Source: Physcia stellaris
Taxonomy: Eukaryota > Ascomycota > Lecanoromycetes > Caliciales > Physciaceae
Direction of reading: 5' to 3'
Assembly: GCA_018902385.1 (NCBI GenBank)
Contig: JABSSW010000045.1
Coordinates: 310,001-374,000 of the forward strand
DNA length: 64,000 nt
Part shown: positions 1 through 64,000 of the stretch, piece after piece
Position numbering within the stretch: position 1 is the first letter of the stretch
Layout: every line of letters begins with the position of its first letter
Notes under the pieces: model-generated
What the model was told of the DNA's origin: nothing
The model's input: only the letters and a program-made list of their open reading frames with translations
The model's database searches: none
Made by a program: the position numbers and the translations under genes

Positions 1-2039
1 AACGCCGTTGCACAAAAATGAGAGAAGATCACGACTCACCCCGAGTTTGCCGTAGGTGTTTGGATTCGTCCTTCGAGTCTGCTTAAAGATGGTAGCAACC
101 ATATAATCTAAATAGTGATTCGCATTGGGGTAGTTGAAGCCCTCGGAGAATCGATATATGAATATGCCGGGATAAGGAGTTTCGACCTCAATCTGGGGGT
201 TGGATCCATCGTTATGTTCGATAGGCAGGAATATATTCCTTACTGATTTGTCGGGATTCGTCCTATCGAAAGCAGACGACATTGCACCATTTTTGCCGTC
301 ACCATCAATAAGATGATCACCGACTACTGAATGTACCTTGACTTTCCCCATAAATCGACCCTTGGCCTTGAGCACACGGAACAAAAGCACGGCTGCGGAG
401 ATGGATATTGTGCAATAGATCCCATCCTCAATGCTGGAGAAGATAGTGACTATGACTCCGACAAAGAAAATGATGACTTCCAACGGAGAAACCGCCCAAA
501 ATTGGTAAACAGTGTTCGGAGGAGTGATGAGGTCGCCGACGGCGTGGATGATGACTGCGGATAGCGAGGAATTTGGAATATAAAAAAACACAGCAGGCAA
601 GGCGTATATTGCCAGTAATACAACCACAGCCGTGATAACCCCAGCAAACGGTGTGCGGACGCCGGCTTTTGATTTGATAGCCGTCCTGGAAAAAGAACCT
701 GTGGCAGGATAAGCACCCAGGAAAGGTCCAAGTAGATTCGTGACGCCGATGGCAACCATTTCTTGCGAGGGATCGATGGTGTAGTTATTGATTCTTCCAA
801 ACGACTTGGCAATCGCAATGTGCTCGATCAGCAATACGATGACGGATGCTGGCAGTTCTCCAATGAACGCTTTGACGATTGACTTGTTGATTGTAGGAAC
901 GGCAGCATTCTGGAATCCTAAGACGAAATGAGGTCAAGAATAGTAGAACGGCATGGAGCTCAGATCATACCTCGAGGGACCGTGCCCAGAATCTTGAACA
1001 CGGGTTTCTTGCGGTGATGCCTGTTAGCCAGATAGCTGATCAATGTATAAAGCAAGATGACGAAGGCAGTCCGAAGAGTTGCCAGGAAGAAGAACATCTT
1101 GGCTCGACTTGGCATTCGCCGCGCGCCGAAGTTGCAGGCAGATCGTATGAGATATAGCATGGTCAAAGCCGTCAGACCCATCGCGGCATCAAGCTTTGAG
1201 CGGCCCAGATGCTTCAGTATGTTGATGACCACCTTGTAGGTAGAGTCTCTGTTGGAGAACCCGGTGATTCCCATAAGACTGGGGACTTGACCAACAGCGA
1301 TGTTGATAGCTGATCCAGTCATAAACGCAGAGATAGCTGCCAACGAGATGAAGTCGACGATGGCGCCAAGTCGAATAAGTCCTATGAAACAGATGATACC
1401 CCCAGCAACTATCGCGAGTGCCGACGCCACCACATGAGGGGGAACATCCGGGATCGTCTTTGCGGCCTCGTTGACAACATTCCCGGTTACGGTCGACATG
1501 ACCGCTACTGGCTTTTGGACAGTCAAAATCGTCAACAACTTCAGGATGAGGATTATGCGGGACTTACCCCGATGGTGATATCCTTCGATGTTGCAAAGAA
1601 CCAGTATATCAACACACCCATGAAGGATGAATAGAGACCAAACTGTGGGTCGAGTTCAGCCAGTTTGGCGTAAGCCATAGACTGTGGGACGACGACACAG
1701 CCAACGGTGATACCTACAGAGTACTTAGCAGAGTATCACGCCTGGGCACGAAAGAAGCGAACCGGCGACCAAGTCTCCAAAGAGCCATTGAGCGTTGTAA
1801 CGAGTAATCCAGTGGGTGAACGGGAAGAGATGATATGCCCAATGAGCCAAATTTCGTCCGTTGGGTGTGATCTCCCGGATCCATTCCATGGCAGTAGGCT
1901 CTTCCTCGACATATGTATCTGCCGACGAAACCGAGAAGACCGATTCACCCCGAGTGATATCCTGCCCAGTCGGGTTTCTGTATGGAAGCTTGATGCCCAG
2001 TACCTTGGCCAGGGTATGGCCAAGCTTGGTGGCCGCCAT
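1..2039 (-). CDS. Sulfate permease (SulP/SLC26 family), 3' end beyond window
   Basis: Plasma-membrane sulfate importer of the SulP/SLC26 family, feeding sulfate assimilation. Visible exons (minus strand) are 2039-1763, 1713-1568, 1511-971 and 917-40. A GT donor at 39-38 shows the gene continues past base 1. The start is the ATG at 2039 (MAATKLGHTL), because the codon 12 bases further upstream is GTG. The N-terminal region has the fungal TYVEEEP stretch, followed by the transporter core. Joined exons read VAGITVGCVVVPQSMAYAKL and then SKDITIGPVAVMSTV, both diagnostic of SulP permeases, and many hydrophobic helices follow. The last visible exon reaches the beginning of the cytoplasmic STAS region (IFIYRFSEGFNYPNA). 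All three complete introns are 49-56 nt with GT-AG ends. The family call is secure; specificity for sulfate rather than molybdate or another anion is inferred from closest resemblance. Confidence 0.93.
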
Positions 2040-3136
2040 ATTGCCAAACACTATCGATCTGAGCTGACTTGACTTTCTTCACGACACAATGACAACTTGG
2101 ATGAGGTTGTGTTCAGGGATGGCAGGTTCCTTTAAGCGGCTCTCTCGAACGCTGAATCCTGTTATGCAGCTGCTATGCAGAAGCACGAGGCGACCGGGGT
2201 GTGTTTTGGGACAAAGCATAGGAGATGGATGGTTATATCCAAGTCAAGCTCGATAGCCACACAGATTCCTAGCTTCGCTTCGGGGGAGATGAATCCTCCC
2301 TAGCCTGGCCTGGACTTGACATCTAGAGGCATCGAGGGCGTAGGGAGATGCAGGCCTTGAGGGGCAAAAGAGAGGATCACGGCTACTGGCTACCAAAGGG
2401 GAAAAGATGGTCTGTGACATGCTGGAGGCTAGATGGAAGGTGTGGAACAGAGTGGGATGGCATGCAGCTCTTTCTGCGGAGACTCACGAGAGAAGGTCGG
2501 CCAGACATGGCTTTGTGGACACGCAGATCCGCCTGTGACAAATGGGATATCGACATCTCCCGAAGCTGCAAATGGCGTGATTTGGCCCAGTGGATGTTCA
2601 ACGTGCACGCGGGCCGATAGCTAAGGTATAGACGCGAAACCGTTCCCAAAGGTAAAGTCAATCATCGAGGTACACTCAGGTAGACGACGGGCTAAACCGC
2701 TTCAGACCCCTGCCAAGCATTGTACGATATCACGGCCGAAGGCGTGATTTCATATTGCAGCCACCACGCCTTGGATTCCTCCAACATGAACGCATCTACA
2801 GTATCCTAGTACCTGTAGCTACTCGACTACTGTCCCTTCACGACCTGCTACGTGCGTACTGGACTCCAATGCACCGTCGTCTGCACCCCTCGCACCCAGT
2901 ATCGCGGATCGCAATCATATTACTACTACTACTATTGCGCCTCTGCAACCTCTGCAGGTCAAGTCCATCAGAACTTTCCGTGTCCCCATATCGTACATGT
3001 ACCTCTGCCCACGTCATCTTGCTTCCCTTAGTCGTCCCACTGAAAATGATCGCGTGCCACCCGAGCCTGAACCCTCGCTAAATGCATCAATCCCGGTGGA
3101 AAAAAAAATTCAAATCGCATTATGATTTCCCATCTT
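2040..3136. other. Intergenic, permease promoter and Snt2 3' side
   Basis: About 1.1 kb between the divergent 5' end of the sulfate permease and the 3' end of snt2. Short ORFs occur on both strands around 2348-2661 but none resembles a known protein. A short TAC triplet run lies at 2921-2934. No RNA gene or repeat element is evident. Confidence 0.6.
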
Positions 3137-6100
3137 TCAACGTAAGAGGTTCCGCAATGATGGACTCGCACTGGCACCGTTCGTTAACCCACCCTCGCCG
3201 CCCGGCCAGCCTCCATTCCGTCCAGCCCCTTCGGGTGGCGTCTCGGGCCCCTCAAAATTTCCACGAGGACTTCCATATATAGCGTGGAATGGCTCCCGCG
3301 GAGATGCCTGTGTTTGTCGGGGACTCGCGAACGGGTTCTCCTCTGGTCGTGGCGGCCCATGCGGCCCTTGTCTTTCTGGTGCTCCCTGCATGAACGCGGG
3401 TCGTCGTCGCGGAGACCGTGATGCCGGCGGCGGCGAAGGATTGGGCCCTGGCCTTGACATCGATAGTCGTTGCCGCCTTTCTTCCGCTCCCAGCATGAAG
3501 ATTGGTCGTCGGCGCGGTGGTGACCCTGGTGCCGGTGCTGGTGGCGGTGATGGGTTTGGCTCTGGTCGCAGCGATCGACGCCGTTCTTCTGGTCCCTGCA
3601 TGAATAACGGTCGTCGTCGTGTTGGGGACCGTGGCAGAGGCGGTGGCGTTGGAACATAATGCAAGTTCGTCGGTCGCCCTCCACTGGCGCGTTGCAGATG
3701 GTATATCGGAGGGTTCCCATTCATCGGAGGTGGGACGGGCATTTCTGGCTGGTGTTGGGGATGGGGATATGCCGGTGCGTGATAAGGGGCATGTGGGCCA
3801 ACAAAGTGTGATTGAAGCTGTGGGGGAGCTATGGGAGGCGAATGTGGTACGCCGTTAGGCAACCGCGGAGGTCCAGTGTACATAGGCGCCGGCTGGGGTG
3901 GAAATGTATGATACTGGTCGTGGCTTGGTATGGGTGGCGCTGGAGGCCAAGCTGGTCGTTGCGGTGAAGACGGGGGTTCGATCTCGTTGGATACATGCGT
4001 CTCAGAAGCAGGGACTTCGGGAGGAGGGGTGGGTGCGGGCGGTGGATCTGGATTGCGAAGCTTCCGAAGATGGCATTTGTGGCAGAGAAAAGTCGACGGT
4101 GCCTCTGTCTCAGCATTGGCTTCAGCAGACGAGTCCTCGGGCTGTCGGCTTGGGGCCGGGGTGTCTTCTCCAGTTATGTCAATGACTGAATCGCCGTTGG
4201 CTTCATTACCGTTGCCATGCTTGGGTGATTCGTTCCCGGCGTGTCTTGTAGAGTTAGATAAGACCGTGCTTTCCTGCTCTACACCCGGAGCGACACTGCC
4301 ATCTGTATCAACAACGATATGATCAACTTCATTGGCTGCCTCAGCTGGAGTCGTGGCCGTTTGAGGTCCAGCATCAGGATGATTGCTGCCGTTTGCCTCC
4401 GTATGACCATTGACTAGTGCGACTTCTGGTTGAGAACGATCTTCCTGCGAAGAACTTTCACCATTAACTGGCGGAGATGGCTCAGGATCCGCAACAATCG
4501 TAGGCTGTACTGCGTGCCATATCGGACTGGCATCCGTCCCACACATCTCGCACTCCTTCAAGGGCTGCTCGGGAACTTGGACCTCATTCAAATAGACCAC
4601 CCTGTCGCCATCTTCGTCAAACTCTTCTGATTTGACTGTCATAGCCGCAGGGGATACCCTTGAACTTCGGTTTTGGTTCGCTGTGCCACCTGTTGCCAAG
4701 GAGGAAATTTCTCTGACAGTTGAGCAGGCCTGAACGTTCACTCTGCTGGACGCTTCGATAATGGCTGCTTTACGAACCGTGCCCGTTAAGGATGTATCGG
4801 CTTGTTTGTTGTTCTGCGAGTATATCTGTAGTGCGTTGAGAGAGCTGTCTTCGATTGCTTCATTCAGTGGATGTACAGTTGATTTGATCGCATGCTCTCT
4901 GCAATAGAGAACAGGTGTCGCATTGCCCGTCTCGGAGTTTAACGTGACTATGTTGATTGCGTCTTTTCTAGAACTTTTGACTGGAGCCACATCAAAACCG
5001 AGCACATGGCCGTGCCTTTGAGCGCAAGTAGCGTGAAATGTTGCAGAACAATGCTTGCAAGCAATACAGATTCCCTCCGTGCCTTTACAAATCTTGCATG
5101 TTTGCGAGTACCTAGAATGTGGTAGAGAGCTGATGCCCTCAACGGGCTCGAGCAATCTAGCATCCCCAAAGCGCAATTCAGGAATAAACATTGCACAGAT
5201 GACGTGAACCCAGTTATTACCGGATGTCCTTTTCAAAGGCTCTCGCGGATGTAGCGGTCGTCCCTTGGCTGTCTGTTCCCGGAAGTAATTGTTAGTCTCG
5301 TTCACGACCATTTCTCGTTCCAAGCGTTCTTTCTCCCGTTCACGATCGGTCTTCTTCTTGTGAGAGACCTTGGGAGGCTCCATGAGTTCCTGCTCTAGAG
5401 GAAGGACGGGGCACAGAACGCAATCGTACGAGGTGGAGATCTGGCATGACGAGTCGTTTGCACACATGTCACAAGTCCATTTATTCTCAGACCGTCCTTC
5501 CGGAACACCATAGCAGTTGCGATGGACTGTGAGTCTACAATGTCTGCAACATAATCGTTGGTCGCCGCCAGGGTCCATCTCATAGCAAATGGAACATGGC
5601 AGCTCGCGGATTTTAGGCCTTTCAGGAATAATTGGCGGCTCCGGAGGTTTCTCGACGACTTTCTTTTTAGGTGGTTCCGAGTAGAGAATTTCCTGTGGGG
5701 TCTGGACTTCGACTGTTGTCTTCTGCTTTTTCCTCGAAGTCTCCTGACCTGGCTGAATAGTCAAGCCAGACGGGACTTCCATTCCTACGGAAGCAGCAGC
5801 CGCAACAGTTGCTGTACTCATACCAATATTGCAGATCTCGTTCGCACTAACGAGCTCCATAAGGAGCTCGTCATCTACAGTCCGTTTGTTATGTCTGCCG
5901 CCCTTTGCAGATATCTTTTTGGCGACCTCGTCTATAGGTTCCCATTGAATGCCATACTTGCGCCACAGACTTGCGCAGCGTTGACATAGAGCAATCATGA
6001 GATGAGCACTCTTGTCTTTGCTGTTCTTGCTAGCTGGATCCACGGGAACCGTTGCACCTGCAGATACTAACGGTGCTCTTCGCCATTGAGGAGATTTCCT

Positions 6101-8783
6101 TGTGCTGCAGAACTTACATTCAAAGCCACGCTTTCGAGCTGCGGCCTTCGCATTGTCGAAGGCAGAGTCGTCGACATCATCCGCCACATCGTCGACAAGC
6201 TTGGAATCGACGTGTTTAGCTGCCTTTTTGCCCTTTCGCGACTCATGACTGCCCCAGATACGTCGACCGTTTGGTGACTTTTTCCACATATAGTAAAAGC
6301 GGACAATTTCGCCGAGCTTTTGAGATTTGCCAACATGTTTTGAAACACGACGATGTTCTGAGCCATGTTTGGCGACTCCTTCCTCAAACTTCTTGATCTC
6401 GTCTTTACTGAATTCCGGCTCTTTCAGGTCTCGCCGCCGACTGAGAGTCCGCAATTCATCCAGTGCAGGTTGAACAGCATAATTATGAGCACATAGCAGC
6501 TCCAGAGCTTTATCGAGAAAGTTCGTAGAGAAGGGAGCGACGCCCAAGGAAGGCGCTAATTCTTTTGCTTCCGCGACGTACCGATCGATGACTGCCTCTC
6601 GGTTTGCCGCCCCAATCGTAGAATTGCCCCCGTCATCCATACCTCTTGAGGACATCTCACCTTCTTGGGGCATTCGAAATTGGAGTCTTGCAGTGTTTGT
6701 TGGATCTCCACCCGGGTAGTCCTCACCACGAGCAACGTAGCCCGACGGTTGATCCATGACCCATTTTGGACGCTTTTCTCTTGTCATTTTATCATAATCA
6801 AGCTCGGCGACAGCCTCTTTCGTCGTCCTCGCATCTTTCTTCGGGGCTCCACCCTTGACATACTTCCTCCGACTTTCGGCAGGCTTGACAAATTGAACCG
6901 GCTTCCCGTGCCATACGTGAACATTTGCTTGGTGTTTTGGACCTAAGCGCGAGCTAGCACGAGGATATATCCGGTCATCGAAATCTAAAGCATCTTCCAC
7001 TCGACAGTGTATACCAAGATATCTATACGGCCACATTCTTGCCTGCGCCGTTTGCTCTGCTGTTGCTGGCTTCGAGCCTGCGCTCTGATGATCGGAGCCC
7101 GGAGTACTGTTTTCGTTGCCGACGTTGGAGTTTTTGGCATGGTCATCTTCCTCTTCGAGCCACTCCTCTTCCTCCGCATCGTGAGCTTTGTCTCCAACCA
7201 GTGGCGTGTTACGAGCCTCAAGTTTACGTTCTTGCTTGCGACTGCAAGGTCCACAGGACCACCCGAAGCCACGTGCTGGCTTCTTAAGAAGTGGCGGCTG
7301 TACGCAGTTCATGTGATAGGTATTTTTGCACATGGCACAATCCACGGAGTCATTGCTAGTACATTGCATTAGATGCACCACCAAAACTGAATGGAGCTTG
7401 ACTTACTTCGCACAATATCCACTACAGCGTTTGCAGGTTTTAATGGCACTCGTCAAATCCTTGCCTCGGCCAAGCTCAACGATGACAAATTTCCACCGCT
7501 CATCAAGCACCTTTTTGACGCGCGCTGGAACATTGATGACCTGACTCGTTGGGATGACCTCGTAGTAACGATGAATGTACCTGTCGAACATTTTATCATA
7601 CCAAAAACAATCCTTGGTCCTTCGGTATTCGTCCAAATCCATAATAGCGCTACGGTGAGAGATCTGGCACTTGCCTCGAAGCGAAGTCAAAGGGCAGGTG
7701 TCCGAATGCATTGTAGCGAATACCAGCCTTGTGTCGGTGGCTTTCCTTTGGATGTCTCTCGGTCGATAATACCAATTAACACGCACGGCATCGACTGGCA
7801 AAGAGCGATCGTTGCTTATGTGTAAAAACTCCATAATACGCGCCAAATAATAGGGTTCCCCTGGCGGCTCACATATGAGATAGACGTGATCTAGAGAATG
7901 GTAAGTGATTTCCATGATATTTGATAAGCCTGCGGCAGTCGTAAGCAAGCACAAGACCCTACATACCGTTGAGGCCAATCATAGTACCATCATCCGCTCT
8001 GAGCTTTCCATGCTTGAGGTAACCCTGCGAATTTTCGAAGCTCATCATGTTTGTCTCACGGAAATTTACGGCAACAGCAGGCATGTTGGCATGCTTCCGA
8101 GAGTGACTTGGGTGGCCTTGGCTACCGCCTGTTACGCCGTTGGAATTGGCATGTCCGCCACCTGGAGCCTTCCGCTTCTTCGACACAGGTGGGGGAGGTG
8201 CACCAGCTTCTGGAGTAATCGAGAAGCTTGACATGCCCGGAATGTTTTCCTTCGGAGTAGTTGGAGCACCGGCTTTGCCAATTCCCGTTCCTGACGCCGT
8301 TGTTGAGGACCGACGTGTATTGACACCAGAAGATCTTTCGCTATCGCCTAATTGCAGCTGCGCTGACGTCGCAGAGCCCAGCGAGTTTTGAGATTTTTTC
8401 GTCGCATTCCAGTCATATTCCTCCAGATCGCGATCCTCGGCATAGTTGGGTCTTGAATTTCCAGTCCTATTCCGAGATCTTGTCCCATATGGCGAGGGCC
8501 CGTTGGACCCCATTGCGGTCGTATCCGGGGCAGAAGGAGCTGACGTCGAGGGAGAAGCCGTGGTCACCGGTTGGGTATCGAGGTTCGCGATGCGAGACTT
8601 TGACGGCACGACCGAGGTTGTGGCTGGTGAAGATTGTGAAGGAAGCGCGTTGGAGTGGGATGCTGATGCGACTTCATTGTGGCCGAGGGTACCCCGAGAA
8701 GAGGATGGAGCAGTAGAGTGATTGGTGCCTTGCGCCTTAAATTGGAAACGTGCATTTGAATTATCCTCTTTTCCATCCGCCAT
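3137..8783 (-). CDS. snt2: Snt2-like chromatin regulator (BAH, PHD, SANT, GATA-like and extended PHD fingers)
   Basis: Nuclear histone-reading scaffold; Snt2 works with Ecm5 and Rpd3 in budding yeast and with Lid2 in fission yeast. Exons are 8783-7967, 7890-7407 and 7355-3137, giving 1839 residues. After a disordered basic N-terminus (1-270) comes a BAH domain (about 273-400, starting NDHVYLICEPPGEPYYLARI). Next are PHD1 (about 418-470), a SANT helix bundle (about 744-800, EPEFSKDEIKKFEEGVAKHG) and a GATA-like finger whose two Cys pairs are far apart (about 847-902). A second PHD plus extended PHD follow (about 1017-1220). A second split CxxC...CxxC finger spans about 1367-1530, and a proline-rich tail with a threefold repeat ends the protein. 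The order BAH-PHD-SANT-PHD-ePHD is that of Snt2. The first intron has two in-frame acceptors (see findings). Neighbours suggest no operon-like link. Function is inferred from architecture. Confidence 0.92.
3384..3619 (-). repeat. Threefold 35-residue repeat in the Snt2 tail
   Basis: Three copies of a nine-residue core, Arg-Arg-Arg-Pro-x-Phe-Met-x-Gly, are encoded at 3594-3619, 3489-3514 and 3384-3409, spaced exactly 105 nt (35 codons) apart. Linkers are proline- and serine-rich. The regular period indicates tandem duplication of a short linear motif. Confidence 0.8.
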
Positions 8784-9899
8784 ATGATTCGTTGCCCGCA
8801 GGGTTCCTTACGTGGCTAGTTACCTTGATGTACCACAACCAGCTGATAGTCGTACCCGGGCTTCGCGCCCATCACCACGGATCTAGTCAGCAAACCGTGG
8901 GTCAGTCGTTGTAGCGGATGTGAGAAAGGCGGAAGCTTTTGATTTTCGTCGAATATATGAGAGGGCGCTTGTAGGGCAACAGATATGGTTCTGGTGGTTG
9001 TGGCTAGGCGACGCAATGGCGCAGACGCCTTTGAAGGATTGCCGGGGATCAGGATTACTAGGAATATAACATAGCCATTCAAGCGATTAGAAAGCAGGGC
9101 AGAATCGTTGAATCCTCGAACAAGTGCGACGGATGTATCTGGATTAGTTGCAGGGCAAGTGGAAAGACGATTGAGGGAATAGCGAGAGGCATAAATATCA
9201 ACTATTACAACCGTCGAACTGGAATGAATGGAAGGCAGCGGCCAAGGGCGCGCCTCACTCGCTAAACCACAATAATGTCCCGCCAAGGGTCCAACGCTCA
9301 CATGGCCGACGCTCACTTCCTAAACATGCTTTCCCACTACATACATATTATTAATTACAGTCATCCCTTTTCCAACGCGCACTTCACCGCAAGGACATGA
9401 CTTCTTCTCAGACTTGCTGTGCCGAGGGAATCGCGACATACGTAACGCTCTATGGGCGTTAGGAGCGTTTGCATGGCCGCCTAATGCGCTGGCTTGTTTC
9501 ACCCTGGGATATCCCATAACGGCGTGCAAGTCTACGTCATCTACGGTTCGGAGAGTACATAAGTATGCTCCATACCTTGTGACTCGATCGTTGTGTGACG
9601 TTTAATATTCATGCTCTATCACGCCCAGATGTTGGATCAAATCCCGGTATCTGATGAGATGAGGTTAAAGTTTTAGAGCTCCTCGGCTATTATTCTAAAT
9701 GTAGTATGGGGCTTCCGCCAAGCCCAGATCGAGGGGACTTCAGTCACTTCACTTCCGGCTGTTCTGGAGTTGTTGATTTCGCTTGGTGGAAACACAACCT
9801 CCTCTCCTCATACTATCTTCGTTATGACTTGCTTTTCAATCAGCTCTCGCTTTGCTATCCCATTCTATCCATCAATCAACCACACTTCAGGACCACTCA
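8784..9899. promoter_or_regulatory. Divergent promoter region, snt2 and HELQ-like gene
   Basis: 1.1 kb between two divergent starts, so it must hold both promoters. ORFs inside (for example 8816-9316 on the minus strand) have no recognisable product. CRE half-site-like TGACG/CGTCA elements occur near 9533 and 9595, but I would not assign them a factor. No RNA gene or repeat is seen. Confidence 0.5.
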
Positions 9900-12800
9900 A
9901 TGATGGCTCAACCCCCCCAATTGCAATACCAAGCTGTCATCACTTCGATCGATTTATTGAAGCAAAGGGGCAGCTACCATGCTCTCAAGCCAGAGCGAAA
10001 AAGGCAATCGGCTCAAATTGAAGTCAATCTGTCCAGCCGTATCCGTGGTTCTGCCACTATACGTGATACAGAAAACCTTTCTGTGGGGGCCGCTTCTAAA
10101 CGCCCCTGTCTTGATCTCGAAGATGTTATCGAAGCTAGCAAAATTCATAGAGATACCAAGTGAGTGTGTTCCGGTCATTGCTCTGCTCCGTGGAGAAACC
10201 TAGATCGAGGAACATTGTGGGCTTTGCAGGGCATGAACTCTTACCCGTGGCTCAAAGCTTACCCGAGGATGGAGATACCGATTCTCACATCGTCGTTAGT
10301 GGTACAACCCAACACGCGGTTTCTGAGTATTCTCAGCGTCAGGCTGCAAGGTCAACACCAGGTGCTTCCGTGAACCCACTCCTCCGCCTGTCGAACCCCT
10401 CTTACGGCCTGCCAGAATCGCTCGTGAGAAATTTTGCTAGCTTGGGTATTGACAACATCTACCCATGGCAGTCGTCTTGTCTACTTGGTCGTGGGATATT
10501 GACCGGGGAAAAGAATCTGGTTTACAGCGCTCCAACCGGAGGAGGGAAGAGCCTAGTCGCCGACGTCCTTATGCTGAAAAGGGTCATTGAAGACCCTAAG
10601 AAAAAAGCGATCCTGGTTTTGCCTTATGTAGCCTTGGTCCAGGAGAAGTTACAGTGGCTAAGGAAGGTGGTAGACGGAGTTTCTCGCAATTATGTTGAAG
10701 AGTCCATAGATTCCTCAATATCTCGGGAGCGTCAAGCGAGGAGAAGCCAACCCTGTAGCGCTATACGAGTTGCGGGCTTTTTTGGAGGCACTAAAGCCTT
10801 TCGCGGCGCAAAGTGGTCTGATATTGATATTGCGATTTGCACGTTCGAGAAGGTAAAGTTCCTTTCACCAGATCACTCCAGAAGCGTCTAGCTGCTAAAA
10901 TGCAGGAAGGCGAATTGGCTTGTAAACGATGCTATCGAAAAATCTACGGTTGATGATATAGGTGTCGTTGTGATGGACGAATTGCATATGATTGATGATT
11001 ACCACCGGGGATATCTGATGGAGCTGATGGCGACAAAGCTACTTACACTGGAGAGCGGCGTCCAGCTTATTGGCATGAGTGCGACCCTATCGGTGAGTTA
11101 GCGTCACACATATATGAGTGCAGCCATTAATATTCGCGAACCAGAATACGGAACAACTGGCCCGATGGCTCAATGCAAAGCACTACGTGTCGAAATACAA
11201 GCCAATTCCTATTGAGGAGTTCTGGGCATTCGATAATACTATCTATCCAGCGTCGACATCTCGCGACTTTGTCGAGATGGCAAACGAAAGTAACCCAAAT
11301 AGTGACAAAAGTGCCAGCAATCCTTCAGCCGAAAAACTCAGAAAGCAATTCAAGTCCCAAATAGCGGCCACTGGATGGATTCAGAAACCTGATTCCCAAG
11401 AATTACAGACTCCTGTGACAAACATCGTGGTCAGTCTAGCCATCGAGACAGCAAGAGCGGGTTACGGGGCGTTGATCTTTTGCAGCCACAGGAAAGGCTG
11501 CGAATCTCTAGCGACATTGATAAGCAGAGCAATGCCTAGTAGCGATGAAATCGCAGACCACATTCTGGACAACAGAAAAGATGTTCTGGCTGAGCTCCGA
11601 AGCTTGCCAATCGGTATTGAAGAGACTCTGGGTAAGACGGTCATGAGGGGTGTGGCTTTTCATCGTATGTCAAGACCAGAGCTTCGACTGGATTCACAAT
11701 TAATATATCTCTACCTCCAGATGCAGGTATTACAGTCGAAGAGAGAGAGATTGTAGCCAAAGCATACAATATAGGCACTTTGAAGGTGCTCGTTGCTACA
11801 TGCAGCCTAGCAGCAGGCATCAATTTACCCGCGAGACGAGTCATCATTCAAGGAGCGAAAATGGGCAGACATACCATCGGCCCAGCGATGCTGTCAGTTT
11901 GACTTAAAAAGTCGATGCACAACTGCGCTGACAACAATTTAGGAGGCAAATGCGCGGAAGAGCCGGGCGTAAAGGCAAAGACGAGATTGGGGAAACGTAC
12001 CTTTGTTGCCATGAGACTGATATTGCAGAAGCTGCGAATCTCATTCAGACCGAACTACCAGAGGTTGCTAGCTGTCTGAATCCCGAGAAAAGAGGCATAA
12101 AAAGGCATGGTTGTTCGGTGCGAAAGAAAGTTAGTAATGCTGAGACATAACAGGGCATTACTGGAGGTCATCACTGTGCGGTTAGCCACCCATCCAATTG
12201 CGATCCAGGAGTATATTCGACGCACATTGTTATTCCATACGATTGAGCCGCAAACTTTGGATGGGATGGTCGAAAAAGCCATCGAACAGCTTACAACGGA
12301 TGGGTTCGTCGAACTCGACAGCAGCGGATCTTATCAGGCAACTCAGCTTAGTAAAGCCACCGTTTCATCCTATTTGTCCCCTGAAGATGGCCTTCTCATT
12401 CACGATGAGCTACGCCGGGCCCTGCAAGCTTTCGTAATGGACGGAGAGATGCACGTCTTCTACCTTTTCACACCAATCCAAATGAACGAGATGACGCAGA
12501 TCGACTGGCCAATATTCCGTCGTGAAATGGAAAACCTGGACGACAGTGGTATGCGAGTTCTCCGACTTATTGGTATAAATCCTGGTTTGGTCAATAACAT
12601 GTAATCTCGGACCGGAGCTTCCCCCTTTTGCACGCTGACAAATTTCAGGGCCAATAGCGGAAAAGTTTTATCGGAGGGCAATGATCAGGAGATCAAGACC
12701 GCACGCATCTACCGACGCTGTTATCTTGCTTTCCAGCTCCGAGACCTCTGCAACGAAGCACCAATACACATGGTCGCGCAGAGATATGGGGCTACGACAG

Positions 12801-13336
12801 GATCGGTCCAAACATTGTCTCAGTGGTGTGAAGGCTTCGCCGCCGGTATTATCCAGTTCTGTGATCGCATGGGCTGGGGGATGCTCAAGAGTGTTCTCGA
12901 GCACATGAGCGACCGTCTCAAAGCGGGCGCCAGAGCGGATTTGCTTGAGCTGGCACGGATTCCTTTTGTCAAGAGCCGAACAGCACGAGTACTCTGGGAC
13001 AGTGGGTTGCGAAGTCTGATGGCGGTCGCCGAGGCAGACCCGAAGGATCTGGTCCCTATTTTACTTCTGGTGGGATCCCCGGACTTGGGAACAAGAGCGC
13101 TCAAGCTGACACCTGAATAGGCACAGCCCGGCAAAGCGCGAATCTATGGACAGGATGAAGGCAAATACCAGCAGAAAATGATGCTGAAAGCGGAGATCAT
13201 CGTCAGTGCTGCCAATCGTTTATGGGGTATGTCAATTAGACAGCGGCATGGTTTCACAATGGCACGGCTTTGTAGAAGACATGGCTAATGATGCATAGGT
13301 ATCCAACAGCAAGTGGATATTGAAGTGGACATCTGA
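9900..13336 (+). CDS. HELQ/POLQ-type superfamily 2 DNA helicase, no polymerase domain
   Basis: Predicted ATP-dependent 3'-5' DNA helicase of the Ski2-like group that includes HELQ and the helicase half of DNA polymerase theta, acting in crosslink and replication-fork repair. Ten exons: 9900-10159, 10204-10852, 10910-11092, 11145-11664, 11721-11892, 11943-12104, 12154-12600, 12649-13069, 13121-13226 and 13299-13336; 985 residues. Motif I is APTGGGKS, motif II DELHMI, motif III SATL. Motifs V and VI are visible as ATCSLAAGINLPARRVI and QMRGRAGRKG. A winged-helix and ratchet region follows with the KRALLEVI junction. The ATG at 9900 (MMAQPPQLQYQ) is preferred; an in-frame ATG lies at 9852. Intron 12105-12153 needs a GC donor to keep the conserved frame. 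After the helicase the gene stops, so the polymerase half of POLQ is absent, as in HELQ. Orthology to HELQ versus POLQ is not settled here. Confidence 0.9.
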
Positions 13337-13543
13337 AAGGAGTTTACTTTGACTATTTTCTGCCTGGTGATGCAATGAATTTCCAATTGAATGGAAGCCT
13401 TACAAAGCAAATCAGGCAGACAATTGGGACAGATGCTTGGCGGGTGGCGCAGCAATTGATTCCCAATGCTTGCATCAGCATGACATATCCAAAGAATCAC
13501 CTTGCCCTAAGGGTAAGGTACGAGCAAGGTCCCAGATAGTACT

Positions 13544-13563
13544 GTAAGGTACATGTACCTTAC
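13544..13563. repeat. Perfect 20-bp palindrome
   Basis: GTAAGGTACATGTACCTTAC reads the same on both strands. Related AAGGTAC copies sit nearby at about 13514, 13597 and 13628. It lies about 230 bp upstream of the quinone reductase start. It could be a dimeric regulator site or part of a small cruciform-forming repeat. Confidence 0.85.
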
Positions 13564-13626
13564 CTTATCCGTGGGAGAAATGGTATGCGGGGTACAAGGT
13601 ACCCGTTCACCGACATTACTAATACG

Positions 13627-13643
13627 TAAGGTACAGTACCTTA
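13627..13643. repeat. 17-bp inverted repeat with 1-nt centre
   Basis: TAAGGTACAGTACCTTA is an inverted repeat of eight bases around a single A. It uses the same half-site as the palindrome 64 bp upstream and lies 33 bp upstream of the TATA box. Confidence 0.8.
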
Positions 13644-13675
13644 GGATTGTGACTGGACCTCGGAGGATTTGCTTA

Positions 13676-13682
13676 TATATCA
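13676..13682 (+). promoter_or_regulatory. Probable TATA box of the quinone reductase
   Basis: TATATAT lies 110 bp upstream of the ATG at 13792, followed by a pyrimidine-rich leader. A clear TATA box fits an inducible stress gene. Assignment rests on position and sequence only. Confidence 0.5.
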
Positions 13683-13791
13683 CATCATCTTCCTCGGCCA
13701 TTCAACACCAACTCTTTGCCTTTCCCCAAACATCCTCTCTGGCCTACCAATTTCTCCAATCAGTCCACCAAAAGGTTCCAAACCTTCAATC

Positions 13792-14688
13792 ATGGCGCCC
13801 AAGATCGCAATTGTCTTTGTCAGTGCAGCGTTCCTTTTTCGAAAGCCTGGAACCTGTCTGTGCATGCTAACCAATTTTGCAGTATTCCATGTATGGACAT
13901 ATCCAAAAGCTTGCCGAGGCCGAAAAGGCTGGCATCGAAGCTGCTGGGGGTAAAGCGGATCTCTATCAGTAAGCTTGGCCATGAACTAACAAAAGAAGTC
14001 TCTACTGTTGTTGCAAATTCATTTGCAAGTCAGTTCTCAGACGCTTGATCTTGCTGATCTAAGGATAGAGTCAAGGAGACCCTGCCTGAAGAAGTCCTCA
14101 AGAAGATGTACGCACCAGGCCAAACTGACGCTATCCCTTTCATCACTCCGGAAATAATGGAAGGCTATGACGCCTTCCTCTTTGGTATTCCAACTCGCTA
14201 TGGAAATTTCCCAGCTCAGTGGAAGTCCTTCTTTGATGCTACTGGCAAACAATGGCAAACAGGCGCTTATGTAAGTCGCTCTCACTCCACTGGGTGCACA
14301 CGCACACTAACAGGCTCTAGTGGGGCAAGTATGTCGGACTCTTCGTTTCGACCGCCTCTCAGGGCGGCGGTCAGGAGAGCACAGCACTTGCCACTATGAG
14401 CACACTTGCACACCACGGCATGATCTACGTACCATTGGGCTACAAGACCACTTTCAACATACTTGCCGATCTTTCCGAAGTCCGGGGCGGCAGTGCTTGG
14501 GGCGCGGGCACTTTCGCTGTAAGTCTTTTACTCACCGTAGCTTTGCGTGCAAGGAGAGTTGAAAACTAACATATCATCACGTTTAGGGTGCTGATGGATC
14601 GCGTCAGCCCACCGAGAAAGAGCTTGAGCTCGCAAAGGCCCAGGGAACCGCCTTCTATCAGGCCGTTTCCAAGGTCAATTTCGCTTGA
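13792..14688 (+). CDS. NAD(P)H:quinone oxidoreductase, WrbA/Pst2/Alt a 7 type flavoprotein
   Basis: FMN-binding two-electron quinone reductase of the flavodoxin-like WrbA family, which protects against redox-cycling quinones. Exons are 13792-13818 (27 nt), 13883-13968, 14069-14270, 14321-14518 and 14587-14688; 204 residues, the usual family length. The start [20 protein letters not shown] gives the FMN phosphate loop. [15 protein letters not shown] and [16 protein letters not shown] are the other two FMN-contact loops. The core ends in [17 protein letters not shown], where related allergen Alt a 7 also ends. The first intron uses a GTCAGT donor. The stop TGA is followed by CTAG and then by a 60-codon in-frame extension (separate entry), so a longer isoform is possible. 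The promoter has a TATA box and GGTAC palindromes. The enzyme call is firm; the exact paralogue (Pst2, Rfs1 or Ycp4 like) is not. Confidence 0.95.
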
Positions 14689-14871
14689 CTAGCCGGCGAG
14701 ACCGCCTCTGAGCCAAAGTCCCAGGAGCAAGCGTCGAAAGGTACAAAAGAGACGGAGTCAAGCGCACCTGCAGGAACAACATCGGCAAAAGCTGCTGGAC
14801 CAGAGGATTCAACGGATGAGCAGGATAAGAGTGGACCTTGCGGATTACCTGCAAAGTGCGAGATCCTGTAG
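14686..14871 (+). other. Candidate stop-codon read-through tail with CaaX box
   Basis: Directly after the quinone reductase stop (TGA at 14686-14688) the context is CTAG, giving TGACTAG, the known high read-through motif. The same frame stays open for 60 codons to TAG at 14869-14871. The tail is Ala/Ser/Glu/Lys-rich and lacks hydrophobic segments. It ends PCGLPAKCEIL, with a terminal Cys-Glu-Ile-Leu CaaX box (Leu favours geranylgeranylation) and a second Cys seven residues upstream that could be palmitoylated. An alternative route to the same tail is an optional intron 14603-14692 (GTCAGC donor, TAG acceptor, 90 nt, in frame), but that would remove the conserved last helix. A recent nonsense mutation is the null explanation. 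Read-through itself is inference. Confidence 0.6.
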
Positions 14872-15414
14872 ACGGGCCTAGAGGCTTGGCTTCCATAGCT
14901 AAATAGAGCGGGCATAGCCTTTATGTGAGCAAACATGGCTAAAGGCGTGAATATGCCCATCATCGGGTATCAGATACGAGTAGTCAGCTACTCGTTTCTT
15001 ACATCCTGCAACTGTTCCTGAGTGACTCGCCCACATTTGTATCAATCATTTCTATACCCCATGGTCTGGTAGTAGATGGTGCAATAGATCTGCGATTACG
15101 CGATTTGGGATGCTGTCATCTTCATGTTGTCTTCATATGCTTTGTGCCAGAAACGCGGACGCGTTTTGCATAATGAATGTATTAGTGACGATGCATCAGA
15201 GGCAGGATAGCACCACACCAGACCATGGGATAGCCGCGCATGACCGTCGAGGTGGTCGGCTCAAGAGCAATGTCACCTTCAAGCAGAGCTTCTGAAATAT
15301 TGTCTAGAATCCAGGCCAATCCGACGTAGAACCCCCAAACACCACGCTAATAAAGTATTGAACCGGGATGTGACCTGCCTCAGGGGAAACCCAAATTACA
15401 GCAACAACCGTCTC
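14872..15414. other. Convergent 3' region, quinone reductase and yth1
   Basis: 543 bp between two convergent gene ends. AATAAA at 15349-15354 on the plus strand could be a poly(A) element but lies far from the stop. No coding potential recognised. Confidence 0.5.
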
Positions 15415-16260
15415 CTAATCCCGGTACCCGCCTCTCCGCCTCCCGCCTCTCCTCCCACCCCTGCGTCCCCCGTCTCTTCCCTGCCTATCCCTCCTCTCCC
15501 ACTCCCTCTCCTCCTCCCTCTCCGCCTCCTCTCTCCTCCGTTCCCTCTCCCGCTCCTTCTCCTCCTCCGTGCGCTCCACTCTCACAGTCGGTTTCTCAAG
15601 CAACTTATCCTCGATAAACTGCGCATGCACCCCCTCCCTGCACGCCCGTCCATACGGACAAAAGCCAGCGAGATAGAACCTGCACAGCCGTCGCCGGTTG
15701 TGTGCTTTGCTGCAGCGCGGGCCGAGGGGGCAGAAGCCGCGGTTGTAGTGCGGGCAGGGGGGCAGGATCTCCGCCGGGTCGCGGTGGAGGTAGAGGCAGT
15801 CGGCTGCGTTGGGGCAGTAGAGCGTGCGCATGTAGTGTGTGCAGTCGGGCATGCGGCGTCTATCACGTCTGTTAGCTACTGAATCGCTCTCTCGCTTTCT
15901 ATACACTCTCCGTCTTCCCCTCAATTCTCCGTTCGTATACCGGGAGATCGAAGAGAAAACGGACTTACAGATTATACTCATGCAAGAACTCGCACTGATC
16001 GCCCTTCTTGCACAGTCCCCGCAGCCAGTGCTTGCATACTAGGTTGTTGAGGGAGTGCGTGATTTGGTGCTTGTCTGGACAGTCTGGGCCGAGGGGACAG
16101 TGCCCTTCGCGGAAGGCTTTGCAGTATGGGCGGTTGGGGTCGAGGCCGAAGCGGTATTCGCGGCGGAGGAAGTCTGTGAAGGCGAAGTCGTAGCTTTGGA
16201 GGGGGAGGGGGGAGGGAGTGGGTTCTGGGGGGCGGAGGGCCGGGCGACTGCTGCGGCCAT
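15415..16260 (-). CDS. yth1: Yth1/CPSF30, mRNA 3'-end processing zinc-finger protein
   Basis: Subunit of the cleavage and polyadenylation factor that reads the AAUAAA-type signal. Two exons, 16260-15969 and 15859-15415, joined in phase so that HEYNL continues as RRMPDC. All five CCCH fingers are visible: [77 protein letters not shown] and [20 protein letters not shown]. An Arg/Glu-rich then Arg/Gly-rich tail follows, giving about 245 residues. Oddity: the only sensible start, ATG at 16260 ([12 protein letters not shown]), is one base out of frame with the finger frame ([19 protein letters not shown]). The shift falls in a C-rich stretch around 16200-16232, so one base appears missing there. 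The finger frame has no in-frame ATG upstream. A sequencing error in a homopolymer is likeliest; a hidden upstream exon is the alternative. Confidence 0.9.
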
Positions 16261-17096
16261 CGCGTGAAGAGAGAAACGAATGTTTTTTTAAGGGAGTAGT
16301 ACGTGCGAGTAGGATATAGCTTCAGGATCCGAGAATGTGGTGAAATTGTGCCGAGATATGTGCAAAGAACGGGGGCCATGCATGCCGTTGCCAAGGTTTT
16401 TAGCGCCAAACATTAGTTCTACGCGCAGACATTCGTAATCTTCCGAAGACCACCTCCATCCTCAAGTCAACGGTAGCTTGCCCTCAGTCTAAAACTTAGG
16501 ATTGCTCCAGAGCTCCTCTGCTCGGTGTCTTGCTGTCGACTGAATAGGGTAAGACCGAGAGTGAGCACAGAAGCTCCTCATCTCAATCCAAAATTGCGTC
16601 TTCTCACAGCGATGGTTCAGCACTCTTCTCGTGCCTCGATCTTGTTGTGTTTCTCACAAGGATAGACTACTATACACTACTATTTCAGGAGTCCGTGGCT
16701 CCTTCTTCTGCTAATCTTGCGTTGGTGAAGAGGAAACAGTCGTATCACCCTAGTCCTTGTTTGGAGAGCACGAGCGACTTACTTCACTGCTTGTCAAACT
16801 CTGATGCTGGCATCGTACTCCATATTGAACCGTTTCTCCAAGATTATCCAAGGTCATACTTTGATCACGTTGTTGTTATCCTACGGTCTCTTGAAGTATT
16901 GTTAGCTGCTAGCAGTAGAGACTCCTGCGGAAATACGCACCCTAACTCATTCACTACTCTGGAATCAGCATTCTTTTTTTCCCTTCCGACCTCAAGACTA
17001 CCTCATCACGCTAGATTTGGGGACTAGAACCGTCAACATTTGAAAGGCTCTGTCACTGGCGTGGCCTAGATTTCACTGACCCTCGACAACTTCACT
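16261..17096. promoter_or_regulatory. Divergent promoter region, yth1 and chitinase
   Basis: 836 bp between divergent starts. A 126-codon plus-strand ORF at 16647-17027 has no gene-like features. No repeats of note. Confidence 0.5.
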
Positions 17097-18391
17097 ATGC
17101 CTTTATTTTCTCGTCCACCGAAACCAAATTGGCTTACCCATCCATCTCGTCAGCCTGGCTCCCAGCAGCAAGCTCCTGTCCAAGATACAAGTAGTGGCAC
17201 TACGACGACTTACGCGAATGGTGTGTACTATCCAAGCTGGAGGATATATCGCCAACAGACCCCCTCATCCATGAACCTTGCCTGTGTATCTCACGCATTC
17301 TATGCTTTTGCACGGTACAGTACCTGCTCATGTTGTCAAGCCGGACTATGCTCACACTCGCAGTGTGAGACCTGATGGGACTGTATATGTATGTATTCAC
17401 CGTGGCAATTGCATGCCAAACTGAGACAGTGGTAGCTCCATGATGAGTGGGCAGACACACAAATTGAGGTTGATGGTACAAAAGGCTGTCTGAATGCTTT
17501 GGTATTGCAGAAAGAACAGCATCCACATCTCAAGGTCATTCTTTCAATTGGTGGCGGTGGCGAAGGAAGCATTCCTTTTGCGGCTGTTGCGAGTAATCAA
17601 GCCACCCGACTCGTATTTGCAACCACCTCGAGAGCATTGGTGGATGCGTACAAGTTAGATGGTATTGATAGTAAGTGACTCTGTGCCATATGGGAGGCTT
17701 TCTCTGATGGATCAAAGTTGACTGGGAGCATCCCTCGGATCCTCGGCAAGGGGCAAATTACATACAACTCCTCGCCGATCTACGAACTTCACTACCTTCA
17801 CCCCGTTATACCCTGACAACTGCGTTGCCTGCGGGAGAGTGGGCTCTTCGAAATATAGATCTTGGTCAGGCTTCTGGTCTGCTTGATTATATAAATGTTA
17901 TGGCATACGACTTTTCGGGGCCATGGACACCAACAACCGGCCATCAATCGCAGCTCTACACACCAAAGTCCCCTCATTCCGATGCGGCCACAATATCCTG
18001 TCATTCGGCTGTGCAGTACATGATCTCCAAGGGTGTTCCATCACGGAAGCTGCTTTTAGGTATTCCTGCTTATGGAAGGTCTTTCTTGGGAGCGAAAAAG
18101 ACGGGAGAGAAATTTTCAAGTCAAGGCGGTGAAGAAGGAGTCTTCGAGTATCGTGATCTACCCCGTGAAGGAGCCAAAGAGCACGTTGACACTAAAGTCG
18201 GTGCTGCGTACTGCATTGGCGGTGACGGAGGCTTTGTCACGTATGACAACCCCGAAACTGTTCATCAAAAGGCTACCTTTGCGAAGGAGAATAGTCTCGG
18301 TGGATTGTTCTACTGGACCGGAACAGGCGATGCCCAAGGTCCTCGAAGTTTAGTAGAGACAGGTTACAGAAGCCTTCATAGTTCATCATGA
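17097..18391 (+). CDS. GH18 chitinase, no signal peptide
   Basis: Family 18 glycoside hydrolase that hydrolyses chitin or chito-oligomers. Exons are 17097-17314, 17364-17388 (a 25-nt micro-exon), 17436-17670 and 17718-18391; 383 residues. The barrel starts at ANGVYYPSWRIY. VILSIGGGGEGS is the SxGG strand. The exon 3/4 junction restores DGIDIDWEHP, the DxxDxDxE catalytic motif with Glu as acid/base. MAYDFSG and GIPAYGRSF are later conserved strands, and GGLFYWTGTGD is the last. The N-terminus (MPLFSRPPKPNWLTHPSRQP) is polar and proline-rich rather than a signal peptide, so the enzyme is probably intracellular or exported unconventionally, as for the group A fungal chitinases used in wall remodelling and autolysis. 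No chitin-binding module is present. Introns are 47-49 nt. Confidence 0.94.
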
Positions 18392-18811
18392 GAACCTGAC
18401 AAGACCAGATTTGAGGGATAAAGGCATCGGCCAAGGGATGTTAGATTAGTTGTACAAAAGTCAAGATAAATTGAATACTTTCCCGTATGTCAGAGCCTTT
18501 TCAGTCTGAGCTCCAAGCCGAGATTGTTCTGGCAAGATAAAGGCTGAGGGTTTTAGTGAGATGGACAAAGCCAAATTAGGGTTGTACGCCAAGCCTACCA
18601 CGACATAAAGTTCCCAAAGAGGAAATCCTCTCCGCACCGCAAACGTCGAGCGTGGTCCCACGAGTTCGCGGTCTTGGTCCGCCCTTAACTTTGGTACCAA
18701 TATGCCTTGAGATATCTAGGTTACGCAAGCTGTAGTGGACGGTTCTATCGTTTTTGATTGAGAGGCCAACTAGACCTGACCTGCCAAGTGTCAGCCACCG
18801 CGTGAAGCCTA
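18392..18811. other. Intergenic, chitinase 3' side and vps53 promoter
   Basis: 420 bp between two genes on the same strand. Nothing recognisable beyond expected untranslated and promoter sequence. Confidence 0.5.
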
Positions 18812-21629
18812 ATGAATGGCAATGGGATCACAGCAAGCTCTCTAGACGCCGGTCATTGCCCCCAGCCTTCAATGGCCATTGAATCACTGTGTGCAATGCT
18901 GACCTAATGTAGCGGACTATGACCCGATTGATCATCTCAATGCCATCTTCTCCCATCCCTCCACCCTCCATTCGGTCCCAAGGGCGTCTAGAGCTCTACG
19001 GAGCTACCAGGATGAGCTCGACAGCGAGATAGCTGCTTTTGTTCTTCAACAGTCGAGCTCGGATGCCGATAGCGTCAAGCGAATACAGTCGGCGAAAGAT
19101 GATCTCGCAGAGCTGTTCAAGAGAGTCGAAGGAGTGCGAGAAAGAGCTATACAGACGGAGCAGACGATAACAGAAATGACGGCCGACATAAAACGCCTCG
19201 ATAATACTAAGAAAAATCTTACGCTCTCGATGACGGCCTTGAAGAGATTACAGATGCTGACGACGGCTTATGAGCAGCTCCGTGGCCTGAGTAGTACCCG
19301 ACAGTATCGAGAATGTTCCCAGCTTCTACAGGCTGTCATTCAGCTGATGGCGCACTTCAAGTCTTATCGATCCATCGACCAGATTGCCACGCTTAGCAGA
19401 AATGTTGCCGATCTGCAAAGGGAGCTACTGGAACAAATATGCGAAGATTTCGAAGTCACATTCGCGAAGGGCGAGGTAGCACAGCGCAGAGGCATGCTAG
19501 CTGAGGCTTGCTCCGTCATGGACGCATTGGGTGATAATGCAAGATCGAGGCTTATCACGTGGTATTGCAATACTCAGCTGCGAGAGTACAGGCAGGTCTT
19601 CAGGGGTAACGACGAGGCGGGTTCTCTGGATAACATCTCACGACGCTACTCTTGGTTTCGAAGGATGCTGAAAACTTATGATGAAGAACATGCGGCCTTG
19701 TTTCCACCATACTGGCGAGTCAATGAGATGCTGGCGAACGCATTCTGCGAGAGCACTAGGGAAGATTTCAGAGGTATCCTCTCGCGGGCTGCACGAAAAG
19801 CCGACGGCATGTCCCTAGATGTAAATATGCTGCTCTCGTGTCTCCAAGAGACTCTTGACTTTGAACAAAGCTTGGAGAAGCGGTTTTCAAACACCGTACG
19901 CCTTGCTTCCAATTGACTTGCCCCTTTTACTGACATCGACATAGTCTCGGGCCTCGATGGACACCCTAGCTTCCAGCGATGACAAGTCCCCAATATTCAG
20001 CCAGGCAATCTCAGAAGCATTTGAGCCTTACTTGAGCATATGGGTAGAAGCCCAAGACAAGTATGCTACTGATGCACTTACTTGATGGAGCGCTGCTGAT
20101 ATTTGCGAAGGCAATTATCAACGATGATACCCAAATATCACCAACAACCGCCGAGACCACCAGATGAAGAATTCTCTTCCCAGATGGTCATATCGTCATC
20201 GACAGAACTTTTCAGCTTCTACCGCCTAACTCTGGCGCAATGCTCCAAGCTATCCAATGGTGATAAGCTAGTGGAGCTTACCAAGGTCTTCGCTAAGTAC
20301 CTCGATCAATACGCCCAACAGGTGCTACTATTTCATGTGAGCGAACGTCCGACTGGACAGACGCCTTCGAAAATGCCGCAACTTGAAGACACGATTCTTG
20401 TTCTGAATACCGCGGATTATTGCTTTAATACCTGCACGCAGCTGGAGGAGAAAATCAAAAGCCGTATAGATGAGAGCCTAAAGTCAAGTGTTGATTTACA
20501 AAGTCAAGCTGATGCTTTCATGGGCATTGCAAGTGCGACGGTCAAGTCTCTCGTGCGTAGAATTGAGATTGAACTTGAACCTACTTGGCGTGAGATGCGT
20601 AATACTGGTTGGAGCAAAATGGAAAGTGTCGGCGATCAAAGCTCTTATGTCGCAGAGTTGCTGCGCCGAGTTGAGAGCAAGGCTGGAGAAATCTTGAGCG
20701 TATTGCACAAACAGCAGTATGCCCGGGCCTTTTGCGATAACGTCGTCGAACTGGTGGCCAACACGTACCTAGCGAATATCTTTCAATGCAAGCCCGTCTC
20801 TGAGGCTGGAGCTGAGCAGGTGAGCTCACACCATTGTCATTGCTTCATGAAGATCAGTAGTACTGATTGTTTATAGATGCTGCTCGATACTTATGTTCTC
20901 CAAAAGTCGTTCTCAAATCTCATCACCCTATCCCTACCACCAAACACGCCTCCACCAACAGCCTACACCAAACGAGTTCAGCAATCCATGTCACGCCTCT
21001 CGCCACTTTTGAAGACGTTACAAGTGCGTGCCTCCCCAGCAGAGGCTCTTGTCCAGGCCTACCTTATTCACATCGCGGACAAGTCCGACGCCAACTTCCG
21101 GAAAGTCCTTGAACTTAAAGGAATACCGAAGAAGGACCACTCGCATTTCCTGGAACTGTTCCAAGCTCATAGAAACACACCCAGCAACGAGAGACTGCCT
21201 CAGAACTCACCAATGCTGACACCGCTCAACGTTGGCACGGGTAGTGTTAGTAGTGGTGCGGTAGCAGGCGCCCTCAGCATCCCAGGCTCTCTCTCAACTG
21301 CGGCAAGCCTAAGCACTCCAAACCTCCATGGCCGGTTCGATCCCTTGTCTTATGGCAGTGCTATGTTGACAGCCGCCAGAGACGGCGTTGATCGACTTGG
21401 CACACCAGCCCTTGGTGGCAGCTCGAATGCAACACCTTCGGGAACGAGTAGTCCTTTCCCTGGACAGCCGAATATAGGCAAAGAAGACGGAGCGGGACCA
21501 AATATAGCTACGGGGACTGCGCCCACTGGTAATCTCAACGAGAATCTGAGAAATATTGGGAAGTTCTTCAAGCGCGATATGAGCAATTTCGGAAGATTCG
21601 GAGGCGGAGCCAAGGGGGAGGACTCGTAG
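18812..21629 (+). CDS. vps53: Vps53, GARP complex subunit
   Basis: Subunit of the Golgi-associated retrograde protein complex, which tethers endosome-derived vesicles at the trans-Golgi. Exons are 18812-18851 (40 nt), 18913-19895, 19945-20060, 20111-20819 and 20877-21629; 866 residues. The short first exon gives MNGNGITASSLDAADYDPID, joining smoothly to the conserved DPIDHLNAIFSHPSTL start. A long coiled-coil region follows (RAIQTEQTITEMTADIKRLD and SMTALKRLQMLTTAYEQLR), then helical rods with RNVADLQRELLEQICEDFEV, YCNTQLREYRQVF and the C-terminal helical bundle. The last 150 residues are a Ser/Gly/Pro-rich tail typical of filamentous fungi. The family assignment rests on near-continuous similarity to fungal Vps53 as I remember it. 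KexB, Snx4 and Tvp38 in the same window act in the same traffic route. Confidence 0.93.
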
Positions 21630-22566
21630 TTGATACCCTGACCACAATTCATCAAGTTCAAGCAAAATCGCATCAATGGTAAAAGAGACGTGTGTCAAGA
21701 CCTTCACCCCTGATACCACGCACTCGAACATTCTAGCAAAATCTCCTCGAAAATCCTAAGTCCCTTAGCGCGCTCCCCTTTCCCCTTCCACTTACCCGGC
21801 ACACCTCCCCAACTACATTAAGCACCCTCCCTCCCACTTCTCTTCTCTTTTTTCCCTCAGCTCTCTTTGCCTTTTGGCTTAGATCAAGTGTAGTGTAAGA
21901 CGCCCATCCCAGACTTACCCTTTCAAGTAAAAGCAATTGCTGACTCCGAAATAGATCTGTTCTTTTCAGTTTAATCTCTGAAATGTCACTACGGTGACAA
22001 TCAATGATTAAATTTATTTTTGGTCCCGGCCCTGCAGACCTCTGGGCTTGCTCATGTTTGCGGGCACTGTGTCACTTGCCTTACACTGCCGCGAGTTGAC
22101 GCGAACACTTTTTCATCATCTTCTTCCAGCTTGTTTCTGGGGATTTGAAGAAGAAAACTTGTTCATTTCGATCGGCCATTATATTGTGTCGCTGCTGCTC
22201 GGCGGGCTGGATTGATTGGATTTCTTCAGTCTAAGCGTTCGGTCGATGTGTGTACGTACTCCTTCAAACATTGGCAGATGTTCCCTTGGTGTTGCCTACA
22301 GGCAAATGGGTTGAAGCGACTTCTTGAAGAGTACTGCTTTCTTGTCTACTTTACTCTACAAACATGGACCTACTGTTCTGTCCGGGCACTTATGAATAAT
22401 GAGCCCCAAAGTGTGAATATCTTGAAATCAATCCTGTTCTGCACTGCGTCATCGGGAAGCCGCTGCTTAAACTTCGATTGATCGGAGAATCCATCCAACT
22501 CCACCCGCTACAATATTGCAATACATTATCCTGATCTTACAGTCACGAGGTGTGCCTACCACGCAA
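21630..22566. other. Convergent intergenic region with pyrimidine tract
   Basis: 937 bp between two convergent gene ends. A C/T-rich stretch runs from about 21745 to 21865. A plus-strand ORF at 22212-22481 does not resemble a protein. Nothing else stands out. Confidence 0.5.
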
Positions 22567-24002
22567 TCATGCATGCTCAACCTTCTCCCACTCCTGACTC
22601 CCTTCGGATGGTTTGACATCACCACTGGCAAATCCACTACTTCTCTTCGAGCCCATCATCCAACCGACAACGCCGCCAGGCACCCACCTCCCAATCAAGT
22701 CGTATGTCCAGGCTCCCCTGCCGACGAATACCGTACCGCCTCTCCCTTTGCCTCTAACTATAGCGTCGAACACAGTATTGTGAAGTTCTCTAGGTGAGCT
22801 ACCCGACGCTCTCTCCTGTGTTAATTTCGTGAGGTGCTCCTTCAAATGCTGCGCTCTCGCAGCAGCGGTCCAGTCTGGGTGGTCTGCTCGGGCGGTGAAT
22901 GCCGTTGCTACCATTTGCCGTTCGGTAGACACTGATGTGCCAAAAGCAAAGCTGCCGAGCTTCAGCTGCACAATGTTAAGGTCTTTGGACGGTATTTCCT
23001 TCCGGAGAGTAGCGATGTAGGCATCGACCGAGGCTGCGATGACGGATTCGGGTGCGTGAGAAGCTGCCTTTAAAGAAGGAACGATGGAAGAGGTGAGAGC
23101 CAGTAGGGTGGATTTCTGGGAGACAAGGAGCGGGAGAAAGGCTTGGAGGAGGGCGAACGGAGCGATGACGTTGACGTTCAATGTATCAGACCATGCTGCT
23201 GCGGAGAGGGTGGTTATTGGGGCAGCGGAAGGTTCGAGGGGGGGAAGGAGGACGAGAGAAGACAGTTGGAGATTGTGGGCCGGGGTATGGGGCAGAGGAT
23301 GCTGTGGAGTAGTGATATAGGAGGTAAACTTGGAGACTGCAGTGACCGTGGAATGCTCCTGCATGGATGATATTAGCTTTGCACCATGTGGTTGTTCTCA
23401 GGCAACCCTACAGAGGTAACGTCCAGATGCAGAGAACGAATATCAGGCCTGCCTTCAGATTGAACAACATGCTCTTCCGAAAGACTGTTGACTGGGATGT
23501 ACACAATGAAGCCCCTTCTGTCAAGTTCCAGCGAAAGTGACTTGGTGAGCGGCGAGTGCGGCGAACCCGCAAGAATAACTACTTCAGTCCGGGATCCATT
23601 CTTCGCTCTCTTTGCCCTTCTCTTCATGCGATCCGCTCGTCTTTGTCGCCATATTACAAAAACCCCAGTTCCGATGAAAGCGACAACTGCAGCAGTCACA
23701 GCGCGGTGTTCGGAGACCCAGAATTGGACAGTTTTCAAGTAGCCTACTGGTAATGCTTGTCGTGGCGGTGAAGGAGGAGGACGAATCGACTCTGCTTTTT
23801 CATAGATCCAAGGCGAGCTTTGTATACTCTCCCGGATTGAAGATGCGATAGGGTACTCGAGGAGAGAGGAAGCTACGGCCTTGAAGTGCTTATCGATTGA
23901 CTCGGTGATGCGGTTGACCTCGTTGGTTATTGAATCAAGATCCGGAACCATTTTTTCTAAAGAGCGGAGGGTATTCTCCAGAGAGTCTTCCTCGTTGGGC
24001 AT
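22567..24002 (-). CDS. DUF1776 family protein, SDR-like with one membrane helix
   Basis: Fungal protein of the DUF1776 family, which resembles short-chain dehydrogenases. Exons 24002-23412 and 23358-22567 with a 53-nt intron; 460 residues. The N-terminal half carries a coiled-coil-like segment, then one hydrophobic helix (VTAAVVAFIGTGVFVIW, about residues 110-127) followed by a basic stretch, so the protein is probably membrane-anchored. A Rossmann-like region follows: VVILAGSPHSPLTKSLSLEL in the position of the nucleotide loop, LHLDVTSEHSTVTAVSKF, and NVNVIAPFALLQAFLPLL as the N-containing helix. The classic TGxxxGxG glycine motif is degraded to AGSPHSP and no clear YxxxK dyad is seen, so catalytic activity is doubtful. 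Its start faces the wss1 start across 388 bp. No function is known to me. Confidence 0.85.
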
Positions 24003-24390
24003 ATTGGAGATGGACGCCAGACTGCAGCTTCGGTAGGCCCAAGGAAGGGATGAGGGGCGACTCTTTCTATCAGCACGTGACCTTTTCTATGATATTCCGT
24101 TCCAGAATGGGAGACCCGCGATTACGTGAATCTGCCTTGTATAATCATAGCTGTCACTTATTTGATGTTCAAATCCTCCTTCGTTTCCTCTCCTTTGTAA
24201 AACTCATACCGTGATTTTGCTTGAATGAGTGAATCTTTGTGTCGTGCATCAAGAGCACTGAAATTCTAATCTTCGGTTTGCACCTTTTCCACATTTCACT
24301 ACTTCGAATCTTACCTTCTAGATTCTACTATCCTCCTTTCTTTACTTCTTCTCATTGCTGGGATTGTAGTCGGCTACGGGCGAACCCAAA
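24003..24390. promoter_or_regulatory. Divergent promoter, DUF1776 gene and wss1
   Basis: 388 bp shared by two divergent starts. A/T-rich and pyrimidine-rich on the wss1 side (24290-24350). No specific site identified. Confidence 0.5.
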
Positions 24391-25681
24391 ATGCACGAAA
24401 TCGATCCCCTCATCGCCGAGTTCGAGCATGAAAAATTCCGCCCCCGTGAAGCAGAAGCCTTACAAACCCTCCGGAAAGTCGCCTCCCTCGTAAAACCAAT
24501 CATGCGGCAACGAGGATGGAAAGTCGGTATTTTGACGGAATTCTGGCCTCCTGAAAAGAACTTACTTGGTCTCAACTGGAATAGAGGTCAGAAGATTTGC
24601 CTTCGTCTGCGCTATCCGTACGATGAGCGGCAGTTTATCCCTTTGGAGGAGGTGGTGGACACCATGCTTCATGAGTACGCTGAATAGCTTCTTGATTATG
24701 GAATTTGAACTCATTCTTTTGAAAAGGCTTTGCCACATCGTCCACGGTCCTCACGACGAGCCCTTTCATACTCTTTGGAATCAGCTCCGAACGGAGCATG
24801 AACAGCTACTCCGCAAGGGATATACAGGCGAGGGTTTCCTCTCGACAGGCCACAAGCTCGGCGGTGCCCGCATACCCATGCATGAAGCTCGTCGTCAAGC
24901 ACGACTTGCCGCCGAGAAGCGCAAAGCTCTTACTGCGGGCTCAGGCCAGAAACTAGGAGGTACAGGTGTACGGCGTGGAGAGGACATCCGAAAAGTGATT
25001 GCAGATGCAGCGCAACGACGGATCACAGTCACGCAAGGATGTGCAAGTGGGACAGATCGAGGGCGCGGCATAGTAGAGGAAACCAACAAAAGTGGCTTCA
25101 GGACAAAGGCCGAGAATGATGATGAAAATGACGAGGCCATCATGCTAGCCTACATTGATCTTATCGAGGAAGAAGAGAGGGAGAAGTATGGCGACGCATA
25201 TGTACCCACCAGCAGCGAGAACCCAGCTGGTAGCCAAGGGGCAGTTTCTAGGCCGTCGAAACCCAGCACATCCAGCGATGCACCTCGGATTCCTACATCC
25301 ACAAAACCACGTCCGACGCCTCCTCTAGTCGACCTCACAAGGTCCGCCCCTCCCTCTTCGGACGGCTCGTGGACTTGCGACATCTGCACACTCGTCAACC
25401 CATCAACATATCTCTGCTGCGACGCCTGTAGCACGGAGCGACCTACACCTCCCTCATCCCCAAAGCTTCGGCCGTCATCGCGTCAAGCACAGACGCCAGC
25501 GAACAAGAATAACCCGCTCACAAACAAGAAGTCTGCGATCGACAACCTGAAGATCATCGAGAAAGCCGCTGCTGCGAAACCCAAAGGACCGATGGGCTGG
25601 CTTTGCCATAATTGTGGCAATTGGATGGAGAGCGAGTGGTGGACCTGTGCTTCTTGCGGGAGCATGAAGTTGACCTCCTGA
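24391..25681 (+). CDS. wss1: Wss1-type WLM metalloprotease with two RanBP2 zinc fingers
   Basis: DNA-dependent protease of the Wss1/SPRTN kind that digests proteins crosslinked to DNA and acts with Cdc48 and SUMO. Exons 24391-24674 and 24727-25681; the 52-nt intron interrupts the active-site Glu codon; 412 residues. WLM domain at residues 1-170. The joined sequence TMLHELCHIVHGPHDEPFH gives the HExxH zinc site plus the third His. FRPREAEALQTLRKVASLVK and GLNWNRGQKICLRLR are typical WLM strands, and GKGH-like FLSTGHKLGG follows. Two RanBP2-type fingers sit at the C-terminus, WTCDICTLVNPSTYLCCDAC and WLCHNCGNWMESEWWTCASC. Yeast Wss1 has SUMO- and Cdc48-binding motifs in the linker; LVDLTRS here could be a SUMO-interacting motif. 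Name is by domain architecture. Confidence 0.92.
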
Positions 25682-26015
25682 ATGTCTTATAAGACCAGAT
25701 GGGTTCTGCTTACATTATGTATTTTGTGGATATGAAGCTTAGGATTACTGCATAGCGGTGGAGTAAATTGTTGTCGGAGATACCCCTGTATGCCTAGGAT
25801 ATTCAAGAATTTGCATAGCATCATAGTATCTGCGAATCTCTGATATAGCACAATTTGTGAGTCCGGGTCCCGCTCGTATTAGGGATATGAGGGTGAAAAC
25901 GACTGCATGACTTGTGAAAGTCCGTATGACATCTATGATTAACGCGACGCAGAAGCTATGCCGAAAGGTATAAAACGCTTCAATGTACTTCGCAGAAGGG
26001 TATCCAAATCCATCT
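25682..26015. other. Convergent intergenic region
   Basis: 334 bp between two convergent gene ends, A/T-rich; nothing recognisable. Confidence 0.5.
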
Positions 26016-29000
26016 TTATTTCAGTAACGCCTTGCCCTTCGGTCCCAATAACCTCTTCCAGCCCTTCTCCTCTTTATACGCTTCAATACCGCCATATCCT
26101 TTTACCGGGCCCCCTTTCCCAACGGCATGGTCGTCTGCTTGCACAATACTCTCCTCATAGGAGTATTCATCACTGTACTCGCCGTCGGTACTACTGTAGC
26201 CCTCGCTATCATGCCTCGCAGCATCCCTAGCTGCAAAGCTCTGCCCCCGGTCTCCCGCAGCTTTGTCTCTACCATCTCCAATACCAAGGATGCGACTGAG
26301 CTTACTGGGTCTGCGACCTGGATAACCGTCCTGAGCGCCATCGAGGTCGTTGGCTCGCTGGCGCTGCTGCTCGGCGCGGTCTTCCATCATCCGGAGACCG
26401 AGGGGTTGGGATTGCTGGGCACTTTGTGGTTGGGATTGCTGGGCACTTTGTGCTTGGCTTTGCAACGGATTTTGCAGCTGCGGCCGTGTCGTGGTAGATT
26501 GGCGACGAGGGAAGGGGCCCACGCCTTCGACGCGGTTTGCGGCTGAGGACTGTCTTTGAGGTTGTTGCCCGCTTGTTACGGTTGTTGTTACTGTAGTTGT
26601 CGCGGTCTGCGTTTGTGATTGCGGGATCTGTGCAGCTCTTGCAGCTGCGGAGGCATGTCGTTGCATAAGTCCGCTGCTTCCCCTTGGCTGAGCAGACAAG
26701 GCTTCGGCGCTCATCGTGTCTCTTTGCAGCTGTGGAGCGGAAATGTCTTTCTTCGCGACGGATGGCCGGCGTGGAAACAGCCCCATGCCCTCAACTCTGC
26801 TTTCTCCGCCAAGGTCCTGCTGCTCCTGGGACAGATTTTTTTTGCCACGCGAGGATAAGGTCCGCTTCAAGCGCCCTAGGGCCCCGCCTCGTCCAACAGC
26901 ATCTTCCCGCCATTGCTGGTCGCTCGTCTCACTATAACTGTGGCTCTCGCTTGGAGTGAAGCTATCCTGACTCTTACCCCAGTTACCCTGGCCTTGGTTG
27001 CCCGCCAGGGAACGTCTCTTGTCGCCTCGGAGACTACCAAACCTCTCCAGAAGGCTCTTCTTGCGGTATGGCACGTCGTTGATGTCTTCGCGTCCCTGAT
27101 ACAGGAGTGCTGGGATGAGTAATCGATACGGTACTGTGATTCCTGCAGGATCCTTTTGACTGACTTCGCAATTCAACACGATATCAAGGCCATGTTCGAG
27201 ATTGATATGGCCTTCGTGATCGTCTTCGAGACCACCTTTTTTGACTGCTTTGAAGCTCATATTCGTGGGGCGACGATGGAAATTACCAGGACGAGGGAGA
27301 GGGGCAGAGCTAAAGCGTGTGGTTCCATTGCCCGTTGAGCTCGCTAATGCACTTATTCGTTTAGGGGAAGGAGGAGAACGACTATCATCTTCTGGGGATG
27401 AGGGTGTGCCCGTCGGCGAAGCTTGGTAGTTACTAGAGATTGGATAGTCCGCGGACGCTTGATTGTCTCGCTGGGAGAGCCGTCGGATAAGATTCCCAGG
27501 TTTCATGTCGGCCCTTGTCAAAGACATTGTCCGCTGCAACACGCCGGGCCGTTGCTGCGGCTCAGTATCCGTGCCGGAATCAGATGGCGTGGGTGGAGGC
27601 GTAGATCCTGCATCATACGTGTAAGTCAAAATAAATCTCAGACCAAGCGTACTCAGCTTACCTGGTTGGTATTCTCGAATTGAGCACCAGTTGCGCCGAG
27701 GCAGTAGCCGCTTGTTGTTCCTGGGTTTTCCATCAACATCATGTGTGAACATGGGAATCATATTCTCCTCGGTCTTTTGCGAAGTCAGCAAGTTTCACAT
27801 CGGATTGATAGTAACACTGACATCACGATCAAGGTGGTGCGTCTTGTTCCGCTTATTGAGGATATCTCCCATAACCTCTGGCGGTGGAGTGTTAACAATA
27901 GCCGATGAGATAATGTTCGCCATATATCGATGGTCGCGGTCTTTCGCAATTCTGAGCTTCGTGTTCGAGAAGAATTGACCGACAGCTGCCAAATGGACGT
28001 CTCCCCTGTATCGTATCAGCTTGACGATGACCTATGTCGAACATCGCGGCACGCTTACCCAAGAATTGTCACTCGGACAGATTTCTCCGATGCTAATTCT
28101 TGTAGTTCTTGTATGAAATAATTCCTCTCTCTCTTATGGTTTTTGGCTGTCCAATGATCATCCAAGTCATCCAAAATTTCTACACCACCGTCGAATTTAT
28201 TGAGAAACCCCCCAAGCATTCCAGCTCTACCCAACGCTTTCACAGGGTCCATCACCCTGCTCGTTAGCAGATTCTCGAGCCAAACCAGTCTTGGATATGC
28301 AATTGGTACTCCCAAGAGAACTATCAGATGCTTGGTCTCGCCTTCGATGATTTCTCGTTTACATCGGTCGAACACGAGCTTGTAAGTAGCCTCACTGACA
28401 ACTTCTTCCCTCTGTCAAGTGTCAGCGAACAGCAATGCTATAGAAAGCGAATACGACTACTGACCATTCTCTCGGTGCGGCAGTCGAGAGCAAGAAAAGC
28501 CACGTGCTTTCCTAGACTAAGAAAAATGCTTCGACTCAGCTCATTAATGTATGGGCCAGGTGCAGCTCCTAGGAGCCAGCTTGGCTCATCCGCCGCACTT
28601 TCATCCGGAACGCTTTGCTGTTGGAACAACATATAGTACTTGAAAGCTACGGCACCGAGCCCACAAAACACTGGAGTACTCATGAAATGGTGTGGATAAG
28701 AGCCGAAGCCATCGATGATGTCTGCACGAATGGTAATTAGCTCCAACTTAGTCTGAACATACTCGGTGTCTGTGAATCATACCATGATCGTCCCACATGT
28801 TTATCATGGGAATCTGCGAGTTAGCCATTCCAAACAAGCCCTGCGAGAACCACATGGCATATCGGTCGAGATAGAAATCTTCCAGCTCCTCTTGCATTTC
28901 GGCCGAGAACTTGACTTCGTGCTTATGATGTGGGTTTTTGATCTCAAGCCACTCTTGGAACAGCTTGGTTTGGCTCATGACTGCATCGTTATATATTTGG

Positions 29001-31895
29001 TCTCCACCCCCAATCATGACATGAAACGGTCGAGACTGGTGGCTATTGAGAACATCGCGCCATAGTGGATCTGGGCCCGAGAACGTTGCGGAACTGCCAC
29101 CAAATTTAATATAGAATGTTAAACTTCCAGGAGAGGACTTACTTGACGCTCATACTAAAGCCATTGCAGCTATGAAACATTATGTTCATTGACTGCCCCT
29201 TGGCAGGCACCCAAAATCCAATGGATGGCGCGTTGTTGATGCTGTAAGCTATTCGTGTTTGCCGAGTAGTAAGCTCTACCTCCAGATTGAAGCGCCAGAA
29301 AGTGACACCACGTTCGGCATGCAATCTCACTCCTCTGACAATCTGACCGTGACCACCTCTATCCCGGTCTCGGCGCGGGATCCTCGAGTTCGCAGACTGA
29401 ACTTGGGCGCTTGGGGCAGATTGTAAACTGGGCATTCCGTAGGAAGTTGGGACATTGGCTGTGCGGGTCTCTTCGAAGAGGCCATCGTCTGATTCTATAC
29501 GCGAAAGGTCTACCTCTTGTTCGAGATCCTCCGCTGGCTTCACGTACACTGTACCTCCGGTTCTTGTCAACTTTGGCAAGCCTGCGATGGGATCAACGTA
29601 TTCTGGAGGAAGACTGTGACCGCTTTCGTCGTTGATCTCCTGCGGTGGTGGAGGCAGAATGTCCATCGGCTCAGGAAATAACCTAAGACTTGGCGCAGGA
29701 TTGTACTGTGACTCTGCATCTACTGTCACAATCATAACGCTTCCTCGCCAAGTTTCTCGCTCTACCGTCGATCTTCCACTCTCAACTCTAGGGTTTTGAA
29801 GTCTGTCACGCTTCAAGCCAGTATACCGTAACAGAGGCCCGCATTTGAGATATAGCGGAGGGGCGAAGGATTTTCTTTCTCCTAGTGTTCTGGATTAGTT
29901 CTCCCATTGCGACTCGGTTGAGAAAAAGAGTCAGGGATGATTGGCAGAAAAGCTTGAAGACCTTGCAAAGCCCTTCAGTAACGAAATTGCGTACATACCG
30001 TAAACTTTAGGAAAGCCCCCATCAACTGAACTCTGATCGATGGCTTGTGCTGCAAGCTTTGCACCCTTCCCCCTTTGACTCCCTGATCTGTTCCTTTCCC
30101 ACCACGCCTTCTGGTCGTTGGCACCATCTAAATCGTTGACGAGGTCCGCGGCCGTAAGACGAGCAGTCCCGCCTTGCCTCCATTCATCAAGATGTCTCGG
30201 TTGGGTTTCGTACGCGGGCGCCTGAGTTGGCACATTCGCATGGCCATGGTGCAATATCTTGGAAAGCCGATTTTTGTGATGCTGAGCAGGGGCAGGAAGA
30301 GCCCCAGCAGGGTCACCCCCGAAACCAACCTTTTGTCGAGCTTCTATCCCAGCTGCGGTTTGCGGAGGTACTTCATATTCGAGTGCATGATTTTGAGTGC
30401 GGACTGAGCTCTTAGGGACCGGATCAGGAGCGCCTCCATATGCAGCTGGATCATCTGTTTCTACATATCGCTGGGCTTTACTACTGTACAGCGTCTGCTG
30501 CTGACTGGGAACTTCTTTTGAATGTCTAGTACCCTTGGCTAACTCTTGTTGAAGTAAATTCTGCTGTGGGCCATTATTGTGCACGCTTACGATATGAGCA
30601 TCCTGCGGCACTTCAGAATTTTGTTCATCTCGTGACACGAAGTCACTCACCTCTTCTTCGCTGCTGCTGCTACCTCTTTGAAATCGTACCCCTCTCCCCG
30701 TTTGCTGTTGAGAGGCCAACTCACTTGAGGCGGTCTTCACTGGTCGTTGAAGCTTGCCTTGCGGTAAGGAGCGAGCCGACACTACTGTAGCTTTCTGGCT
30801 GCTTGGTTGCTGCTGCCTCTCTAGTTGTTGTTGGTCGATGTCCTCAACGTAGGTTGGTGCAGTGTGACGATTTCGAGACTGCCTGTTATTCCTTCGTGAA
30901 TCTGGATTCGGATCTGGCATTACCTCGTGAGGGGGTGCTTTAGTCTCATTCTTCGTCGCGCCCGGCCCCTCTCTAATCTCTCCAACGCTGGTGTTTGTCT
31001 GGAGGTTTTGTTCTTTCTTTCGCCGTTCTTCCTCGGCCTGCCGTTCCCTCAATCTTCTTTCGGCTTTCTCTACCCGTGCCCGCTTTTCCTCTTTACTAAT
31101 ATCATTCAGCTTAACCTCAAGCTTCTGCAATGGAGAGCGATCTGGGGCCCATTCCTTGAGCGGGTCTGCTGCACCTGCCGAAGATCTCCTGGTGCCTGAG
31201 CGAGCAGGAACTGGTGCTGAGTTGATGTACGGTCCGGGCGTGTTCGCGCTTGCTTGATTGTCCATTGCATCTGCGACCTCGCGCTTTTGGGGGGCTTTGG
31301 CAGCAGTAGATTGCTGTATGGGGAGACCATCAATGGGTGTAGGGGGTTGTAAGGTTGCTGGCTCTTGCCTTTTATTCAGCAGATCAGGTTTTGCTGCCTG
31401 TGAATGTCGATCGATGCTCTTACGACGACTCTGTGACGTAGGTTGCGCAATGGTTTCTGCTTCTGGGGAGAGCCCCGCTGTGATCATGTCTTGCTCTTCA
31501 GCGAAACCTCGCGCTCTAGCCGCAAAGGATGTAGGATTTCCGATGGTAGGGCTCGTCCCATTACTTGTATAGGATCCACGATAAGAGACAGGTGGAGCTC
31601 GTGGAACCTCGGGTGCTGCCGGAGGCTGCATGTTATTTTCAAATTGAGACTTCCTATTACCACCACCTGTTCCGCTTATCCTCCGCTTTCGAGAGGTTGT
31701 TCTTGCCGCCGGCACTGTAGCAGATACGCTGTTCATCTGGACTTCTTCCGGCCATGAAGCACTTTCACCAATGGGCTGCGGAAGCGGCGAGGAAGTCGGC
31801 AGAGGCGCAAAGGGGTCAACGCGCAATGGTCTCGAGTGGACGTCCGAGGGCGGTGGGGGGAATTGAGATCTTGCTGGGTCACGGCTTGTCGCCAT
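26016..31895 (-). CDS. PhoD-like phosphatase with very long disordered termini
   Basis: Putative metal-dependent phosphatase or phosphodiesterase of the PhoD-like superfamily. Eight exons: 31895-29999, 29881-29143, 29093-28783, 28721-28465, 28411-28059, 28005-27822, 27773-27662 and 27607-26016; 1814 residues. Residues 1-630 are disordered, rich in Ser, Gln, Arg and Pro, with a charged heptad stretch (ISKEEKRARVEKAERRLRER). The catalytic core runs from about 635 to 1285. It holds FHVMIGGGDQIYND and MINMWDDHDIIDGFGSYPHH (metal-binding Asp/His), LIVLLGVPIAYPRLVWLENL, VTILGGDVHLAAVGQF and RDHRYMANIISSAIVNTPPP. The last 530 residues are again disordered and include a 24-nt tandem duplication. The 117-nt first intron is the longest complete intron in the window. 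The stop codon TAA overlaps an AATAAA. No signal peptide, so a cytoplasmic enzyme is expected. Substrate unknown. Confidence 0.9.
26406..26453 (-). repeat. 24-bp tandem duplication, Gln-rich
   Basis: Two near-identical 24-nt units, 26406-26429 and 26430-26453, encode an eight-residue Ser-Ala-Gln-Gln-Ser-Gln-Pro-Gln unit twice in the C-terminal tail of the PhoD-like protein. In-frame minisatellite, likely to vary between strains. Confidence 0.85.
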
Positions 31896-32626
31896 TCCGT
31901 CTCGAGTAAAAGTGTGAGATCAGGATGGGTTGCATGCCGCGAAAGCCGATGAACGACGAGGTAGCACGGACAGACACCGAAGTCTGCCTCACAATTTTGA
32001 ATTACTATTAGATGGTGTATTTTGTATATATGCCAGCCAAAGAGGACCAGTGAAGTGAAAGCTTCGAGTAAACAACGGTCTACGACAGCGATCTAGAAAA
32101 AGACTAAGGTGCAAAGCAAGATGAAAAGGTACAAGTTGCGAGAAAACAATAAATTATCGTCAACGAAGATCATCACCGTTCCAAGCTTCATCCAGCCTCT
32201 CCAAGCGAGCCACGGCACAGACCAGGAGCTAGCAGGGATCCTGCAGATAGACTTTCCGGCTGTGCTAGACCCTTTACAGTCGAGGACGCCAAGCCAGGCG
32301 TCTCTCACAAAGTCTGGTGTGTGTCCTTTGATGCACAGCCAGTCGAGGATAGCGTAAATTTGGCCTCATGGCTCTTGAATTGAATACAAAATCACGGAGA
32401 CTGTCCCACAGCTCATCTCATTCATTGACGCTCTTTTACAGGTCCCCCTGAGAAGATCCTTCTGATCTGACCGTCATCACTTGACCCACAAACAACCACC
32501 TCTCTCAAACAAAGGTCTTCTATTCAAGACATTTACCATCCCAAATTGTTTTTCCCTCAACGACGCAAAGCGATACCATCTAAACCCCTGATGGCGGCAT
32601 CATTGTAAACACCTATACATATCAAG
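31896..32626. promoter_or_regulatory. Divergent promoter region, PhoD-like gene and kexB
   Basis: 731 bp between divergent starts. No recognisable genes or repeats; the kexB side has a C/T-rich leader (32490-32560). Confidence 0.5.
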
Positions 32627-35231
32627 ATGCGAGTCGCACGTTATTTCGGCCTGCTGGCTTTGATTGGCACATCGTCTGCCGCCAACCTACACCCTCGAAA
32701 CCACGAAACCCATGAATATTACGCAGTTCACCTCCGTCCTGATGCCTCGCCGGCTCAAGTTGCATCCGCCCTTGGACTTGATCTGGTAGGAAAGCTTGGC
32801 GAGCTACCGGATCACTATACCTTTTCTTCCCCCCGACATAGGCAACATGGGGCGGACGATGTTCTTGAGGATCTGCGACGCCGTCGTATAAAACGGGTAG
32901 CCCCGACAGGTCTCAGCGCTCTCGACGGTGTCCTCTGGCATCAGAAACAGAAGCCCAAACCGCGAATGGAAAAGAGACATGTGCTCCCACCTTCCCCTGC
33001 GAGGCAGAACATTGGGTCTGGGGGTGTCCCAACAGTCCTTCCAGTGGTAGCTCAGAGCTCTGCGTTACCCGCTGCGCAACAAGCAGCTATCGCTATGAGG
33101 GATGAGGTCGCGCGAAAGCTAGAGATCCAAGACCCAATCTTCGGCGATCAATGGCATCTCTACAATACCGTCCAAATTGGTCATGATATCAATGTGACGG
33201 GTGTCTGGACGCAAGGCATCACTGGTCACAATGCTACTGTGGTTATGGTCGATGACGGTATCGATATGTACAGTGACGACCTGAAGGACAATTATTTCGC
33301 CGAGGGATCCTACGACTTTAACGATAATACTGCCGAACCGAGACCAAGGCTTTCCGATGACAAGCATGGCACAAGATGCGCTGGCGAAATCGCTGCTGTC
33401 AGGAATGGCGTTTGTGGAGTTGGTGCTGCCTATGACTCAAAAATTGGCGGCCTTCGCATCTTGTCTAAAGTGATAACAGATGAAGATGAAGCAGTAGCAA
33501 TGAACTATGCCTTTCAGAAGAATCAGATCTACTCTTGCTCCTGGGGCCCTCCGGACGATGGGCGTTCAATGGATGCGCCAGGAATCCTGATCAAAAAGGC
33601 CATGTTGAACGCCGTTCAAAAAGGTCGACAAGGCAAGGGTAACATCTACGTTTTTGCTGCTGGAAATGGTGCCTCAAGTGGAGACAACTGCAATTTTGAT
33701 GGTTACACCAACAGCATCTACAGCATCACCGTGGGGGCTATCGACAGGAAAGGCTTACACCCATACTATTCCGAAAAGTGCTCGGCGCAGTTGGTCGTGA
33801 CTTATAGCAGTGGCAGTGGCGATGCGATTCACACCACAGACGTTGGTACGAACGAATGTTACTCAAATCATGGTGGTACTTCGGCTGCGGCTCCTCTAGG
33901 CGCCGGTGTTTTCGCTCTGGCTTTGTCAATACGGCCTGACCTCACATGGCGCGACTTGCAACACATCCTTGTTCAAACCGCTGTCCCGGTGAATGAACAG
34001 GATGACTGGGATACTACATCCATTGGGCGAAAATATAGTCACACTTATGGTTATGGCAAGCTAGATGCTTACGCAATTGTTGAGAAAGCGAAGACCATTG
34101 AGCTTCTCAAGCCACAGGCGTGGTTTAATTCACCATGGCTGCACGTCAAACACCCAATCCCGCAAGGTGTTGAAGGTCTTCTGAGTACTTTTGAAGTCAC
34201 CAAAGAGGCTCTAGAGAAAGCGAATCTAGAGCGGGTGGAGCATGTTACAGTGACTATGAACGTAAACCACACACGGCGAGGTGACCTCAGCGTTGAACTC
34301 AGAAGCCCAACCAAAATGGTTAGCCACCTGAGTGTGACAAGGAGGCTTGACGATGCGGCCTTTGGGTACGTTGACTGGACTTTTATGTCGGTAGCGCATT
34401 GGTAAGTACAGGCACGTCAACTTGTCAAAGAATCATTTCACTGATGGGCTTCCCAGGGGCGAAACCGGTATCGGCAAATGGAGTGTTGTGGTCAAAGACA
34501 CGATGGTCAACGAACACAACGGGACCTTCACAGACTGGAAACTGACGCTCTGGGGTGAGAGTATTGATGGATCTAAGCAAGAACTGCTCCCAATGCCAAC
34601 CGACCATGATGACGATGACCACGACGTGATATCAGCTTCTGCTTCCACAGCAATAGTTTCAAACACTGCAGCTGCAACGCCGTCGACCAACCCGACAGAC
34701 CACATTGACCGTCCCGTGAACGCCAAACCTACCGCTCCCGCACCCATCACTGAACCCAGCACTACTCCCGATACCGCTGTGACATCCAAACCAACATCCA
34801 CACCAACTACATCTGCAAGTCCATCTGCGAGCACGACCGCAGCAGCAGACAGCTTCTTACCACATTATTTCCCCACCTTCGGCGTGTCTAAAAAGACACA
34901 AATATGGATATATGGTTCATTCGCTATAATTGTCGTTTTCTGCATCGGCCTCGGTACCTACTTCTTCGTCCAGCGAAGGAGGAGAGCTAACATTAATCGC
35001 GACGACTACGAGTTTGAGATGGTCAATGATGATGACGCGAATACTGGTCTCAGAGGTCGTTATAAGGGTAGACGAAGCAAGCGTGGAGGCGAGCTCTACG
35101 ATGCTTTTGCCGGAGAGAGCGACGACGAGCTGCTGTCCGATGAAGAAGAAGGATATCAGGACGAAAAACCAGACGACGCGGACAAAGGAAGCCGACGCTC
35201 CTCACGAGAAGAGCTCAACGAAAAGCAATGA
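32627..35231 (+). CDS. kexB: Kexin-type proprotein convertase KexB
   Basis: Calcium-dependent subtilisin-like protease of the trans-Golgi that cuts secreted precursors after Lys-Arg or Arg-Arg. Exons 32627-34401 and 34457-35231; 849 residues. A signal peptide (MRVARYFGLLALIGTSSAAN) is followed by the propeptide, with probable autocleavage after RRRRIKR or RMEKR. Catalytic Asp is in VVMVDDGIDMYSDDL, His in DDKHGTRCAGEI, the oxyanion Asn in VFAAGNGAS and Ser in NHGGTSAAAPLGAG. A P domain (about 490-630) spans the intron. A Ser/Thr/Pro-rich stalk (about 645-735) precedes one membrane helix (IWIYGSFAIIVVFCIGLGTY). The cytoplasmic tail contains YEFEMV, matching the Tyr-based trans-Golgi retrieval signal of yeast Kex2, plus acidic clusters. 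All catalytic residues are present. Confidence 0.96.
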
Positions 35232-35866
35232 ATATCTCCAAATGTACGGTAATAAAGAATATGGTTGAGCGATCTTAGCGGTTCTGAGCATCTCTCGGCG
35301 TCTTGGTGGGATCCAGAAGGATGAAGTGTTGGTTTGTACTCTAAACATAGTTGGCTCCACGTTGGCTGTGCGTTTCATAACGATACCCCAGCTGTTGCTT
35401 TGCGACTCAATGGACGGCTAGTCTGTTCTTCTGATTTGTCTCATTTTACTAAATGCTCGCTGGGCAATGCACAGCCCTGTTCCCTTGAACTACCTCCAAC
35501 TAGATGTTCTCTACTATCCGGGTTGTCAATGACAGAGGAACGTTGCAACCGAACAGGTCCGCATAATTCGTTGTTGCCGCTGTTTCTCGAATGACTTCTC
35601 TCCATACGCACCCAACCTCACAGCACTTGTCGACAAACGATATTTGAAAAAGGACAGCATACAATACCTTAGGATCACGGTTGGTCACTATCTCATTTCA
35701 TTGAACCCACGTTTCCGCTTCACCGGGCGCAGGAAAGCCACGCCTGCCAATCTCCACTGCCATCTCATAATCTCTCCACCCTCCTTTTTCCATTCTTCTC
35801 TTCCCTTCCGGCTGCCGGCCAGCCCGCGTCTCCTCCCAACTCACCATCTCATTCTCCTCAACCACC
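35232..35866. other. Intergenic, kexB 3' side
   Basis: 635 bp between kexB and a small ORF on the same strand. The last 130 bp are strongly pyrimidine-rich on the plus strand. No other feature. Confidence 0.5.
35251..35256 (+). terminator. Possible poly(A) signal of kexB
   Basis: AATAAA lies 20 nt after the kexB stop codon, in the right place for a positioning element. Fungal signals are degenerate, so this is suggestive only. Confidence 0.4.
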
Positions 35867-36250
35867 ATGTGCACCTGCTTCTGCGAAACCTTCTGCTGCT
35901 TCCTCCTCCGCTGGCGAGACAGCCTGCACCAACGCCCCAACAACCGCTCATCGACCTCCCTAACCTCGTTCCATCCGCGCCCAAGCACCTCCCCCCAGCA
36001 CCAGCAAGACTTCCAATCCTCCATCCCGCCCTTCCTGACCCCGTCCCCGGAACAGATCTACCTCCCCCCGCAACCCATGCCGACGCGAACCCCGCAGGAC
36101 TTGCAAGTACCGGATTCGGGCTCTAGGGGTAAGAGGATCCTGGTACGGACTACGTGTGAGGGTGCGCCGAGTCCGTTGGGGAGCGAGGGGGCGTTTTTGG
36201 CGAGTCAGAAGGGGGATGGGGGGAGGTTGGGGAATAGTTTTGCGAGATAG
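35867..36250 (+). CDS. Small hypothetical protein with Cys-rich N-terminus
   Basis: Uninterrupted 127-residue ORF with a good start context (ACCACC before the ATG) and strongly G/C-ending codons, like highly used genes in this window. The first dozen residues, MCTCFCETFCCFLLRWR, hold five Cys and a short hydrophobic patch, the sort of N-terminus that is often palmitoylated. The rest is Pro/Ser/Gln-rich and probably disordered (LTPSPEQIYLPPQPMPTRTP). I do not recognise a family. The coding strand switches from C-rich (35860-36110) to G-rich (36120-36290), which is unusual within one short gene. It could instead be a non-coding pyrimidine/purine tract that happens to be open, though the long frame and codon bias argue for a gene. 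Confidence 0.5.
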   Translation: MCTCFCETFCCFLLRWRDSLHQRPNNRSSTSLTSFHPRPSTSPQHQQDFQSSIPPFLTPSPEQIYLPPQPMPTRTPQDLQVPDSGSRGKRILVRTTCEGAPSPLGSEGAFLASQKGDGGRLGNSFAR

Positions 36251-36620
36251 GGGGGATGGGGGCGGAGGGGTAATGGGCTGGTCGTGTTGTTGGGTTAAAT
36301 GATAGCGAGTTCAGATGTGATGTCGGTTAATGCAAATCAGAATTGTGAAGAGTCGAGCGGTTGTTGAACTCACAACGGATCCGATCCTCAAACAAGATTA
36401 CCTGCTAGTTGCTGAGTCCTTTCAGGTTGAGTTGAGTAGGTAAGGGAAATTTCAAGGAGGATATTGCACTCAGAGTAGTCAAGCCAGAGATGTTCAATAT
36501 CTGAAGGTGATGATTGTTCGATTTGCTATGTCAGGCTCATTGATCCCAAGCGCCTTATCATGCATGCTTCGTTGAGCTCATTCATACACATATCGATGTG
36601 GACACTCACCCCTAATCTAC
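36251..36620. other. Convergent intergenic region
   Basis: 370 bp between the small ORF and the snx4 stop; the first 40 bp are G-rich. Nothing recognisable. Confidence 0.5.
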
Positions 36621-38109
36621 TTACCTCCCTGCGTCGTCCTCTTCCATATCCTTTATGTACCTTTCCCAAGTCTCTATAACCCCTTCATAGAACTCGCAGT
36701 GCTTGTCAGCCAGCCCCCCGAGGGTATCTCTGAATTCCACAGCTTTGATCCTCTCAAACTCCGCAACCTCTCTCATCACCTGTTCATCCAACATCTCCGA
36801 CTCCTTTCTCGATTGCTCGACTTCGCCCTGGAGTCGGAGTGTCTGGAGCTCCAATTTGCGGACCCTTTCCCTTCGGCTCTGCTCGTGATCCACACCCCTG
36901 ACATCCTCTATCTTCGAGCGAATGAAATTTCCGGGTCCGCCGAGCCCACCGCCATGCGCGGATGAGGCGAGCGTATCGCGGTCGTAGGAGGCTTTGGTGA
37001 GATATTCGGTCAACTCCTCAAAATCGATCTGCTTCTGTTCTCGGGATTTGAGTAATGACTTTACGGCTATGATATAAGCTTCCATGTCTTTGAGGCTGCT
37101 CAGGTAGTTTTGGTCGGTGTGCTCCTTTAGTGAGGTGAGGCCTTTTGCCGTCTGCTCTACACTCTGAGCGAAAGAATGAACTGGAACTTCCACACCCGGT
37201 TCTAGCACTGCTAAGCGCATGAATTGTGTGGAAAGGTCCATGTAGTCGCTTTCGAGATCTGCTTCCCTGCGAGCGACCCGCGCCACAATCTTCTCGACAT
37301 GGCCAAGGTCCTCGTCGAGCTTGTCTGACTTCTCCCGGACCTCGATGAAGCGTCTATCCGGCTTGTGTACTTTCGAAAATGCATTCACGAATGTGTCGGT
37401 GAAATTATCGAAGACAGAAGTCCCTGATTCGGAGACAGAGGGGCTTCGTAGACGATGACTCCGCATATGGGCGTTCCAGTCTGAGCTCTCGAGGAAGATG
37501 AGAAACGGAAGTTGCCGGCGAAGGAACGGATGGAGTGCCAGACGTTTTATAAAGCGATGCAGAGAGTGTGCGCGCCGTGAAGTAAAGTCTGGTCCAAAGC
37601 GGTCACCTCGGACGTATTCCATTTTGTGTTTATCCGGTAATGGAGGTATGGCATTGGCGGGGAATTGTTTGCAGAGGGTCTTGTAAAGGAAGACGAAGTC
37701 GGTGAATCGTCGACGAACGCTGAACGAAGGTTTTTCGAAGGTTGCAAAATCGCTCTGACAGCTGATCAGCATTAGGCAATCCCGAGATCGTCCCATGGAT
37801 GGCTTCGACTCAGGGCAAAGCTACCTGTGTGGTCACCAAGTATGAGATGTAGGCATCTTTTGAGCCGTCATTCTCTTTTATTGGAGACCCAACCGTACAG
37901 TCTAGCCTTCCATACTCTCCTATACCCGCAAGATCCACAGCATCGGCATCCTGTCCCGCTTGCAGTTCTTCATGGCTTGATCTTCGTTTAGATCTTGACC
38001 TGGCGTTCGGACTGCTTGGACTTTGCACAGACGCTGAAGTATTTGGGCGGGATGCCTCATTGCTGGGCTCGTTCCTCCATGAAACGTTGTCGAAATCGTC
38101 GTTGTCCAT
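36621..38109 (-). CDS. snx4: Sorting nexin Snx4/Atg24
   Basis: PX-BAR sorting nexin that recycles cargo from endosomes to the Golgi and supports selective autophagy. Exons 38109-37825 and 37754-36621 with a 70-nt intron; 472 residues. Residues 1-70 are acidic, then Ser-rich and disordered. The PX domain (about 75-190) has the phosphoinositide-binding RRRFTDFVFLYKTL, the proline-rich IPPLPDKHKMEYV and RRAHSLHRFIKRL. The BAR region follows (RFIEVREKSDKLDEDLGHVE to the C-terminus) with long amphipathic helices, including YMDLSTQFMRLAVLEPGVEV and LEYLTK-like turns. The order and length fit Snx4 rather than Snx41 or Snx42, whose PX domains carry large insertions. It works with endosomal SNAREs and lies in a window that also holds KexB and Vps53. 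Confidence 0.93.
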
Positions 38110-38749
38110 AGTACTTGCGTACTCAGTTCATATGTAATTTGCTGTCACTACTGGCTTCGATTCCAATGAATGTTCGATGATGTAAAACTACGTACGTACA
38201 ATTCGCGCGCTTGAGCGCTGAAGGCTCGCACCAACTGAGGTGCGGATCCACATTCCACTGTCCCTAGTTCAACCCTTACCCTGGGTTTTTTTGGCAGTAT
38301 CTAAAAGTTGGGCAATCGGGTCACGGTCATCCTGATCCATGTGTCAACGTTCTAAGTGCGATGTTGTATAACATAGATCATTTGAATGGATAGAAGCTGC
38401 GCATTTCTCATGCTCATAATGATAGTTCCTCGACTTTGGAAGTTACCGGCTTATTTTTTGGGCACCCCGGAAGCCGTCCAAAGGATACGTACCGTAGTCT
38501 AAAACTCAGCACGGAGTAGAAATGTGAGGATCATCTAGATCTTTGACCACAGTAAACGCATACTATACTATCCAGACAAAGGCAGGCGAGTCATTCCGGC
38601 TCCTCCATTGGAATTCATCCTTTCTGTTGTACTCCGTAGATCATATCTATTCCAGGATCTATTAATTCTAAAAGGTGAAATTGCGACGTACGCCATGTAA
38701 TGCTAGCCCTGCTGCCCATCAACGCCATTGCTGTCTATCATTGAGAATG
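38110..38749. other. Intergenic, snx4 promoter and tvp38 3' side
   Basis: 640 bp between two minus-strand genes. No coding potential or repeat recognised. Confidence 0.5.
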
Positions 38750-40026
38750 TCATCGTCGTGACGGCTGTCGGACGAGATTGATTGCATCTTCCTCGTCAGC
38801 ATCCGCAGACCTAAAAACATCATCTTCATCATCAGTGAACTCATCGCGATAAAATCCGTTGCGTTCTTCGTGATCGGGAAAGTCAATCTCATCGTCTCTT
38901 AGCAAATTAGCGGCTGCTTGCTCATCAGACTCATCCGAGAATCCAGGCCTATGAGCTGTGTATGTTCCATGGTTGTTTCTCTCCTCAGCTTCTAATTGCT
39001 GCGAGCGAGCAATGGTCCTGTGGGTTTTCAGTAATTAGTACCTCAAATCGCCTGCTGAGATCCGTACCTTCTGTATATGAGCCAACCAGTTACTGCCCCT
39101 ATAATCATGCCTACTATGATACTGATCCAGTTGATTGCTTTGGTTCCAGCATCCATTTTCTCGCCGCTCTTCGCAATCACTGCCAACCTTGACCCAATGA
39201 AAACGTGGATGAGCAGCTTGGGAGTGATAATTGCTGTAGCCAATGCATACATGGCTGGTTGTACCGTTGGAAAAGTCGAAATCGCCCCGTTGGAAATGGA
39301 GTAAGGGAGCGGACACAACCGAATCATACATAGCAGTTTGAGCCCATCATGCTTCAACACCAAGGAGAGTGCTTCAAATCTAGTGTCGTTCGCCACTAGT
39401 CGCTGGACAAACTTTGAGAGAAGTGACCTAGACGCAATGAAAGAGCATGTAGACCCAGCAATAGTAGCGGTTGCGGCAATGAACCATCTGGATCCGAGTC
39501 TGTCAGTAAAGATCACCCATGGCGATGTGCTCTGTGCGCCTTGTATGCGGTTCTGGGCAGCTTACCCCTCAGGAACCCCGTATACAAAGCCCGCGATAGT
39601 AATGCAAGAGGAATAGCCAATGGCTGGGGGAAATGCGGTGATGAAGATTATGCCCCATAGGATAAGCCAACCTCCCTTCAAATCCTTCCATTTAACGGCA
39701 ATAGGTTCTAACCGGGCGAAGATTCGCTCGTTAAAGACTAGGAAGAGGATACCAACAACTAAAGTGACAATGCCAGCAAAGGCGACCAGCGCTCGCTGTA
39801 GTGGTGTCAACTTCTCGATGGTGCGATAAACCTTCCTGTTCAGATTCTCGGCATTTTCGAGCAGGCTGTCTGCTATGTTTTGACCTTGCCTTCCACGTGG
39901 CTGATCATGTTGGCGAGAAGGTGGGTTAGACTGACGGGGTTTGGAGTGTTGTGGAACGGGTGGTGTATTTGGTGGGGAGATAGGTAAGGCTAAAGCACGA
40001 GCGGTAGAATTGTAATCTGCAGGCAT
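38750..40026 (-). CDS. tvp38: Tvp38, Golgi membrane protein with VTT/DedA-like domain
   Basis: Multispanning late-Golgi membrane protein of the SNARE-associated (VTT/DedA-like) family, implicated in lipid scrambling and vesicle traffic. Exons 40026-39566, 39499-39068 and 39017-38750; 386 residues. The N-terminal 70 residues are Pro/Arg-rich and cytosolic. Hydrophobic segments include [20 protein letters not shown] and [20 protein letters not shown]. The conserved loop [20 protein letters not shown] spans the first splice junction. [10 protein letters not shown] and [20 protein letters not shown] are the core VTT motifs, and [20 protein letters not shown] is the last helix. The C-terminal tail is acidic ([22 protein letters not shown]). 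Introns are 66 and 50 nt. Confidence 0.92.
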
Positions 40027-41143
40027 CTTGTGGGGCCCACTAGGTGATTAGATGCTTTGGTATACGGGGAGCATACGAGGACTTCGTGCAGTTGTCAACA
40101 TGGTGACGCTGTTGCAAGAGAATCTGGCCATAAGCCTTGTTGTAACCTTGCAGGATTCACGAGTCGTGGAATGTCACGTCAGCCCTAGCGTCTAGCTGTC
40201 GAGGCTGTCTCACGCCGAATAGATTGCGTCATTGCACTTCCTCAGCCGCACGTTCCGGACCGGGTCCCGAGCATGGACTTTCCTTGTAGTACTTCATGGG
40301 TATTTGGGCAAAGTCACATAGCATGGATCACGATACCTTGACCGAAGAACTCACATCTAACCTGGCGGCGAAAGACTTGTTGGTTGTCGGCCTTATCCTC
40401 TAGTGTGTGTTTCAGGTTCGATCTCCTCTGCATAAAGTAACTTTGTTTGAGGCTAGTTCTAGAGGAATGCCAGGTACCGTTCTGCTAGACTGCTGCGGCC
40501 TTTCTTGATCGGCACCATTTAATTTCCTCGAGTTACCTTTCAATCTCACCACGATCACTCGGATCACTGATTACCATGACAGTAGCAACATCGTATTCCC
40601 TTGTTCTGAGTTCGAGGGTGGGTGATCACTTCTCTTCCACTGCATGACTACTATACAACAACCATTCTTCTTTTTACATGTTGGTGACCTCACACCATCG
40701 ATGTTCATAATTGTTGGTTCCGGTTGGGTATGCCGAATGCATCATTGGTGTCGTCGTGCATGGGATGTTGGTATTACCAAATCTAGTAAAAATTTGCGTT
40801 TTCCTACTACTGTTGGCGTTGTTGGTCTTTTCATCATTGAATGTTCCCCCCTCACTGCCTCAGACGTAGTTCGACCTGAACTTATTAGCGCTACATCTTC
40901 TGGCTGTGCCTGCGTTAGTATCCCACTATGTCTGCTACCACTGCTTTCCTAATGACATTATTTCCCGTTTCAAATCTCTTTGCAAAGACAGGTCACTGGC
41001 CGCTGTTGGAGTACTATACTAGGAGGCTATGGCGGACTCAATGGCCTGCTGGACTTGTGAAACTATATATTCGCCCTGTTTTGCCATCTGATTCCGGTTT
41101 GTCTTCTTACTCTCTCATCCCCTAGCCTAAATCATTCTTCAAT
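40027..41143. promoter_or_regulatory. Divergent promoter region, tvp38 and secreted-protein gene
   Basis: 1.1 kb between divergent starts. ORFs such as 40644-40952 look non-coding. No repeat or RNA gene recognised. Confidence 0.5.
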
Positions 41144-43506
41144 ATGAGGTCCATCTCGTTGAGTTTATTGAGCAAGCTCTTTCTTGTTGGTATTGCTACG
41201 GTCGAGGCTCAGATTACCTTGTCCGATGTACCACAAGATTCTTGTGCTGGCAATGCAGCCACAGGGTAAGTCTTCCCGGAGCTTTGTTCTCTTTTCACAT
41301 CTGTTGTTGAACTGTAGGACATGAGTGGTCTATGTAGAAGTCATGTTTCGCAACGCAATGGACCCTTAGGAATTGCGATGCTGACTCCGAAGCGACATAT
41401 AGCACTGCAACGTATTCAACTTCCATGACGATTGAGACAGGGTCCCAAAGAATTCCAGCAGGCGACTTTTGGGAGCAGATGGGCGCCGTTTGGGTGTTTT
41501 CAACTGACAGCGAAGGCATCGAATTCAGTGGCCTCGGTATCCCCGGGACAGGAGCGCAATCAGATATTCCGCAGATGGACATCGATGCTCTGGTACTCGA
41601 TGACAGCAAGACGGCCTGGACATTGAACGTGCCCACAGCAAGCGGCGCCAATCAATATGACATTGTCTTTCAAGCTGCGACCCCTACAGCAACTGGTGCT
41701 GCTACTTCGACCCCTGCACCCTCTACTACTCCAGCACCTCTCTCGACCAGCGCTTCTGCTGCGGTTGAACAGTCTAGTACCGTGTCTGCCACTACGACTG
41801 CTGTGCCGGCTCGATTTAGAAGACGCGAGCCCTTCGGGGCGCAGCTAGCACCTCGTGCTTCAGCAACAGGCGGTACCTTCAACCTTATCATTTCGGGAGT
41901 CTATAAATGCAACTTGAACCCCTCAATCGGCCTGGTTCCTGGCCCTACTGTTACAGGCGGTAATCCCACGGTGGCGGCGCAGTGCTCGAAGAACAGTATA
42001 TCGACTAACAAAGCAGCATGGACGGCGTATGCGGCAAACAATTATATGTCAAGCGTCTTGAAGGCAGCGGCACCTGCACCTACTGCACCCCAAGTTGATG
42101 CTGCTTCATTGTTCGCGCATGAGGTTGGCGCCCAAGACCTCTGCACGTACTCTTCCAAGTGTGACGCTATTCAATGTGGAAACATTGCAGACGCTAGCAC
42201 CGGTGCAAATATTGTCATCCAACGCTATCTCACCTATACCTCTTTAGTCAACTTCAACAACTATCTCAATGCAATGTATGAAGCTCTCTTTGACTCCGGA
42301 ACAATCGGCATAGCTGGTACTGGCGAATTAGTCAAGACATTCTTCACAAATCCTGACCCCCCGGTCACTTGGCAGCAGATTCTTTCTGTGCTGGGTCCGC
42401 TCCTTGGGATCTTTTCCGCAGCAGCAGGTGGGATCTCAGCAACCGTCTCCAGTGCTGTTTCAGGAATAGTCAGTGGTGTTGTTGGCGTTGCCGTCAATGC
42501 CGCGAATACCGAGACGAAGCCAGTGGCCGATAAACGGTTTGACGAGCTTGGAACGATCGACGAGTTCATTAAGGAGTTCTTGCAGGCTTCAGCCAACGGA
42601 ATCGAAGCAGCTTATGAAGACTACATTGGTAACGCGTCCTCATCATTGTGGTCAGGCTCAGATATTTTGTCCGACGATGATCCGAATCGTAATGGTATCT
42701 TTGGCACTGGAGATTGGGTTGACTCAAAGAATTTCAACACAGCCAACATGCAGAAGACGATGCTCGACAACTTTGTGCGTATAATATCTTACAAATCGAT
42801 CAACTACGCATGGAACGACTCAAAGGCCTTCATCATGTACGTTCCGTACAACACGCCGATCAAGAACAAGGACGGGAAAATGGACAGCATAGACGAAAGT
42901 TACTGCACCAGTAACCTACAAAAAAATGACGACGAGAAGATACTCACCATTTGCAACGCTCCTGGCCCTGGGATGGCGAGGCTTTTCTCCGCAAGTTCGG
43001 ATGATTCTGACACCGGCAACAATCTCCAAGCACCCAAAGGGTACAACGTCCATTATGAGACTGTTCCAGGGGAGACTTTCTTCACCTCGGCTGCTACTCA
43101 CGGCTCAGTCGCTTCATGGTTAGCCGGCGACTTCAATTACGACCTTGCGAAGTCGTTCGAAGGACTCACTACTGGGACGAGCTTGTCCTCGGACGACATT
43201 ACCAAATTGACGTCTCTCGTAATCTCCCCTGAAACCGCCGGGTTTTTCAACATCCCAGTCTGCCGCATATTGGACTTGCGTGCATTCCCACCCGCTGGAG
43301 GCAAAACCTGCGGCTGCAACGACGCCGCAGCGGTGGGTGGAACCTCGGGCTCTACAGCTAAGTTCTCTGATAATGTCAGCAAAGACATTATGAAATGGCT
43401 TAGTCAGAAGACGCAGGCGGTGTGCATCAGTGTTCCTGGTCCTGCTGGAACGCCGCCCGCTTGCACCAATACCGGGGGCTGCCCGAAGGATCTCTATACG
43501 GGATAG
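41144..43506 (+). CDS. Large secreted protein of unknown function
   Basis: Two exons, 41144-41265 and 41370-43506 (104-nt intron), 752 residues. The first exon gives a signal peptide (MRSISLSLLSKLFLVGIATV, cleavage near VEA-QI). The splice was chosen because it joins AATG to NCDADSEATYSTATYS in frame with no stop; the nearer TAG acceptor at 41317-41319 leads straight into one. A small N-terminal module is followed by a Thr/Pro/Ala linker (about 166-188) and basic RFRRRE and LAPR sites that a kexin could cut. The larger C-terminal domain has about a dozen cysteines, including CDAIQCGN and TCGCND. It has a glycine/alanine/valine-rich hydrophobic stretch (about 380-418, ILSVLGPLLGIFSAAAGGIS onward) just before an ADKRFDE dibasic site. 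I do not recognise the family. It is intact. The membrane-active look of the stretch is inference only. Confidence 0.85.
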
Positions 43507-44235
43507 ACAGATGAAATCTTCTGTCAGGACGTCAAATGGGTGTTGCAATCGGTGATCCGGCTGATAGTGCAGTGTATCATAGTCTGTGTATATTGGTCGT
43601 CTGTATTTATCTTCACGAACATGAATCCTGAATAATGCATCTGCAAAGACCAGGCGCGAGAGGACAATAATACTCGACAGTCGCGCTAGCCGCGCTACCG
43701 CATCCGGCGATGGATGGAATGTATTATTTTCAACCTGCTTCGACAAAAAACATGAAGTACCACTAAACTTCACGGATAACCTGGCTTTTGCAGTTATACC
43801 CAGCGGTGCCATCTTTCGCTTTGATTGAGGGCGCCTTTTTTTTCCATTATTTCTTGATGTCCCCTAGACGGCGACGGAGTTCGTCATAATGCCATCATGT
43901 CTGCCTTCGAGTCTTCACAGTGTTTCGCCGAGGCAATTGAGAAGGCTTCCAGTGATGCTCCGATCAGTCATAACTTTTGAAGCTCCAGACTCCATCACTT
44001 TACTATATGCAATGACTGGATCTATGGCTTCTAGTGGCTTGTCTAATTTCTTTCTTTGTTGTCGAAACTATTACAGTCTTATAAGAAAGCATCATCTCTG
44101 TTCCTACGTCTTTGTGCCTTCTAGACTGGATCGGAAATGGTCCTTGTTTTCATCAAACAGACATCATGACCATGTGCTGCTAATCTTAACAATCCCACGC
44201 TCTGGCAAACTGCATTTCAAGTGAATTTTGCGACT
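43507..44235. other. Intergenic region
   Basis: 729 bp between two plus-strand genes. Short ORFs only; nothing recognisable. Confidence 0.5.
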
Positions 44236-45606
44236 ATGGCAAAACCAATCTTCAGTACTAACCCATCCTTTGGATTTCTAGAGCAATCAGTTAGCACACA
44301 GCACCAGAAGCCTCTGCCACCAACGCCTAGGAGACCATCCAGTGTATACACCCAGCCGTCTAACGAAAGGGTTCCCCAAAACGACGGTAGAACCTATGGT
44401 AGCATTGTGGATCATTACTTTGCAAAAGAAATTTTGCAGCCAAAAACATACCGAGACAGCGCATCGAAGATTCCCGACCAAACTTCCTTGAGACCCAAGC
44501 TACTGCGAGACACTGAGGCTCACGCTGCCTCTGAGCCTATCATCGAAAGGAGACGAGCAGAACAAGAACAACAAATACACCCTGAAGAAATACCAGGTGC
44601 AAATAGAAACAATCAGAGGAATGGAAATGCAAAGCAGCACGCAGAAAACTATGAGTCGGTTTTACACACCAGGTCAGAGGTATTAACAAGCATAGTCCCC
44701 GATCCATTCTACTCAGACAACGGACACTTACCATCCAACATGTCTCCACGAATCACCGATGTTGTGGATAATTCGCTAGTGCCTTCTCCGTTAAGGTTCA
44801 GCAGCGTAGACTACGATGAACCAGAGAGTCGTTTCTCCTCGGATAGTTCGTCAGCGTCGGATGCAGAAAGCTGCCATAGTGGCCTTAGGAGCTCTGTCAA
44901 GTCGTATGCAAAAAAAACTTTTTCCAAAGGTGGCATCGCACCAGAAGTTACGGATAGAGTGGCCTCGCCTCCGAAGCCAAAAGACAGAGTGGCCTCGTCT
45001 CCGAAACCCAAAGAAAAAGTTGCCTCGCCTCAAAAGCCAAAAAGTAGACTAGGCTCAATGGCAAGCCAAAGACGAGCAAGCTTACAGCACGGGATCGAGG
45101 AGATGTACGACACCATTACCAGCTTTTCCTTGGGTTCAGGAAAACGTAAACCAGCAGCAATGGAGATCGCGGCCAACGGCAAAGCTCGCGTGCCGCGTGA
45201 GCAACGTAGCCCAGCAATCCCACTCACGCCATACCAACTGATCGGAGCGAAAGCCTTCGAGGACACAGCGAGCACGAGGTCGAGTAAAACAAGCCTTTTG
45301 CCGTCACTTCATTCTAGAGGAGCAAAAGGGAAGCCAGGTACACCAACGCGCAGCCCAAACAGTGCATCTAAATTGGCAGGAAGCCCTCTCTCAGGCTCTG
45401 AAAGCCCTAATCCAAAGCGACCTATTATGAAGAAGCTGGCGGCAGCCTTTGGGAACAAGACAACGCAGATTGAGAGTGCCATGGGGCTAGAAACAAGTCG
45501 TGTTAAACGTTCAAAATCCGAGAAGAAAAGAGCAGAGCTAAAGAAGAAGATCACCGTGGTGGGTCTTGGTGACGGACAGCATGCTAGCGGTGGCGGTTGG
45601 ATGTAG
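44236..45606 (+). CDS. Disordered Ser/Pro/Lys-rich hypothetical protein
   Basis: Single-exon ORF of 456 residues from ATG 44236 (MAKPIFSTNPSFGFLEQ). I do not recognise a domain. It is rich in Ser, Pro, Lys and Arg and probably unfolded, with many proline-directed kinase sites (PLPPTPRRPSS, GTPTRSPNS, SGSESPNPKRP). A run of three decapeptide repeats (DRVASPPKPK type) is in the middle. The most ordered-looking parts are SLQHGIEEMYDTITSFSLGS and the basic C-terminal helix RSKSEKKRAELKKKITVVG. The conserved-looking ends and long open frame support a real gene, probably cytoplasmic or nuclear. No localisation signal beyond basic clusters. Confidence 0.75.
   Translation: MAKPIFSTNPSFGFLEQSVSTQHQKPLPPTPRRPSSVYTQPSNERVPQNDGRTYGSIVDHYFAKEILQPKTYRDSASKIPDQTSLRPKLLRDTEAHAASEPIIERRRAEQEQQIHPEEIPGANRNNQRNGNAKQHAENYESVLHTRSEVLTSIVPDPFYSDNGHLPSNMSPRITDVVDNSLVPSPLRFSSVDYDEPESRFSSDSSSASDAESCHSGLRSSVKSYAKKTFSKGGIAPEVTDRVASPPKPKDRVASSPKPKEKVASPQKPKSRLGSMASQRRASLQHGIEEMYDTITSFSLGSGKRKPAAMEIAANGKARVPREQRSPAIPLTPYQLIGAKAFEDTASTRSSKTSLLPSLHSRGAKGKPGTPTRSPNSASKLAGSPLSGSESPNPKRPIMKKLAAAFGNKTTQIESAMGLETSRVKRSKSEKKRAELKKKITVVGLGDGQHASGGGWM
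44953..45042 (+). repeat. 30-bp tandem repeat, three copies
   Basis: Three imperfect 30-nt units (44953-44982, 44983-45012, 45013-45042) encode Asp/Glu-Arg/Lys-Val-Ala-Ser-Pro/Ser-Pro/Gln-Lys-Pro-Lys decapeptides in the disordered protein. A fourth, decayed start (SRLGS) follows. Confidence 0.85.
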
Positions 45607-45858
45607 ATATCTGTTGTCTTTTCGTGAGCTCGGATCTCGAATTCTCGAATCGGATATTGTTTATGGCAGGCAAGATAAGTCCACTCGGAAGTTCTCACCG
45701 TTGACTCACAGTTGAATGTAAGCAAATGTCCCGGCATGGTTATCGCTAGCAATGGAAAGTACACACGGCCGATATCGAAACCCACGAGCGAAGCCTCATC
45801 GCTACAGTAAATTGGTAACTCAACTAGCTAGAGCATGAAACTGGCTCTGTAGATTGAT

Positions 45859-46635
45859 CTAACAAAATCGGTTTTCAAATTCCTGATATAACTTCGGACT
45901 GATTTCGTTGCTACTGTTGCCTTTCACGGTCCACAGTAGTCCTTTCTTATCATAGTGCTCGAGTAGTGGCTCGCTCGTTTCATCAAACTTCTTCAATCTC
46001 TGTCTCCATGTTTCCTCGTCGTCATCTGCCCTCTTCGTCAACTTCTCTCCAGTAAGGTCGTCCTTGCCCACCACCTTGGGAGGGTTAAAGCTCGTGTTAT
46101 ACACTCTACCTGAAGGTGCGTGGATCCAACGCTCGGCAATACGCCCCAGAATGATGTCGATAGGAGTAACCAAAGAGACAACAAAATTGACAGGGATGAT
46201 AGAGTCCAGCTTACACGCCTGCACGGATGTTCGCGGGAAACCATCTAGAATGAATGACGCTGACGGCGAGGAAGATGGTGCAGCCGGAGTAGCATCGCTA
46301 ATGGAAGATGTGGTCGAAATCCAGCGTCTAGCTTTGAGAGCGTCGAGGATAAGCTTCAAGATCATGTGATCCGGTACAAGGCTTCCTGCTTTTATGGCGC
46401 CCTCGGCTTCGATACCTGCACGCCTTCGGTTAAGGACCCTTCTCTCAATGGTAGTCTGGAGTCAAATACCAAGGGGAGTCTTGTTACGGACATTATCACG
46501 CAGTAGGTCTCCTGAGCTCACAGCGGACAGTTGAGAGTATCGAGTCATGAGACGCTCCGCTTGGGTGCCTTTGCCCACACCGGGGGCGCCAACCAAAATA
46601 AGACGAGCCGCCTTTTTGAGCTCCATCGCGGCCAT
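45859..46635 (-). CDS. adk2: Adenylate kinase, GTP:AMP phosphotransferase type (mitochondrial)
   Basis: Nucleoside-phosphate kinase balancing AMP with GTP or ATP, of the AK3/Adk2 kind found in the mitochondrial matrix. Exons 46635-46470 and 46415-45859 (54-nt intron); 240 residues. P-loop [14 protein letters not shown] at 16-29. AMP-binding part [20 protein letters not shown] spans the intron. [17 protein letters not shown] carries the conserved Asp-Gly-Phe-Pro-Arg. The LID has [20 protein letters not shown] with [20 protein letters not shown] and no zinc cysteines, as in AK3. A Ser/Pro/Ala insertion ([20 protein letters not shown]) precedes the DGFPR strand and is unusual. The N-terminus is short and only weakly basic, as for yeast Adk2, whose targeting is uncleaved. 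Mitochondrial location is inferred from the family. Confidence 0.92.
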
Positions 46636-47132
46636 TGATTAGAAGAATAGTAAGCAGTGGTTGGCAACCGAAAGTCGAAAGCAAGCGGGGGTTGGTCGTC
46701 GCAAAGGATAGAAGCACGAAGCTCCTCTACTATGTGTTACAGATCCATGGCGCGATACTATAAGTAAATCGTGAATTGAGTTCAATCCACAAACGTCCAA
46801 CTCTCCAATCCAAAAGCCAGTGAAACCGCGTTCAGAAGATTGAGGGGATGCGGATAAGTAGCAAAAGTAAAGTAGCTGGCGGGCGCCGAGCAGGTCGTCG
46901 CCGGTCGGCCTCTTCGGGCGATTCCCCGACTAGCTCCGCTAATTCCGGGACCCCTAAACAACTTAGTCAGGCTGCAGAGAAAACGAAACATCTCTGCGAG
47001 CAACACCAGTCGGCTCCTCGGTGTATCCTTGGGTACTCTGCACATCTCTCCATGAGAATTAGACCACACCGTTGTATCAATCAAAGTGACAGCGCCTTTT
47101 GACGCCGTCGTTCTCCACACTCATCTGTTGAG
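46636..47132. promoter_or_regulatory. Divergent promoter, two mitochondrial-protein genes
   Basis: 497 bp shared by the adenylate kinase and LETM1-like genes, both of mitochondrial destination. No specific site assigned. Confidence 0.5.
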
Positions 47133-48899
47133 ATGAGCGCCTCAACAAGGATTCTCCGGAATGGGTCCACTCACCAAGTGATGCGGTCAGGAGGTATATG
47201 TCGAGAGCTGCGAAGTAAATGTTTTATGAGGCTTATCTCGCGGACAGGAATACTTTCATCAAGGAACAACCTCTTACCATCTTCATCATACTCCGCATAC
47301 CTTCGTCGCAATGCTAGAGGCCTACCCCAACAACTCCCGGCTTTCGCCATCCTCCTGTCTCGCAGAGCTTACTCTACGGAAACATCAACATCCGGCGGCG
47401 GAGGTGCAGGTTTCCCTCCTCCAGGCTTCAATGCTGAGCAAGCGAAAAAGCCACTTCCGAGAGACGAGCCGCAACGCCAGTCGCCACTTAAAGTGTCCTC
47501 CAACGCAAAAGCATCTGTCATTGAGCAGACAACCGCAGGAGTGCCGACAGAAGGTGTCACAGGTGCACCGAAGACCAAGGCAATGGAGGATCTGAGCTTA
47601 GCCGAGTTGGCGGCGGATAAAGCAGCTAATGTCTCTGCTGAGGAGAAGAAATCCAACGAGGCGAAGAAAGAACAAAAGAAGATGACAATCATGCAAAAGA
47701 TTAAACATGAGGTCCAGCATTACTGGGATGGAACTAAATTACTAGCTACCGAGGTCAGGATCAGCACAAAATTGGCGCTGAAGATGGCTGCTGGTTATGA
47801 GCTCAGTCGAAGAGAGAACCGACAACTGCAACGTACTGTGCAGGACCTTGGCCGTCTTGTTCCCTTTTCCGTCTTCGTCATTGTCCCATTTGCAGAACTA
47901 CTACTTCCGGTGGCATTGAAGTTGTTCCCAAATCTGCTCCCTAGCACCTACGAAGGCCAAATATCCAAGGACAAGAAGGCCAAGGATCTTCGGACCACCC
48001 GCAAAGAGGTTAGCAGCTTCCTTCGGGACACGTTAAAGGAGACTGGCCTTCCTGTCAGCGCGGTCAATGCACAAAAGGAAGAATTTACCGATTTCTTCCG
48101 GAAAGTGCGAGCAAGCGGAGAATCACCTTCACAAGCCGATGTCATCAAGGTTTGCAAAATTTTCAAAGATGATCTGACATTAGACAACCTGTCCCGACCC
48201 CAGCTTGTTGGCATGACAAAATACATGAATCTGAACGCCTTCGGGACGGACATGATGCTCCGGTATCAGATTCGCCATCGGATGAGGCAAATCAAGCGGG
48301 ACGATCGTGCGATCTCGTTCGAGGGCGTGGAGAGTCTCTCGGTCCCAGAGCTCCAGATGGCTGCTGCATCACGCGGTCTTCGAACCCACGGCATGAGCCC
48401 GGGCCGCCTTCGAGACGATATACAGATGTGGCTCGATCTGCGTCTCAAATACGGTATTCCGTCAACGCTTCTTGTTCTCAGCAACGCATTCATGTATACG
48501 CAAGGGAAGGATTCAGAAATATCTTCACAGATTGACGCATTACAAGCAGTAATGTCGTCCATACCTGAAGAGCTCTTCCACGAGATTGAGCTCGAGGTCC
48601 ATAATGCCGAGGGTGCTGCGACGAACAAACAGAGGCTTGAGGTACTGAAAGAGCAGCAAGAGTTGATCGAAGAGGAGAATGAGCAGAACGAGGAGAACAG
48701 CGAGTCCGGCCGCAGTTCGCCCAAAGATGATGAGAATATCGATGAAGACGATCAGAAAAAGGCGGACTCCAAACCCGAGGGTAAAGATGGGCAAGCTAGT
48801 GAGGCTGCTGAGGCAGAGCAAGAGACTGCTGCAGCTGCCGAAGATCAGGCGAAGGCGGAGAAACGCGAATCGCAAGAAAAAGGGGATGCCAAATCCTAG
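47133..48899 (+). CDS. LETM1-like mitochondrial inner-membrane protein (Mdm38/Ylh47 type)
   Basis: Inner-membrane protein for mitochondrial K+/H+ exchange, volume control and ribosome attachment. Intronless, 588 residues. A basic, Ser-rich presequence (ILRNGSTHQVMRSGGICREL to RRAYSTE) fits matrix targeting. The conserved domain starts at KIKHEVQHYWDGTKLLATEV. The single membrane helix is LGRLVPFSVFVIVPFAELLL followed by PVALKLFPNLLPSTY, the LETM1 hallmark. The ribosome-binding 14-3-3-like domain follows: LSRPQLVGMTKYMNLNAFGT, RYQIRHRMRQIKRDDRAIS and LQMAAASRGLRTHGMSPGRL. The tail (about 500-588) is a Glu/Lys/Gln-rich coiled coil then acidic disorder. No EF-hand is obvious. It could be the orthologue of either Mdm38 or Ylh47. 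Confidence 0.93.
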   Translation: MSASTRILRNGSTHQVMRSGGICRELRSKCFMRLISRTGILSSRNNLLPSSSYSAYLRRNARGLPQQLPAFAILLSRRAYSTETSTSGGGGAGFPPPGFNAEQAKKPLPRDEPQRQSPLKVSSNAKASVIEQTTAGVPTEGVTGAPKTKAMEDLSLAELAADKAANVSAEEKKSNEAKKEQKKMTIMQKIKHEVQHYWDGTKLLATEVRISTKLALKMAAGYELSRRENRQLQRTVQDLGRLVPFSVFVIVPFAELLLPVALKLFPNLLPSTYEGQISKDKKAKDLRTTRKEVSSFLRDTLKETGLPVSAVNAQKEEFTDFFRKVRASGESPSQADVIKVCKIFKDDLTLDNLSRPQLVGMTKYMNLNAFGTDMMLRYQIRHRMRQIKRDDRAISFEGVESLSVPELQMAAASRGLRTHGMSPGRLRDDIQMWLDLRLKYGIPSTLLVLSNAFMYTQGKDSEISSQIDALQAVMSSIPEELFHEIELEVHNAEGAATNKQRLEVLKEQQELIEEENEQNEENSESGRSSPKDDENIDEDDQKKADSKPEGKDGQASEAAEAEQETAAAAEDQAKAEKRESQEKGDAKS

Positions 48900-49541
48900 T
48901 GCAATCGCACTTGTATCATATCACAGCTCATTTTTAGCATTAGGCGGCGTCACGGTACGTTGGCTACATGGCAATATATAGAGATAGAGATAGAGATGAA
49001 TTTTCTCAGCATTTGACCACAGCATTTGGATGGTGGACCGCCATTGGTTGAATGTACACGTTAGGGCTTTCAGAACAATGCAAGCTACGCAAATGAGAGC
49101 ATCAAAATGCTCCGAGCAAATAACCCTTCTTCTACTTTGCATCATTTTTTTCTTGGAAAGTAATAGCCATGAAACGCTACTCATATCGTACTCGCACACC
49201 TGAAACTCTACAAGAGATATCGGATGGATTTAGGGTTGAGGCTTATGCTCAGCCTCGAATGACGAACAACCTAAGTTTCCCGCTCTCAGCTCACAATAAT
49301 GAATTGTGTCTAGGTAGTTCCGCAAATGGCAATGGAGCCTTAGTCAAGGCTTGTGTTCATCTCGTTGTATCACTTTTCACTTCAATCGTAATCCCCATCT
49401 CTCACCTTTGAATTCTCAGCCTCAACCGTCTACTCGGTCCCGTTCCCCGCCGGTCCTGTTCCCAGTCACATGTACAAAGAGGGTACATGATCTCTTTCGA
49501 TTAGCCCCCTTCACGATCGCTATCATACAGGATACTCCAAG
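48900..49541. other. Intergenic, with short GAGATA repeat
   Basis: 642 bp between two plus-strand genes. An AGAGAT microsatellite (three units) lies at 48981-48998. An 80-codon ORF from 49169 has no recognisable product; the 3' end probably holds the leader of the next gene. Confidence 0.5.
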
Positions 49542-51903
49542 ATGGTTTCCGACGCTATGTACGAGCTTTGCTTGCCCGTGTTAGAGGATACCGCTGTCGA
49601 TGAAGAAGAAAAGGCTGAAAAGCTTGAGGAACTTGTCAAAACCGGGTCGTCGCTGACTGGCAAACCTCTGGACGATGCGGTGCTCGGAATACTATGGCGC
49701 CACCGAGACTCCAAAATAACCTCAAAGCCTTCACCTCCTGTCCGCCATGCTGCCCTGCACCAGAGCTCTCCGAAGCCGTGGCGAATATCAATGCCGCGCT
49801 CCCCTTTACCTCGTTCCCCTCTCGCCTCCCCTTCTATCAGTGGAGCACCGCCCCCAATACCATCAGGCCTAGGTGGTAGGCCAAATACCTTCAGCAGAAG
49901 TGCTTCATATGGTGCCGCGCAATCAAGTCCGTTCAGTTCGCCTCACGCATCCCCTCACCTAGCATTTGCTAGCCCCATACCTCATAGCCCAAGCTTGAGC
50001 TCATATGAGTTCAGCGATCCCATTGCTGCCCAGAACGACTATGGCGATCTTGGAAGTGATACCGTGGATTGGCTAGTTAATGAGGAGCAGAATAGTAGGC
50101 CATCATCGTCAGGTGCTGGCAGTACGTACGAGAGTGGGCTTAGTGGTGCAGCAGCATCATGGATTCAACCACAGCAGAATGACATGTCTCCTTACGACAT
50201 GCTCCGCTCTGTGATGGGGAATGGGAAGTCGGATGAGGAAATTGAGAGTGCGCTGGAAGCCAATGGCTACGATTTAAGCGCAACGCTCATATATTTGATG
50301 GGTCCCCAGGCTACATACTCAGAACAGCAGAATATGACACCACAGCAAGAAAACCAAATTCTCATTGGAAAGTCCATGGTTCCAACGCAACCGCTGGTGA
50401 TTGATAAACCCACCGAGAAAAGCCGTAGCAGTACTGTTTGTAAGTACTGGTTGTCAAATGGCAATTGTTTGAGAGCAGACTGTCGGTTCAGTCATGATTT
50501 AAGTAAACATATCTGCAAGTATGTCAAGCCTTGTGTGCTTAGCTTTGCAGGGGCCAGTGTACTAACAGTGTAGGTACTGGGTGATGGGCAACTGCCTTGC
50601 TGGAGAGGCTTGCATCTTCTCACATGATCCTGCCCATCTAGTCAATGGCCTCAACATTCAGGATGGGAGTGCTATGGTGGGTACACCGCCGGCACAAGTC
50701 CATCCAAGTTTTCAAGTGCAGGATTACGACTTTCCATCTCTACAAGGAGGATCGACCTTCCAAATGGCCCAGTCCCCATTATCGCCAGCAGCCATGAACA
50801 GCTACTTTCCAGGGGTGCCAAATTCTAATGGCTATTTCCCTTCTGTGAGACGATCGTTTGACTCGAGGAATAATCAGCTCAGTGGAATGTCGTCATCACC
50901 AGCATCTCATGGCTCTCGCTCCAATAGCCGTCATCAATCTCGAGCACCAACTCCCTCCATTCCTCCAGTAGACGATAACGAAGCATTTCCAACGCTTGGA
51001 GCTGCAGGAGCTAAAGGCAAGAAGCATCATGGCAAACGGGGAGGTCATGGGCACAGTCATGGCGCCAAGGAGAACATTCCAAGTTCTCTTGCAGATGTTG
51101 TTAAGATGTCACCCTCTCCAGTCCCCAGCAAATTGAGACAAGGTCTGATAAAGAGAGGAAGCTATCAGAATACCAGAGAGAATAGCTTAGCGGCCCAAGC
51201 CATACACGCACCACAACACGTGCCTTGGCTGGAAACGGGTCAGAAGACAAATCAAGCTTATCTGAGGATACGCCAGGAAGCCTTCAAGCATGGCGGTTTG
51301 CGGAACAAGTTTTTACAAAGGTACGTCTATCTACGAAACCAGAATATCATACCGGGGCAACAATGGCTGACAGCGGACAGTGCCGCCCAAGCTTGGAATC
51401 GCAACGATGCCCGCGCTGCAAAAGCCTTAAGTCTCCGTGGCCAATCTGAGAATGATCTCATGCGAAAAGCTCACCGCGAAGCCGCTCGACTACTTTACGA
51501 AGAACGAAATAAAGACGGATCATCCGGCGCAGAGATCTACGTGGACCTCCACGGCCTGCACCCGGAAGAAGCAGTCGATTACCTCGAACGCGTGTTAACC
51601 GAACAGCAGAAATCTAGCCGTCCTGTATACGCCATCACAGGGACAGGTCACCATAGCAAGAATGGCAAAGACAAGGTTGGGAAGGCAGTCAGGAACTGGC
51701 TGAACGAATGGAGGTACGCGTGGAGGGAGTTTAGTGTGCAAGGGGATAATATTGGTACAGGAGGAATCCTAGGCATTGACCCCAAGAGCTTTGACAAGAG
51801 CGTAGGCGAGGAGAGAAAGGTGGAGGTGGCGGCTACAGAGGAGGAAATTATGGGTGGGAAGATTAGGGTGGTGAAGGAAATGCCTAGAGGTAAAGTTGGG
51901 TAG
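49542..51903 (+). CDS. CCCH zinc-finger and SMR-domain protein
   Basis: Fungal RNA-associated protein combining a CUE-like helix pair, CCCH fingers and a C-terminal SMR nuclease-type domain. Exons 49542-50518 and 50574-51903 (55-nt intron); 768 residues. Residues 1-60 form a helical N-terminal module. A Ser/Pro-rich stretch follows, then SDEEIESALEANGYDLSATL, which looks like a CUE or UBA-type motif. Two CCCH fingers are CKYWLSNGNCLRADCRFSH and CKYWVMGNCLAGEACIFSH, the second spliced across the intron. The SMR part starts at AYLRIRQEAFKHGGLRNKFL; its catalytic motifs are IYVDLHGLHPEEAVDYLERV and YAITGTGHHSKNGKDKVG. Yeast Cue2, with CUE and SMR domains, cleaves mRNA at stalled ribosomes, so a role in no-go decay is a reasonable inference. 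The His-Gly and Gly-Thr-Gly residues are intact. Confidence 0.88.
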
Positions 51904-52495
51904 CTTGAGTAGGGCATCAAATGAAAAAAAGATGAAACAACCACCACGGATCCTTCTAAGTCCTCGGAACCTTGACATACCGAAGTCGTCGCGATTGCTA
52001 CGATCTCCGAAACACTGCCTCATACATACTTCAAGCCGAAGGAGGGTTCGCGAGGGAAACTGATGGCAATGATGATTCTAGCATTCCGTATCATAGACAC
52101 GGGAGGGACCGAGATCGCAGATCGGATCTTGCCGAGGCCCAGCCCTATGACATAATAATCTTTGATAATCGATTGATCCGTCATCTTCGACTTCGACATT
52201 CACTGTAATTCCAAATTCCTAGACCTCAGCATTGCCTCTCTCATCTCACAAGCATAAAATCGGTCTACTATCCTAGATATCCTCTTCTCCTACCGATCAA
52301 TTGAACCATCTCATCCGCCACCCTGTTCTCCTCCACTTTCCACCGCTTCCCTCCCTTCGCCCTTACCCTCCGCACCAGCCTCCCCTTCACCCTCGCCTGC
52401 TCCACCTCTCTAAACCGCCAAACCTCCCCTCCCCCACTCACCGCGCACCTGCGCCCCTCCTCCTCCTCCTCCCACCCCCGTCCCCTCCTCGCAAA
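51904..52495 (+). promoter_or_regulatory. Promoter and pyrimidine-rich leader of thioredoxin reductase gene
   Basis: 592 bp. From about 52310 to 52490 the plus strand is almost pure C/T, ending CCTCGCAAA before the ATG. Such tracts are common in promoters of strongly expressed fungal genes. No other gene is seen. Confidence 0.5.
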
Positions 52496-53619
52496 ATGCA
52501 CACCCGCGTCCTAATAATCGGCTCCGGCCCCGCCGCACACACAGCCGCAATCTACCTCTCGCGCGCCGAGCTCTCCCCGTCCTCTACGAAGGCATGCTCG
52601 CAAACGGGATCGCAGCCGGCGGTCAACTGACCACAACCACCGACGTGGAAAACTACCCCGGCTTCCCATCCGGCATCGGCGGCCAAGAGCTAATGGAGCA
52701 GATGCGGGCCCAGAGCGCGCGCTTCGGCACCGTCATCAAGACCGAGACCATCGAGCGCGTGGACCTGTCCTCGCGGCCCTTCCGCGCCTGGCCCGAATAC
52801 GAGGACGCGCCCGTGACCGCGGACAGCGTGATCATCGCCACGGGCGCGAGCGCGCGGCGGCTCGGGTTGGCGGGCGAGGACCGCTATTGGCAGAACGGGA
52901 TCAGCGCGTGCGCGGTGTGCGACGGGCGGTGCCGATTTTCCGGCAGAAGCCGCTGGTTGTGATCGGCGGCGGGGACTCGGCGGCGGAGGAGGCGATGTTT
53001 TTGACCAAGTATGGCAGCCATGTGACGGTGTTGGTGCGGAAGGAGAAGTTGAGGGCCAGCAAGACGATGGCGAAGCGGCTGTTGGCGAATAAGAAGGTTA
53101 CGGTGCGGTTTGAGACTGTGGCTACGCGGGTGGTTGGGGAGGAGAAGGAGAGGGGCTTGATGACGGGGTTGGAGGTCAGGAATGTCAGGACTGGGGAGGA
53201 GGAGCGCTTGGATGCGAGTGGCCTGTTTTATGCCGTGGGGCATGATCCCGCGACGAAGATGTTTCAGGGCCAGATCGAGACGGATGCGGAGGGGTATATC
53301 CTCACGAAACCGGGCACGAGTTATACGAATATTGAGGGGGTGTTTGCGGCGGGGGATGTGCAGGATAAGAGGTATCGGCAGGCTATCACGAGTGCTGGTA
53401 TGTACAATCCCCCTTCCTGATTGTTGGCCGGATCGAGAGCACGGGAATGGGAGCTGACTGGTTCTAGGCTCTGGCTGCATTGCTGCGCTCGAAGCTGAGA
53501 AGTATCTCGCTGAACGGGAAGATACCGATGTACCTGATGGCATTGAAGGCGAGAACCAGGCCGTGAAGGCACAGTCCAATGGGGAGGCTCCGGAGTATAG
53601 GAGTAATCCCCTTCTCTAG
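52496..53619 (+). CDS. trr1: Thioredoxin reductase (reading frame broken twice at homopolymers)
   Basis: NADPH-dependent FAD enzyme that reduces thioredoxin. Exons 52496-53397 and 53468-53619; about 351 residues if both shifts are corrected. FAD loop [20 protein letters not shown], then [33 protein letters not shown], redox centre CAVCDG, NADPH loop [20 protein letters not shown], and [20 protein letters not shown] before the intron. [18 protein letters not shown] completes the family C-terminus. Two single-base gaps break the frame: one in the C-run at 52575-52578 (AEL then VLYEG needs a fifth C) and one in the G-run at 52924-52926 (CDG then [10 protein letters not shown] needs a fourth G). 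Codons are very GC-ending, as for a highly expressed gene. Since this enzyme is normally essential and single copy, sequencing error is likelier than a pseudogene. Confidence 0.9.
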
Positions 53620-53986
53620 ATTCTTCTCTCCGTCCTTTCAAATCCATGTTTAAGATAGCATAGCGTTGTCCGGTGTTTGGTTGCCATGATGAAAGCGTTG
53701 ATAGAGATAGCTGTGCTCAAACAGAGATAGACTCTAGAAAATCCAGCTGTCAAACCTAATCACCAAAAGAGTGAAGTAGAAGTAGCTGTAGCTCTTGACC
53801 GTCAGGCCATACATTGGATCTGTACTACAAAGTCTCTGTTACCTCCTGAACCTCATCACTTGATTGCTATGGACTATACCTTAGTACATGTAAGAGAACG
53901 TACAGCTGCGTCTTCAATACAACATATATGCCTAGACTACATTCACTCATATGCTCAGTAAGAGGAAACATTTCATTATCCATGTC
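53620..53986. other. Convergent intergenic region
   Basis: 367 bp between two convergent gene ends, A/T-rich with GATAGAGATAG-type motifs near 53700. Nothing recognisable. Confidence 0.5.
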
Positions 53987-56900
53987 TCAGAGCTGCAACC
54001 TAAAGGTCTGCACCTCAAAAGCCCTCAAATCCACCGCCACTTGTCCCTTCTCAATATTCATTTCTTCCTGATCATCCTCAAGTATATTACATTTCCAAAC
54101 CTTCCTCGCACCCAGAGTGCACTTCAACGTGCCTCGAGCCCTGCCACCAAGGCTCTCGTAGATCCGCACGATGATGCTCCTGCCCTTTCTCTTGGGTAGT
54201 TCCCCGCGTGAGACATCTTCGTCGTCTTCGCCGCGCTTGATGCAGTCTAGGATCAAGGCCTTGGAGCCACCAAGCGTGATGCAGGATAGCAAATTGGCTG
54301 TGTTGGTGGAGATCGGGGAGGATGAAGAAAAGATCTTAAGGGGATGATTGAAATTGTAAGCGGTACGAACGGTGCGCGAGTCGAGAGGTCCAGCATGCGG
54401 CAGGATAGCGTAGCGAATATGATGTCGACCTGGGAGGATATGTCAGCAAAGTACTAGTGAAACTGTCAATGAATTTCTTACCCATGTCAGCGTGCCCGTC
54501 TGGAGCCTTGGGTGACCGCAACAATGATAGACGCATCATGTTTCCGCAGGTAGCGAAACCGTATTTGCTGTCGTTGAGGATGGACACCCCGTACCCATTC
54601 TCTGACAAGTCGGCCCACTTGTGGCAGCAGACTTCGAATTTTGCCATATCCCAGGTAGTATTGTAATGGGTAGGCCGGCGTATGATGCCGTACTGTGTCT
54701 CGTATGATGCCTCGGTATTGACGATATCCACTGGAAATTCGACCTTAAGGAATTTCCATTTCTCGTGCCATTCAACTTCACTAGCCATTTCAATATATGA
54801 TGGCTGATCGTCAACGCTAGCCGCAAGACTGATTGTAGTCTTGATCCAGCTTTCTTCGCTGATCTTGGTCTCGGTGACGAGACTGACACGATGTGGTCCT
54901 TGTTCTGATATCTCGGTCTTGCCAGCCGGAAGCTCCTTTCGTGAATTCAGATGATAGACTTCCACGTCCCAGGCCTGCCAATACAGAGGCTTATCATCAA
55001 AAACAACCAACTGGTTGGCCTTTTCACCTTTCGAAACAATTTCACGGTTCTCAGATAAATCGATAAGCGAAGTTATGCTTCCGCCCTCGACTTCGATTTT
55101 GTACTGGTTATTTGTCATCAGGAAGACGCCCTTCTTGACCTCCTTAACCGAGGCAATAGACTTCAAATTCTTAGTAGAGCTCGTCATTGTTTCAACTGAG
55201 GCTAGTCCGGGACCTCCCCTGACCAAGGCATATTGCGGGCTCAGAGACGTAATTGTCTCTGAAAGCTTGACAAGCTCGGCTCGAGGCCACGCGGTAGTAT
55301 TGATTGCAGTCAGAACATCTTTCGATGCTTTGTCTCTCGAGAAACCTAGAGTCTTGAGTGCTTCCTTCATGCACTTATCGCCAGTATCGAAGACTTTTTT
55401 GTATAGCTCGTCCGAATCATCATAGCACATCTCGATGGCGCTACCGGGAAGACAATCATGGAATTGACATAAGAGAACATTCTCCCACATGTCGTCGATG
55501 TCCTGCTTTGGATATTTGTACGAGCAGTCTTTCAGCGTAGCCAACGTGGCAAGATATTCAACGTCGTGCAACAGGATTTCGGTTTTACGATTGTTCCACT
55601 TGTTGTTCGCTTGAGTAGTATAGGTGCCTCGGTGAAGCTCCAAATATAGCTCACCATACCAAGTCACAAGCTTAGTGCCTTCGTTAACTTTCGTCTCAAG
55701 CCGATCAAAGAAGTCTTCGACAGAGTCACCCATCTTGACACGGGGGAGGCGTCCCTTGTTATCACTTATACCTCGACATCTTCGAAGCTTTTCGATGTGC
55801 TCCCAAGTTGGGCCCCCGCCACCGTCGCCTTTTCCGAACAACAACAACGATGTCGGATCTTGATCCATAGATTTGTGTTGGGTGATACTACGCTTCACGT
55901 CACCAAAATGGGCTTCAGCCGTATATGTATTAGATGGTGCCATATGACACATAACCTGACTTCCGTCGAGGGAGACCCAATTAAACGTGGTGTGAGGGAA
56001 GTTGTTTATATTGTTCCAGCTAAGCTTTTGGGTGAAAAAGCGACTCATACCAGCCAGACGAGAAAGCTGTGGCAATTGAGACGAGTACCCAAAGGTGTCT
56101 GGTAGCCAGAATGTCCTGCAACGTTCCCCAAAGTGGCTTTCAAAAAAACGCTGACCGTAAAGGAATTGGCGAACAAGGGATTCTCCACTGGGCATGTTTG
56201 TGTCATGCTCCACCCAACTTCCCCCAATGAATTGGAAAGTGCCTTGTTTGACCTTTGACTTGACACGGTCGTATAATTTGGGGTAAATCTGTTCGAGCCA
56301 TTTGAATTGCTGACCCTGGGAAGCGACAAATCGATGCTCAGGATAGCGGTCGATTAGGTCACATTGATTGGACCACGATCGTGCGATCTTTCGTTTCGTT
56401 TCCGCCCATGGCCACAACCAGCAGGTGTCGATGTGGCAATTACCGACAGCATAAACGAGGTGTTCTTTACCGTTATTGTAGATGTCAGCTGTATCAACAT
56501 TACCGCAATACTTACGAGCGATTTCGCGACATTTCACGATTGCTTCTTTGCTACCATTACCTGCAATGAATTGGTCCATTATAGCGTTCTCGATTTGCAA
56601 AGCCTCGTGCGAGTGCCAGTCATCCTCTGGAAACTCTCGAGCAGCATCTGCAGCATGTACATTAGCAGCAACCCTTAATTCTTTTCTAGAAATAATACCT
56701 CCAATGATCCAGAAATCTATGTTCAACGCTCTGGCCTCAAGGTTGACAGCTACTATATCTGCCAAGTGTAGTTGGAAATACCGGTTCTTGATCGGGGGCT
56801 GTATCATGTCGCCACCAGGCGGATTGCCAAACATTCCATTACACGCCATCTCAATGTAGATGGTATGAAAGTTACCATCTCGGAAGCTCTGTGGAATCAC

Positions 56901-57417
56901 CCACTCTATCCTTTCTCCGCCAGTCAGACCTTGTATGGGCTCACCATCCACGGTCCAGATCAGGCCCTCATTACCGGCATCCCAGTGAAGCTCCAGATGC
57001 TCCTTCTTCTGGAGATCTGAGGGTACGCAGAGTTCGAGCCTGATCCAATGGGTAGACCAGCTAGGTCCGAACGAGGCACCCACATTTGTTTCTTTGAATT
57101 CATGTGCCGTTGCTTCCTCGAACGAAGGGCGAGACAGGTCAGGGGGCGAGTAGACGGACAGTTTCACGTGCTCTTTCCCAGTGGCCCGCCCTTCGTACAT
57201 GGCCCTAGCGAAGTGTAAGCGATTGGGTCTCAAATGAACGAAAGCTGCCGGTGGACCAGACGTACCCCATAAGGTTTCCCGACTTGTACTGGCCATCGCT
57301 CGTGAATTGACCCAGACGGCTCTTATAGATGCTGTGGATCTGTTGACCTACTGGACCGGTGGAATAACGTGGGATAGAGGATTGGGCAGTAGCCTTGTCT
57401 TTCGTTTCGCCACCCAT
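53987..57417 (-). CDS. ams1: GH38 alpha-mannosidase, Ams1 type
   Basis: Class II alpha-mannosidase that trims free oligosaccharides; in yeast it is a cytosolic enzyme delivered to the vacuole by the Cvt pathway. Exons 57417-57266, 57204-54482 and 54429-53987; 1105 residues. The start is the ATG at 57417: MGGETKDKATAQSSIPRYST leads to GPVGQQIHSIYKSRLGQFTS, conserved at the Ams1 N-terminus. A 61-nt intron then joins NLMG to AMYEGRATGKEHVKL. An in-frame ATG at 57296 lies inside that intron and would give a wrong N-terminus. Catalytic regions are VGNCHIDTCWLWPWAETKRK, WLPDTFGYSSQLPQL (nucleophile Asp), GKGDGGGGPTWEHIEKL and LCQFHDCLPGSAIEMCYDDS. No signal peptide. A five-run G-rich tract sits 180 bp upstream on the coding strand. 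Confidence 0.95.
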
Positions 57418-57893
57418 TGTAGCTCTATACTTCTCGTCAAGGATTGCGACGCTGTAGAATCGATGAGATTGATGATTTACTTGACCTTAAGTAGCTTGGG
57501 AGTCGAAGGTCAGCTGGTTGGATGGAGATGCATTCGATGGTACCTGCATCCACTAAGAGGCGGGGAATAGATCCAAGCGGGCACCAGCGGGGAGGTCCCC
57601 ACCCCCACCCCCACCCCCACCCCTAGCGGAGCCAATTGACGTCCAGGAATCGAACACGCGGGGGAAGCACTTGTATTGGTATCCGAGACAAGAATATCCG
57701 TCAAACGAGGTGTGAGTTCAGATCGTTATTGATCACGAAGCCTTTGCCAGCAATAAGGTAAGAAAGCCAATAGATGCCGAAGAGGAACATAGAGTCATTG
57801 GTGGTTTTATACATGGTATCAAACGCTAAATGATATGCTGCTCCAAATCTTAACTCCAAGCGCTGTGACGGCCTTCACCTCAAGCCTTGCTTG
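57418..57893. promoter_or_regulatory. ams1 promoter and env7 3' side
   Basis: 476 bp between two minus-strand genes. Contains the C-run repeat at 57597-57623 (separate entry). No coding potential recognised. Confidence 0.5.
57597..57623 (-). repeat. G4-capable GGGGGT repeat in ams1 promoter
   Basis: Five C-runs of 4, 5, 5, 5 and 4 separated by single A bases. On the minus (ams1 coding) strand this is five G-runs with one-base T loops, an ideal parallel G-quadruplex pattern, with i-motif potential on the other strand. It ends 180 bp before the ams1 ATG. Confidence 0.85.
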
Positions 57894-59260
57894 TCATGAA
57901 TCGTCTAGAATAGCATCGTCTTCGGGAAGACTTGCCACGATATTCTCGATGATTGCGATCAGCTCGTCAATATCTGGTCTTTCTGCTGCCTCTACCTTCA
58001 AGCACCTTCTCACGACATCGCGTACAGGCTCGCTGATCCCGTGCTCGGACTTGTCAGTTGCCTTGGCCTTGGCTTTGCCATTCCGCTGCAACCCTTCGTC
58101 CGGAAATCTCCAGTCGCCACCGAGCACGCATATGCTCAGACTTCCTCCTGTCTCTTCACTTCGTGCCTCAAACGGGCTTTTGCCTGTGAGACAAGCATAT
58201 AGAGTGCAGCCAAGCGACCATATATCGACCTTGGTGTCCACGACCGAGCCCGTCTTTACATCGAAGAGTTCCGGGGCTCGATACGGCATTGTCGAATGTT
58301 CTGCAGCAGTGTCCTGAACGGCCAGCGCAAGGGATCGTGACGTAATAGGCGTTGGTGAAGGGGCTAAGGAGCCCAGATCCATCAGTACGGGAGTCCTCCC
58401 ATCGTCAGCGATCATGATGTTGCCTGTTTGTTCAGCTTCCGAACCCCAAATTTGCGTATTAGCGGTTCTTACCGGGTTTTATGTCCCTGTGCGCATAGGC
58501 GCGGGTCTCTCCCTCTTCAACCCCTTCTTGACTTTTGGTGACCTCTCCGACCATTAGCGGCTCCTGCTCGATATCCTCCTCAGCTCTTTCTGCTTCTGCA
58601 TTTCTTCGCTTTTGCTTCGCTTTGCGCTTTGCATCCTGGTCTGCCTCTGCCCCTGCTTGTCTGACATTTCGCGCCTTCTTCTGCGCGCTCGCGCCTCCTG
58701 GTGCACCTTTGACTCTGTACTGATGCATTGCCTTTAGTGCCCTGGCGACCCCCAAAAATAAGATCATTAATCTCTTCTCAGGGAATTTCGTATGGTTAAC
58801 TAGATTTGCGTTTATGGCATCCTGCAAGTTGCCTCTACGATAGTACGGTAAGAGTATATAGACGGTTTTGCTGCCAGGATCTGATCTGTCGTTGGCTGAA
58901 GCGACGGAATAGTCCACGGAAGTTATGATGTTGGGATGCGGATTGAATAGTGTGTATGCCTCCACCTCCTTCAACGCTAGTGAAACCGACTCCTGGCCGA
59001 ATGGGCATCTTATTTTCTTGAGCGCGTAGAGCTCAGAGGTAGACGTATCCTGAACCAGATAGACGTAGGAAAAGCCGCCCTGATGTCCGATTGGCCGTCA
59101 GTTGAGCCTAATGAAGCTGGATGATGTGGCTGACCTCTCCTAGTAAGCGTAGCATTTTGAAACTTCTGCTATTGATCTTGAGCTTTGGGGAGCTTGGGAA
59201 GCAGAACATGCAATTGGTGAGCGTGTAGAGTAGCTCTTTGAAATAGTACTGCATCGACAT
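57894..59260 (-). CDS. env7: Serine/threonine kinase, Env7/STK16 (NAK) family
   Basis: Membrane-associated protein kinase related to yeast Env7 (vacuole fusion) and human STK16 (Golgi). Exons 59260-59135, 59079-58473 and 58423-57894; 420 residues. The N-terminus MSMQYYFKELLYTLTNCMFC has Cys residues near the end (CMFC), plausible palmitoylation sites as in Env7. Gly loop LLGEGGFSYVYLVQD crosses the first intron; ATP Lys in LYALKKIRCPFGQESVSLAL. Catalytic loop AYAHRDIKPGNIMIADDG crosses the second intron; the metal-binding motif is MDLGSLAP, DLG instead of DFG, as in STK16. The activation segment ends MPYRAPELFDV. An insertion of about 70 charged residues (GASAQKKARNVRQAGAEADQ onward) sits between helix E and the catalytic loop. 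Confidence 0.92.
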
Positions 59261-59970
59261 TGTGGCGGTAGTGAGTGTTCAGAGTGGAAGTGGCTAAAGA
59301 GCATCAGCTGGTGACAGGGCATTTGAGTCGCCCCAGAGTAAGCATTCAATTGACAACGTGATTAGTGAGGATCTTGAATCTGCCTTGTGGGAAGGCCTTC
59401 GGACGTCTAAAGAAGCTGATCGCTTTACCATAGGTACACCAAATGGAGCTTGGCTTGTCAAGCTGTCTGATACCTATAATTAGCTCAAGGCGAGAAATCC
59501 TTGCTTGTCTCGGGACGTAGTTCCGTTAGCGTCAAGATAGTTCTATGAGGGTATTGCTTTGCAGTACGGAAAGGTACCGGAGTTTCCCTCATTTACAAGG
59601 GGGTCCAGTGGGCCAGGATCACCCAGGAGTACTCAAGAAGCATTCAGGTGGTGCAGGCCCGCACGAGAGTCACCCGCGTCGTGCGAGAATACAACAGCGC
59701 TCACCCTAGGCGGTGGAGGGGGTGATTTTGGGAAGCCCTTGGGTGCGATCAATCTGGAAATCTAATTATCATTAATTATTATTGGTTCTGCTCAACTACT
59801 TGGGTATCTGACCAGACCGCAACGCAAATATTCTACTAGAAGTATTTCAAAGAATAATCATACTAATATGTACGAGGATGCAGAAGTACAAAAAGGCGGA
59901 GAACTTCTTTCGCAAAACTTGATCCCCTCGGACGGGTTGATACCGTTCGATTCCCCCATGAGAAGCCGGA
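59261..59970. other. Intergenic, env7 promoter and CAP-Gly gene 3' side
   Basis: 710 bp between two minus-strand genes. Includes an A/T-rich stretch (59760-59790). No genes or repeats recognised. Confidence 0.5.
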
Positions 59971-62596
59971 TTAGTATGCATCATCAAAGGGGCAATCCAC
60001 GCTCTCGTGCCCATCCCGTTCACACAATGCGCACCACCTCGAAGCGTCAATCACCCCACTAGCCTTTCCAGCTACCATGTCCTGGTTCATCGGATTAGGC
60101 ATCGCTGTAGACTGCGCTCTCGGTGTAGAGTTGGAAGCAGTAGTAGCAGATGCCGGTTGCATAGGAGGGTGGTCGGCCTGCACACCCTTCAGACCTTCTG
60201 CTATCACATCTCGCCCAGTGTGTTGCGCATTTGGACCGGGTGTTAACGGCTGGCCATTCCTAGGAGGGTTGCCGAACACATTCGTACAAGTCAGAAGATC
60301 ATGGCCGGGAGCATCGCAGATTTCGCACCAAAGATTGCTCCCGTCGGTGACTTCTGAATGAGAGTCTGCTTCGGGCATTGTCTCAAGGGGAGCCGCGCGG
60401 CGATGAACCTCTGGCGACAACTGCTCCCGCCAGTCATTCGAGTTACCTCTGCTTAATCGCCCGGAACCCCTATTGCCAGGCGAGATAGTCTGCTCAGAGC
60501 GGCCATTACTACCTAAACTCGCATGTTTCTGCGCAGCACGAAGTTTCTTCAGCTCGTTTTCCAGTTCTTCTTCCCGATAGGTCTTGGCGTCTACAAGATT
60601 CTCAAGGTCCTTCACCTCACGCTCGAGCTTGTCCCGAGCTTTGCGCTCTTCGGCTAGTTGCTCATCGTTATGACCATTCGACTGTGCATGTCCGCTGTGC
60701 CTTTGCTTGGAGACTCGTTGATTCCCTGGTCTCGGACTGCCATTGTCTGGGACAGCATCACGGCTTAGCGAATGAATGATGGCTTTGAGACCCCTGATCT
60801 CGTCATCTCTTTGTTCCACTTCTCTGGAAGATCTGTGGGAATTGGCGCCTCCATCCATTGTGCTGCCTGGACTTCTTGATACCAGAGCTGCCTTTTCCCG
60901 CTCTCTCTTGAGCTCTGATCTTCCTCTCTCTACCTCACCCCTCAGGAATTCAACTTCTCCTCGGGCTTCTGCTTCTCCTCTGCGCGCGTCCTCTAGTCCC
61001 TCCTCGAGTTCCTGGACCAAGTCTTCCAATTGCTTCAACTGCTGCGCTACACTCTCAACATCGTCGCCTCTTTCTTGGTATTCTCGTAGCTCTTGCATAA
61101 GATCTTCGACCTTCTTTTCGTACACACGCTCAGTCTCCGTACTTGCCAGTTCTAACGTGTCTATTGTGCTTCTGAAGTCAGCTCGGTGAGTGTCGAAGTC
61201 AGCCGTCAGCATGGCGATTTTCTCATTCTTCTCTCTTAGTAGGCCTCGCAGATGGGCTGCATCTGCATCGTCAACACTGGTAGTTCGTGACAAACGCCCT
61301 GGCCGATCAAAGCGCTGATTAGGCATGAGTGATTGTAGCTCCGTCAAAGTTCGTTCCATCTCTGCCAAGCTCGATGCTTGCTCCTTCACTTGTTTGTCCC
61401 TTTCTTCGAGACGAAGTCTTAGGTTTTGAACGCTATCCTCTTGAGAAACACGCCTTGAACCGAATCTCGTACTTTGCGTGCTAGTACTCGTCCTAACAAA
61501 ACCAGATGGGGTATCATCTAGGTCTTCATCGAACCTCAGGTCGGGCCCAAGACGAGATTGGCTTCTTGAAGCAGGCCGATGGGTAGCTGGAGTCCGACCA
61601 CCAGCTGCTGTGGTTTTGAGCATCCGCTTTCCTGGGTCACCTGCTGCTGAATCTCTTCCACCGCGAACACTGCCTCCGAGCTTACCTGGTGTTGGACTTG
61701 GGGCATACCTCGGCGTGCCGTTGAGCCCCTTCGATAACGTGGGAGCGCCCAACGAAGGCCGTTTGGCAGGGGTGGTAGATGTAGCAAGCTGAGCTTTTCG
61801 AAGAGGCGATTCGGGACGAGGTAAAGATGGTCGAGATCGAGGCTTCAATGCCGGACTAGCAGCCCTTCCTGGCCCAACGGACTGGCTCAGCTTTGAAATC
61901 ATAGGCGTGGTTGCTGTTACATCAGCCTTCTCCCCTCGGCCCCCAAGGTTAAACGTGGTCAAAGACGGCGTAGTTGGCGTGGCTGGGGAGGAATTGTATG
62001 ATGCTGCAGGTGACAAGCGTTTGTATGCTTTGCTCGAGGGAAGAAATATGCCCGCACCAGGTATTGAAGTTGTAAAATATCGTACACTGAGCATTCAAAT
62101 CAGATAAATCTTCTACTATCGAATCCAGTTTGACCTACCCTTCAACATCACCATCATTCTTTCCCCTTGCCGCCCAGTCTTTGTTGAGCTCCACGCCAGC
62201 GAATATGCCCTTCTTGCCTTTGACCTCGCCAATGAACTTGACTATGCCATGCATACCACCAGGCACATCGACAGAGTCGCCGACATCGAGGTCTTTGTTG
62301 CCCACCACATCTCCGTTTATCGTCCTGTTGGTGCCTAGGGCAGCGGGGCGCATGGTGAACGGACTGGAATCTTCGTCCTGGCTATAAGACGCGTCGTAGT
62401 CCTCACGGCCATCCGCGATAGTAGCTAAGGCGCCGTAGCCAAGAGACGGTTTGCGTGTGGAATAAGTATCTGGCGGTTGAACTCTAAGTGAAGTGAATGC
62501 GGCGCCTAAATTGGGAGATGATGCTGTGTTGATGGCGGATTGGCCTAGAGACTGGCGAGGTCGGGCTAAAGAGCGTCGCTGTGGTGTCGAGGCCAT
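59971..62596 (-). CDS. CLIP-170-like microtubule plus-end protein (CAP-Gly, coiled coil, two zinc knuckles)
   Basis: Microtubule plus-end tracking protein of the CLIP-170/Tip1/Bik1 family, guiding nuclear positioning, dynein loading and polar growth. Exons 62596-62139 and 62086-59971 (52-nt intron); 857 residues. CAP-Gly domain at about 103-170: VGDSVDVPGGMHGIVKFIGE, KGIFAGVELNKDWAARGKND and, across the splice, DGDVEGVRYFTT; the GKNDG tubulin/EB-binding motif is intact. A basic Ser/Pro/Arg-rich region (about 190-380) should contact microtubules. Coiled coil from about 380 to 640 (NLRLRLEERDKQVKEQASSL, VEDLMQELREYQERGDDVES, LEREVKDLENLVDAKTYREE). Two CCHC knuckles end the protein, CEICDAPGHDLLTC and CALCERDGHESVDC, which in CLIP-170 bind the N-terminus or p150/LIS1-type partners. 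Called by domain order. Confidence 0.93.
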
Positions 62597-63541
62597 CCCG
62601 TCGTTTCTCGAAGTCGACGGTCCGTTGTTTATTTCTGTGCTACATCCGGCCCGAGAAGCCGTGATTTGTTGCCCTTGTTAAATCGCAGCTGCAACTCAAC
62701 TAAGACAATTCTCAGACAAGGGTATTGTACTTATTGTTTGTCGAAGGAAAGAGCGAGACCACGGCAAGTCAGAACGTGTGATGAAAACTGCAGGAATGCT
62801 TGCTCTTGCTGCATCTCGGCGAGTTCGGGCACCATCGCAGTGACCAAAGGCAAGTTTTGCCGGTTTAGTACAACACCCTCATCACCGGAGGGACCCATGG
62901 TCCACAGGTTGTCCATACTTACACACGTACGCTGATATCTCAAGAAAGGCTCTGCTTTCACTGTGCACAATATTCAGGGACTGGACATCTTCTTCGACTT
63001 TATTCTCTTTAGATCAAGAGCGCGGAAACAAGTCTCGCTCTGGGTCTCGGTCGTAGGTTCGTTTGAATCTGAGCCTCTACCGTCAACGCCAAAGTCTCTG
63101 GTTCATTCCCAGTTGGTTGGTCTCTAAGCATGGGGATAACACACCTTTTACCAGCTCACATTATTTGCAGCTGGATGGTAGATCCATTGTTACCCGTCGA
63201 ACCCTCTTCCTTGTTGTCTGAAGTCGCTCCTACGAGGCAAAATTCCGTTCATAGCTCCGCGTAGAACGTTCCATGAAGCTCTTTCAGTATCATATTATTG
63301 CGTAAGCTTGGCTCGACTTGTAGTTAGATCCAGGCTACCAAAAAGGGCCTGAGGCTTTATGTAGAATCCCCCTTTATCGAGAGTTGTCGGATGGTTGTTA
63401 ACTGCTCAGAAGACCGATTTGACGTAGCTGTTCGTGCATCCTTGGAGAGGCTAAGTCTCCCGTGTCTCTCTTCAACCATCAGAAAGCGCAAATCGCCTTG
63501 CCGGGCATTCGGGGTCTAACAAGATGAAATCCTTCAGGTCC
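62597..63541. other. Intergenic region between CAP-Gly gene and rcl1
   Basis: 945 bp between two minus-strand genes. Apart from a possible 61-codon ORF at 62731-62916 nothing is recognised. Confidence 0.5.
62731..62916 (-). CDS. Possible small protein, 61 residues
   Basis: ORF from ATG 62916 (MDNLWTMGPSGDEGVVLNRQ) to TAA at 62731. Codon choice looks coding and it contains an amphipathic helix-like stretch (VPELAEMQQEQAFLQFSSHV). I do not recognise it. A GTAAGT donor-like site lies just 5' of the ATG, so the ORF could also be part of a spliced gene. It may equally be chance. Confidence 0.25.
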   Translation of the reverse strand: MDNLWTMGPSGDEGVVLNRQNLPLVTAMVPELAEMQQEQAFLQFSSHVLTCRGLALSFDKQ

Positions 63542-64000
63542 TCAAGCAATCTTGCGTCCCACGTTACCAACGCCACGTCCGACAACGCTTACGATGAAGT
63601 CGGTCCCTTCGTCAGTCGCTTCTCGGACTCCCCACCCACTGGCTCCAAAGGCTCTTAAATCTCTCCCTAGAGAGATGACCTGCTCGTTTCCAAGAATTTC
63701 TTTTCCTACCTGCAATCGTCCAACATCCTCGGAGCCCATTGCCATTAAAATCAACATTGTTGGCACGGCAGCCAACGAAACGGTTCCACCCAGCGATATG
63801 GTCTCAAGGAGCTGGTAAGCACACTGTTGTCCCAAATCTTCGGGAGTCACACCTCCAGCAGGAGGCGAAGCGAGATCTGCTGAGTAAAGGCAACCTGTGG
63901 AAGATTCTGCTACCAGCGAAAGGCCGAAACCAATACCGGTCTTTCTCTTTGCGTTGAGGTCCGATGTGTTCGCTTGGGGTAGCAATGGCGCCGAAGAAAC
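63542..64000 (-). CDS. rcl1: RNA 3'-terminal phosphate cyclase-like protein Rcl1, 5' end beyond window
   Basis: Nucleolar 18S rRNA processing factor that works with Bms1 in the small-subunit processome; related to RNA cyclase. Only the C-terminal 152 residues are in the window, in one open frame running off base 64000. Recognised by KTGIGFGLSLVAESSTGCLY, GGVTPEDLGQQCAYQLLETI, LILMAMGSEDVGRLQVGKEI and VISLGRDLRAFGASGWGVRE. The C-terminus ends with an Arg/Gly/Val-rich tail (SVVGRGVGNVGRKIA). Rcl1 lacks the cyclase active-site His; that region is not visible here. Confidence 0.9.
   Translation of the reverse strand, partial: VSSAPLLPQANTSDLNAKRKTGIGFGLSLVAESSTGCLYSADLASPPAGGVTPEDLGQQCAYQLLETISLGGTVSLAAVPTMLILMAMGSEDVGRLQVGKEILGNEQVISLGRDLRAFGASGWGVREATDEGTDFIVSVVGRGVGNVGRKIA

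Follow-up and report, generated by a model that had tools for sequence, protein, structure and literature searches.

A quinone reductase gene with an open frame beyond its stop codon

The window that we analysed, a stretch of 64,000 nucleotides from the Physcia stellaris genome, holds at 13792-14688 of its forward strand a gene whose spliced product, assembled from five exons separated by four short introns, is 204 amino acids long. The parts of this gene model, its first stop codon and the open frame that follows are:

13792-13818, forward strand: exon 1 of the spliced gene model, with the start codon ATG
13819-13882, forward strand: intron 1 (GTCAGT...CAG)
13883-13968, forward strand: exon 2 of the spliced gene model
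13969-14068, forward strand: intron 2 (donor GTAAGC)
14069-14270, forward strand: exon 3 of the spliced gene model
14271-14320, forward strand: intron 3 (donor GTAAGT, 50 nt)
14321-14518, forward strand: exon 4 of the spliced gene model
14519-14586, forward strand: intron 4 (donor GTAAGT)
14587-14688, forward strand: exon 5 of the spliced gene model, through the first stop
14686-14692, forward strand: first stop (TGA, 14686-14688) in a high-readthrough context (CTAG, 14689-14692)
14689-14868, forward strand: 60-codon extension frame, a hydrophilic linker with no aromatics and 90% of its residues from AGPSTEKDQN
14839-14841, forward strand: accessory Cys codon, a possible palmitoylation site
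14857-14871, forward strand: CaaX box CEIL (codons 14857-14868) and second stop TAG (14869-14871)

A CTRAY branch site was present in all four introns. The earlier note had drawn the locus as 14584-14871, which holds for 14587-14871; the first three bases (14584-14586) belong to an intron, since exon 5 starts at 14587.

The 204-residue core scored 199.5 bits against TIGR01755 (NCBIfam; cut-off 132.5) over residues 4-195, matched yeast Pst2 (PDB 5mp4) with an E value of 2.1e-71, and gave Pfam matches to FMN_red and Flavodoxin_1. By these matches the core is a WrbA/Pst2-type NAD(P)H:quinone oxidoreductase (type IV), with predicted activity with FMN. Upstream of the gene lies a POLQ/HELQ-type helicase region (PF21099), and downstream, on the minus strand, a CCCH zinc-finger gene that converges on it. 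The helicase gene (12101-13288) has one in-frame stop at 12602-12604 within its POLQ_helical domain and another at 13118-13120, past a partial DUF7898 match; judged by eye, both look like short introns, not broken frames.

Position and context of the first stop

Relatives of the reductase were sought by protein scans of two contig collections. From the genome contig collection came 283 pattern matches and 228 relatives; 80 of the relatives were kept, with best-segment identities of 43-48%; none of these 80 of 228 was fungal, all being bacterial or archaeal by title. Among 14 control genomes, the six named as ringing were all prokaryotes. The viral contig collection gave 16 pattern matches and no relatives, and two further patterns, made from peptides shared with yeast Pst2, had zero and one match in the viral contigs. 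The lone match was set aside as chance, its best tblastn match to the reductase covering only 24 residues.

When the frame of each of the 80 kept prokaryotic relatives was followed beyond its alignment, the stop fell at query positions 203-231, at or before position 215 in 79 of them and at a median of 204. This agrees with the claim that the enzyme ends at the TGA of 14686-14688 at the usual length of its family. None of the 80 had TGACTA at its stop, and no Cys at position -4 was counted in those with at least four residues beyond the alignment.

Directly after the TGA, at 14689-14692, stands CTAG, just as the earlier note had read it. TGACTAG occurs at four of the 2320 TGA triplets on both strands of the window. 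A further 34 stop-to-stop frames, whether genes or not, span 200 codons or more; two of them close with TGACT, and TGACTA closes none. Stiebler et al. reported for Ustilago maydis that CUA after UGA is enough for efficient readthrough and that G often comes next (PMC4207609), and a 2025 study names UGA CUA G as a high-readthrough motif (PMC12233894); the two sources agree with the earlier description of TGA CTA as such a context. The base at position -1 of this TGA is U, which a cited study ties to lower readthrough in mammalian cells (PMC12233894), and the stability of RNA structure 3' of the stop was not above that of shuffles in the three stretches folded (z of +0.6 to +1.3). The level of readthrough may thus be low.

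Coding signal of the 60-codon tail

The frame stays open for 60 codons past the TGA and ends in CEIL before the second stop, TAG at 14869-14871, as had been seen before. Openness by itself is weak evidence and not remarkable, since the frame runs on for 60 or more codons after 229 of the 2320 TGA triplets on both strands of the window (~10%); three other frames likewise stay open over the tail in full or almost in full, one forward (14693-14881) and two reverse (14658-14969 and 14675-14920).

We then scored the tail with a codon model trained on 13 long ORFs of the window, and with a second training set of 12 Pfam-backed ORFs, so that its coding signature consists of codon statistics from a single genome. 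Frame 0 of the tail scored +10.1 bits, and the remaining five frames scored from -5 to -41. With the first training set this score was matched by none of 3000 open dinucleotide shuffles, none of 2000 open mononucleotide shuffles and none of 204 open wrong-frame chunks (from 1800), and it lay above 89% of 126 chunks cut from long ORFs; with the Pfam-backed set, one of 3000 shuffles attained it. The synonymous-only signal was modest: under the first training set 36 of 3000 shuffles matched it, and under the second, 17 of 3000. The T content was 13% in the tail versus 28% in the 180 nt beyond its stop, and the composition change point was placed best at 14886 and nearly equally well at 14838, not exactly at 14871. 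By these measures the tail looks translated. A gene running antisense across the tail was disfavoured, all three reverse frames having negative scores although two are open.

Of 277 open stretches (from 3262) that lie outside any ORF of 130 codons or more, eight attained the score of the tail. Two of these are exon 3 of the quinone reductase gene itself and one starts at 59298 on the forward strand. The other five are overlapping open 180-base stretches at 38753-39016 on the reverse strand, which are strongly coding-like, lie outside the long ORFs and are probably a missed exon.

A tail that is translated could also be reached by splicing, if an intron containing the TGA were removed from some or all transcripts and its retention produced the short form. 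One candidate for such an intron, or for another like it, is:

14674-14724, forward strand: weak in-frame candidate intron, 51 nt, GTCAAT...CAG, which would remove the TGA

This candidate is in frame, runs from GT to CAG, is of the usual size (the real intron 3 has 50 nt), contains a relaxed branch-like TTGAC, and would keep the core to K200 while joining ...AVSK to EQASKG...CEIL. Its GTC donor has a counterpart in intron 1 of the same gene, and fungi use splicing as well as readthrough for dual targeting (PMC4207609). However, the donor GTCAAT is off consensus at +3 and +5, and a strict CTRAY branch was found in none of 119 in-frame candidates with an exon 5 donor (35 had a relaxed one), in contrast with four of the four real introns. 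The second part of the candidate (14689-14724) resembles the rest of the tail, with 11% T and +2.5 bits over 12 codons, and its removal as an intron would leave the TGACTAG context to chance. Other introns that would remove the TGA were rejected: the 25 listed, out of 111 in-frame GT-AG pairs whose donor lies no earlier than exon 4, had no strict branch, and all 25 would lose about 27 or more of the last core residues. We therefore consider splicing an unlikely source of the tail.

The CaaX end and the Ycp4 precedent

The last residues of the tail are PCGLPAKCEIL. The accessory Cys stands six residues ahead of the CaaX Cys (tail positions 51 and 57), not seven as first counted. Ends of the form C-x-[ILV]-[LF] are rare: the window contains 460 open stretches with 60 codons or more, among which the tail of the quinone reductase gene is the only one with such an end and three fit a looser CaaX pattern. 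The tail also lies below the Uversky boundary (0.396 versus 0.443).

Compared by eye with the substrate rules of PMC1175975, the end of the tail has an aliphatic a2, a permitted X, a hydrophilic linker and a Lys at -1. According to that source, Leu at X favours geranylgeranyltransferase I, which fits the earlier description of a terminal Cys-a-a-Leu as a geranylgeranylation signal, and GGT1 prefers Ser or Lys ahead of the Cys, Lys being the residue found in the CEIL tail. Close yeast motifs are CAIL of Cdc42 and CTIL of Rsr1. Of 20 motifs with the ending -IL, the class to which CEIL would belong, 13 were enriched when yeast was screened for membrane recruitment, an assay that reads farnesylation.

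The earlier statement that such a tail is improbable by chance draws little from its openness; what is unusual is to find the TGACTAG context, the C-x-[ILV]-[LF] end and coding-like codon statistics together, although the site was chosen for having these features and the rates are not clean P values. A chance open frame in the 3' UTR, with the CaaX end a coincidence, could draw on the 10% of TGAs with equally long open frames, and on the low T content of the tail and the three other frames open across it. Codon statistics that neither shuffles (0 of 3000) nor wrong-frame chunks (0 of 204) equalled, the composition change, the rarity of the CaaX end (1 of 460) and the match to a tail of Ycp4 type in the same family all speak against coincidence, which we hold to be improbable, and more so than splicing.

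The Ycp4 proteins of Candida albicans and Saccharomyces cerevisiae belong to the same flavodoxin-like enzyme family and carry C-terminal extensions. That of C. albicans is ~90 amino acids long and ends in a CAAX box; S. cerevisiae Ycp4 has 49 additional C-terminal residues and is palmitoylated, with Cys 243 annotated for the modification and Erf2 listed as the acyltransferase. The earlier statement that some fungal members of the family, such as yeast Ycp4, are reported to be lipid-modified agrees with this palmitoylation. Ycp4/Pst proteins are listed as eisosomal, and those of C. albicans have been proposed to reduce ubiquinone and so to protect the plasma membrane. A lipid-anchored member of the same family can thus be expected to show a tail of such size with a CaaX end. 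In our view, this independent match to the Ycp4 type of tail is the strongest single argument that the Physcia tail is real.

Ycp4 has a gene to itself and its tail belongs to the normal product, whereas in Physcia the tail and its CaaX box lie outside the main open frame, behind the in-frame TGA at 14686-14688. This difference parallels the observation of Stiebler et al. that the peroxisomal targeting signal PTS1 stands in the main frame in some species and behind a stop in others (PMC4207609). Another reading is a recent stop gain, or an assembly or sequence error, by which the normal product would be the long CaaX form and the tail its intact remnant. A single base change would be enough, the tail scores as coding, and C. 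albicans Ycp4 carries such a tail in its normal product; but the TGA sits on the natural end of the family (median 204 in the 80 prokaryotic relatives), no further stop interrupts the frame of the tail, and the new stop would have had to fall by luck before CTA followed by G, which accounts for 27 of the 7846 codons in the training ORFs. Since the site had been picked for its context, the argument from luck is weakened, though not cancelled. We judge a stop gain or error to be about as unlikely as splicing.

A proposed minor membrane isoform

Taken together, the exact UGA CUA G context, a stop placed where members of the family normally end, the coding-like score of the tail and a CAAX-tailed relative in Candida are best explained by low-level readthrough of the UGA-CUAG, which would yield a minor, prenylated membrane isoform of the quinone reductase. 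From the sequence evidence we give this reading a probability of roughly two in three. The reading of the earlier note, which joined readthrough, prenylation and a move to the membrane, holds up as the best explanation of the measurable features and falls short of being proved.

One gene would accordingly encode two isoforms of the WrbA/Pst2-type reductase. Most ribosomes would end at the UGA and release a soluble enzyme of 204 amino acids, while a small share would pass it in its UGA-CUA-G context, a near-cognate tRNA inserting one residue at the UGA before 60 more are added to give 265 amino acids; Trp, Arg, Cys and Ser are known as residues inserted at UGA (PMC4207609). The added part would comprise a flexible hydrophilic linker, the upstream Cys and the C-terminal CEIL. 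The 265-residue form would be prenylated, most likely with geranylgeranyl and possibly with farnesyl, and perhaps palmitoylated too. Anchored in a membrane, it could reduce the quinones there, a role that has been suggested for eisosomal Ycp4/Pst proteins in Candida. Readthrough itself, and with it the prenylation, location and function of the long form, we infer from the features described above.

Pst2/WrbA enzymes are tetramers, so a single lipidated subunit could hold a mixed tetramer at the membrane. If readthrough were to reach the 4% reported for MDH1 (PMC5133446) and subunits assembled at random, about 15% of tetramers would contain at least one lipidated subunit (1 - 0.96^4). At somewhat less than even odds, and hence tentatively, we suggest that in this fungal lineage one gene covers both roles that yeast divides between soluble Pst2 and lipid-anchored Ycp4: conserved readthrough of UGA-CUAG would make a few percent of the subunits CaaX-ended, and these, assembled with short ones, would dock as mixed tetramers at the plasma membrane.

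Relation to known systems

It is already known in fungi that readthrough exposes targeting signals, in the form of PTS1. Isoforms with a cryptic PTS1 behind UGA-CUA have been described for Tpi1, Pgk1, Rpe1 and Art1 (Freitag 2012, Stiebler 2014), and these documented cases (PMC4207609) bear out the earlier claim that fungi employ readthrough to make targeted isoforms of metabolic enzymes. The Physcia reductase resembles them in its UGA CU(A) context, shared with Tpi1, Rpe1 and Art1, in being a metabolic enzyme, and in having the targeting signal only in the minor form. What sets it apart is a CaaX lipidation box in place of PTS1, an extension of 60 codons, a membrane as the predicted target, and its standing as a prediction from sequence.

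The earlier note knew of no described case of readthrough exposing a CaaX box, which is too strong. In Drosophila, a farnesyltransferase signal is predicted in the readthrough extension of Syx17 (Dunn 2013, Table 2), although Syx17 is an animal SNARE and its lipidation is a table prediction, and Schueren et al. report having screened human readthrough extensions for prenylation sites. In hepatitis delta virus, too, the large antigen continues beyond the short form into a C-terminal extension with a farnesylation signal, but there the system is viral, the means is RNA editing and the extension is 19 amino acids long. Among the matches listed in open-licence PubMed Central, we found neither a fungal readthrough event exposing a CaaX box nor a cellular protein whose CaaX box was experimentally shown to be exposed by readthrough.

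Recoding of the UGA would offer a further route to the long form, either by A-to-I editing to UGG or as selenocysteine. A-to-I editing of stop codons is known in some filamentous fungi, which counts in favour of editing, as does the hepatitis delta virus, which exposes its farnesyl box in this way. The usual context of such editing is UAG, whereas here the A to be edited would have G on its 5' side and C on its 3' side. As for selenocysteine, no SECIS element was among the Rfam gathering-level matches in the window, and the selenocysteine machinery is absent from fungi (PMC4207609). Recoding in either form appears very improbable, the least probable of the alternatives that we weighed.

If readthrough does expose the CEIL box, functional stop-codon readthrough would extend from peroxisomal targeting to lipid anchoring, and we know of no earlier cellular enzyme in which translation termination would set the prenylation. 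One gene would do the job that yeasts split between two paralogues, with the division between cytosol and membrane set by the ribosome in a simple, testable case, and stress that affects termination might adjust the prenylated share. There would also be grounds to look through the UGA-CUA extensions of fungi for CaaX ends, along the lines reported for human and fly extensions.

Other features of the window

A perfect palindrome, AAGGTACATGTACCTT, lies at 13546-13561, ~230 bases before the start codon of the quinone reductase, and repeats related to it occur inside 13506-13643. At up to two mismatches, 0.08 such palindromes are expected in the window; a regulator site and a small repeat element are both possible readings. 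The window also contains a U2 spliceosomal RNA gene at 21936-22110 on the forward strand (90 bits) and, at 32609-34402, a kexin-like proprotein convertase gene with Peptidase_S8, a P domain and a pro-domain.
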